This document shows positions 1-64,000 of a stretch of DNA of 64,000 bases, piece by piece. This DNA is from Xestospongia bergquistia (lineage: Eukaryota; Porifera; Demospongiae; Haplosclerida; Petrosiidae): contig OZ014419.1 of NCBI GenBank assembly GCA_963965975.1, positions 7,086,150 through 7,150,149 of the forward strand. The letters are read 5' to 3'. The position numbers and the translations under genes were made by a program. Below the pieces are notes generated by a model. That model was not told the origin of the DNA. It searched no databases and worked only from the letters and a program-made list of their open reading frames with translations. Position 1 is the stretch's first letter. The number at the start of each line of letters is the position of its first letter.

Positions 1-1199
1 TATAAAGAAATGTTTAAAACAATGAAGGGGTGGTATCATCCTGAGGACATTTCTGTAAAGAGCACAAGACTATTACATCATCATCCTGGAGGTGATATGT
101 GTTACTATATTTAGAAGTTATCATTTTCTAAAAATAGCTTTTAAACTACTGACACAAAAAGCACAACTCTTAGGATATACTCCTCAAGTGAGTAATTTCA
201 AAAAACAATAATTTTTATTTTATAATTTAGCAATTACCTCAAATACCTCGTCAGCATTTTGGTCTAGTATCAGTTGGATTGACACTTGATTTTGTCAATT
301 ATTTTAATGGTAAATTATCAGAATATCTGTTACCATAACAACAATGTCTGGACGTTTCTAGAAAGAGGAGGGAAGATTGATGAATTGAAAGTTGAAAATA
401 AGAAGCAAAATATGATTCAAAAAAGTTTAAAGGAAAGACGAGAAATACTTCTAGGAAATAAACAAAAGGTTTTATAAACTAGACAAATTTGCTGTGTTAC
501 TATGGTAACCATTCATAGGTGGAAGCAGATTTACATTTATTAAAATCATCATGGCAGACAACAATGGAGACTGCTAGCAAACTGTGTGTAATGACTAACA
601 AATTAACTAAAGAGGTGGGGCTGCATTTACCGACCACACCCATTAATCAATTATCTTAACTGTAGGAAATATTAGATATCAATCTAATGGTTCCTACCGA
701 CAATACTCTTCATTCGCCAATAAACCACAAAGATGACTGCACCCACTATAAGTAATTCCCTTAATGAACTTTAAATTATCTTTTAAATTTGTTCATTAGA
801 TGTTATATTTGTGAGTGTTACCATGACAACCATCTCATGGTTCAATGTGATACATGCAGTAACAGATATCACATCACATGTCTTGATCCACCATTGACCA
901 GAGTACCCAAAAAGACGTCAAAATGTGGATGGTATGTAACCCTCTGCTACATCAATGTTCCATCATTCTCTAGGCAATGTAAAGACTGTTGTTTTGATAG
1001 TGAGGATGAACTCAAACCATCTGTTGCTGAGGACTATGAACCTAAGTCACGTTTTGGTCGCAAACTCAATCATCCTCGCTTAACAAGCTGGGGCTTGTCC
1101 TCAGTAAGCACTTACAAACCAGTTAAACCAGTTTTACAAGTTATGTTTACAGGATTTTATTATTAGGAGTGGAAGAAAAAGAAAAAGAAAGAGAAATAA
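1..1199 (+). CDS. PHF14: PHD finger protein 14, 3' part (5' truncated by window)
   Basis: Chromatin reader, probably nuclear. Only the C-terminal exons are present; the gene enters from the left edge. A spliced reading gives exons near 1-91, 231-309, 361-467, 532-616, 665-751, 801-929, 975-1103 and 1167-1199, with introns of about 45-140 bp. The second exon encodes IPRQHFGLVSVGLTLDF, a PHF14-type segment. A PHD finger follows at 801-1000: C-x2-C, then CDTC, H-x2-C and the family signature LDPPLTRVPKKT, closing with CKDC. It continues into FGRKLNHPRLTSWGL and ends in a lysine-rich tail with a TAA stop. I place the last intron at 1104-1166 (63 bp, donor GTAAGC) rather than accept a 27-bp intron. 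AATAAATAA directly after the stop may serve as poly(A) signal. Tail-to-tail with RFC4. Confidence 0.8.
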
Positions 1200-1306
1200 T
1201 AAATAACATTTTTATTTATTTCATAAAATGAAATATTTATTATTAGGAGTAAGTTTGTGTCATCAAAGATGACCTTATGTTTTGATATGTGACCTTCTTA
1301 TTGTTG

Positions 1307-3236
1307 TCATGTGACCTGACAGAATTGTGTCATAATAACACTACACAAATCTAATAACTGAAGTAGTTCATCTGCTCCATCTGTCAATTGTTTGTCAACG
1401 AGCTAGTTATTAAGGGGTTAATAATTAATTAACAAGGAGGAGCTCACCCCTAATCTCTCACAAATTACAGACTTTTGAATATCGCTGAGCTCGGCATGAA
1501 TTACAATAACATCATGGATCTGAGAACAATAATATTTTAAGCACTTTAAAATAAACAGTTTTCCTACATGTATTGATAATATTGTTCCCCCTATGTACCT
1601 ACTTTGCTAGTATGATAATGTTGCTCCCCCTATGTACCTACTTTGCTAGTAAAGTGGTAACATAGTAACAGAGCATTACAGTATAATAGTACTACCATAG
1701 TACTTAACCTTATAATATATTCATTATAGGATACCATATATTTGTACTTGCTATTGGTCTTTATTGTATAATATACCTGACTGATAATCTGTACAGCTGA
1801 GAATCCCTCTGCAATGAGACTCTAAATAGTACCAGTAACACAAACTAGTTTAACTGGTTAGAACAGTTACCTTGACAGCTTTATCTAACTGGTCATATGA
1901 ATTTGATTGACATACTTTTAATAAAGATTCTATAACAGCTGCTGGAACAACCTAGTAGGGATGAACTAATTTTGGTTAATACAGGGGCATACCCCAGCTA
2001 TTTCAATAATGTCATCATCTCTTAGTACATCAGTCCCTCTCAAATGTTGTCCACTTTGAAGAAAAGTAATGGCCTAATATATTGAAGTGGGAGTTACTGT
2101 GTTAAGAGACATGCCTACCTTTCTCATATCACCTTCAGACGTTTCAATAATAGCATCAATAGTCTATTAATTACACTGAGTGGGTGTATTTTGTCTGGGA
2201 GCTACATTACCTTATCAGTATATTTGACATGTTCCTGTACACAGATATACTCAAGTCGTGTCTTCATACTTTCAGTAGAGAGAGGCTTGAAACGAAACTT
2301 TGAACATCTTGATGTTAATGGTTCAATAATACGACTTATATAGTTACATATTAAACAAAATCGCGTTGTCTTCGACTCTTTCTCCATTGTACGACGTAGT
2401 GCTGCCTAATGATATATGGAAGAATAGTGAAGACATAATAGATTGATAGGGAGGACACAATGGATGGACAGAGACGAGAGACAATAGATGAATGAACAGA
2501 CCAAAAGGATTAATGAACCATACGATTATTCTTATGAAGTTCACTCACTTGCGCACTATTTGTCATGGAGTCTGCTTCATCTAAGATTACAATTTTAAAT
2601 GGTGGACAAGGTTTACCACTATAAGAACACATGATATACACATGAAGATCATGTGATCAGTAACGTACTCAGGTCTACTTGCAGATACAGCTTGTTTGGC
2701 AAACGTCTTCACTTTTTCTCGAACAACCTACAAATAGAACAAAGTTAAAGTTAGAAAATGGACCAATTTACCTGAATCCCACGATCATCAGATGCATTTA
2801 ATTCTAATACTCTACTTTTTATTAAGTCAGCACTGAAAGAGATCACACACAAAGGACTCATTAATTAATTGCTTACCCATATAGTTCTCTAGCTACTGCT
2901 AATATTGCTGATGTCTTTCCAGTCCCCGGAGGTCCATAAAACAGCAAATTAGGAAGCTACAAACATATCCTGTTATAAAGTCAATGACAACTTACATCAG
3001 CTCCTGACAAAGCCTTCTTTAACACACTCACAACTTCTTCTTGATGCACAACATCATCTACAACTCGTGGTCGACTGAAGAGTAAGTATATAAATATTGA
3101 ATACGTATATTACGTCATACTATTTTTCGACCCAAGGTATGTTTCTCTTCTCAGAAGTTGGTTTTTGCTGAGCTGTTTTGTTTGTTTTATCTCCAGCTTT
3201 GGTTCTACTGACTCGCCCTTGAAGAAAAGCATCCAT
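1307..3236 (-). CDS. RFC4: Replication factor C subunit 4 (clamp loader ATPase)
   Basis: Small subunit of the RFC complex that loads PCNA at primer-template junctions in the nucleus. The start [15 protein letters not shown] and the PWVEK segment match RFC4. Walker A GPPGTGKT lies in the exon near 2880-2955, and Walker [11 protein letters not shown] near 2557-2590. The sensor/arginine-finger exon (2214-2390) reads [16 protein letters not shown] followed by the [10 protein letters not shown] box. The C-terminal exons encode [18 protein letters not shown] (about 1450-1515) and then [18 protein letters not shown], ending at the TGA at 1307. The gene is split by many short introns; the intron near 1516-1850 is longer and holds a tandem duplication. 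The family is very conserved, so the call is secure, though some exon edges are approximate. Confidence 0.93.
1571..1650. repeat. 40-bp direct tandem duplication in RFC4 intron
   Basis: Two adjacent copies share the core CCCCCTATGTACCTACTTTG, followed by CTAGTA. The copies differ by only a few bases, so the duplication looks fairly recent. No function is suggested. Confidence 0.85.
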
Positions 3237-3571
3237 TATTTGACACGTGGTCTAAATTTAATTAAACTTAATAATAATCACTAATAATTATTATTAATAT
3301 TACTTGGGGAGTATTTAAATTTTCTATTGTGTAAATTTTGCTCCAACATATTCAATACAATCGATTCAACTTTGACTGCATGCAAAAATGTAATAAGATT
3401 ACATCATCTATATATACCTTAAATATAGTAACTTATGATTCATGTTACTATTTATGGAACAATATAATTCAGTACAAAAACAACGACAAGTGTATGCAAT
3501 ATTTATTGTTAACAAAGTAACAAAACATTTATGTTTCATAAAATAAATTAAACCAGCGCAAAGAACTGATG
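3237..3571. other. Spacer between two minus-strand genes
   Basis: AT-rich spacer upstream of RFC4 and downstream of the cyclase gene. It presumably holds the RFC4 promoter and the cyclase 3' UTR. I see no coding exon or RNA gene here. Confidence 0.5.
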
Positions 3572-6500
3572 TTACATTATTAAACATTTAAGACGATGAT
3601 GACGTTTACGTTTTGGTAATGCAGGATCATCTTGGTCGAGTGTGGGAGGTCCTCCACTAAAGGAAGAATGAAGAGGAGATATTTGATTAGTCTTAGCTGA
3701 AGAGGGAGGGGTATTAGAATTTGATGGTATTACAAAGATTGGGGAATTTTCAGTCAAATAATAAGAATTATTACTGCTAACAGACATCTTCTTGTCTTGA
3801 GTTGATAGTTTTCTTTGCTCAAGAAGACTAGAGTTAGATGTCTTGGCCTCAATTTGAGGGTTAGAACCGACTTTGTACAAGGTTACAAAAGATTCATTAG
3901 CTCGGCTTCTGACAGGTAATCCTATTCCAGTAATTTCAATATGATTTCTATCATCAGTCAACTCAGATTCAGGAGGCATTATAATTTTTGGTTCTTCTCC
4001 AGGTTGAAGAGGTTCAACAAAATATGTCAACTGCTTATCAGGAAGACCTTTGATCTCAATTTTACCTCTACATTGAAATTTCAAAGGTTTATTCTTGATT
4101 TTTCTGTATAAGAAGATATTATAACTAATAAATGTTATAAGATATAACTTACGTAAAAGTGGACGAACTGATATGTATGTTACCAGGTTGTCCATGAGAT
4201 TCCATTCTACTAGCAACATTCACTGTATCTCCAAAGAGGCAATAACGAGGCATTAATGTTCCTACAACTCCAGCCATTACAGCTCCTGAGTGTATCCCAA
4301 TTCGTATCTATAAGACAATTAAGAGGTAATAATGACAAACTGTCCGTAGATTGTAACAAAGTTGTGTGTAGTTATAAACCATAGTTAAAGCTAACTCATT
4401 TATTATGATAGTAGCATGTACTGATCTAATATTCATAGTAAGTGAACAAGTCATGCATATATCATAACATTCCTACTATTTCCTCTGAGATAATCAAAGG
4501 ATGCATTTTAATAACATAGTTCCATTCATTTAACTCACATTAAGTGGTTTGCTGTCTGTTGGACGAACAATTCTTTGAGCTGACTCTCTCATTTTGAAGG
4601 AGAACTGAGTCACGGCATAAGCATGATCTTCAGCTGTGTCAAGAATACCAGCAGCTACCATATATGCATCTCCTATTGTTTCTACCTATAGTAGATTGGT
4701 AGTCATATGAATTTAGAGTAATGGTTTAAAGGAATACCTTATATACTTTGCATTCTTCAATATCTTTGTCAAACATAGTATAAAGCTCATTTAACATGCT
4801 AACAACTTTGAGTGGATGACATTGGCTACATATAGTTGTAAATCCTTCAATATCACTAAATAAGATAGAAACTTCAGGATGATATGTAGCTGATGTTCCT
4901 TCCCCTGTCTTGAGTTGTTGAGCTATAATTCGAGGTAGCATAGCGTGTAATAAGTTATCAGCACGCTCTCTTTCTGATTGAACACGTGATTTCTCTTCTT
5001 CTAACCGCTGTTTCATTATTTCAAGTTGCTTGGCTGTGTTCATTTCAGCACGTAATTGATGGTTGAGTAATATCAGTTCACGTGTCACATCATGAATTGG
5101 AATATCACTAAGATACAGTCCTTGCACTTCAAGTTCTTTGATACTTTGGACACGAGGTGAGGCTAAAAACAAAATGGGAGCTGCTTGATTGGAAGATGTA
5201 GGAATCATTTGCCCACGAAACTGAAGCGTTTCTCCACTAGCTACAGCTTTGACAGGAGTAGCAATGCGAGTGGTTTGAAGAACAAACTCATTATGTGCCC
5301 TAGACTTAATATGTTGGTAGGTACATGCAGGAATGGCTGGTCGCTCAACTGTAAAGTATTCTGTTAACTTGGATTGGTTAGCTATGGCATTGGGGAATAA
5401 GCGACTAAGGGACACGCCCATATATTTGATAGTAAGATCTTTGTCAAAAATGAGATGGAAAGGGAATAGAGAACGAAAGAGATGAGCATTGATAGGCCAG
5501 TCATCAGTTTGAATAAATATGCTACCACGTCTGGATGCTCCTGGAGTCATAGAGAGGTGGGGGAGAATAGGCAGAGGTGGAGCAAAACGAGGGTTTAAAA
5601 GATCAACAATTTGCTTTCTTATATCAGCTACTTTTTCTTCGCGAGGAAGATCCACTTCTGGTTCATCAATCCTTTGTTCTTCTTTTTCGTCTTCTTCTAT
5701 TATCTCAGATTTAGAACGATTTTCAGCTTTTGCTTGAGCAAATGGGCAAGAATCTTGATGTAAAGTTAAACCTGATGGAGGTACTTGTATTGATGGCGGC
5801 TCTACTTCAAAAACAACATTGAGATTACTGCTGTTTCTGTTTGATGATGGTTGCTGAATAAGCGCTGGAAGAATCATATTTGCTCTCTCACCTTGTAATC
5901 CTAGGAAACAAATACAGCTGTCAAATCATTTCCTCTTTTGTTACACACTTATTTTAATTTGTCACACTACACAAACTACTATGATTTCTGATTATACCTT
6001 ATGACAACATGATATAATGAGCTGTTTAGATATGTACTAGAATCAAGTGTCTGGTTTCACTAGAAAGGTATGTTATTCATTATAAACATCTAAAGGAGTG
6101 TCCAGACTATAAGGTACCAAATTAATATATGACACTAGGGACAATTACGTTAACACAGAGATAATTTAAAGTTGATATGTATGATATAGAGAACTTACTT
6201 TCCAACCAAGTGGGATCTGTTTGACTCTTTTCATCAACAGTAATTTCAAAAACATAGTGATAACATAATCGAACTCCTTCTAACTTTTCATCTAAAATAA
6301 GTTTTATGCAAACATCCAGTTGATAGAACTCCTTAGCAACAGCTCTAATGATACCGATAACAATGGAATGTAACCCTTTTCGATGAGAATAGTAATGCAA
6401 ATGGAGGCCATTCTCTATTTTCTCGCATTGGAAGGAAGGAGCTTGCATTTCCAGGTAAGCGGTTGATAAGTGACTGTGTAGAGAATCTAAATTGACCAAG

Positions 6501-7540
6501 AAGCCAAAGAGATTATGCCCAAGAGTACGTAACATGTAACTATGACCAGAAACTTTGGTCTTTTCAAAGAAATGCCCTCCGAAACTTTCCATTATTTTAT
6601 CCATTGGAAGATCTACAAATGAGGAACAAAAATTCTACAAAGTACCATAGAAAATAACTATTATAAATTGTATAATTAAGTAAAACACAGCTTAGAGACT
6701 TCAGTACATTAGTAACATGATATCATATGTATTTTCAAACAACATATCAGTATTAACGTGAACATATTTTATTTAAGAGGACTCATTTCCCCTCAAGCTA
6801 TCAATATGACAGACAATATGTGTCTATGAATAAACTAATGACATCTTATTAGATGAATATAATTCTCAGTGGTATTACTGAGAGGAAGGTTGAGTCATCC
6901 ATCTATTATTTTACTTAGTAATCACTCAGTTTTTCATCCATCTTACCTAGTATTTCAGTTGCAGCCTCAACAATCTTGCCTAAGATGTCTTCATCATACG
7001 TTTGATAGTTCATGAACTCAGCTTCCTGTACTCCAGCTTTTTTGCTGCAGACATAATGACATAGAACATAAAAAATTATGCAGTGATCTATGGAGATTAT
7101 TGCTTGTACCGTTGTACGTAATATACTTGCTCTAGTAATTATAGGGTATTTTCTTTAATAACAAGCTATCCTAGTCTGTACATATTTTGAAAAGTGATAT
7201 AGGCTAAAATATACTATAGTATTATAAGGTAAACTATTAAACGTTCCTATTGTAGTCTTCCTACTATAATTTTGATAAGTTATAATCACAAACTGAAGCC
7301 AAATTTTTACAATGTAATTCATAAAATAAAATAAATAAAATTTGTACAAAACATTTATCACACTAGGGGAGACAGATATGTTGAAAAGTTTTATTGGCAG
7401 CTCACCAAATTTTCTTCCATATTGTGTCATCACCTTTGCAAATTTTATTAATGACAAGAGATTGCAATGCACTATAGATTAGTCCATACTACAAGAGAAA
7501 GAGATAGCAAGGATGCAATACGGTAGTGTATAAGTACCAT
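3572..7540 (-). CDS. GUCY1B2: Soluble guanylate cyclase, beta2-type, with H-NOX heme domain and CaaX box
   Basis: NO-responsive cyclase converting GTP to cGMP. The one-codon first exon (ATG at 7538-7540) splices to TATGGACTA, giving [16 protein letters not shown], an H-NOX start. The H-NOX domain continues through exons near 6950-7050 and 6200-6613. It keeps the proximal histidine context [12 protein letters not shown] and the heme-propionate Y-x-S-x-R motif (YYSHRKG). The HNOBA domain (about 5350-5530) and a coiled coil follow. The class III catalytic domain is complete: FSDIEGFT and GDAYMVA supply both metal aspartates, and [17 protein letters not shown] supplies the catalytic Asn and Arg. 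After the cyclase domain comes a long tail ending [13 protein letters not shown], a polybasic region plus CaaX box. Vertebrate beta2 also carries a prenylation motif, which supports beta2 rather than beta1. Divergent from WDR44. Confidence 0.9.
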
Positions 7541-7860
7541 TTCGTATTCTAGCAACTCAGACTTTGCTGAGATCACTGATAGTTCTAATGGAAAGAACAA
7601 CTAACATATAACTAAAGCTTAGAGTAATCACTTACCAAGTTAATGAGAGGGGCTATAATAAAAGGCGCAAAAGAACTCTATCTGATTGTAGTACAGAAAA
7701 CAACAAAAGAACGTGTAGCTTTAGCTCGTCCAATTGCCCACAAGCCTACAAATACGATAAAAACTGGAAGCCGTACAATGATCACCAAGGCAAACGTAAT
7801 TAGGGAAGTATTTTTTAACCCTTTGTACCCTTGCTCAGAAGTAGGTCTTCCTTTGTGGAC
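7541..7860. promoter_or_regulatory. Shared head-to-head upstream region, GUCY1B2 / WDR44
   Basis: A 320-bp gap separates two divergent start codons, so it must contain both 5' UTRs and promoters. An open frame from 7643 reads through most of it but has no family match, and its ATG is not in frame with the WDR44 start at 7861. No TATA box is evident. Confidence 0.5.
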
Positions 7861-10800
7861 ATGGCTACTAAAAGATTAGGAGATGATAGCTCAGATTCAG
7901 AGCCTTATTTTAGCGCAGAAGATGACGAGCCTTCGACGATAGCAGCAAGGTAGTTCATATTAATGCAAGTGATTGTACACTGTTGTATTAATGGGTATAG
8001 TAGTTTATTGTAAATAATTAGTGATTAATTAAGGAGCCTGTTTCAAACTTGGATATTTTATTAATTATTTTTACTAGTGAAAGAAAAAAAGAATTGTCAA
8101 ATGTCAAATCTGATAAAAAACGAGATCGCTCTCCTAAAGTGGGTGTGGCCACTTCAGAGGCTGAGACTGGAATCCAAGAACAGGATCAGACAACACCAAA
8201 GGAAGAAGAAAGGCCCATACCACCTCCACGACGTAAGAGAAAAGGTCGCAGTCTACTTGTAAAACAATCTTCAGCTGAAGAGGTGACTTGTTAGCTTATT
8301 TATATATCCATTTTACTAACATTACATCCAGTTATCTTTTCATGTGTCCATTCATTCATTTCATGCATCCATAGGTTACTACAATAGTAGATGCTCTTGT
8401 TATAGAGGAGAAACGAAGAGCAAACACACTTTCGTGGCCTCGAGGGGAACGCCCACATGCTCAAGATGACGAGAAATCATCATCAGAACCATCAGACATT
8501 GTTAAACTAACATCACGTTTGAAGTCCACTCCATCAGTGTCTATTGAACCTAATACAAATCTAGAATTAACGGAAGAGTTACTGGAACAAGAACAACAGC
8601 AAGTAGAAACATTTGATGGGTATTTTTCAAAAGCTGTTGGTTCTAGTAGTATGGGAGAACGTGTTATTATTCATTCTGATGAAGAGAGTGTTGAAGATTT
8701 ACTTTTTATTGACAGTAATGATGAGAGAGAAGATACAGATGGAAAAGAAACAGCAGAAAGTACGGCCACTAAAACTGAACCGTCTGATAATGTAAGTTAT
8801 GAATTATAATATCATATGTCCGTTGCAAATGGTTTCAATGAAGCTAATGTTTTGTTTAACACACCCACACACTATTGTCTTACTAATTGCTTTTTTTAAT
8901 TGTCACATTTAATTTTAATCTTAGCAAATTCTTGAAGGGATACTGATAAAGAATCTAGACACAGGTGAAAGATTTCCACTGAGTTTAGCAGAAGTACGTA
9001 TACCTCAAGGCTGGAATAATCCTGTTGATAGCTATTGTCAACAGTTATCAGCTACTGGTCTAGAAAGGTGAAGAAATAAGTTAAAGGAAATGATCATTTT
9101 TTATATATTTATTGTCTCAGTTGGGAAGGTGAATTAGCTGATTATCAAGATGGACAACATGATTTAGAGGGTGGAGCTGGTCCTCGGAAAACAAAGTATT
9201 AAATGACATCATAATGACATCATGGTGTATTACTTAATTAGAAAGAAGAGATTTAAAAAGTTGTTTGTGAAAGGACGAGAGAGAAAGCATAAAGGAGATG
9301 GACGACCTCTATCCTCTGGATCTGATGATGAGGGATCACCAGAACATGATCAAAACACTGTAAAAGTAAACAAATGGACACATGGAATTATAAATGGATG
9401 CATACTTGTAATATACTGGACAAATAACGTAACATTGTTTAATGGATGGATGTATTGATAAAATAGTAAATTGATGACCAGTTAATACGATTATTGTAAC
9501 CACAAGTTATTTTTTGTTTACAGTATAAACCGGCATCTCACCACAAAGGAAGTTTAGATTTTGAGAAAGTTCGATTAAAACAGGAACTAAGCCACACTCA
9601 GGGACGAGAAGCAGTGAGCTAATGATATAATGTTGTTTACTATAGTAACATGCATTATTTTAGAGGGCTGTTTGGGTAATGGAGTTTTCAATATGTGGTC
9701 GCCTGTTGGCAACAGCTGGTCAAGATAGTATTGTGGTGTGTAGCAATATTATGTATTCTTTACACATTATAATAATACATGTATTATAATAATACAATAC
9801 ATGTATTATCATAATACATGTATTATTATAATACATGTATTATTATAATACATGTACTATTATAATACATGTATTATAATAGTACATGTATTATAATAAT
9901 ACATGTATTATTATAATACATGTATTATTATAATACATGTACTATTATAATACATGTATTATTATAATACATGTATTATAATAGTATTATTTAAACTAAA
10001 TCATTGTATTGTATTCTCAGAGAGTGTGGGTCTTGCGTAATGCTTATCAGTTTTTTCATGAGTTACAATCAAAGTATGCTAGACTTGGTAAGTCGTTAAT
10101 ATCATTAACTGACTAATTGGCCTGTCTCTTTCGTTAGGAGTTCATTCCAGTGCTGATAGTCTCAATGAAAGGTCTAGTGTTACTAGTAGCCAGAGTTCAG
10201 ATCATGTATGGTGTATATAATATTAAGTACATTTACAATATGTTTGTTTATCAGGATGAAGACCCCAAGACCTCTAAACCATTTTTGGAACAACCTTTAT
10301 GCACTTATACTGGACATACAGCTGATGTATTGGACTTGTCATGGTCTAAAGTGAGCATTAATTAGAAACACTTCACATTATTTGATTTTAATTGTAGAAT
10401 TTTTTCTTATTATCGTCTTCAATGGACAAAACTGTTCGGTGAGTGTTACTATAAATAACATACCTTAATAATGATATTCATTGCAGATTGTGGCACATAT
10501 CCCGCAAGGAGTGTCTTTGTTGTTTTCAGCATGTGGACTTTGTGACTGCTATCGCTTTTCATCCAAGAGTGAGTAATACTATAATAGACAAATAAATAGA
10601 CAATGACATCATAATGACAATTATCAAAAAACATCTTTATTATTACATTAGGATGATCGATATTTTTTGAGTGGATCACTTGATGGTAAACTTAGATTAT
10701 GGAATATTCCTGATAAGAAAGTAGCTCTCTGGAATGAAGTGGAGGGAGTTGGTAAGTTATACTGAATGTTCTCTCTCTCTCGTCTTTTATCTCATTCTAG

Positions 10801-12469
10801 GATCTCATCTAATAACAGCTGCTAATTTTTGTAACAATGGTAAGCTTGCTGTTGCTGGTACATATGATGGACGATGTATCTTCTATGAGACAGAGGTAAT
10901 AATATAATAATACAATAGATATATTATGTAATAATATAATAAGACAATAGATAATAATATAATAATACAATAGATATATTATGTAATAATATAATAAGAC
11001 AATAGATAATATAATAATACAATAGATATATTATGTAATAATATAATAAGACAATAGATATTATTATGTAATAATATAATAAGACAATAGATAATAATAT
11101 AATAATACAATAGATATTATTATGTAATAATATAATGAGACAATAGATATATTATGTAATAATATAATAAGACAATAGATATATATTATGTTTTATAGCA
11201 TTTAAAATACCACACACAAATACATGTAAGATCTCGTCATGGGAAGAATAGAGGAAGAAAAATTAGTGGAATTGATCCCTTACCTGGCGAAGATAAGGTA
11301 AGATAAGAGAGAGTGAGAAATGTTAGGGAGAGAGTGGAGTTGATGTAGTGTTTTTTGTGTAGATATTGGTGACATCAAATGACTCTCGTATTCGTTTATA
11401 TAATTTACGTGACCACTCCCTCACTTGTAAATATAAAGGATGTACTAATAGTAGTAGTCAAATAAAAGCTAGTTTTAGGTAAGTCATCCATCCATTCATC
11501 CATTTAACTGTACATCCATTCTATCCATTCATCCATTTAACTGTACATCCATTCTATCCATTCATCCATTTAACTGTACATCCATTCTATCCATTCATCC
11601 ATTTAACTGTACATCCATTCTATCCATTCATCCATTTAATTGTACATCCATTCTATCCATTCATCCATTTAATTGTACATCCATTCTATCCATTCATCCA
11701 TTTAACTGTACATCCATATATCCATTCATCCATTTAACTGTACATCCATTCTATCCATTCATCCATTTAACTGTACATCCATTCTATCCATTCATCCATT
11801 TAATTGTACATCCATTCTATCCATTCATCCATTTAACTGTACATCCATTCTATCCATTCATCCATATAACTGTACATCCATTCTATCCATTCATCCATTT
11901 AACTGTACATCCATTCTATCCATTCATCCATTTAACTGTACATCCATTCTATCCATTCATCCATTTAACTGTACATCCATATATCCATTCATCCATTTAA
12001 CTGTACATCCATTCTATCCATTCATCCATATAACTGTACATCCATATATCCATTCATCTATTATCTATCCATGTAACCTATTCATCCATTCATTTGTCTA
12101 TCGATCCATTCATCTATCGTCCATTTATTTATTCATCCATTTTAGCCGTGATGGACAGTACTTAATAAGTGGTTCTGAAGACAATTATATATATGTTTGG
12201 AAAACTCATCATGATTTTAGTAAACTCTCTTCAGCTCGTAGAGATAGAAACGATTATTACGAGAGCTTTACTGGTAAGATGTAGTCACATGACAATCACA
12301 TGATAATCATATGTTTGATATAGCTCATAGTGCACCAGTAACTGCAGTCTGCTTTGCACCAGTACCTGGTATTACAGTAGACGAGGGTTTACGAGATATT
12401 GGGGAGGTAGTTGTGGCAGGAGATTACAAGGGGCAAATTAAAGTTTATGTAACTTCTGAAGTTTTATAA
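7861..12469 (+). CDS. WDR44: WD repeat protein 44 (Rab11 effector)
   Basis: WDR44 (rabphilin-11) binds Rab11 and VAP proteins at endosome-ER contacts. I start at MATKRLGDDSSDSEPYFSAE because it matches the acidic WDR44 N-terminus. Disordered proline/acidic exons follow (8076-8294, 8375-8793), then exons near 8923-9070, 9120-9200 and 9240-9370 containing the conserved segment KKRFKKLFVKGRERKHKGDG. The WD propeller begins at AVWVMEFSICGRLLATAGQD (about 9660-9735). Blades continue with TGHTADVLDLSWS, LSSSMDKTVRLWH, FLSGSLDGKLRLWNI, VTSNDSRIRLYNLRDHS and LISGSEDNYIYVWK. The last exon encodes APVTAVCFAPVPGI and ends VTSEVL. Three introns are swollen by satellite arrays. The N-terminal PYFSAED in an acidic context resembles a phospho-FFAT motif (inference). 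Confidence 0.92.
9767..9990. repeat. Palindromic AT-rich minisatellite in WDR44 intron
   Basis: About a dozen units of roughly 17-19 bp built on ATAATACATGTATTAT, which is itself palindromic around ACATGT. Copies alternate small variants (ATTATAAT versus ACTATTAT). Such an array could form cruciforms or RNA hairpins. It is intronic. Confidence 0.9.
10896..11186. repeat. AT-rich tandem array in WDR44 intron
   Basis: Irregular tandem array of units containing AATATAATAAGACAATAGAT and TATATTATGTAAT. Unit length varies because AT-rich segments are gained or lost. It fills the intron between two WD-repeat exons. Confidence 0.88.
11486..12070. repeat. 33-bp minisatellite (about 17 copies) in WDR44 intron
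   Basis: A 33-bp unit starting CCATTCATCCATTTAACTGT and continuing with ACATCCATTCTAT repeats about 17 times, with few substitutions (AACT/AATT, ATTT/ATAT). The unit is itself made of CCAT(T/C)(C/T)AT sub-repeats, and degenerate CCATTCAT repeats flank it to about 12140. Low divergence suggests recent expansion or homogenisation. Confidence 0.93.
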
Positions 12470-12729
12470 TTTATTGTCAATTTTTGTTGTCATTGGTGCT
12501 GTCCAGATCCTCAATTTCATTCATTACATTGTCTTTTTTAATACCTTTTGAGGTACAAATTATGAGCTCTCACTAAAAATTTATACAATGACGAATAATT
12601 AATTTTGATCACGTGATATTCCAGTCACATGAATAGCTCACGTTACTGTGCCCGACCTTAAGTGAAAGAGATTTATAGAGCTGTCTATTTCGTTAGAGAT
12701 CTTTCCAAGACACTCAAGAAAGAACAAAG

Positions 12730-13899
12730 ATGTCTAAATTACTATGGATTGCTGTATTTTTGACATTAATAGCTGTAGGTAAGTTAGAAGTGGTATTTTA
12801 CCGAGGTTTCTGAGGAGGGCGGGTGGCAAAATGGCGGCAAGACGACATAACACTACATTAATCCATTAATGTGCTATATTGGTAATAGTTTTAAACTTTT
12901 CGACAAGTTTTGAAGTGTCTTGAGCACCCTCACATTATCTACATTTCATACCTTAGGTCTCTGTGATAACAAGACAGCCTGTAGATATGATTTAAAAGAC
13001 AATACTACAGCTTGTGTTATAATGAATGCTTCTATAACAATTACTGTTCGTTATGAACGTACTGACAATGTTATGGTAAATATATGTCGTCATTATGCAT
13101 TGTGTGAGTGAATTTTCTCTTAATAAGAGTTACGTTAATATTCCTATCACTTGTGATGATGATGACAATGTGCCAGTTGATGGTCATTGCAATGTAACTG
13201 CTAATGGTAAGATGTTTACTACGATGATCTACGATATGACTGATTTCATATTAACTTTCGTCTTTGTTGGTGTAAGTTCATAATAAGGTTTATTTAAATA
13301 GAGACTGTACTTTTATTTGAATAGAATGGTGATCACAATTGGAATGTTGAGAATATCTCTGTAACCATCATAACACATGACAATACTGACTTACCTAACC
13401 CCAAATATCCAGGTATGATGCATGTAATTATACTTTAAATAATGCTCTTTGATTGATAGGTGAATTTACTGGCTCTAGAAATTCCTCATTGTTTGGTGAT
13501 GGTTTTGACTACAAGCGTTCCTACATGTGTAATGCTGCCAATAATATGTCCCTTACAATGGATACCGTCAAAAATCCCAATGCCTCTAAATATGAAATGT
13601 ATCTCACTATTTCAGGCTTCCAAGTCCAGGCATTTCGATTTGATAATTATGTAAATCCTCAATATGGTAATGGTAAGTCTCGATGAACAGATAGAGGGAA
13701 AAAATGTCAATGGAATTATATCATTATGTATCATTTTATTTCTTTAGTTCAACGTTGTAGTAAAGATATCAAGGGATCTAAGATTGTCCCAATAGCTGTA
13801 GGTGCGGCTTTAGCTGGTCTTGTCATTATTGTATTAATTGCCTACATTATCGGTCGTCTACGGAGCCGCAGGCAAAGTTCTTATGAGGCCCTATCTTAA
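12730..13899 (+). CDS. LAMP-family lysosome-associated membrane glycoprotein
   Basis: Type I lysosomal membrane protein. The first exon encodes a signal peptide (MSKLLWIAVFLTLIAVG), followed by a roughly 180-bp intron. The single lumenal LAMP domain is spread over exons near 12957-13075, 13110-13272, 13325-13410 and 13460-13672. It has paired cysteines and about ten N-x-S/T glycosylation sites (NKT, NTT, NAS, NKS, NVT, NIS, NSS, NMS, NAS). The last exon (13748-13899) carries KIVPIAVGAALAGLVIIVL, a transmembrane helix very like LAMP1/2, then a basic stop-transfer and a short tail ending YEALS. YEAL is a YxxPhi lysosomal sorting signal, here one residue from the C-terminus. Vertebrate LAMP1/2 have two lumenal domains; this has one, like CD68 or LAMP5, so I give no paralogue symbol. 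ATG4 lies tail-to-tail 270 bp away. Confidence 0.87.
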
Positions 13900-14169
13900 A
13901 TGACTTATGCTAATTATTAACATTGTTGTATAATCTACAATATGAGAGTGGTTGGTTGTCTAGTACATGCACATGCTAACTTGTTTCTAATACATTTCTT
14001 ATACTGGTTTAGTTGTCATGTGACTCTCACATGACAATGCATGCAACTTCTTAATATATTTAAAAATGAAGTTTTTTGCATTATATAATTATTAAATGTG
14101 ACTTTTCAAATTATAAAATTAAATAATATGATGGCACTCATATATGATATATAAATAAATAAGGCGTGG

Positions 14170-16384
14170 TTACCTAGTGGGTGTGGCAACCTGTTCTGGG
14201 GGAGGGTATGGCCAGTCTACTAGTTCAAATCCCTCATCACTTTCCACACTTTTAACTTCAGGTTGTAAAAGAACAAATGCTGTAAAATGATGTAATAGTC
14301 ACATGACAATCACATGGTACACTAACGTTCTTTTGAACTGTGGTTAAAGGACTCTGGAGGACCCCAATATGGCGGTCTATGTTCCGTAAGTTCAAACAAA
14401 TATTGCATTTTTGATAAGACTTGCTGAGTAAATAAAATGTATTGTCTACTAAATAAACTGTGTATAATATATATAGTAATTAGTTTATTTAGTGGGTATG
14501 TCCCTGCTTAGTTATAAAGTAGATATGACCTGTAATAATTATGGTACATATTCTTCTGACCCTCAATTGTAATTGAGGGTATATCCCTGTACTTACTGAT
14601 CTTAATCGTCTACAAAGATCATCTACATCTCCTTCATCTTTACAAAAGAATCCCTAATATATAGAGACATAATAATACTTCATTTAATCATAACAACTAA
14701 CAAGAGCTAATGAAGGGTCTAACTCAGATATAAGCATTGTCTCTGATTGTGAACAATGATAAGTAGAGTCGGGAATAGCCTCTCCATTTGACGGAAGAGG
14801 AACTGACGGTTGTGTTCTGTGTGGGTCCAAATAATGTAAATAATTATCTAAAAATATAATTAACATAATTAAAACTCTGCTCTTTTTTGGTTTACCTTGG
14901 TAACCAATAAGCCACAAAGCATGTCTTGGTTTACCACCAATAATACCAACAGACTGTGGTAAAGTCAGACACGCCTTAACAGCCTCAGCATATTCCATGT
15001 TAAAACGCTCTTGTCCTAAACGTAGTGGAATAAATAACAAAAGTGGTCGGAAGACAGAAGAAGGAGAGCTTATAGGAGAGGGTGGAGAATCAACTTCCTC
15101 TTTTGCTTTTGACAAATTTGATTCACCGCTAAATTGTTTAATAAAATCTTCCATTGTTAAATGAATTAAGGAGGAATCAGCTGTAGGATCATAAGAACGA
15201 GATACTTGAGTGCTTCTAGGTGAGCGAGAGAAATTAATACCTCGGGAACTTTTACTTCGTGTTGGTGACAACACAGAGTGGGTATTGTCAACACCAGTAG
15301 CAGTTACTGAGGTAGTAGATCTTAATTTTAGCTTGTTAAGGAGTCCTAATGAAGGGTCAGATGCAGAGTGACGAGGACCTTCTAGCGTTAATTTAGGAGG
15401 TGCGTCCACTTTTTCTGTTGTGACTTCCACAGATACAGAACCAGTAATTCCATGATGTTCTTGACATAATGCCTCTATATATATGGAATGCCATGACAGA
15501 CAGACAGACAGACAAACTTACTGATATCGTCAATGATAACCAACATATCCATGGCAACGTATACAGCCAGTTGACTCCACTCATCATGGACTGCTAATCT
15601 CCTGTCATTAGTACTCGTTAATTTTAATAATTCTATTAACTAACTTTATTGCTTGAGCAACATTATTAGGACCAAACCATTGACCCACAGAACGTCCAAA
15701 ATCAGCTCCTTGCAATGCTGTGACAAAGACCTCATTATCATTTTATATTAAGTGACTAACCAATCATTTGTAAGGAATACACACTGTCTCTTGAGTCTAA
15801 AAACATTTCTAATATCTTAAGAGAAGAAAGAATATTTTGTCAATACTTGTCATTATAACTTTCTTCGTACTTTGTTATATATTAGATTATAAGTGTCTGG
15901 ACTCCATCGCCAACCTGATTTCAATGGGTAATATTATATATGTATATCTATAGAATATCTCACCTCGTCCTAAATGTCTCAATATAAGGGCGTGGCTTAA
16001 CATCATTTGACCACACCTTAAAGTACATCCCCAACCAGAATCAGTCATTACATTCGTGCCACCTGAAATATATAACATGTTATAAGATCATATCATTCAC
16101 TTACTAATGGCTCTGAATCCTCTACGATACGTAAACCACAATCTACTACGTACATCTTCCGTTAAAGCAGATTTATCTGACGGAGATAAGATATTACAAA
16201 ACGTGTACTTCGTATTAATACCTTGAGGCAATACATATTGTTCTCCTAAGAGCCAGACTTCTCCGTTCAAGAGATTTGGCGTCGTTGGTACCTCTTCTAC
16301 CCAGAAAGTTTCGTAAGCCATTGGTTTTTGTTTCTGAACAAGAGAAGGTAAAAAGTATCTTTGACTTGCACTATTAAAAGCCAT
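14170..16384 (-). CDS. ATG4: ATG4 cysteine protease with long internal insertion
   Basis: Autophagy protease that processes and delipidates ATG8/LC3 in the cytosol. I start at ATG 16384 (MAFNSASQRYFLP). Family signatures follow in order: VWLLGEQYVL, SRLWFTYRRGFRAI, the catalytic Cys in DSGWGCTLRCGQMM with ALILRHLGR, then RPLLLFIPLRLG, LPQSVGIIGGKP, the Asp/His pair in YLDPHRTQPS, and ISELDPSLAL. A Ser/Thr-rich insertion of about 120-130 residues (15090-15430) lies between the Cys part and the RPLLLFIPLRLG strand; the best-known vertebrate family members are shorter here. The tail ends near SVESDEGFELVDWPYPPP. FELV after acidic residues fits an LC3-interacting motif, as at the ATG4B C-terminus. 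Which vertebrate paralogue is closest cannot be decided by eye. Confidence 0.92.
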
Positions 16385-16616
16385 TTCAGCCACGCCTACT
16401 AATAGTCAAACCGGTATAACTTCCTTGTGGGTTATGTTAAGTACAAGCCAGACAGTAGCCAATATAATTACAGTATTTGAAGTGACATGCATTAAGAATA
16501 TTTGTTGAGCTGGCTAATTATGAATAGTGACCCTTTAATTACTAAAATAATTAAAATTAATTCATAATAATAATAATTTTAAATTTAATGTAGATGACCG
16601 GTATTGTACATGTATA

Positions 16617-17918
16617 TTAATTTTGATATTCCACTGCTCTGCCATTAGGTAACACAAGTCGTTGAATGGACTTATTACCAGTTGGTGTGAAACGATTGTC
16701 AAGTGATATCATGGTCTAAAAGAGATTAAGAAAATAGTGTCAATTCTTTATTACTATTATGTGGAGCAGTAAAGATTAGTACTTTACTTACATGATGAGT
16801 AGCAGCAAAGTCAGGAGCTAAATCAATTCCCTCAGGATGATACTATAAATATAAGAAACAGCTTATGTGTGTAAGTGTGTGTGTGTATGTAACATACACT
16901 CCATTGTGGACCAGCAGATATTACTTGCATCATCTCTGTTGCCTGGCTCTGTTGTCTTCCTTGACCACGACTGCGTCCTCTACCTCTCTGTCGTCCTCCT
17001 CTTATTTGAGGTTGCCTAGCAACAATTGACAATGATGTCATAATCTTGTTTGAATTACCTATTACTGGCATGTTGGTTTTGTAATCTCTTTCTTGCTCGA
17101 GCCACTGATGCAGCTGCAAATCTTTGAATACCTCTTGCCCTTTGATTGGTGACCACACCCCTAATTATAAAAATATTAATGATGATATCATATAATAATA
17201 TTGAGTACCTTCTCATTCTTTGATTAGTGGGTGTGTTTATATTTTGACCACGACCTCTAGCAGTAACTCCTCCTCTTCTGGGTGTGGTTGCAGTAGGTCT
17301 AACAAGAGAGCGTCTCCCACGCCCTCTTTTGTTTGCTTGACCTCTTGGAATTGATGACTAAATAGATTATAAAAACAGGTTATAACTGGTTTCAATTACC
17401 TGTAAGTTTCTATTAGAATCCATTGATGTGTTTCTAGCATCTTGTCTTGTAATCTGAATAGTTTGACGCTGTCGTTGTTGCAGTACTTGAATTCTATCAC
17501 CTCTGCCTCCTCGCTAAATTAAATAAAATAAGCTAAAATGTTTTTTCATAGTAACACATACTCCGCCTCTTTGACCACGTCCACGTAGTCCTCTTGTTCT
17601 TCCTCTTACATTAACAGTAGCAACAGTTCCTGTTGATTGACTGGAGCCTTGGTTTCTTCCAACTCTGCCACGTCCTCGAAGACCCCTTCTTCCACCTCTT
17701 ATGGGAGTACCCCATCCTCTTGAGGGTGTTCTTTGTCCTCTTGATGTTCCCCATCCTCTTGAAGTTACACCCTGTCCTCTTGAGGGTGTACCTCTTCTTC
17801 CTCTTTTCGGCTTATTGAGTGCAATAATGTCATCTTTAAAGAAAAGACATTAGGACACGCCCCTTTTTGCAAAATTTGTCTCACCTAACGTCATATCTAC
17901 TTTACTGCTAGATGCCAT
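16617..17918 (-). CDS. UIF/FYTTD1-like RGG-rich mRNA export adaptor
   Basis: The N-terminus MASSSKVDMTLDDIIALNK contains a UAP56/DDX39B-binding motif (DMxLDDIIxLN), as in UIF and ALYREF. The body is a low-complexity basic protein full of RGG/RGR, TPSRGWGTP and GRGRG repeats across five or more exons (16890-17830). The C-terminal exons encode PQWSYHPEGIDLAP, then HHTMISLDNRFTPTG. The TMISLDNRF part resembles the C-terminal second UAP56-binding motif of UIF (TGMTLNERF). There is no RRM, which argues against ALYREF. The family call rests on these two short motifs plus composition, so orthology to FYTTD1 is probable rather than proven. Confidence 0.65.
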
Positions 17919-18127
17919 CGCAACACTGTATTACTAGATATAGAGAGATGTCTTTCGTACAAAATGATTGATAGTCACGTAGAAAGAGAGACGACGCAGA
18001 CGTAAGTACTCAAAATATTTTAATCTAAAAGAGTTAAAATAATAATCATCAACCACGCCCAATAATTATAACCAAAAGATTATTCTAAGTTCTACAATAG
18101 TCACACACATTTAATGAAGTTAACAAG

Positions 18128-20087
18128 TTATTCGAGTTTGATGCCAACAGAATCAGTGTTACGATAGATAACACTGTCTCGTCCAGGATCCATATTCCAC
18201 ATTGCCCAACTAATGGCGAACAATGATAATCCAATAGGAACTATTGTAGTAAATATAATGAGAAATATAGCTGGAAAGTTATCACTACGTTCTTCAGCCA
18301 GACCCCTTGGATTTCCATATTTGTAAGTACTGTTATCTGATTTTAAGAAACTATTTTCATCAGGACGCTATAAATAAAATTAAAGAGGTGTGTCATATAG
18401 TTACCATCTATTCTTACATCACTATTACGACGAATTCTAGTATTAAGGCAGTCCCCCTACACAAATAATAATCCATTGTCATTATTTATGACCACACCCA
18501 TCATTAATAAATGTATACCTCTAATTTTCCATTTTCATACTTCAAGAACAAATTCAAATTAGCACAAAGTTCATCACGTAGATCATTAGGCTACAAAAAT
18601 AATAATTTTGTTGGTAAATGGTAACCATGGTAATAGGTAGTTATTACTTTATAAGTAACAACTAACTAACCATATTAGGAACAGCAAAAGAAGGTAGCTC
18701 CTTCATTATCTTGTCAATCTGTTCCTTGGACAGCTCATGATTCTCTAGTATTTGTTGAATAACTACAAGTTGTTCATCATTGAGTTCACTATAATTATAT
18801 GATTAATTATATTAGTGGGTGGAGTTGATATACTTGTGTTTCCATTGCAATACTAATGCTTGAATAATGATGTCATTATGATATAACTGGACCAACTCTT
18901 GTGTCACCTAATAATGCATTAGTATTAATTATTATATTAGCTCCACCCACCTCTTTTATTGTATCAGTAACCAGTTTAATAGCAATTCTCATTTGATGTG
19001 ATTGTGATGAATATTTTGATTGTAGCGTCTGAGAGAGACAGAGAGAGAGAGAGATGAAAACAGTATCCTTCTGGCTAAAATTCTTACTTTTAGAGAATTA
19101 AATGTAAATACATAGATGTCAGGAGCAGCGTCATTTACAGCAGCTTGAGAGAGCTGAAAAAATATAATTTTTATTAATAGGTATATAAAATAATAGGTTT
19201 TATACTTTTTTGACAGACTCTTTAATAGTTACTAGTTCTTTAAGAAATTGACGATCTACCTAAGATACAATAGATTAAAAATTTATTGAAAATCACCATA
19301 GCAACCAAATAATGAATTAAACAACTTACTGGTGAGTGTACATCAAACACTTCTATTGATGGAGTGTTCTTATTAATATCTACATTGTTCTGCAAAACAC
19401 AGACAACATATTATATATGTAGTGTTATTAATGGAGGTAGTACCAACCTCATTGGTTCCAGATATCTTCATAGTGAGAGACTTTCCCTCAAAAAGTGTAC
19501 GAAAATGTTCCAATACATTATCACCTTTAAAAATCGTTTCTTCATCTTCACTTGTTAAACCAGTCAAACCAGTTTGATCAACTGGATAAGAGTGATCTGA
19601 TAATTCAGATATGTCATTATCATCAGAAAGACCATTCACAAGGAACAAGACTGTTGCTCTAGGTCGACGGAAAAGGTTACCTAACTGCACACCAGACCAA
19701 GTTACGCCTTCCTTTAAAATAAATTCTCAAAACAAGTAATCATTAATAGCTAATTACTCGGAGTATCCCCATAGTTTTAAGCATGATATTAGACACTTGA
19801 CTAGCAGGAAAAGGGCTGGAGACACTCTCTTTGTAAACCCCACCTCCTTGATTCCAATTACTGAGGACAAAGAAACGACTTTTGGGGGAAGGCTGAAAAG
19901 AGATATTGATATCAACAACAAGTACCAATAGAAATAGTACCTTCTCTTGCAGGGAAATTTCCCAAAGGTTACTAGTTGCTAGTGACCCAATGATAACTAC
20001 AATATAATATAAATCTATATTTTTATTATCACAGTCATATGACTTACATGCCACAACGAAAAGAGCAGTCAAACGAAAGCTTGTCAT
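18128..20087 (-). CDS. ATP6AP2: V-ATPase accessory protein 2 / (pro)renin receptor
   Basis: Type I membrane protein that helps assemble the V-ATPase in ER/lysosomes. The start MTSFRLTALFVVA, joined across a short intron to FIIGSLATSNLWE, is a signal peptide. The ectodomain exons include PKSRFFVLSNWNQGG, RPRATVLFLVNGLS and a helical region with ELVTIKESVKKLSQ. A basic RIRR sequence before the membrane (about 18430) sits where the mammalian protein is cut by furin. The last exon has a transmembrane helix and the family tail SWAMWNMDPGRDSVIYR. The conserved WNMDPGxDSxIYR makes the call firm. The gene has about ten short introns and is head-to-head with the BCOR-like gene. Confidence 0.93.
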
Positions 20088-20300
20088 CTTGTAACTTGTA
20101 AAATTAGAGAGAAATGATTGTTTCGTATCAGCAATCACGAGTTTGGACGTAGGCGTGGCGATAACGTTATTAGTCTAGCCACACCCCTTTAAATAGAACA
20201 TCTAGTTGAACCCCTCGACACATGCATTATTATCAGTAATGGCGACCTGTTTTATCTTTCCTGTTACTCATCTATATTAGGACGCTTTATACTAGTCACA
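20088..20300. promoter_or_regulatory. Bidirectional upstream region, ATP6AP2 / BCOR-like
   Basis: 213 bp separate the two divergent ATGs. It includes a CCACACCCC element (from 20179) of a type seen throughout the window. No TATA box is obvious. Confidence 0.45.
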
Positions 20301-23300
20301 ATGGAGGCTTTTTCTAATACAAAATGGAGAGAGAACTGTTACCCTAATACAATGGAGGGCCTGTTGCATAACAGAGGAGGTAATATAGCTCCTGGCTGTT
20401 ATCCTCCACCAGGAAGATTTCCTGATAATAAAACTAGACATTGGCAAAGAAATGGGTGAGATATGCTTTCTCAATTAAGTTCTAGTATGCATTTATAATA
20501 TTTCAGACCAGGACCACCAGAGACTTGGGAAGGACAATGGTCTACTAACCGAGGTGGACCACCACCCATGCCACCTCATCCTATTGTTCAACCAGAAAAT
20601 GGTTGCATGGTAAGTAAGCGATTACTTGTATTATAGATAAAGCTAATATATTACTACTACTATAGTGGAATAGAAAGGACCCTCCTATTGAGATGACAGA
20701 AAGTTATCATCATCAACATGGTGGGTGTGATGGACGTTGGCAAGGAAGAGCTAGAAGGTATGTCTCTACATTCATCATTATGACATCATTTTATTTTATA
20801 GTGGTCCTATGAGAAGAGACTACCATCCTCATAGATTACCACCACCACCATTTGGAAGAGGAGGTGGTGGTCCTCCCAATGACTTTGGTCATACAAGAAA
20901 TCACAACTATTCTGAGAGACCTGTTATGTTGCCAGGAGTCTCTTCCTATTTACATCGTCCTTCCTCTCCAGCACATTCTGATTTTGATCCAACCTCTTCA
21001 CCTGATATGAGGACATGGGAAAGACGAAATCGTCCCCAATCTTTGTCATTTCAACCTTCCCCCTCATCTGTAGAGAGTGAAGGTTCCCCACGAGACCCTC
21101 GGCAAAGACCACCCCTTCCATTCTACCAAATGTCTCCTGATGGAAATTCTCAAATTCGTGACTCTAGATATGACCGCTCACTAGAACTAGAAGGGTCTCC
21201 CACATCAAGAGATAAACCTCATCCATTACATTATCCTAGTACATATGATAAATCATATCGCTATCATCCTCCAATGTCATCTCAAGATGGAAATATTCCA
21301 CGAGATCCACGACATTATCATGGTACAGCTTTACACAGAAAATCTTCACGTGATTCTCCCTCCAAACCACCATCTAATGATTATCAAAGCAACTTTAAAA
21401 ACAGGTAAGTATTAATACTATTTGTTACATACACGTCTATGCTATTTTTACTTTCTAGGTCTTTAGTGTCAAAAACAACGTCTTCCTCATCTCATTTATC
21501 TTCTGACATACCTCCATCAACTAAATGTACAGTGCCTTCTTTAGATTGTATTGAAGAGAGTCTTCCAATGCCTAAAGTTAAACCAGAGAAGGGCTACTCT
21601 CTGTCATTAAAAAGCTCAACATTACAGTCTGTTTTCAAAGATGGTTTAAGTGACAATCAATCTCTAGCAGGAGAAAAATCATCCAAGTCTGTAGATGTTT
21701 TAAAGTCTGTTTTTAGTCAATATGTTCTCAATGAGCATTCATATGCTAGTCAGTTGACTAATTCTTCACAGTTACCTGATCTTAATTTACAAGATCATAC
21801 TCAACATTGTCTGACTACAATTGATCCATCTAACTCTGTCATTTCTTTACCAGATCAGTCTGAGATTAGATCTTCTTCTTCATTAGAAACACTAGTAGAA
21901 ATGGAGTTAGAAACTGATGATACTAGTGACTCTTCTCCATCATCACCAGCCTGCTTTAATTTAGATCTAGATACTGAGCCAGATAGCTCAGTTAATAGTC
22001 CTCTATCAGCTTCTTCAGATTATGATAGTTTTTCTTTGATTGTTTCTATTCCTCGTTCCAACCTCTCCAGTCGTCCTTCATCAGCTGATTCCAAATCTTC
22101 TGACACTTCATCTCTCTCTGATCAATCAGATAATATTAGATTGCGTAATGGACGGGTTTTAAATAACCTCTATTTATATGCATCACGAAAGGGTCATCCC
22201 AAAAGTATCTCATCAAGTCCCTTTTCAACAATCAAAAGAAGTACAACTCCTTCAGTGACTCCTGATAGTTTTAAAAATGATGTAGATGATAAAGATGTTG
22301 AAGTTATTGGTGTATCCAACAACTTTGATGAAGATATTAAGAAAAGAAAGTTAAGGAAATCTATAAGACTCTCTCAATCAAAGGTATGGTTTAGACTTAA
22401 AGTGACAAGAAATACATTTATATATACTGGTGTACAGTGAGTCTCTTGATAAAGGTGCTAGTCATATGAACTGGTTGCCTCAATCACTGTTAGTATCATT
22501 GTTGTATTCAGTAGTATATGTGAAAAGAGGTCATTACTGTAGTCAATTAAGATGGTCCTAATAATATCTAGATAGGATAGGATCCATTGTCTAATTCTTT
22601 AAGACTATATTTACTGATATTTGTTCTTTAAGAATCCTTCTCCTGCTGATAAACCTATGACATCATCATCATCATCTCCTGAGTCTTTAAATTTTGAGAC
22701 AAGTCAAATCAAAAAAGCAAAAAAGAAACATTTCCAAGACTTTGTACCTGTTGTGTTGAAAACAAGAAGCAGAGCTGAAACAGCAACAAGTCAGTCCAAA
22801 TTTTTAACCGGTTATTAATAATTTCTGTAAATGTTATATATAGTGTTGAGACGGCATGAAATGGCTGAAGAGATGGAACACAATGAACTGGAAAGAAAAG
22901 CAACTGCTCTACCTGGAGAGGAAGAAGAGGAGATAGATATCTCAATAAGAAATAGAACAGACTCCAATAACCAGGCAAGTTTAGAGTCAATATTATAGGT
23001 CATTTTGATAATTATTGATGTTCACTAGTCTAGTGAGTATCAGTACTTACCACAGTGACCCAGGATAGCTACCATTAGTAAACTCTAGACTAGTGAACAT
23101 CAGTACTTACCACAGTGGCCTAGATAGCTACCATTAGTAAACTCTAGTCTATAGTTTATTATTTTATACCTCATTGTAGGATGATTCCAGTAGTATCGCT
23201 AGTGTTAGTGTGTTATCAAGTACACGTGACGTAGAGAGCACATCTGATGTACAAGTGATCGATGCGTTCACTCCAGGTAGCCTCAATTTAACAGTTCAAT

Positions 23301-23460
23301 AGATAATATGTATCCTATTTATTGTAGAATTTATTCTTCGTTGTAAAAAAACCTATGTTCCCCGTTCAGCTGGATCAGGTGATTCTGCTCTACATAAAGT
23401 CTGCAGAACTGGAAAACTGGTAAGTTGAATTGAGGAATGATGTGTCACACACACACACAC

Positions 23461-23499
<39 letters not shown>

Positions 23500-24686
23500 T
23501 ATATATATATCTTTCTCTCTCTCATTTATTTAGGATATAGTTCGCTATTTTGTATTAGTTGAACAAATGAAGGTAGATGTTCAGGACAATGCTGGATGGA
23601 CTCCATTACATGAAGCTTGTAATAAGTGTCATCCTGCTATTGCTGAGCTCCTCTTACAAAATGGAGCTGATCCTAACTTACCTTCTTATGATGGAACAAG
23701 GTATTTATATATCATGTTGTTAACTGTTAAATTAAATGTTGTATATTTTAGTATCAGTTTAACATTTATGGTACTTTTCTAGACCTATCCACGATGCAAT
23801 AGAGTCTGGTAATCTTTCAATTGTGAGACTGTTAGTAGAGCATGGAGCAGATCCAATGGCTGAATATTTAGAGAAAACACCACTTGAATTGGCAAAGTCT
23901 CTTGGGCAAATAGAAATTTCCAAGTTTTTAAGTAGTAAGACAGACAAGATTAACATCTAATTTTTCCATAATTTATTACACAGCTATAGCTAGAAACATA
24001 CTAGGTCATTTCATATGTGGTGTCTCTTAATATAGGTGTTATTGAGGAGCGGAGAAAAAGGGTTGCAGAGCGAGAACCTACTATGAATTCCAACTCTTTG
24101 AAGCTCTCAAAGAAACAATTTTTTACTAAATCAGAAGAACCAATTGTAATGCTCCCTATTGAAGGATATTCAAGTAACAACATTAGTTTAGTTATTGTTG
24201 TCATTACTTGGTTATAGACCCAATGTTTGGTGAAGAATTAGATAGTCCATTAATATATATATCAGCTGTCATTGAAATGTCAGAACATCCATTGCTACCA
24301 GTCTACAATATACAGATCACATCAGGTGGTCTCAGACCAAGGTCAGGTTATTGGTTGCAACATTATTATGATATTTATTGTAAATTTGTTATATTTATAT
24401 CTTATTTTATATTTATAGACATCATAACTTCCACTTGATGATTGATGTTCTCCAAAAACTTAACATGTCGCGTGAGACACTCCTCCAACAGCTAGATGAT
24501 ATTAAAACTCATATAATGTCTGTTGAGGAGTTCTCATGTCAGATCAAGAACAATCCATTAACCAAACACAGTACAATATTAGGAACATTACAATCAATGG
24601 AGAAATCAGCTCAATTAGAATTGGTCCCACTTTGTCATACACTAAGAAGACTGCTTGATATTCAAATAGCAAATATTGATGATTAA
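20301..24686 (+). CDS. BCOR: BCOR-like corepressor (ankyrin repeats + PUFD domain)
   Basis: Likely PRC1.1 (PCGF1) corepressor scaffold in the nucleus. The N-terminal half is disordered and Pro/Ser/Arg-rich (20301-21403), followed by a large Ser-rich exon (21460-22383). Exons near 22634-22790 and 22843-22975 encode Lys- and Glu-rich sequence. A conserved pre-ankyrin segment, EFILRCKKTYVPRSAGSGDS, leads into ALHKVCRTGKLDIVRYF. Ankyrin repeats follow: NAGWTPLHEACNKCHPAIAE, DGTRPIHDAIESGNLSIVRL and TPLELAKSLGQIEISKFL. DGTRP(L/I)HDA(V/I)E is diagnostic of BCOR/BCORL1. The C-terminal exons encode LPVYNIQI, FHLMIDVLQKLNMSRETL and a helical end, aligning by eye with the PUFD domain that binds PCGF1. 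The N-terminus shows no recognisable BCL6-binding segment. The call rests on ANK plus PUFD order. Confidence 0.83.
23026..23155. repeat. Two tandem copies of a dispersed ~60-bp element
   Basis: Two adjacent copies share CATCAGTACTTACCACAGTG or near-identical sequence, then TAGCTACCATTAGTAAACTC and TAGACTAG. A third, diverged copy lies at 44281-44337 inside another gene. This makes it a dispersed family rather than a simple local duplication. Confidence 0.85.
23449..23506. repeat. (CA)n microsatellite in BCOR-like intron
   Basis: About 25 CA units with one CG interruption, followed by a short (AT)n run. Confidence 0.95.
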
Positions 24687-24938
24687 ATACTGCTATACAG
24701 GAGGTAACTCGTGGTCAGGGTGGCACATTTTTAAAAAAATGGAATATGTAAAATATATTAACTTGTCATTTCATATTATAATATCAACATTTAAAAACAC
24801 ATGTACTACCATTAACAACAATGTAATGAAATCACTTTACCAACTAACTAGAATTTTTCATATTTTTTTATACAATTGTAATCAACACCATCAACTAATA
24901 ACTCCTATAATAAATTAAGAGGCAAATTAAGTATCTTA

Positions 24939-26349
24939 TTAATTAGTAGTAGGTGGAGTTTCTGTATAGCATTTATCAATGCTCTTGTCGAAGAAGTTTT
25001 TTGAGACAATATGATGAACACACTGGAGAAGAGTGTTGTGTTCTCGACGTATTTCTGGTGCTAATAGCTAGACAATAAATTATTTATTTGAATTTATTCC
25101 TATTAATTACTTTCTCTAATAATGTTGGTTTTCTTGGGAAGACATCTTTTATTGTCAACCATTTCTATAACACACCTATATCATGGACAAATTGAATTAA
25201 ATATAATTTTTACCTTTCTTTTTGGATGAGACTGATCACTTGATGACAATGACCTCTTTCTAACATTACTATGTACATGTTCCTATAAAAAAATTGTCTC
25301 ATTATTAATATAATTTAAAGAATTACCTCATCATCAAGTTCAATACTTGTATCATTATTGATATGATTGCCATCATCTTCTTGTGGTCTAGGTTGCCGTG
25401 GATACCATCTCCTCCGGCTCCCTCTACTTCTACCTCTCCACCCATGTCCTCTTGATCTTCTTCCTCTTGAACTTGAAGGATAATTTTTTCCTTCTCCAAT
25501 GAGTTGGTTCACGTATCTAATTGTGACATCATTATGACATCACAGTGATGTCATAATTACTTATATAATGGAGTGTTAAGAACTTGACGTCTGTTTTTCT
25601 TTTCTGTCTCGTGTTGTTTCTTTTTAATGATATTAGCCATTGTGGGATAATTTCTAAAAGAGAAGTTGATGAATAAATATTATTTATGCTATATAATACA
25701 TAAAATGATATTGTTGATTTTCATTGTCATTGTGATAAATTTAAAGTTGTCAAAATTTGAACAACTTGTTGACAAAGTGTTCTAATTTTCTTACTAACTA
25801 TATTTATTATAATGTCAACATTTACTTTTTTCGTTCATTGCGCCATTTTTGTATCTCTTCTGGAGTTGTAAACTTTAAGAAATCTGGGAGAGAGTGAATC
25901 TTGAAAGAGAAAGAGACATTGAGATAAATATTTAATAACTAGTAATATAAACTTAATAACTAGTAATAACTAACCACTGCATGTTCTCGTACCAGCTTAG
26001 GCAGTGCAGTAAACTCACACTGATTACACTGTGATGTCATAATGATGTTATTGTAAAAACAAATCTAACTCACCTTAATATGTGACAGTACATGTGCTTC
26101 ATATGTCTCTTGTGATTTGTACTCTCTATTACAAGTATGACAACGAATTATCCTTGATAGAGAGGGGCCTCCCCTTCGTCCACCTCTTGGTCGCCAAAAT
26201 CTCTGGGGACTGGGAGCAGAACAGGTGTAAGGAGGTGGGAACCATCTTGGTGGGGGTGGATAAAGTGGGTATTGGCCCGGAAAAAAATATGGAGAAATAG
26301 CTAGAGGAGGAGGCAGAGGTTGAAAGAATTGTTGTTGTCCAGTAAACAT
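24939..26349 (-). CDS. NUFIP1: NUFIP1-like zinc-finger RNA-binding protein
   Basis: NUFIP1 binds FMRP and takes part in box C/D snoRNP assembly; it is also reported as a ribophagy receptor. I start at ATG 26349 (MFTGQQQFFQPLPPPLAIS), because the longer upstream frame would need a GTG start. A Pro-rich N-terminus is followed by a C2H2 finger (CHTCNREYKSQETYEAHVLSH) and a second Cys pair (CNQCEFTALPKLVREH). Then comes the NUFIP1 signature TPEEIQKWRNERKKNYPT. An Arg/Gly/Ser-rich section and an acidic segment follow. The final exon, LLAPEIRREHNTLLQCVHHI plus VSKNFF, resembles the conserved NUFIP1 C-terminus that recruits ZNHIT3. Divergent from NCBP2 with an 84-bp spacer. Confidence 0.88.
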
Positions 26350-26433
26350 AATACAGAGATGAGTTGACACGTGGGGCAGAATAGAAAGGGGTGGGGCTAG
26401 TTGTTATACAGAGATATACTAGATTTTACAAAA
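26350..26433. promoter_or_regulatory. 84-bp bidirectional promoter region, NUFIP1 / NCBP2
   Basis: Only 84 bp separate two divergent start codons, so both promoters and 5' UTRs must be packed here. No TATA box is seen; GGGGTGGGGCTAG is the most GC-rich element. Confidence 0.5.
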
Positions 26434-27075
26434 ATGAGCAGCAATTACAAAGATCACAGATCAGAAGTGAGTATTATTTTATTGGTATTTTCCTAATGGA
26501 GTTAATAATTTAATTACTTTTCTCCAGTTATCTGATGAAGACTATATTAAATTACTCCAACAGTCCACAACTCTTTATGTTGGTAACCTATCTTTTTACA
26601 CAACAGAGGAACAAATTTATGAACTGTTTTCAATGGCAGGTGACATCAAACGTGTCATAATGGGACTTGATAGAATGAGGCGGACTCCTTGTGGATTTTG
26701 TTTTGTTGAATATCATGAAAGAGGCGGAGCATTAAATGCTATAAACTTTGTTAATGGGACCAAATTAGATAATCGGATAATAAGGACTGACTGGGACGCG
26801 GGATTTAAAGAGGGACGACAATATGGGCGTGGCAGAGGAGGAGGTCAGGTATGTTTAAATAAATTGCAATAAATGTAAAAAAACACTTGTTATAATGAGT
26901 TTCATCCCGCCCATAGGTTCGTGATGAGTATCGAGGTGATTATGATGAAGAGAGAGGAGGTTATGGAGGTCGTGTATCTCGTATTATGCAACAACAACAA
27001 CATCCAGTAGGAAATGAAGGAAAAGAAGAAATACTTCCATTTTCTTCTCAAAATGAACATGACATGGAAATTTAA
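26434..27075 (+). CDS. NCBP2: Nuclear cap-binding protein subunit 2 (CBP20)
   Basis: Binds the m7G cap with NCBP1 on nascent RNA. Three exons (26434-26467, about 26528-26848, about 26917-27075). The protein of about 160 residues contains one RRM with RNP2 [20 protein letters not shown] and RNP1 CGFCFVEY. The cap-stacking tyrosine context is present in the conserved N-terminus ([11 protein letters not shown]). The conserved [20 protein letters not shown] and [13 protein letters not shown] follow, then a short family-specific tail. Length matches the human protein (156 aa). Its stop lies 3 bp from the ANKRD42 stop on the other strand. Confidence 0.97.
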
Positions 27076-27078
27076 TTA

Positions 27079-29336
27079 CTATTTGTTCATTCTAAAATAT
27101 GCCCCGCCTACATTATCTCGACCTGACTGTGTCCTACATCTTGCGCCTTTGTAATTAATTGTAGATGGAGTTTCATTCTAAATAAGTAGCCATAATTACA
27201 GGGGTATTTGAGTATCTACTCACTATTGTTCTAGCTGATAAGAGTGTCTGGTAATGTAATATACTTTCATTAGCTTGATGTAATTGTATACGAAGTGTGT
27301 CCATTTCTTGTTCCAATAGTTCACGCTTTTCTTTTTCAGCTTCCAACTGCCTTTCTAAGTTGGCCACTATTCTATATCACCATGGCAACCTTAGATGAAT
27401 ATTTAATTAGTGCTATACCTTGTGTGATGTTCTTTGGTTTCAATGAGTATTCTTTCACTTAATGTTTCTTCTTCAAAGATTCCTCCTAATTGTTTATAGT
27501 TACTTTTTGCTATTTCTAAGTTTCGACTTAGTTTTTTTATTTGCTCTTGAGCTTGTTCTAGTGAAAAATACAAGTCACATGACTATCACATGATGCATTA
27601 TACCTAGTGTATGTGGTGAATGATCTATATCTTCTTCAGTATCTAGTCCAATTCCTCCTAAATATTGATGATGTCATTATGACACTCCTTTAATACCCTA
27701 CCTCCTAGCAATGCAATGCAGTCAGTTTTACCATATTTTTTAGCCACATCTAAAGGTGTCTCTTTCAGATTGTTTTTCAATGACACTACAAAACAATAAA
27801 CTCATATAATAAATAAGGACACAGGATAACAGCATACTGTCAGCTCCATGATCTAACAGCCATTGCAAGCATTTAACATGACCATTACCAGCAGCTATAG
27901 TATGAAAAGATTTAACATGACCATTACCAGCAGCTATAGTATGAAAAGATCACATGAACATTACTACTCCATCACAATCTCCTTTTGATATGGCAGTTAC
28001 CTTTATGTGCTGGCGTTGAACCACCTTTGTCTTGTTGATTGACATTACAATGACCTTCTAATACAAGCATACTTAGTAACTGTAGATTTCCTTCATAAGC
28101 TGCTTGTAGAGCTCCCCTGCCAGCCATCTCATTCTCTTCTGATAACAAGTTACATTCATATTTTATATATTATTATGTGTTACCTTCTTCAAGATCTTCT
28201 ATTTCAGCTTCAGTAACTATACAGTAGATAAATAGCATATCTAATTTTTCAGTATTTGAGAGCTCTTCTACCTGCTGAAGCAAGAAAATCTGCACAATCC
28301 TGTTTCTGAAACTGGATCGACAGGTCTTTAGGTGTAGCTCCCTGAGATCACAGTGAAATAAACTACACATACAATGCTAGTATGATACCTTATCATTACA
28401 ACTAGTAAGGACATGTAAAGGCGAGTGATTGTAATATACTAGTAAGCGAAGACATTCAATATGACCTTCTCTAGCAGCCAAATGAGCTGTAATAAGTGGT
28501 AATGTATTATTAATAATATAATTTATTACCAGGCAAGTTGCCTTCTTTATCAACAGTCATAATATCAGATCCCCATTTAGCTAATAACTGGTAATGGTGA
28601 CATACTAATGTATTATTTAACTGGATTCTATAAACTAACTTGAAGTGCTCCATAACGTCCATGGAAAGCAGCATGATGTGCGGGTGTCCAATGTCTAGAG
28701 TCCTTAATGTTGACATCCTGAGATTTAATAAAGAAATTTGTCATTATATGCAACCATAAATAGTAGAGTAGACTCTACTATCTATGATGCAACTATTAGC
28801 AGGTTCACTTACAAATCCTTTCTCTAACATTGTTTTTAGAGTATAACTGTTTCCATGAGCTGCTGCAAGATGAGCACAGCTATATCCTAAGTGTATAGTG
28901 CATTAAAGAATGTATTATTGAAGTGTAGTACCTCTATTGTCTTTAGTCTGCAAATTACCACCATTATCAAGTAAAACCTAACAGATCATAATATATTAAT
29001 ATGTCATAGTGGGTAATCTACCTGAAGACATGTATTACGACCATGTATTCCACAAAGATGAAGTGGTGTCCAGCCATGTTTCTCAACTACAGTTACAGGA
29101 CCTCCATAGAGTAATAATATTTGCAGAGCCTGTAAAACAGAGCTAATTCCTGTCATGTTTCCTTACATTTTAAAGACCTCTTGAAGTCCGTAAAAACAAG
29201 CCCAGTGTATCAGAGTGAAACCATCTTTGCCAGTGCGATCCTTTGGGCTAACCAATTTTTGTGTTAGTGCTGCTTTTAAATGTTCTACTTTCCCTTTCTC
29301 CATTGCTGCTTTTAGCTCATCTACTGCACTCTCCAT
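27079..29336 (-). CDS. ANKRD42: Ankyrin repeat protein ANKRD42
   Basis: The start MESAVDELKAAMEKGKVEHL leads into ankyrin repeats, one or part per short exon: GFTLIHWACFYG, HGWTPLHLCGIHGRNTCLQ, GYSCAHLAAAHGNSYTLKTM, HWTPAHHAAFHGRYGALQLL, GNLPAHLAAREGHIECLRLL, ALQAAYEGNLQLLSMLVLEG, GGSTPAHKAAGNGHVKCLQW and KETPLDVAKKYGKTDCIALL. After the repeats comes IAKSNYKQLGGI and a coiled coil (RQLEAEKEKRELLEQEMDTL), the same order as human ANKRD42. The last exon ends VGGAYFRMNK at the TAG at 27079-27081. One acceptor is duplicated (27872-27949; see findings). The molecular role of the family is poorly defined. Confidence 0.9.
27872..27949 (-). repeat. 39-bp tandem duplication spanning a splice acceptor
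   Basis: Two identical 39-bp copies (27872-27910 and 27911-27949). Read on the minus strand, each contains a pyrimidine-rich tract, the acceptor ACTATAG and the first 25 bases of the next ANKRD42 exon. Confidence 0.95.
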
Positions 29337-29761
29337 CTTCACACCCTACTTTGTTGAGTTATGAATCTTATTAAAACGAGAGCCTAAAATTTAACCCTTT
29401 CTTACGTATGTACATATATGGATATTAAAAACTGCTGCATTATAATAGCAGTACTTTAATTTCACTTAACAAGGACCTATAATTAACCTCATAAAAATTC
29501 AAGTCATTAAAGACTTGGAGCAATTCTCAATTTTTAAAAAAGACCATGGACTATGATTTGAATTAAAAATGGCCAAGATGATGGGTAATGAAATCACTTG
29601 ATTTTTTTTGAAGCAGAATTAATATTGTGGTCAGTGTCTGTAAAAAAACTAACAAAATTCATTAATTTTCAAGTACTAATAAAACACAAGATAAGTTATG
29701 TTGATTTAATTAATTGAAAAAAATATAATCCCCTTTTGTTCTACTTGTACATGTATATTTA
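29337..29761. other. AT-rich spacer, ANKRD42 / adenylate kinase
   Basis: 425 bp, about 75% AT, between two minus-strand genes. It should hold the ANKRD42 promoter and the kinase 3' UTR. I see no exon, RNA gene or repeat. Confidence 0.5.
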
Positions 29762-30512
<751 letters not shown>

Positions 30513-30540
30513 ATTATAATTTTTATTAATAAAAAAACAA

Positions 30541-30708
30541 TATGGCAGTTCCTTTAATGACATGATATCTAAAGCATTTCCACTTGATAAATGTTGAAGA
30601 AGGTATGTCTCTACAACTCTTAGTTCCTTTACCTGACCCTAACATCACTAGCATCAATATTGAAGCCATTTTGTAGTTTTTATTAACAAAAAAACTATTC
30701 ATAGTTAT
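30541..30708 (-). pseudogene. Decayed tandem copy of adenylate kinase exon 1
   Basis: Base-by-base similar to 30367-30535, from the GGCAGTTCCTTT end through GAAGCCAT and the flanking TTTTTATTAA/AAAAAAAC. Small deletions remove part of the P-loop (the bases encoding the GPP of GPPGSGKGT are gone) and part of the following helix. It is therefore a non-functional partial duplication that included the 5' flank. Confidence 0.88.
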
Positions 30709-30735
30709 TAAAACAGATTACACAAAGAATGCTTC

Positions 30736-31084
30736 TCATTGATTAATGGGAACTCGAGATGTTGCTGCTGGTCCTGGCCCAAGTGGTCCAATCTCAGCCA
30801 CTGTTATATTTACACGAAAACTTGCTTTAATTAATTTTTCTGCACAAGTATCGACACATTCCAACTTTGTAATACAAAAGTGACATCATTATGACATCAT
30901 TAAGATCACAAACCTCTTCATCTGAAAGAATTCTTTGACTCAATCTAGAAACGCAACTTTTGAAACATTTTTCAGAAAGTTGATTGTAAACTAAAGCATA
31001 TTGTTGTACCTACAAAAACAATAAAATATACACAAATTTACAGAACAGTAAATTTACATTTCTCAGTATAGTAGCTTCATCCAT
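30736..31084 (-). CDS. TIMM10B: Mitochondrial small TIM chaperone TIMM10B
   Basis: Intermembrane-space chaperone component of the TIM22 carrier pathway. Three exons give a protein of about 85 residues starting MDEATILRN; an in-frame stop upstream of this ATG fixes the start. The twin CX3C motif is present as CFKSC and CVDTC, with a spacing typical of small TIMs. QQYALVYNQLSEKCFKSC and LECVDTCAEKLIKASFRVN match TIMM10B better than TIMM9 or TIMM10. The tail ends PAATSRVPINQ. Head-to-head with the USP gene at 147 bp. Confidence 0.85.
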
Positions 31085-31231
31085 CAGTACATACTCATAA
31101 TCGACGTCAAATACCTAATTAAACGGAATGTCTAATTATACGTCGCCCTATAAGAAATAATTTTGTTTGCTTGCTATCTCCGACTTGACAAGGAGACCAG
31201 AGTCTGGCAATAAGATACACTAACTCTCTTA

Positions 31232-33617
31232 ATGGCCGCCACTACTTCATGCATCGATAAGTAAGTTTGTTTTATGTCTCTCTGTTCTGATATACATTCA
31301 ATACATTTCCTATCTTTATAGTTTTATTGCTAAAAGTCAAGAGTTAAGCACACCCTCTCAAGATGACATCATCTCTGGTTCACCAGAGGACTGGGAAAAT
31401 ATACCTCCAGGAGTAGATCCTGCGGACTATCAACCTAAAGGTGTGCCTATCCCTCCACCGCCCCCTCCAATACCTAACTTAGGTATGTTGATTGTAGTCC
31501 CATTCCAAAGTCTCCAGACTGATTCAAATGTCAAAGGAGTCTTGGAATGAGACTGTAACAGGTATTACTAAATAATGATTTCAATTCAGACACTGGACGA
31601 GTACCTAATTCCTTCCTGACTTCTTCAAAGAAAGACATCGAGGGTATTACTCCTCAATTATTATATAATCATATCTCTTCAACTATTAATAGATTTTTTT
31701 GCTGAGCCTGGCATATGTGGTCTTTTAAATCTTGGTAACACATGTTATATGAACGCTGGTCTCCAATGTATACGCAGTATCCCTGCTATAGCACAGTTCT
31801 ATCTTAGTAGGTTGCTATGGTTACTAGAATATTATGTTCCCTATATTAGGTGATAATATCCCTGTACCAGTATTACCATCATTAGAGGAGAGTGGAAATA
31901 ATGACAAAGCAAGAGAGGAAAATGTGTTGACTAAAGATGATGGTGAGAGAGGGGACAATGTTGCACATGGTTTTATTGAGGGAAGTAATGGGGGAAGTGA
32001 TAGAGAGAGAGAGGAGAGTGTTACACAAGGCAGTACTGGGAACGGAGGAGATGATGAGAAGAAAGCAGAGAATAAAGAACCACCCAAAGAAAATAAGATT
32101 GATATTAATTTAGTATCTAAAGTAAGGAGCATACCTTATCTATATTGTAATTAATTTGATTATTATAGGGACATGTTAGTGCAAGATTTGCAACGTTACT
32201 TAAAAAGTTATGGGCAGGGCAATTTTCTGCTATTGTTCCTCAAAATTTTAAGACAACTTTTGGCTTATTATATTCTCAATTTGGAGGCTATAGACAAGTG
32301 GGTGTGATCACGAGTTTAACCCCTTTTATTCTCTATTCAACAGCAAGATTGTCAAGAATTTCTAGCAGTATTATTAGATCGTCTTCATGAAGATATCTGC
32401 CAGACCAAGAAGTGGTTTAAAAAAGGGGTGGAGTCACAAGATATGGAAAGCGAGAACTCAATTATTACCGAAACATTTCAGGGACATTTGAAGAGTGAGG
32501 TAGGTCATTGGTAGAACTCAGAACTATGAATATGATTATAATATTAGGTGACTTGTTGTGTGTGTGGACATGTTTCTACTAAAATAGATCCTTTTATTTA
32601 TTTATCACTACCTTTACCACACTCCAATGAACGACAACTAGGTAACCAAGATAGTGTGGTTTTTTAACCCCTCCTCTCTCTCTTTCTCCCTCTCTGACTC
32701 AGAACTACATTGGTCTTCTGTAACTCAGCCTAGAGTAGTGACAAAGTACAGACAATGTGTCTATCTCATCTTTTATTCTCTCTCTCTCTCTTATAACTAG
32801 ATTGTTGTTAACTGTTCCTAAATTATGTACAATTGATGAAATTAAAGTGGCTTTATGTAACATGTTAGGAGGTGGAGTCACCTCTGATCAGGTGACAATA
32901 GCACATGTAAAGAATCATGTCATTGAATCTACATTGGTGAGGTTTTTATTAGTGGGTGTGGTTGATTTAGTTCCACCCCTTTTACAGGCAAACTCTTTAG
33001 CAGTTAAACATGTTAAAGATGAAGAATATAGTGTGTATGCATTTTACACAGAGACCACACCCCCTTCTATACGACCAATGTCTATTGATAACTCATTAAG
33101 TAATAACAAAGGATATATCCCTTTACCTGAATCAGGTATGTCCTCTGTTGGCCACACCCACTTAATATTCACCCACAGATGTAATGGAGACTGACATTGC
33201 CCCTTTAAATGATCCCTGGAAGCCAATAGACTCAGAAGATGGTCTACCAGCTAAGATGGCTCGAAATGACTCACTTGAAGAAAATGAGAACACACCCCTT
33301 TTAGGAGATGATGATAAAGAGACGAAACCTAAAGTTGTAGTGATGGAATGGCATTCTTGTGTGATCTGTTTAGAAGAAATGGTCGATAGTGAACTATTAA
33401 CACACACATCATGTGCAGCCATGATGTGTTCAACTTGTCTGCAGGCATCACAAACTCACTCTGCTAATGAGACAGGTCACATGCCTTGTCCTGTAAGTTA
33501 TTTGATGTAGATGTCTCTCCTGAGCACCCTCTCTCTTGTAGGTGTGTCAGATAATGGTACTACCCTCAGAAGCCTTTGTCCCTTTAGCAACATCAGATGA
33601 TTCTCAATCTGTCGTTA

Positions 33618-33653
<36 letters not shown>

Positions 33654-35314
33654 TTTATTTTTTGTTTATTTCTAGACTATTACAATTGACTATATTATTT
33701 CGACATGAGGAAACCCCTGGTGTTGTAAGTAATTAATTACCTTATTAATACGTTTCTCTCTCTTGTCCCAGTGGTCTCTATTTGGTCATCCAGGACTTTT
33801 AAATCTTCCATCAAGTGGACCAGTAGATATTTATTATCAACTAATATCATCTTTATTACCTGAACGATGTAAAACAATGGCTTGGTCACTTGCTTTGACT
33901 GATGGAAAAGTGGGTGCGGACAAGTAATGATATTCATGACTTATTACATCCCTTATTAGGGCCGTTTTTGTTCTCGTTGTTCCTTTGGGAGCAGTTGCCG
34001 AGGGTGTGTCCTTAGCAATGCTATGACTGAGGTCTCTTTAAAACCAGGGGATCATATCTCTTTGTCATTTTCAAAGTTGTCCTCTGAGATTTTACAAGAG
34101 GTGATGTCATTTCATAATCAAATGGCTTCATGTATATATTTAGGTTAATAAAGTGGAGCCACACCCATCATTAGAAACTCGTTGGCCATCAACTGTTTCA
34201 TTACAAGATTGTCTTGATCTGTTTTCACAAAAGTTAGAAAATGCCTTAACATCACAGTACCATAATTATTCTAATTTTCAATATTACTATAGAGAGGTTC
34301 TTGGGTCTGATAATCCGTGGTGGTGTCCGACATGTAATCAAAATCAAGACGCTATAAGAGAATTGACAATATCTCATTTACCTTTTACACTAATTGTCCA
34401 TTTAAAAAGGTATATAACAGGGGCTACCTTTCCTTACTTATATTATTGTTACATTAGGTTTTTGTTTCATGATAATGTTGCCAGTAAAGTAGATACAAGT
34501 GTAGTCTTCCCTATGTCTTTATCTTCATCATCATTTCCTCATTTATCTCAAAATCTTTCTTCTGAACTAACTCTTTCTGGTTGTGTCTGTCATTTTGGAT
34601 GTAAGTGTAGTCTCTTCGTATCAATTAATCTCATTTCTTTTATAGCTGTTAATAGTGGACATTATACAGCTTATTCAAAGCAACCTGTTACTAATAAATG
34701 GTATTACTATAATGATGAGTCTGTTACTGAGGTAATAGAGTTGAGTGTGTGTGTGTGTCAGTAGGAGAGATATGAGATGAATTTTTTTTCAGATAATACC
34801 ATCTGAAAAAGACCAAGAAAGTGTGTATATTTTATTCTATCATCAACAAGGTGGGTGTGTTATGGGTGTGGTCAGCAATAAATGATGTCTTATATGTTCA
34901 GATTCTACTGTACTTAATTTACCCACTGAAAGAGGTGGGCGGTACCCTACTGAAGAGGAGGAACTCCTGCAATTAGAACCTTTATTGCGAATAATGAAGC
35001 CAAAGGTGCCCCTCCCTCCTCCACCTCCTCCTTTACCAATTAAAAAGTCCTCAAGTACAGGTAATAATAAATTACTTAAGCCACACTTCAAATTAATGAC
35101 ATGGTTGCTAGGCAACTTGGTAGAAATTGGAGAATCAACTGATATGCAGCTTCAACAGCAACTTGCTGCTTCACTAGGATTAGACATTCCAGCCGCAACC
35201 ACCTCATCAGGTTCAATAAAACGTTCTTCTTCAAATCCTCGTCTTTCTACTGATCCTTCATCATTAGATGGTGTTGTTTTAATGTCATATAAATTAAAGG
35301 CATTTGATGTCTAA
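31232..35314 (+). CDS. Ubiquitin-specific protease with RING-like insertion
   Basis: Deubiquitinase of the C19 family. An N-terminal Pro-rich region (PPGVDPADYQPK) precedes the Cys box GLLNLGNTCYMNAGLQCI (31715-31775). An acidic insertion follows (31850-32115), then the conserved QQDCQEFLAVLLDRLHEDI and the zinc-ribbon CCVCGH. Near 33345-33560 is a Cys-rich insert: CVICLEEM, CAAMMCSTC and CPVC, RING-like but lacking the usual His. Another Cys set (FCSRCSFGSSCRGC) and the second ribbon WWCPTCNQ follow, then the finger-to-palm strand LPFTLIVHLKRF. The His box is NSGHYTAYSK and the final box KWYYYNDESVTE. A Pro-rich, Ser-rich tail ends MSYKLKAFDV. The order resembles the USP4/15/32/19 group, but I cannot name an orthologue. 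Confidence 0.87.
31494..31557. repeat. Short foldback element in USP intron
   Basis: Imperfect inverted repeat: AGTCCCATTCCAAAGTCTCC at the left arm, and on the other strand AGTCTCATTCCAAGACTCC at the right arm, with about 20 bp between. The AGTCTCATTCC end resembles the perfect foldback at 38836-38869. Confidence 0.75.
33618..33652. repeat. (TAA)n microsatellite in USP intron
   Basis: About eleven TAA/ATA units directly after a splice donor. Confidence 0.95.
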
Positions 35315-35488
35315 TTATAGTGGGTGTGGTTAATTTGTGTGATAAGTTATATATGCAGGTTTAGTTAATTTAATAAAGGGGCGTGTAACTTGTTGATAGG
35401 AATCTCATTTTTTTATAATTTTGTTAGTAAAATATGTATCACTTTTTAAAAAAAATATGAAAAATCTAAAAAAAAGAAAAAGAAACAT

Positions 35489-36318
<830 letters not shown>

Positions 36319-37280
36319 TAGCCGGAGAACTGCAATTTTAACCCTTTTGTTCAATGTGCAAACTATATACGTATATTCGTGGAATAAAATTGTAGCCATG
36401 CTGTTTTACATAATATTACAGGCATTTACAGCCTCATTGTATCACCAACACAACTAGCAATTGCTATGTTAGTGTCTGATGAACCACCCTATTTTTTAGA
36501 ATTCCTGTAATCCACCAACAAACATGCATGTTGTGAATGTACAAAGTCAGGTATAGTATTTTAAAGGTTAAAAAAATTCAAATTAATACAAACTTATGCT
36601 GTCACACAGGAGTATGTTTACTGAAGGTATTACTAAACTTATACAGGATGTACAGGTATAGCAGTGGTACAACAACACTTTTGTCAGAATCTCTTGTTCA
36701 AACTCTAAAAATGTCCATGAGTATTATGTTCAACTAGTTAATAATTTAACTGAATTATTTGATGCAAGGCAAGGCTTTGTATCACATTTTAAAATGTTTA
36801 TTATTGACTACATGACAAAACAACTAGTAGAACAAAATTTTCTAATGACTGGATGGAAACAGGTTACAATTCAGTAATATTTTTATCAGCTATCTGGCTC
36901 TTTTATCACAGTGACATGAACAAATGCAATTATAGCAACAGTAAGACACAGACTAGTAGTGTGTGTTTGTATTGAAAATACATGTTAGTAAAGAGTGATA
37001 CTCAATGTTATGTTGAACTGGAGCACTCGAGGAACTAAAGGAGCTGTTATAAATTTAGATAAAAGCAACAAAAGATAATGAAGAAGAGTGTTTAGGTAAT
37101 GATTTTTATTTCTTAAGCCCCTATAATATTAAAATATGATAAAAATTATTATAATTAGTAGTGTTGTTCTAGTTTGCTTAAGTAGGACTAGTTTATTCTT
37201 GTCCATTAAAAATATAGCTTTAGTTTTGATTATTTTAAGGTAGTCGATGTTAGTAACATAGTTGCCGTTAATGAGATTCA
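36319..37280. other. AT-rich intergenic stretch
   Basis: About 960 bp of AT-rich DNA upstream of EBPL. Short open frames occur, but none has family character or splice-compatible neighbours. No repeat family or RNA gene is recognised. Confidence 0.5.
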
Positions 37281-37705
37281 TAAGCGTCACAGTGGCGCCC
37301 CACAAGAGCATGAAGACAAAATCTGACGTACATATAAAAAGAAACCAAAGCAGTCATGAGTGCCAGTGTGTTGTGGGCCAGCGTTCTGCAATGCATCAGA
37401 CCTCTGAGATGGTTACCAGCATACTCTACGGAGTATCCGAAAGGCCGACTAGGATAGGGCTGGTAGTCTCCCTTTAAACGAGAAGAGGCTGGTGTATTTG
37501 TGGTTCCCGGTTCCTGAATGCGAAATTCCCTAAGAGCTGGAATCCCGTACGGCTGGTTTTAAGTTAGGGCGACGCTCCAGCCAGGATTACCTCGCGAAGA
37601 CGAGGGTTACCAAGCCAGGTGGCGGTCCCAGCTAGCAATAGCAGGGAATCCTGGAGCCTAAGTGGAAGCCTGAGTGGGTGAGCGAGTAGGAATCGTTTGG
37701 GCAAC
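37281..37705. other. GC-rich, hairpin-rich block of unknown identity
   Basis: Composition jumps to roughly 50% GC in surroundings near 30%. No long reading frame fits. Local perfect hairpins abound: ATACTC/GAGTAT closed by TACG (37421-37436), GACTA/TAGTC (37447-37468), ATTCC/GGAAT (37525-37543), CCTCG/CGAGG (37590-37605), GCTA/TAGC closed by GCAA (37631-37642) and a bracket GCTCCA/TGGAGC (37574-37657). It abuts the poly(T) that marks the 3' end of the retrotransposon fragment. Candidates are a structured non-coding RNA or an untranslated part of a different mobile element. Confidence 0.55.
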
Positions 37706-37710
37706 ACACA

Positions 37711-38530
37711 AGGGTTTTTTTTTTAATTTTTTTAAAACTTTATTTTATTAAAACACAAAAGACACTCAATAGCAAAGATAATATGAAGAGCATCAAAAAC
37801 AATAGAAATAGGAGGTGAAGGATTTATGAAGAGTGATGATATTAACAGGTGAATGAATGAATAAATATGAACAACATGTACGCTATATTCCTGATAATTT
37901 TAAAGTAAATAAGAAATATTTGACTTGAACTGCCTTGCAGAGTTGAGATCTTTGAGTGATGAGGGAAGGGAATTCCACAGGGACATAGCACTGGGAAGGA
38001 AGGAGTTGAGGGTAGCAGAAGATCTGGAGAAGGGCAGGTCAGGTTTAAATGGTGGGAAGAACGTAAATTATAAGAGGACTGGTTTTGAAATGAAAAAGAG
38101 CCACCAGGAATGTAGAGCTTACTAAAGATGAACTTGTATAAAAGGACAAGCTTGGATGTTGTTCTACGGGAGGATAGAGAAGGAAGATTGAAGAGTTGTA
38201 GAAGTAGAGGGTAATCAGAGGTCCAATTTTTACTGCAGAGTTTTAGGGCAAAATGTTGAACTTTTTCCAATTTGTTGATGTTAGGAATGGAATATGGATC
38301 CCAAACAGACGAGCTGTACATAAGGATGGGGAGGATTAATGTCAAATACAATTTAATAAGAACAGAAGAAGTTATAGTCAAATTGATGATAGATGTGGCC
38401 AAGCAGTTTAGATTTATTTTGTGCATTAAGTTCTGTGTAGACAGAGTCAGACAAATAGTGTTGATAGTTTTGATGTACCTTACATGTACTATTCCAAAAC
38501 TAAATGCAATACTTGATAACTACATTTGAC
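37711..38530 (-). mobile_element. Non-LTR retrotransposon fragment (LINE, 5' truncated, decayed)
   Basis: The minus-strand frame 37842-38426 ends a reverse transcriptase: LIKLYLTLILPILMYSSSVW then DPYSIPNINKLEKVQHFALK, the thumb/C-terminal region of CR1/L2/Jockey-type LINEs. The frame then drifts. The expected SLWNSLPSSL block is present (37925-38010) but in another frame, so there is at least one frameshift. No endonuclease or RT catalytic core is seen upstream, so the copy is 5'-truncated. The 3' end on the minus strand finishes in an A-rich tail (poly-T on plus, 37711-37740). It is dead. Confidence 0.85.
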
Positions 38531-39981
<1,451 letters not shown>

Positions 39982-40336
39982 AAGGTGATATTACTATCAA
40001 TAGTTCGTGTTACTATTAATAGTACAAAAATGACTAAATTAATTGAATTCTTAACTATTCTATTAACACTGCCATCCTCTAATTTGATCATAATTTTATA
40101 TAGCATAATTGAAATAATGTTAACATATCTTTTATTAATGCTAATGTTAATAAAATTTAATAGACTCATAATTATATCATAATTAGTCTGCAAAAATAAG
40201 GTACTTTGCTGACGCTAATAATAATAATAATTAATATTAATGCAATCAGTAAAGTGATTAATCATAATTACATCATAATTATGTCATGAGTCTGTAAGTT
40301 ACATCGACAATAACAGAAATTATGTAGATGAGGTCA
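39982..40336. other. AT-rich tail-to-tail spacer, Rab6 / CAB39
   Basis: 355 bp of extremely AT-rich sequence that should hold both 3' UTRs. AATAAAATTT-type poly(A) signals are possible on either strand. Nothing else is seen. Confidence 0.5.
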
Positions 40337-42395
40337 TTATTTGGGCGTGGCACCTGGTGGCTCCGTACCTGGTGGTGGCATTTCTTTTATTTGTTTTATT
40401 AGAAACTGCTTTTCATCATTGAACTGTTCATCCTCTACAAAAGACAGAGTAATTAAAGGAGGCGGAGCTTATATCATTGCCTTACCTGTTCTGTCATTGT
40501 GAAATTTTGTGAGAAAATCAACTAATCTTTCTTGATTTTTAAATAGAATATCTTGAATTGCTTTAGCTTTATTAGGATTGGCCACAAATACCTATTATAA
40601 TTGACAAATTAATGGGCAGGACCTATTGATACAATGGACAAACTATAGGCTAAACCACTGATACAATGGACAGACTATAGGCTGAACCACTGATACAATG
40701 GACAGACTATTGATACAATGGACAAACTATAGGCTGAACCACTGATACAATGGACAGACTATAGGCTGAACCACTGATACAATGGACAGACTATAGGCTG
40801 AACCACTGATACAATGGACAGACTATAGGCTGAACCACTGATACAATGGACAGACTATTGATACAATGGACAAACTATAGGCTGAACCACTGATACAATG
40901 GACAGACTATAGGCTGAACCACTGATACAATGGACAGACTATAGGCTGAACCACTGATACAATGGACAGACTATAGGCTGACTGAACTACTGATACAATG
41001 GACAGACTATTGATACAATGGACAAACTATAGGCTGAACCACTGATACAATGGACAGACTATAGGCTGAACCACTGATACAATGGATAGACTATAGGCTG
41101 AACCACTGATACAATGGACAGACTATAGGCTGAACCACTGATACAATGGACAAACTATTGATACAATGGATAGACAAACTAACTTTAAAAACATGAAAAG
41201 CTTCAAATTGTATGTTCCTGCTCCTGTCACGTAACATCATCATAACCATTTTAAGGTTTTCAGGATTACTAATGTATCGTGTCATTACAGTATAGTTGTG
41301 CCTATCCAATAATAACTCTCCCAGTAACTATAAAATTTGAAATAAAATAGTTTTATTTATCAGGAGACACACCTACCTTGAGTGATTGTCTCCTAGTAAC
41401 GTAATTTTCAGAATTTAGTAATGCTTGATATTTTTCAAATACCTTTGTGTGTGTGCATGAAGGGAGGGGAAGAGGGGAAGAGAGAGAGAGAGAGAGTTTG
41501 AAAATGAATAATTCATCTTCTTACTTTATCATAGTTATGTTCTAGAAACTGTGCACATAAAACTTTATGACGTGTTAATAGTTCCTGAAATGATGATGTC
41601 AAGAAGAGATGAGAAGATAAATGACTTACTTTAAATGTCGAGAATGCATCAGAGGCAATGTCAAAAGTCGACATTTCCACATACTTGTAGAATAAATAAA
41701 AGCACTCTGATTCTAATATAAGTTTAGCTAATGGTTCGTGCTTAACACACTCTCTTAACATCACACCACAATTTAGCGCAATGTCTGGATTTTCGTAGCT
41801 ATGATAACGAGGTATAATAAATAAATAATTAAGGGATAACGACTTATCTTACCCTCTAACTAGAGTAAAGAGAATCTCATTCTTTGTACAGATGTATTCC
41901 ACAGTAGGTGACCGAACCCCTATCTGTCGCCTCAATATATTATTGAATATTTGAGCAACATCCTTTTTGGCCTATAAGGAAATGATGTCATTATTACCTA
42001 ATGACAATTATTACATTTACCTCAAAATCCAATTTAGCTAGATTGTTCACAATATGCAATGGCATATCAAAATTATAGAACTCCTGAGCTAATTGAGCTG
42101 CTAATTCTGTTTGGGGCTCTTGGTCTAATGGAAAAGGAGGTATCAATAATACATCCAATAGTTGTATGCTATACCTCCAGAACCATACAGAATAATTTTC
42201 ATTTGCTGTAACAATTTTGAAGCCTCTTCTGAGGCCTACAAAGAAGGACAATTATAAAAAGTTAATGATATATAGAATTACTTTTTCTGATTTCTTTGCC
42301 CCTCCTTCATATTGCTCGAGTATTGCTAATGTTTCTCTTAAACCTTTTACGAGCTCTTGAGGATTTTTAGGACCTCCTCTTCCAAAAAGAGGCAT
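40337..42395 (-). CDS. CAB39: Calcium-binding protein 39 / MO25
   Basis: Scaffold that stabilises the LKB1-STRAD complex and activates STE20 kinases. The start [20 protein letters not shown] is typical. Helical-repeat exons follow: [136 protein letters not shown] and FLIKQIKEM, then a short Pro tail ending ATPK. Length is near 340 residues, as in the family. The intron between 40590 and 41185 is expanded by a minisatellite. Confidence 0.96.
40625..41180. repeat. 32-bp minisatellite with higher-order structure in CAB39 intron
   Basis: The basic 32-bp unit GGCTGAACCACTGATACAAT plus GGACAGACTATA repeats about 16 times. A shortened variant (GACTATTGATACAATGGACA) recurs at about 40705, 40853, 41005 and 41153, spaced 148-152 bp. 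The array thus has a higher-order period of several units. Confidence 0.93.
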
Positions 42396-42612
42396 AATGG
42401 CAGAAATAGAATAGGGGGTTCAAAGTAACCCTGTGATTAATAATTAATTGGCTCCTCCAACTGAAGGACAAAAGAGAGCTGCTGTAAAAGGAACTAGCTC
42501 TCGTCACAAACGTCCAAAAGTCGGAAGAGTTGGTCACTGAAATAAGAGATTCTCTCTCTCTTTATCTCCAGGTGGGCGTTGTCACCACTTTGGATATTCC
42601 CGTGTACTAATA
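42396..42612. promoter_or_regulatory. Bidirectional upstream region, CAB39 / WDR73
   Basis: 217 bp between divergent ATGs. It includes a coding-like stretch without ATG (42447-42540) and a TCTCTCTCTCTTTATCTCCAG tract that looks like a splice acceptor, so WDR73 may have a non-coding first exon here. Confidence 0.45.
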
Positions 42613-44119
42613 ATGGATAACAATGATGATGACGTATGGCTTATTTCAAGTTTAGAGAGGTAATCAAGATAAATTTTGTTCTTATGAATTATTTACTTTT
42701 CTAGATATGAGCAACTCTTTATGTATGAGCTTACCACACCAGTACAACAATTAAATTTATCATTTGACAATGAAGGTCTGCAAAAAACATTAGATGTATT
42801 GACCATTCTTGCATTATATCAATTGTTCATATGCACAATAAGTATTATATAATTACAGTATTGTCTATTGTCTTAGGTATTTGGACGAGAGGAGTCCATG
42901 GTCCAGATAAAACAGAGCTATCTCTTTTGATGTTACCAGGAAAAATTATTAACAAAGTATTGAATAGCTCCACCCACATTATTATTAATATGTTCTGTAA
43001 TTATAGGAAGTTGCTGGAAGTAGAGACTTTAAAATTGCTGCTGGCGCTATTGTACCCTATCATGTGATATATATGCAACAACTGGCTGAGTAGGCCAATT
43101 AATAATATTAATAAATATTGTGACCACACCCCTTTCTTACTAAGGCAATTAATCGTGAGTAATGCTAATGGACACAGTCTACATTGGTGGAATCGTGACA
43201 CTACTAATCCAGGTACTAAGTAATAATGTATATTATGTACATATACCATCTTTGTAGATCTTTTAGTGGAACAATCTTCACAATTGATAATATCTCCATT
43301 TTCTGATACTCTTATGTAAATATAATTAACACTTATTTGCCCATTTATAATCAGGTGTCCATTATAGAAATATTTCAATAATTGACTGGTTGCCAACAAG
43401 CCCTGAGCACCTTTTACTTGGCACTCAAAGGCCGGGACTTGCTCAGTTATACGACAACACATCACAGACTGTGCTATGGGAGAATATATTAGGGGATGAA
43501 CTTCATTGTCTTAGTTACTATGGAAACCAATATCAGTGTGTTAGTTGTCAAGGGTCCAGTGGTAAAGTACATCTTTATGACACAAGAGTACAGCCATCTT
43601 GTTCATTGATGTATAAAATGACAGGAACTGAAACATTTTATACTCTTACAATCACTCCATCCACATTTATCACACTCTCCAGCACAGGGCTTTTAAAAAT
43701 ATATGATCCTAGATCATTAGACACACCTCTAAGTTGTGTTTCTATGGCAACCACTAAACCAGGACATACTTCCAAAAGTCTAAGTGTTCAGGTCAGTAGA
43801 GTTTCTGATTATAAATCTATTGTATGTCCTATATTGTAGTCGTCTCCTGATAATAAGAATTTGATATCAATATCAGGTAATTAAAGAGTACATCCTATTA
43901 ATTAATACTAATTATATAGGATTATGTCAAGGAGTGGATATTTATGACATCACTCATTTTATGTCAGAAAACTTGACTCCACCCACTCCCCTATTTACAC
44001 ATGATGCACATGAGAATACAGTGAGAGTGCTTACCCACGTCTGGCATTCTACCATCCCAAGACTAATATTATCAGCTGGTAATGATGGGAGTTTACATGC
44101 ATGGCAATACAATATATGA
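42613..44119 (+). CDS. WDR73: WD repeat protein 73
   Basis: WDR73 works with INTS9/INTS11 and BRAT1 in cytoplasmic assembly of the Integrator cleavage module. The start MDNNDDDVWLISSLERYEQL and FMYELTTPVQQLNL resemble the human start. Short exons continue with GSRDFKIAAGAIVPYHVIYM and NGHSLHWWN. A large exon (43356-43792) encodes TLSSTGLLKIYDPRSLDTPL. The end, NTVRVLTHVWHSTIPRLILS then AGNDGSLHAWQYNI, matches the conserved closing WD blade. Overall similarity is modest but covers both ends in order. Stop is 33 bp from the GTF2F2 stop on the other strand. Confidence 0.8.
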
Positions 44120-44152
44120 AGAAATGAAGTCATATGACTGTCATGTGATTCA

Positions 44153-45228
44153 TCAATTTGAAGTACTTGTTGATTGAGACATTTTGTATTCTGGTTTTAA
44201 TTCCCACATGTACTTGTGAGGAGCCTTTGTATTATAAACACATACTTCCTTTAATATCTCCTTCAAATATGCCTATATAATGAACATCAGTACTTACCAC
44301 AGTGATCTATATTTACTAATAGTAAGATCTAGACTAGCAACCTTTGTTTAACTTACTTCTGGTTGCTGTGTAATATTGATCAAGTCTTTAACATTGTAAT
44401 ATTGATGATGTTGAAAAGCATTGAACAACAAATCAAAGACGACTTCTTTACTTTCACGTGCTTTTTTCACTTTTTCTGTTGTATCCTACGAAAACAGATA
44501 TGATGGAAGACATATTTGTTAAATAAGAACTGACATATTCTTTATGTCTTGACACTGGTACTATATTAGTGGGCGTGACATTTGTGTGTTGTGCTGTAAA
44601 TTTTGTCTTCTCTGCTTGTTTTATTTGATGTCTATCAGTATTGTAAATATAGTTAATATTCTAATATAATATACTTTTTTAACTCCATATAAATAGAACT
44701 GTCTACTGGTTGAATATCAGATCGTTGAATGATCTTCCCCTCAGCAGTTAAAGAACCTAATTAATTAATTAATTGCTTTAATTAAGGGTCATTGTTGTAT
44801 ATACCCGAACTTAAATCTTCTGAAAAGACAGAGAGACATTGTGTTGTGAGTTCTTGTATGTTAACTCTGTGTTCTCTTGGAAGTTCCACCTCTTTTCCTT
44901 CACTTGTCTTAAACTTTACAAGATCTGGTGCCAGAAGAAATTGAACCTTAATAAAATGGGTGGGGTCAGTTATCAATTACATTGAATTCTGTACCTGCGC
45001 TCGGCTGGCTTTCCTTAAAATTATATGTAAATTTTAAATTACATGAATTGCACATTATAAAACTCACTTAGCAATTCTCATTTTTCCAAGATGATCGTAT
45101 TGTCCAGCATTTTTCCACGCCTCTGATATGTAGTTTGGGACTTTAACTAACCATACACCTCGTTTAGCACGTGATGTATCAAAGATACGGGCCTCTTTCT
45201 TCTTACTTACCCCAGCACCCGTAGCCAT
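44153..45228 (-). CDS. GTF2F2: Transcription factor IIF subunit beta (RAP30)
   Basis: General RNA polymerase II factor. The start MATGAGVSKKKEARIFD leads to RGVWLVKVPNYISEAWKNAG and LGKMRIAKKASRAQVQFLLA, the dimerisation domain. Next come LPREHRVNIQ, SDIQPVDSSIYMELKKRHQI and VVFDLLFNAFQHHQYYNVKD, the winged-helix start. The final exon encodes YLKEILKEVCVYNTKAPHKY followed by MWELKPEYK, then a short Ser/Thr tail. Five to six exons. The intron before the last exon contains a copy of the dispersed element at 44281-44337. Confidence 0.95.
44281..44337. repeat. Third copy of the dispersed ~60-bp element
   Basis: GAACATCAGTACTTACCACA and the downstream TAGTAAGATCTAGACTAG match the tandem pair at 23026-23155, with the middle more diverged. 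It lies in the last GTF2F2 intron. Confidence 0.8.
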
Positions 45229-45279
45229 TTTTATTATAATAACTATTAATAACTACTAATTAATAACTATGAATAATAA

Positions 45280-46902
45280 TTAATCTATAGTCTTTTGATA
45301 CAGCAACACACTGGCTGCATAATATTCAGGCCAGCTAGTACTAGGACTTGAAGAATAACCTGCAGACTATAAAACAAATATTTAATTTATTATATCAATA
45401 TATATTATTTACTATTTTTTCTCCACATTTTCTTAATTTCTTTCTCAACATAAAATCAGCCTGAGCAGTTAGTGCTCGTCTACAGCTTCCAATATTATGA
45501 CAAACTTGTAACTCCTTAATTTCATCTTGTAAATAAGATACACTGACACTAGCTAGACCACACCCACCAAAAGGATTGTCTAGTAGTGGTTCTGGTAACA
45601 AGTTACCATATTTGGAAGTTAAGTGTTCTTTAACAACTTTATGTATTTTTTCGGTTAACTTTGGACCAGCCAATGTAGGAGATAGACCTAGAGATGCTAA
45701 TATTGGTCCAGATTTATGATCATTAAGGCAATTTGAACTAAGGGGTAATTTAGGTCGGGTCAACCTTGCTAATGACGCCCAATTCAAGTCAGATTTGACC
45801 AAATCATTGTCAGCTTCACTTTCAGATTGACGCTTATGTTTTCGAGAAGGTTTCTTTTGTTGATGTCCGACATCATCTTCAGATGTACCTGACTCTTTTC
45901 TATCTTTCTTATCTCGACCGCTTTCTTTGTGAGAACGTTTTTCACTCACTTCATTTCTTGGTCGTTTACTATCTCTTTGTTCACTATCACTCAGTGAATC
46001 TCTCTCTCGTTTTCTCTTTGTTCGATGTTGTTCTTCCTGACGATAGTGATGTTGAGATGTATCACGTGGTTCACCTCCACTCTCCCTTTTGTCACTGGTA
46101 CCACGGACTGTTTTAGTTCTAAAGTAATACAAACCGATATTGAACAGTGCATAGTACATACCTAAGTAGTAGTTAACATATGTTGAGTACACATTGTTAG
46201 CATTCTGTGGTCAGAACACTATACGACAACAGATTGTTTTGTCAACTTGAATTAACCATATATGGAAATATGGGTAATTGGAAATTATGGTATTTGTACA
46301 ATAGTAATGAAGTATAATGTCTCATTACCTTTTTGGGTGACTTTGAAGTCCTGCTCCCTTTTTTTTGTCCTTATCTTCGCCATCACTCTCTCCTCCTTCT
46401 GTTGAGCTATAAGAAGTACTGCTCCGATGATGCTTACCCTTTTCTGGACGTGGGAAATGTCTCTCTTTCTCCCGTTCTCTATTATAATATGACATTATTT
46501 AATAATACACATTACTAACTTTAATTCTCGTTGAGAAATTGATATTTTCTCTCGTTTCAAAGATGGTGGTCTAGTATCAGTGGGTGTGGCTTCATCAACA
46601 TTGTGATGACGCTTACGTGGTCTTTCTGGGTCACTATAATAACAAATGACATCATTATGACATCATCATTACATTGCACCTTATGCGTTTATCTCGTAAT
46701 CTCTCTTCGGGTGTTATCAGAAGTCTTTCATTATGTTTATCAGAAGAATAATGTCGGTGTCTGGTTGGGGTAGGGTGCTGGGTAAAACCACACCCATTAA
46801 TCATTGCATGTTAACATTTATTGTTTATCTTACAGGTGGTATTGTTTCATTATCATTGCCTGGTCCAAGTCGATCAAAAACACTTAATTTTCTTCTACTC
46901 AT
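45280..46902 (-). CDS. SR/RS-rich nuclear protein with FDRLGP motif (unassigned)
   Basis: I do not recognise the orthologue. The start MSRRKLSVFDRLGPGND carries an S-V-F-D-R-L-G motif of the kind found near the ends of several RNA-processing and mRNA-export proteins. Exons near 46675-46785, 46520-46632 and 46330-46480 encode ERLLITPEERLRDKRI and Arg/Glu/Ser-rich charged sequence. The large exon (45417-46127) has strings of RS, KR, SE and KD dipeptides. It then becomes ordered: LNWASLARLTRPKLPLS, ILASLGLSPTLAGPKLTEKI, HKVVKEHLTSKYG and SYLQDEIKELQVCHNIGSCR. The last exon ends SWPEYYAASVLLYQKTID. The C-terminal 150 residues are probably a folded domain. A nuclear RNA-linked role is inference. 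Confidence 0.7.
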
Positions 46903-47215
46903 TGCAGCCAATAAAGGGAAAGGAGAACTCTATTTAATGCTCCAAAAGCTTGTGGGTGTACATTACTGTGTTAGTGGTCACGCCTTCTCTTCCACCCTCT
47001 TCCTTTCTAGGTATTAAAAATGTTACTATCTTTATAGCATTTTCCAAAACAAGGGTATAATGTATTGAATGTTACTAAGAATAACACGAGTTTGGTCCGT
47101 ATTTCTTTGAAGTGGCTAGCTGATCTCCGAACTTGAAAGGAAGTGAGAGGAGCTGTCATCATTCAGAACGAAGGATCCAGAGAAGTGCTGTTACTCGTGA
47201 TCATAGCCGTACAAG
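46903..47215. promoter_or_regulatory. Head-to-head spacer, SR-like gene / profilin 1
   Basis: 313 bp between divergent ATGs, presumably both promoters and 5' UTRs. No TATA box or RNA gene is obvious. Confidence 0.45.
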
Positions 47216-48744
47216 ATGTCTGGGTGGGATGCTTACTTGACCAGTTTAGTTGGTTATGCTCCTAATGATGCTACTCATGGATGTATCATTGGAAAAGATG
47301 GCTCGAAATGGACAACAGATACTGTTCCTAACGCATTGCCGGTAATTTATTAATTATTCTGCCCATTCTATTTTATGACAAAGTTGTATATTGTTCTTGT
47401 TATTAGCTTTACCATATACACTAGTTAAGTTAAATATTAGCCAACACTCATCTACTTTAATGTATTTAACAGTATATCATATTTCAATATGAAATAAATG
47501 TATTTGTGACCCCTGTGTTTTGGATCTCTCATTTAAAAGTATTGTATAATTAGATTCATATAGTTTAGTGTTGCTGCCTTTACTAAGAGAGGATGATATA
47601 CTTGTACTAAACTGCCACATTGAATGCTATAATAGTTGTATTATACTATGAATATAACTTAACATGGTCACAAAATGGCTGATGGTTCTTGTAGTATAGT
47701 TTCTCCACTGTAAAAGTACCAGCATAATGTTGATTTATTGGATAGAGTTATACAACAAGGAAATGATGTCATTCGGTTTTACTATCAGAATATGCGGCAA
47801 GAGTTATCTTGACTCCTCGTTTGACATCCTCCATCCTTGTATCCAGCAATAATATTATATTTTTATTTTCATAACTTTCTATCACTGTAGCAGAGAAACT
47901 ACCATTAGCCATTTTGTGGGCGTGTTATATAATTATTATTATTACCCAAAGCACTCTAATTAATTGCTGCAGTAAGATTAATATATGTGTGTCCTCCTCT
48001 CTCTAAGCAAAGGGAAGCAATGCTAGGCTATCTCCTGTTGCTGACCCTTTGCTTAAGAGAAGAAGTATCTGCAACATCCAACCAGTACCATTTATAATCC
48101 CTAGAAAATGTGGCTGTTTTTCATAAGTTTTGATGGTGAAATATAGTCTTTCTCTACATAAACCTATTTTTTTATCTTACTTGTGGCAATACCCTCCCAG
48201 TGTTGGGGAGAGCTCAATACAGCTAGAGTTTTTAATATTTTGGTAATAACTTGGGCAAAGATGAGAACCAATCAACTTTTTGAGTCCAAATAGCATTGGT
48301 CCTCTCAAGTTTAAACAAAGATTGTCTTGAACACAAAGCCACACCCATTGAAAATGGATATATATATATATATTGGATGATGGCAATCAATTTGTCTTGT
48401 AATATAATTTGATGTCAACCTCATTGTTTGTGATGTCTATAATTTATTTTCTTCTTTTTAAGATTAAACCAGAAGAAATCAAGCCTATAGCTGATGCTTT
48501 GTCAAAAAAGAACTTTTTAACCTTTCAAACATCAGGTGTTCGTATTAATGGCACAAAATATCAGTTTCTCAGAGAAGAAGATGAGAAAATTGTTATGGCA
48601 AAGAAGAAGGATGTCGGTGCTATCACAATGCAGGCTACAAAAACAGCTGTTGTAATCGGTTTCTGTCCTGAAGGAAAGCAACAAGGTAACTTAAACAAGG
48701 CAGTTTCAACAGTGGCTGATTATCTTGAATCTCTGAACATGTGA
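47216..48744 (+). CDS. Profilin (first of tandem pair)
   Basis: Actin-monomer and poly-proline binding protein. Exon 1 (47216-47341) encodes MSGWDAYLTSLVGYAPNDAT and GCIIGKDGSKWTTD; exon 2 (48463-48744) begins IKPEEIKPIADAL. It continues with TKYQFLREEDEKIVMAKKKD, VGAITMQATKTAVVIGFCPE and the C-terminal helix VADYLESLNM. Full length is about 135 residues. W4 and the C-terminal helix, which form the poly-proline site, are kept. The 1.1-kb intron is long for this window. Confidence 0.95.
48003..48057. repeat. Foldback in profilin 1 intron
   Basis: TCTCTAAGCAAAGGG at the left and CCCTTTGCTTAAGAGA at the right pair almost perfectly, enclosing about 30 bp. It may be a small MITE relic or RNA hairpin. 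Confidence 0.75.
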
Positions 48745-49140
48745 TTCTTATATTGTTCCGTTTTAGTGTGCTCCAATCATAATAGGCAACAATATTAATA
48801 ATAATAATTTACTTGTGAAATGGTTTTATACCATATACTCAATATTACTTGGCTGTTTGTCTTAATTTTTTTTGTAATTTAGTTTAGTTCTAATTATTAG
48901 AATTATGTATTTTAGTTTATTAAGGGACTGGTTAATTTTCATTAATTGCAAATAAAATTTTGCTACGTAATAATGACCTGTTATTACAAAAACAAAGTAG
49001 GAATTAGCTTCATAATTAGAACATGACGGTAGGATAATTATAAGTGGGCGGAGTTATTTTATTGTTGCGCGTACGTTTATAAAGTTGCGCTTGCGCTTAC
49101 ATACATTAATTCGCATTAACTTAAGTTCGAACTTTTCAAG
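48745..49140. promoter_or_regulatory. Profilin 1 3' UTR and profilin 2 promoter
   Basis: 396 bp. The left part is AT-rich with AATAAAATTT (poly(A) signal, about 48951). Near the right end lies TATAAA at 49078-49083, flanked by GCGCGTACG and GCGCTTGCGC, 58 bp before the ATG. It is one of the few clear TATA boxes here. Confidence 0.6.
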
Positions 49141-49615
49141 ATGTCGTGGGATGCATACTTAGACAATTTAGTTGCTCGCAGTAAAGATTCACAAGGCTCT
49201 GAACATATCGACAGAGCTTGTATTGTAGGACTGCAAGATGGAGGATCACTGTGGACTTCAGCTGGTCATCCAAAAGGAATAAAGGTTTTATTATATATAA
49301 AGTATTACAAATTTATATCATTTCTTTGTGTAGGTAAGTGGACCCGAAGCAAAGACCATTTCTCAATGCTTCAAGGACAAAAACTTTTCTACTTTCATGG
49401 CAAGTGGAGTTCGTTTAGAAGGAGATAAATATCAATTCTTACGTGAAGTAGACGGGACAACGGTCTATGCAAAAGCAAAAGGGAAAGGTTCAGTTACACT
49501 CCAGGCTTCCAAGACAGCCATCATTATAGCACACTGTCCTGAAGAGAAGCAACAAGGCAATGCTAACAATGCTGTTGATAGCATAGTTGAGTATTTAAAG
49601 GGATTGAATATTTAA
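49141..49615 (+). CDS. Profilin (second of tandem pair)
   Basis: Two exons split at the position equivalent to that of the upstream copy (GHPKGIK|VSGPEAK). MSWDAYLDNLVARSKDSQGS starts the protein; DKYQFLREVDGTTVYAKAKG, GSVTLQASKTAIIIAHCPEE and IVEYLKGLNI follow. It is clearly paralogous to the gene 400 bp upstream but diverged, so the duplication is not recent. The intron is only about 50 bp. The promoter has a TATA box. Confidence 0.95.
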
Positions 49616-51139
49616 CAAAATGGTCTTATTATACTGGACGCTTTACTATTATCATTAGATGTGTGTCCAATTAATTCAGTTATTTTTATTAGTTGTATTC
49701 ATTAATTTTTTTATGTTAATGTTTTAGTTATTGTCTCCATTGTTTGTTACTGCAGTATAGTTAAAATAATAGTCTTTTTTTTAACTATTCAATCTCATAG
49801 CTATCATGATATGGAGAAAAGTAAGGGGTGTTTGCATGAAAAAATTATGTATCTAAACTTCTCCAGTTGGTAGTTGTCAGTGATTATGATGTAGATAAGA
49901 CTTCTCTTATTAAACAAATTCTGTGAGGGAAAGGTATTGATCTGTAGTGTTGATATGTGCATCATGTGATTGTCATGTGATCTAGTTCTTAACACAAAGT
50001 CATCCAACAATTGGAGCAGACTGGTAATTATCCATCTATTTTTATTATAAACATTTTGTCATAGACTAGTACAAAGGTCTATATTATGTAACAAACTTAA
50101 TTGTATCCATACTCATATATATACTACTGTGTGGAAGTGACATTCTGAGATTTAGCTGGAAGAAAAGTGTTCTATGAAATATGATGACAACTCTTATCAG
50201 ATACACAAATATATAATACAATATTAAGTACAGCAATAACTATAGTATAACATGTGTATAGAAACTATCAATGTTGACTTAGACACTTCTTAACATTACA
50301 ATGCAATAAATAATGTTGTTATAAGTGACTGCATGTTTATTTCACTCTATCTATATGTTTGGTCTCTTAGTGGCAACAGTTTATTGACAATCCTTATATG
50401 CCAATTTTCAATATACATCACATGTACCTTATACAAAATGTTATTATATATAATAATGGTACATTACCCATTGTTTGGATTATTGATGGTAGTTACTATT
50501 TCTCTTTAAATTCATTATTTCTATATAGTACAGAACTACACATCTTTATATATATAGGTGTACAAGAAATAGCACTGGTGCTCTTCATATTATATTTAAT
50601 GTCATTTAGTAGATCTGTTTATTGGTGTGATGTACAAAACAGAACAGTTAACAACAACTGGATAGAAGAGCTCATTGACTGTAATGTAATTTTACATGAT
50701 ACACTCCTTACAACAACTATATTGTAATATACTTAACATGATAGATTTATGTACATCTGAATTAGAAAGAGATTGTATGGCCCTAGTTGAGGAAATAACA
50801 TCAAAATATAAAGTAAAGTAACCATAAACAGTTAGTGTTCTTCTTTCCTTCTTCATCTCATAACTAACATTGCAGTTATCCTAACATCAGCCAAGAGTAA
50901 GAGAAGTGTAGAAGACAATATAATGGCTATATCACTCATTGATTGATGTATACGCATGAACTGTGTACATTTCATACATACTTTCAATATGGTTTGGTTT
51001 ATATTTAACGATGACATCTGTGTATATTTACATAAACCCTGAATAAAGTTTAGGTACTTTGAAATGTAGTTATTGTCATCAAAGTATACACTTATAAAGT
51101 TGTTATAACCCAATACTATTAACTATTATATGAGAAATA
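49616..51139. other. 1.5-kb AT-rich gap without recognised genes
   Basis: Profilin 2 3' UTR, then AT-rich sequence with several short open frames (for example 50398-50727) that lack family similarity and codon regularity. A CACATGA-type motif lies at 49967-49982. I see no RNA gene. Confidence 0.5.
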
Positions 51140-52428
51140 TTAGAAGAGGAGGCCTTTAGTTCGTCGTGTTAGACCATGACGATCATGTACTGTATTGATT
51201 TTACTCACAAACTAAGTGAAGAATAAAATAAATGTATATATGATATGTATAACAAAATGTAACTGACCTCACTGGCTGTACCAAGACCTTTAGTAATAGA
51301 TGCAAGATATGCTACCAATAGAACTTCACTCGTTTGCTATCATAACAGAGACAAGATCATTGAACATGTAAACTATTGAGGATAGTATTACATCTTGGAA
51401 ACTCTTCTCAAACAGCTTGTTATCAAGTACTGGAAGCTGATCACACAAACTTGATATCTCACGAAGTACAGCACTGTTCATTGCTAACTCTCCTATAAAG
51501 CAAGATGATAAATATAGCATGGGGTGTGGTGTTACCAGCTCGAACTGATTTCAAGTAGTCTAAAATAAGTCGTACTCTAGTGTGTAACATTTTTACAGCT
51601 CCATGAGTAGCAGTGAGTTGTTCAGCCACTATATGTACATGATCACTAACACTAGTATCTGTCGTCATTTTCTAACCTGCTGATGTTTCAGAGGAACCAA
51701 TCACAGAGACTCTAGCTATATGATCAACTCCAATCCTCTCTGCTTCTTCTGTTGCTAGTGTGTATGGTATAGAGGAAAAGAGGACCTTTGTCTTGCCCTC
51801 TTCAATTTCAATAAGAGATTCGTAGACTGATAAAGGTAACTGGTTAGTGCGTGCTGATGTATTCAACTTCAGAAGGAGACTGTTTTCTCGATCATGGCAT
51901 ATCTAATAGGTAATATCATAGGTGCCCCTGTAATTGTTTTAATTATCTAACTTGTTCATGTAATTGTACATCGTCAGATGATGGCATGTCTCCTGTTGTA
52001 TACCAACCCACAAATTCCATATCATTGAATACTTGTTTAACTATATACCATAAAAATTCATGTGAAGATCACATGATCTACTAACCACACCCACTTACAT
52101 TGCTCTTCCTTTGATGTGAAGTAATCACGATCCAGTATTAAGCGCCCATCAACACTTGTAACAACAATCTCATATGAATTACATATCTCTACACTGCGAC
52201 CTTTTTGTCTACCTAACAGCGCGCCAAACACTACAATCATACAACCTCATTACTAGCGTATTATAATTATTACTTACCTGTAGTGTTTCCGTCTTCAGCT
52301 TGCACTTTAACTCTTGTAAAATGATCTGAGACATTCATTACGACGAGAGGATGGAGAGTGACGCTCACTGATCCAGTGCCGCTACCAGCTACAACTTGCT
52401 CTGACCCTTCTTCCATTGGAGCAGCCAT
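51140..52428 (-). CDS. COPS6: COP9 signalosome subunit 6
   Basis: Non-catalytic MPN subunit of the deneddylase complex. I choose MAAPMEEGSEQV (52428) as start; an in-frame ATG at 52461 would add 11 residues. GSVSVTLHPLVVMNVSDHF and VFGALLGRQKGRSVEICNSY form the MPN domain. FKQVFNDMEFVGWYTTGDMP, TLATEEAERIGVDHIARVSV and GAVKMLHTRVRLILDYLKSV are conserved COPS6 stretches. The tail VSKINTVHDRHGLTRRTKGL ends in LF. The JAMM metal residues are absent, as expected for this subunit. Seven or more exons. Confidence 0.96.
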
Positions 52429-52515
52429 ATTGTGGGTTGGGCTAGGTTTTAATAATTTCATTAACAATAAAAAACATAAAATTAATTATTAATCTGTTCA
52501 TTAAGTGAGAAGAGA

Positions 52516-53592
<1,077 letters not shown>

Positions 53593-53690
53593 TCTCTGTG
53601 TTAATTGAGGTTATAAAGGGTTAATTGTAACTAATGGGTGTGGCTACATCGTTAAGGCGTGGCCATCCATATTAATGTGAAGTTGTGATA
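53593..53690. promoter_or_regulatory. 98-bp bidirectional promoter, FAM133 / PA-TM-RING gene
   Basis: Only 98 bp between divergent ATGs. It contains GGGTGTGG (from 53636), one of the recurrent motifs of this window. No TATA box is seen. Confidence 0.5.
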
Positions 53691-55714
53691 ATGGGGTTAG
53701 CTTTGTTGGTGTTTTTGATCGTGTTATTTCATATCTCTCTAGCTCTTCAAATTGAAGTAACTTTACTTAATTATCAATCTATTTATTGATTATTATTGTT
53801 AGGTCTATAATGGCAGTGATCCCTTATATAATTATAATGACAAGAATGCTGCTTTTGATGGTCGTACTAGTAGTATTGTTTTCAGTTATCAAGGAACTTT
53901 AATGTATCCTATACCTCGTAATGCTTGTTCCACTGTAACTGTGCCCCCTTCATTTGATACTAATAATTATATTGCACTTGTTCCTGAGTATGATGATTGT
54001 CCAGGAGATAATGTAAGTTAAATGGACAGGTAGTATGGAATTAGAGTTATAAATGGATATATAACTCTGGCTTAGACATAGGGGGGAAGGGAGGCTTGAG
54101 CACCCCTAACTTAAGACTTGGGGGCATAACTCCCCTAATTTGAATGATTCAGCAATTTCAAAAAACCATTATGAATAGTGTAAAATTTTGCACCTAAGAA
54201 TGTAAATGATATATAGTAATGTTCATTTTTTGATATTTCACCAAACAGCCAAATGTTTCAACAGTTAGTTCAACTGTCTTCATCAGTGGCTACATAATAA
54301 TAAATGCATGAATGAAAAATAGTCCTATTTATACTCTAAACTAGGTTCAAAGGTTAGCGTCTTTTTCGTTGTTGGTAGGCACTATTTTTCATTCATGCAT
54401 TTATTATTATGTAGCCACTGATGAAGACAGTTGAACTAACTGTTGAAACGTTTGGCAAATAAAATTTGTTTTGTTTGGTGAAAGATCAAAAAATGAACAT
54501 TATTATAAACTTACCCAAACATCAGGTCTCTTTTGTAAATGATGTACATATATTTGGACAATTTTAAAACTGTTTACTGATTGTCATACTATTGATTCAA
54601 GTTATTCTCATGTAACATATTTTAATTTATTGTTTTTGGCATGGTAGTAAAAAATATCAGGTTACATTTGACCCCCCAAAAATTTTTTATGGTGTCTAAG
54701 CCCCTGAGTAAATACTTGTAATTGATAGAGTTAGGAGAGACAGATATATGATAAGTGTTATTGAGTGTTATATTAATTATATTCATAATTATAGGGTGAT
54801 AACTTATTTAGAGCTGGTTATGGGTTGATGGTAACTGTGTCCTCATCTTCTAAGTCACTGGATGATGCTACTAGTGTAATAACAGTTATTGTATCTGAAG
54901 TAATAATATAATATCATGTTAATTTATAAATTTGTGTTTAGGAGTTTGGGAAATATTTAGAGACTTTGTTAAATGATCAGAACCTAAGGTATGTGTGTAC
55001 AATATAGTATTTATAATAATTTGCTTCTCTCTCTCACACACACACACTTAGTAATAATTCTGACAGTACAATTATACTTAAAGTATCAGAGAATTCATTC
55101 TGGTTTTATGAACGAATTATTTTAATATTTTGCTTTGTCCTAATGATAGCTATTACATTAGCTATCTGTGTATTCTGTTGTACCTGTATTGTAAGTATTT
55201 CTATAATAATATATATTAATAACATTTATCAATTACTGTAGTGTCGATGGGTTTGGCAAAAATGGCAACAGAGAGGACTAACACAATGGAGAGTACGTCA
55301 GTTACCACGGCGACGTTATCATTCCAGTAGAGAGAACACAGAGACTTGTTCAATTTGTCTGGAAGACTTTAAAGAGGGAGAAAATATACGAGTCTTACCT
55401 TGTGAACATGGTAAGAGAGAGACATACAATGTGTACATGGAAGTCTTTTTTTTATTTTAGTATTTCATCCAGTCTGTGTTGATGAGTGGTTACAGAAATG
55501 GAATAGAACATGTCCGTTATGTAAAGTAGAAGTATCTCGTAGAGGAAGGAGGACAACTGAACAGGTCAGTCTATTATCAGATGCAGAAGAAAGGCAGGGA
55601 TATGGAGCTGCTGGTAGTAGTACCACATCCAATGTTTCCATGGAAACACCAAATATCACATCATCAGACTCTGTGACACCATCATCGTTAGAAAACACAT
55701 CTGATGAGAATTAA
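53691..55714 (+). CDS. PA-TM-RING E3 ubiquitin ligase (RNF13/RNF167-like)
   Basis: Membrane E3 ligase of endosomes/lysosomes. Signal peptide MGLALLVFLIVLFHISLALQ. The lumenal protease-associated domain (53800-54990) includes RNACSTVTVPPSFDTNNYIA. A transmembrane helix (55130-55190, ILIFCFVLMIAITLAICVF) is followed by a basic stretch. The RING-H2 finger reads CSICLEDF, CEHVFHPVC, DEWLQKWNRTCPLC, with C3H2C3 spacing and the E2-contact Ile and Trp. The Ser/Thr-rich tail ends SSLENTSDEN. Overall order matches the RNF13/RNF167/ZNRF4/Goliath group; I cannot choose one. The intron 54014-54794 contains a foldback element. Confidence 0.9.
54213..54510. mobile_element. Foldback element with two hammerhead-like cores
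   Basis: Long inverted repeat: arms of about 110-125 bp (54216-54323 and 54381-54507) around a 57-bp centre. Each arm, read outward, has CTGATGA, then AG, ACAGTT-GAACT-AACTGT (perfect 6-bp stem), T, then GAAAC. That is the order of a hammerhead ribozyme core with stem II. The right arm is on plus (54418-54449), the left on minus (54255-54286). Similar motifs sit in Penelope-like element ends. The right arm carries about 15 extra bases (AAATAAAATTTGTTTTG). Confidence 0.8.
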
Positions 55715-55841
55715 TTTATGTAATTTTTTTATAACCTGATTTTAATCATTCAAATAATATGTGTTTAAGATTATCAAGTAGTTTACCTGTAACACATATG
55801 TATCTCTCTATATATTTTAAATTATATCATTTATATTTGCT

Positions 55842-56336
55842 TCATGTTATAAAGTGTTTAAACATTATTTCAAAGTCTCGATAGCTAACACGATTGTCTA
55901 AATCGCCATCAATCTCTTGAAAAAAAGACTCCACCCTCTCGTTAGGAACATGAGGTGCTACCTAGAAGGAGCATCAAGTCACGAATATAATAACTAATTT
56001 GTGTACTTTTATAAAAGCCGCTTTACAGTCATCTAGTGAAATAAAACCATGACAAAACCTATCAAATGCCATAAATATCTGTCGTATTTGCTCTGAAGAG
56101 TCTTGCTGTTGTAGTCTTGGTAAAAGAGATTGAGTGAACTCTTGCAATTTGAGCCCCTCCCCTGGCTCCACCCCCTTCCAGACAGTCGTTATTTCGTGTT
56201 TTGAAGGCTTGTATCCCATTAATTGAATTACAGCCACTTTATAATCTTCTCGAGTTAAATATCCTTTTCCTTCCGCATCTGCAGAACGAAATACGGCACA
56301 TATTTCTCTTTGTAGTTCTGAGACGTCCCTCTCCAT
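55842..56336 (-). CDS. EFCAB11: EF-hand domain protein EFCAB11
   Basis: Small calmodulin-like protein, function little known. Two exons. The start MERDVSELQREICAVFRSAD leads to GKGYLTREDYKVAVIQLMGY and KPSKHEI, a close match to EFCAB11 (human GYLSREDFKTAVVMLFGYKP). HGFISLDDCKAAFIKVAPHV and the last EF loop (DGDLDNRVSYRD) follow, ending FEIMFKHFIT. The first and middle EF loops lack several acidic ligands; the last (D-x-D-x-D, position 12 Asp) is the best candidate for calcium binding. Length about 150 residues. Confidence 0.85.
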
Positions 56337-56411
56337 ATTATCGACATTGCCGTTTTGCGCATGCGCAGTCTATTGCGCAATCCATGTGGTGCATGCTGTA
56401 CTTTATAGAAT
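56337..56411. promoter_or_regulatory. 75-bp bidirectional promoter with NRF1-type site, EFCAB11 / eIF4A
   Basis: Contains TGCGCATGCGCA at 56356-56367, a perfect palindromic NRF1-type site, followed by TTGCGCAATCC. NRF1 sites are typical of divergent housekeeping promoters in animals. Binding here is inference from the motif. Confidence 0.7.
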
Positions 56412-58464
<2,053 letters not shown>

Positions 58465-58840
58465 AAACTCTGTCCGTTATCACATGTATGTACCAAGCAC
58501 AACTAGCTCCACCCACCACTCATATTATGCATTATATTATATTTGTTTTCGTGAAGCTAGTAATGTTTTGTGTACATATTATTGTGTGTGATTAGCTTTT
58601 TCTTTCTGTTTTATGATCTTAAGTAATGTCATATACAACGCATGTAATCATAACTTTACGTTTTTTTGTTATATGAAATAAATTATTTCTTTAATATTCT
58701 AAATATTCATTTAATTAGATAATACCAGAGAATAATTAATATAATAATAGTTGTTACACACAAATATACCATAATATACAAAATAGGTCTGTAATTAGTG
58801 ACTTATAAGGGACAAGGTGGGTGGAGCCAGTAGGTGGAGT
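58465..58840. other. Tail-to-tail spacer, eIF4A / PDCD10
   Basis: 376 bp with both 3' UTRs. ATATGAAATAAATTATTTC near 58670 offers poly(A) signals. No other feature is seen. Confidence 0.5.
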
Positions 58841-59853
58841 TTATGAACTAATGGCTTTATATGTACTGAGCAATGTGTTAGTATGATTAATAAGTCTATT
58901 AGCACTATCAAATACATTCTCCGCCCTAAGAGAGAGAAAGAGAGGAACAAATCAAGGAGGAGAGGATATCTAAATTAATTTACCGTCCATCTTTAAAATA
59001 TTTTTTCAAAGTATCACTGAAGCTCCGAGAACTTCTAACAAACACTCTCTTTTGACTGTCCAGCCCCTTAATAAAAAGAAAATAATGACATGTTTGCTTG
59101 TTTGTTTGTTACCCTTTTATAATCAACCATTTTTGGCATATCTTTGTGGTTCGTTGACAATTCATTAACTGCATCTAATACTTCCTTGATAGCACTAGCA
59201 ATATCCCTATATAATGGAACCACATTGTACTTTGGTATGAATCTATAACCACGCAAGTCTCATACCCAAACCACAGTTTTAAACATGGATATGAGTCTAG
59301 TGCAAGAATGGTATTGATAAAAATTAACCTGATTGTCTGTAAAAATTCTGATCTGTCATGAATTTGATCTGGAATTCGACTCAATTTTTGTTTGAGAGCT
59401 ACATAACAAATTGATACAACTATCATATAACATTACTACATAAACTTACTAATTGCTTTCTCCTGTAAAATCTGAAACTCCAATACATCACTTATTATTG
59501 TATACTCCTCACATTCAGTAGCTGCTAATCGTAGTAATACTTCAGGTAAGTTTAATACTACGCCTTCAGCATCAAGTACTCCTCCTAGAAACTGTTGTGT
59601 TAGACCTGGATGAGACCTCTCTGCCTTTGTAAAGGCTAAACGTAATGTCTGAACAGCAGCTATGTTACGATCATCTAATTCCAACTAATTGAGAGAGAGG
59701 GGAGAGAAAAAAGTAATAAAATGTTAAACATAATATAAGTTAATGTCAAGATATTAGTGCTATTTGATTAGTCAATATTTTGCCTACCTCTTTGAAGATC
59801 GGCTCTAACACGGCGTGAAGAGCTAATGAAGCAACAGCTCCTCGATCATCCAT
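58841..59853 (-). CDS. PDCD10: Programmed cell death protein 10 (CCM3)
   Basis: STRIPAK/GCKIII-kinase adaptor. Six or so exons. MDDRGAVASLALHAVLEPIF begins the dimerisation domain. Then AAVQTLRLAFTKAERSHPGL, LNLPEVLLRLAATECEEYTI and ALKQKLSRIPDQIHDRSEFL. The focal-adhesion-targeting-like helical bundle follows: DIASAIKEVLDAVNELSTNH, SRSFSDTLKKYFKDGRAENV and FDSANRLINHTNTLLST, ending YKAISS. SFSDTLKxYFKDG and SANRLIxxTN are strongly diagnostic. Head-to-head with UGGT at 132 bp. Confidence 0.95.
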
Positions 59854-59985
59854 CTTCCCAAGATATTAAGTGTGTGTACTACTAGTTCCTTTAGTGGGCG
59901 TCGCCTGTGTGGTCACGCCCTCTTTTAAACAAAGGCGTGGTCATGGTTAAAATAAATTTAACCCTTTAGTTACAACAAAGAAAGC
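59854..59985. promoter_or_regulatory. Bidirectional promoter region, PDCD10 / UGGT
   Basis: 132 bp between divergent start codons, including GTGGGCGTCGCC and GGTCACGCCC, the most GC-rich part of the neighbourhood. No TATA box. Confidence 0.5.
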
Positions 59986-62900
59986 ATGGATGTATTCTTA
60001 TTTGTGGGACTAATATTCTTTGGAATATGTTATGGCGAGAAGACCACAAGCCCTCATATTTCTGTTAATTTACAAGCTCATTGGAAGGAAACACCTCTTT
60101 TATTAGAAGCAAGGTAAGTGTATTAATATGGTGTAATAATATGGCCCTTTATTTTAACTTTGTAGTGAATATGTGGCTGAAGTGGATGAAAAGTTATTTT
60201 GGAAGTTTCTTTGGCAAGCAAAAGACATAGATCAAAAGACTGATAAAGGTATGATGTCATTTGATATCATTGTTATAATAATTTTAATAATTTCTAGATA
60301 ATTATGATGCCATCTTGTTGATTGCCCAGTCGTTACTGGCCACACCCACTTATCATTTATTATCATTATCGTTAGCTTTACACACACATTCTCCAAAAGT
60401 ACAAATGTTTCAACAGGTTTGAAAAACTGGTTTTTCTTTCCCTCCCCCTTTGACTGTACCCATTAGGTATCATTAGAAGTCCTACAGTTATACACCGTTC
60501 CTGAAGATTGTACAGCATTTGTTTTATTTCATGATATCATTTCATGTACTGTTGAAGAACTTGAAGCATCGTTAGAATATCTCAACAGGTAAAATGACTG
60601 ACCCCTTAATCCCACCCACTAATTATCTATCATCCTATAGTAATCATTCCCTAGCATCTGTTTATTCATTTGATCATTGTTACCCTTTCTCTCCCTCTCT
60701 TCCCACGGCTGTCTTGTATGGAGAAATGGGTACTAAACAGTTTGGATCATTGTTTCAAGTTTTGTGGACTAGAATAGAAACAGGACAACTTAGAACATGT
60801 GTTCGTCATTGGATAAAGGAGAGATCTAATAGATTACGTCTCTCTGGTTATGGAGTTCAGTTAGCAATTAAGAACACAGAGTATAAAGCTATGGACGATA
60901 CTAAAGTAGAGGAAGGTATTATGGATAGATGGATAGATGAATGAATGGATGGATACTAATTGTGGATGAAGTTATGCAGTCTTCTTTGTGATACACAGGT
61001 ACTACCTCAGATCAATCTAAACCAGTTGAAGATAATGCTCCTCAAGATATTGATGGATTCAACTTTAAAATTCTCAAGTAATAATATTGTCATATTTAAT
61101 ATTTATTACCATTGGGTGTTCCAGGGAACGTTATAAAGACCTAACTGCGCCATTAGATGAATTTCGCCAGTATCTTTTAGATAAAAGAAAAGAATTACCA
61201 GTATTAAAAGCATGGGAGATATCAGGTAGAGTGAATACTATTATATAATATACTGATCATACTGTATTAGATCTTGGCATACAAGCTGCACAACAAACAC
61301 TAGAATCTGAATTCTCTCTTCAAACTTTACAAAATATTGCTCATAATCTTCCTGTTTTAGCCAAGTAACCACACCCCTCATTAATTATTGTAGGTAATTT
61401 TTAACAGATCTCTTTCACGAACATCGGTTTCTAAAGAGTTGAGAATTGAAATAGAAGCAAATCAAATTGTATTAAGACAAATTGGTTTATCACCTGGGGA
61501 CAGTATCTTATTGTTAAACGGAATTGTCATCCAAGAGGATGAGATGGAAATATTTGGGTTAGACCTACTATTTGTGTTGCCATGGTAACACATGTTGTAG
61601 TCTTTTAGATTATCTTAAAAAAGAAGCGCATTTATTGGCAGGACTAGAAGGATTAGGGATACCTCGTGGTTATCATAGCAACCTGTTATCTTTACAAGTC
61701 CATCCTCAACATACATCATTTGCTGTAGACATCAGAAGTGATTCTGTTCTGGTCAGTCATATGACTGTCATGTGACTATCATATGGTCTATCAATATAGT
61801 TTATAAATGACATTGAGAAGGATAAGTTGTATTCAAGCTGGTCTACTTCTGTTACTGAGGTATAGATTACTAGGAGACAAAAGATTGACTCTATTTCTTT
61901 AGTTTTTACGGCCAACATTTCCTGGAACTCTCAGACAAATAAGGAAGAATGCTTTTAACATTGTGAGTCTGTTCTTAGTGTGATCATATGACTGTCATGT
62001 GATCTATAGGTGTTTATTATGGATCCTCTAACATTTCAAGGGGCAGAGTTTTTACAGTACATTTCATTATTTTTGAGTCATGCAACACCTTTCAGGTATT
62101 CATTAATTATTAATTACAGGATCATCCTCTTACTAGATTAGGTACACTATTGGTTTCAAGTGGATGTGGTTTAAATGAGGAGAAGACAGAGACTGAACTC
62201 AGTCAACAATTTATAGCTATATTTAATTATCTAGTAGACAAGTATTCTCCACGTGCTGCATTAACATGGTCTTCATCAGTAAGTAATAATTATAGGGGCC
62301 TCTCCCCTCATTAGATGCAATATTAGATGCTAGAAGATATGAGTGATCCATTAAATATAAGCTGGACTACACTCATTGATAGTCTTAATACTGAATTTAG
62401 TTTGAGCTCTTCTGATGTTAACAACATTATTAAGTCTGATTCCAAATATTCAATGGCAGTTGAGGTAAACCCTGTAATTGTTGTAATTAATTACTTCAAT
62501 TCTGGTCATCAGAGTGCTTGCGAGTTCTATCTATCCCGAGGTTTTTCGAATCTACCTCAAGTACTAGTCAATGGAGTACAATTGGAAATTGAAGAAAATG
62601 TAAGTAGATGACTGGATGGACTAAATAGATCAATGTAATGTTATAATTTGATATGCTAGGACTTAGAAAATGCTATAGTCACTGAAGTTCAACGTCAAAC
62701 ATCTGAAATACAACAACAAGTATTTATGGTTAGTCCCTGTTAAGCCACATTCCTCATTACCACATTATGCTACAGAGACGTATTACAGATCATACTAATT
62801 TTTATGAGTATTTTATGAAAAAGTCTAATGTCTTGGAGCGACTCAATAAATACGTCATCAATTTGGAGAGTAAAAAGATTGATTTGAGTGGGATGTGGTC

Positions 62901-64000
62901 TGGGGTGGGTCTATCTGTAGAACTTCTCACAGACCAACACCTTGCAGCTGCTGTTACTAATGAAATGACATATTTGTTTGCTCCTGAAGGTAATTAATGA
63001 GCCACACCCACTTCAATTTTATAGCTCTTAATAGGAGAATTTGTAACAAAAGCTCTTACTTTGTGGGTAATTGCTGATTTGACCACACCCTCTGGTCGGC
63101 AGCTAGCACGAAATACATTAGAATTCACAGTAAGAAATAATTGTAGTTATAAATTAGTTATAAATTATTTTAATATTTTAATTATAGCTATCAAAAGAGT
63201 CGGTTCGTGTTGGCTTTCTCTCTAATCCACCCTCATCTTATATCTCTATAATAACATCAGCTATTATTCAATCTCAGAAATTAAAAGTTGCCATTGAAGT
63301 TATTAAAAAACTCTTACAAGAGGACACTAATGAATGGGTGGAGTTAGTTGATGTGGTTAAGAAGACTGAGGTATCTATTAATGCATTTGAATTATTAATA
63401 ATTTGTTCTTACAGAAAATCAATATAGTAGCTTTTGAATCAAAGATAAATGAATTATTATCAAAGTCTTATAGTTATCAGAAAGAATTTATTAAGAAAGT
63501 CCTACAATTAGAACCAGGACAACAGGCTATTCTAAGCAATGGACGAGTAAGACCACACCCCCTTTGTATTGATTGCCACAACAACCTTTTTAGCTTATTG
63601 GACCTTTTCTGGAATCAGACAAGTTTGTGTTACCTGATTTTGGTGTCCTCTTACAGTTTGAGATGAGTTCTCATGCTAAAGCTGTTCTTGAAGAAATTGA
63701 AGGTCTTGAATTGATCTTCTCAGATCCTGATGATGACACTGCTGATTATCGTAGTAATCTTGTCATGAAAATATCTTCTCTGCTGCGGAGTGAAAGGAAA
63801 TCAAGAAGAATAGTATTACCTACTTTTCAGCATAAGCACAGGTCTGTCTGTCTGCTTTATATATATATCTCTGTCTGTTTGTTTTTCTGTCTGTTTGTTT
63901 GTTTTTCTTTGTTTGTTTGTTTTTCTGTTTGTTTGTTTATTTTTCTGTCTGTTTGTTTGTTTTTCTTTGTTTGTTTGTTTGTTTTTCTGTTTGTTTTTGT
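59986..64000 (+). CDS. UGGT1: UDP-glucose:glycoprotein glucosyltransferase, 5' part (3' truncated by window)
   Basis: ER folding sensor that reglucosylates misfolded N-glycoproteins. Signal peptide MDVFLFVGLIFFGICYG. The thioredoxin-like sensor region spans many short exons: AHWKETPLLLEASEYVAEVD, KFLWQAKDI, AVLYGEMGTKQFGSLFQVLW, YGVQLAIKNTEYKAMDD, QAAQQTLESEFSLQTLQNIA, SLSRTSVSKELRIEIEANQI, FVIMDPLTFQGAEFLQYISL-type segments, SRGFSNLPQVLVNGV, FLSNPPSS and QQAILSNGRLIGPF. The last exon seen ends RRIVLPTFQHKHR at about 63840. The catalytic GT24 domain lies beyond the window. UGGT1 and UGGT2 arose in vertebrates, so the symbol is approximate. Confidence 0.93.
63842..64000. repeat. GTTT/TCTG simple-sequence array in UGGT intron
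   Basis: Polypurine/pyrimidine-biased array of TTTGTTTG and TTTTCTGTCTGTTTG units that runs off the window end inside an intron. Confidence 0.9.

Follow-up and report, generated by a model that had tools for sequence, protein, structure and literature searches.

In the 64,000-nucleotide stretch of the sponge Xestospongia bergquistia analysed here (the window), a GC-rich island is very probably one member of a large family of RNA polymerase III (Pol III) type 3 genes, each of which, judging from its sequence, would encode a new structured RNA of ~355 nt. This reading follows from the promoter, the terminator, the limits of conservation, a compensatory change in the stem joining the RNA ends and the retention of promoters among copies. 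A first-pass annotation had offered two explanations for the island, a structured non-coding RNA or the untranslated region of a mobile element. The former is supported by the promoter, the terminator, copy conservation and the end-stem change, and not by folding energy.

Gene layout and promoter

Alignment of 69 copies from the same genome showed that the conserved unit spans ~37267 to 37724 on the plus strand, wider than the limits of 37381-37705 first assigned to the island. Within it a distal element, a PSE, a TATA box, a body of ~352 nt and a T10 terminator follow one another in the layout of U6-type (type 3) Pol III genes, and the predicted RNA comprises ~352 nt plus a U-tail, ~355 nt in total. 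The features of the gene and its surroundings are as follows.

37087..37114 and 38657..38684 (left arm +): 28-nt inverted repeat, outside the gene, arms 93% complementary
37267..37281 (+): distal promoter element GTTAATGAGATTCAT, a single exact match in the window
37298..37323 (+): PSE-like block CCCCACAAGAGCATGAAGACAAAATC, 97% majority identity in 69 copies
37328..37352 (+): TATA box GTACATATAAAAAG, then U6-like AAACCAAAGCA, common to both U6 genes
37362..37713 (+): RNA body, ~352 nt, start at G37362 predicted from the U6 register
37365..37373 (+): end-joining stem, 5' arm, of which 37366-37373 pairs with 37702-37709
37421..37436 (+): hairpin ATACTC-TACG-GAGTAT, probability 0.76-0.98
37590..37605 (+): hairpin CCTCG-CGAAGA-CGAGG, probability 0.96-0.99
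37631..37642 (+): hairpin GCTA-GCAA-TAGC, probability 0.96-1.0
37702..37710 (+): end-joining stem, 3' arm, CAACACACAAGG in 41/41 copies of subtype A, CAACACAAC in 28/28 of subtype B
37715..37724 (+): T-run, predicted Pol III terminator, at least 6 T in 69/69 copies
37730..38520 (-): LINE-like fragment, outside the gene, approximate limits, recognised as LINE by eye

The island is indeed GC-rich: 37362-37713 contains 54.3% GC against 34.3% for the window, and only 1 of 1273 sampled 352-nt stretches was equally rich. A protein-coding origin was rejected, as neither of two overlapping frames of the RNA body matched Pfam and the 18 variable sites of the antisense frame were spread over the codon positions (7/5/6). 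The T-run at 37715-37724, previously read as the poly(A) end of a LINE, belongs to the gene, since at least six T residues are kept in every one of the 69 copies while their flanks have diverged. A LINE-like fragment does follow the T-run on the minus strand, so the contact itself was correctly seen, but it is incidental to the gene.

The genome contains two U6 loci above the Rfam cut-off. Alignment of the sequences upstream of the island and of both U6 genes revealed shared GTYAATGANATTCAT, CAAAATC, GTANATATAAAA and AAACCAAAGCA. The distal element is exact upstream of one U6 gene (L009) and carries 1 mismatch upstream of the other (L010), although its distance from the TATA box in the two U6 genes differs from that in the island; allowing up to 2 mismatches it has 9 matches in the window (2.28 expected) and is present in 69/69 copies. 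The TATA box is likewise found in 69/69 copies and a strict PSE pattern in 57/69, with the PSE-like block conserved between spacers of 66-67% majority identity. The motif CCCACAA lies 34 nt before TATAAAA in the island, in the U6 gene of contig C5 and in the RNase P loci L081-L083, and is absent from the U6 gene of contig C15. A combined pattern, CAAAATCNNNNGTANATATAAAANNAAACCAAAGCA, which was composed after the island and the two U6 genes had been aligned, matches 37317-37352 with 0 mismatches, its sole match in the window (0 expected).

When the C15 U6 promoter was used as an ungapped 70-mer, no other window position on either strand matched as well as the island (42/70; next 37); with the C5 U6 promoter the island and an A-rich part of the window both scored 41/70. 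RNase P promoters used as ungapped 70-mers did not rank the island first in the window, and the promoter pattern was not found at the genome's SRP and MRP genes. SINEs typically have an internal Pol III promoter and copies with target-site repeats; the promoter seen in the 69-copy alignment is external and is copied together with the gene. On these sequence matches, the island promoter is of the U6 type (Pol III type 3 class).

Copies of the gene and their chromosomal setting

The genome searched comprises 146 Mb in 21 contigs, with the window a piece of contig C9. A search with 37250-37715 returned 43 matches, of which 40 were near full length at 97-100% identity (40 of 432 candidates scored). 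A 29-base word from the RNA body, allowing up to 3 mismatches, matched 269 times genome-wide (reversed control, 0), and among the 100 matches listed all were exact, 65 on C1 and 35 on C2. Since this word sits in the 3' half of the RNA and is absent from the satellite units read (see below), 269 estimates gene copies and not satellite units. The 69 copies inspected, out of these 269 body matches, comprise 30 C1 copies retrieved by the body word and 39 outside C1, picked for likeness to the window copy from its 40 best matches; duplicate loci (L012, L073, L075), matches shorter than 400 bases and a third C7 copy were omitted from the alignment.

Among the 69 copies, mean pairwise identity was 99.3% for the body (37367-37708; 600 sampled pairs), with 28 distinct bodies, and 94-96% for the three upstream promoter blocks. 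The two spacers between the promoter blocks were 55-59% identical and the spacer from TATA box to start 70%, while the flanks fell to 47% (37100-37250) and 34% (37730-37850); some copies share further upstream flank, to ~37096 or beyond. All 30 copies retrieved by the body word alone (30 of 269, all on C1) keep the TATA box, the distal element and the terminator. Two subtypes were distinguished, A (41/69) and B (28/69); all B copies lie on C1, where the 30 body-word copies divide into 28 B and 2 A. A gapped sequence pattern gave 163 genome matches (control, 0), a count not comparable with 269 because the pattern fits 40/41 A copies and, owing to its gap length, 1/28 B copies, and because it includes satellite units.

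Diverged or truncated RNA fragments were found at 22 loci (including L019, L033, L036, L041, L047, L051, L055, L064 and L066), in all cases (24/24) downstream of a full copy and on the same strand, which suggests turnover by unequal exchange. The uniformity of the bodies probably reflects gene conversion, selection against copies with a faulty RNA, or a combination of the two; for redundant copies it exceeds what selection alone easily explains. Gene conversion might proceed via cDNA, a route that would respect the limits of the transcript. The frames neighbouring the copies revealed no common gene family beyond tandem and segmental duplicates. At one locus (L036:2016-9445) tandem membrane-protein genes, transporter-like by eye, were duplicated along with the RNA gene at a spacing of ~5.6 kb. 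In the window, frames around the gene match EXPERA (EBP) (35489-36080, minus strand), ubiquitin hydrolase (34144-34764, plus strand) and Ras (39457-39705, plus strand).

The LINE-like fragment, whose right limit lies between ~38407 and 38522, is missing from L003 and L005 between matching flanks. Relatives of its frame 37842-38519 occur in L013 and L032, but the frame has no Pfam match, so the label 'LINE' rests on inspection by eye. The 28-nt inverted repeat encloses both the RNA gene and this fragment. With as many as 2 mismatches allowed, the terminal 13-mer of the repeat was found upstream of 18/69 copies, downstream of 14, where the stretch scanned was shorter than planned in many loci, and on both sides of 5; the repeat was thus rejected as a general carrier, and is perhaps the vehicle of some copies.

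None of the 40 near full-length matches, which were scored by their resemblance to the window copy, is more than 0.71 Mb from the nearest contig end. The exact 5' end of subtype A matched 173 times in the genome, with 100 of the matches listed, and of the listed positions on C3-C7, 56/58 were located within 1 Mb of an end where 21% were expected, in a test that includes some satellite units, collapses 25/26 terminal C6 positions into one and leaves out C1, C2 and C8. On C8 the same was true of 6 of the 8 subtype A 5' ends listed. By contrast, the body matches listed on C1 (28 Mb; 65 matches) and C2 (35 matches) are spread, often as tandem arrays, those on C1 at 0.2-13.8 and 24.4-28.1 Mb. An end-proximal location holds for most positions seen on the smaller contigs and not for the two largest.

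Contig C6 starts with a 347-bp tandem repeat whose unit consists of the gene promoter and the 5' half of the RNA, without the 3' half or the terminator. The first T4 in these units lies at ~+199 to +216 from the start site in 6/8, and 2/8 have one at +7. A satellite word matched 435 times in the genome (control, 0). Of the 100 matches listed, C2 holds 32, near 16.1 Mb. The remaining 68, on C3-C6, are no farther than 41 kb from a contig end and without exception point outward, being on the minus strand at left ends and on the plus strand at right ends. The left ends of C9 and C12 and the right ends of C6 and C14 likewise finish in the 347-bp satellite, with a reversed satellite stretch in the C6 right end piece. 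Of 25 contig ends read, 7 were runs of N. An AT-rich repeat with GGCGCCAAAAA-like motifs was seen in L088 (660-1101), L089, L109 and L114, and in L088 and L114 it sits outside the satellite, toward the contig end. Four TTAGGG repeats, allowing 1 mismatch, had 0 matches in the genome. Telomere-like TTTAGGG repeats, a type best known from plants, were present at 2 of the 25 ends read, L110 (C14 left) and L113 (C15 right), in a genome whose HEXIM gene, 7SK-like gene and Metazoa_SRP match point to an animal.

RNA structure and known RNA families

The hairpins proposed from the window copy at 37421-37436, 37590-37605 and 37631-37642 were recovered with the pairing probabilities given above. The letters of a further proposed outer stem, GCTCCA/TGGAGC, are present, but its pairing probability is only 0.03-0.05 and a shifted GGATT/AATCC pairing competes with it (0.37-0.78). 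Folding energy, by which the island had been expected to stand out, was no better than in shuffled controls for 37381-37705 (z -0.84), nor was it unusual for the predicted transcript 37362-37713 (z -1.28); the minus strand gave z +0.74. Because the energy is not outstanding, other evidence was needed for a structured RNA.

Such evidence comes from the ends of the RNA. The stem 37366-37373/37702-37709 pairs with a probability of 0.92-0.99 in subtype A and 0.82-0.88 in subtype B. Subtype A carries GTGTGTTG near the 5' end and CAACACAC near the 3' end, subtype B GTTGTGTTG and CAACACAAC, and the stem ends are matched without exception (41/41 A, 28/28 B). Among 11 compared copies, one pair of this stem is changed on both sides between A and B; in addition, the A.A mismatch 37365/37710 becomes G-C between the subtypes. 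When the partner was shifted by 1-3 columns in the same 11 copies, no pair was changed on both sides. The covariation score of the end stem was matched by 3/500 shuffles, and the count of pairs changed on both sides (observed, 1) by 452/500; a single event may account for the end-stem change.

The three hairpins are invariant across the 11 gene copies and so offer no covariation there. The loop of the first hairpin differs in the satellite and in the paralogue L051, which keeps the stem, while in satellite units this hairpin loses its outermost pair in 5/5 and its loop-closing pair in 2/5. At the position of 37590-37605, 2/5 old fragments or paralogues carry CTCGTCTTCRGACGAG and 3/5 a damaged form.

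Rfam 15 gave no match to the island at its cut-offs, and the ten island matches obtained at E up to 10 were all far below gathering scores. At other loci the models scored above cut-off for U6 (2), SRP (1, to the Metazoa_SRP model), MRP (1) and RNase P (4). Since these RNAs are found elsewhere in the genome, the island is not U6, SRP, RNase P or RNase MRP RNA. Three of the RNase P loci lie at C5:8258235-8275789 (L081-L083) with a spacing of ~8.6 kb, and a weaker fourth at C5:7906790. The copy number makes an identity as telomerase RNA unlikely.

The possibility that the island is the genome's 7SK RNA, missed by Rfam, deserves separate attention. Its length, promoter type and U-tail would fit, no 7SK reaches the Rfam cut-off, and HEXIM is encoded (L086, C15:1731966-1732466, minus strand; Pfam E 4.5e-31, with an APFNSTQFLM stretch). 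In 7SK RNA, GAUC motifs in the 5' hairpin serve HEXIM and a 3' hairpin directly precedes the U-tract. GATC is absent from 69/69 island-family bodies, and in place of such a 3' hairpin the 3' end of the island RNA pairs with the 5' end. A better candidate exists in the only genome match to the Rfam 7SK model, which is far below cut-off (14.2 bits, E 9.67 for the genome):

L077:1369-1692, contig C8 ~830.2-830.6 kb (-): divergent 7SK snRNA candidate, ~279 nt, U6-type promoter, core CTCCCGAAGCTGTGCGCTCGG

At this locus the island's promoter pattern recurs, a predicted 5' hairpin holds two of the three GATC motifs, and T5 is preceded by a predicted 3' hairpin. By these features L077 is probably the true 7SK gene, and we regard an identity of the island with 7SK as very improbable.

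Interpretation and comparison with known systems

Two further explanations place the island among mobile or selfish DNA. If it were the untranslated region of a mobile element such as a LINE, or the 5' end of one with a ribozyme, the adjoining LINE-like frame would be accounted for. That frame, however, is on the opposite strand and has no counterpart in L003 and L005, the flanks of the 69 copies are 34-47% identical, and their neighbouring frames share no family beyond the duplicates mentioned. As the repeated unit is a complete promoter-RNA-terminator gene, kept whole in 30/30 C1 copies, we give this explanation hardly any credence; a LINE 5'-end ribozyme had been abandoned when the gene layout of the copies became apparent.

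A selfish or mobile repeat with a borrowed U6-type promoter, making an RNA useless to the cell and spreading at the DNA level with the help of the inverted repeat and the satellite, would agree with the many copies, often in tandem arrays, with the inverted repeat around some of them, with the degenerate fragments that lie downstream of full copies in 24/24 cases at 22 loci, and with a satellite built from part of the gene. Yet if such a repeat decayed, many copies of full length would be expected to have damaged promoters, whereas 30/30 body-word copies keep the TATA box, distal element and terminator beside diverged spacers, and the inverted repeat flanks both sides of only 5/69 copies. Because retained promoters stand next to diverged spacers, a purely selfish repeat is disfavoured, and we consider it improbable, if less so than the preceding explanations.

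If, as we prefer, the island is the gene of a new Pol III RNA, the polymerase would be recruited through the U6-type upstream promoter, start at about G37362, produce an RNA of ~355 nt and stop in the T-run. The 5' and 3' ends of this RNA would pair and close a fold with several stable hairpins, and its U-tail could bind La-type proteins. We infer that the RNA is transcribed, forms a particle and is abundant; our best guess is that it serves as the RNA component of an abundant ribonucleoprotein, lineage-specific as far as seen, with many gene copies supplying the particle's RNA. Tandem duplication and exchange between subtelomeres are the probable means by which the copies spread. A bolder proposal, that this is a new class of abundant Pol III ribonucleoprotein RNA near chromosome ends and that outward transcription from hundreds of satellite promoters helps to organise or keep those ends, we put forward tentatively and hold to be rather unlikely.

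To our knowledge, animals have few recognised Pol III type 3 RNAs. If the preferred reading is true, a new one with ~270 body matches that is absent from Rfam 15 constitutes a large annotation gap, and its uniform bodies in diverged flanks allow a direct test of a long-standing question, namely how RNA genes scattered over a genome remain so similar. No comparable RNA or satellite was recognised among the titles and abstract openings that targeted searches of open-licence literature listed, a body of text that mostly excludes subscription journals.

Several known systems share individual features with the family. U6 snRNA genes, whose promoter class is also that of 7SK and RNase P RNA, have the distal element, PSE-like block, TATA box and T-run seen in the island; in contrast, their transcript is unrelated to the island RNA, and there are 2 loci as against 269 matches to the island body word. 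In Neurospora the 5S rRNA genes, also of the Pol III kind, are numerous and scattered, with nearly identical bodies between flanks that are unrelated, and in being dispersed and near-identical they resemble the island family, but 5S is a known ribosomal RNA while the island RNA matches no known family.

The class I RNAs of dictyostelids are a lineage-specific multigene family of non-coding RNAs of ~60 nt with an upstream promoter element, a conserved 11-nt motif, a stem that links the two RNA ends and shows compensatory changes, and T-runs from which Pol III transcription is judged possible (PMC7919456). Both families are multigene and have an upstream promoter element, an end stem and T-runs, with no homology claimed; the dictyostelid RNAs are ~60 nt long with one 11-nt motif, compared with ~355 nt and a near-invariant sequence for the island RNA.

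The genome of Plasmodium falciparum is AT-rich, and its RUF6 genes are set in the neighbourhood of var genes. RUF6 is a family of 15 GC-rich Pol III non-coding RNAs with internal A and B boxes (PMC6974570). As described there, it resembles the island family in being composed of GC-rich, Pol III-type non-coding RNA genes, a type predicted for the island, and differs in its internal promoter and 15 members, the island promoter being external and its copies far more numerous. A common neighbouring gene family of the RUF6 kind was sought around the island copies and none was found.

Finally, SINE-derived satellites of reptiles are reported as tandem repeats formed from part of a repeat family and likely linked to subtelomeric regions (PMC10702118). 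They parallel the 347-bp satellite in consisting of tandem units made from part of a repeat family; they derive from SINEs, whereas the 347-bp satellite derives from an external-promoter gene, so that the units read keep the promoter.
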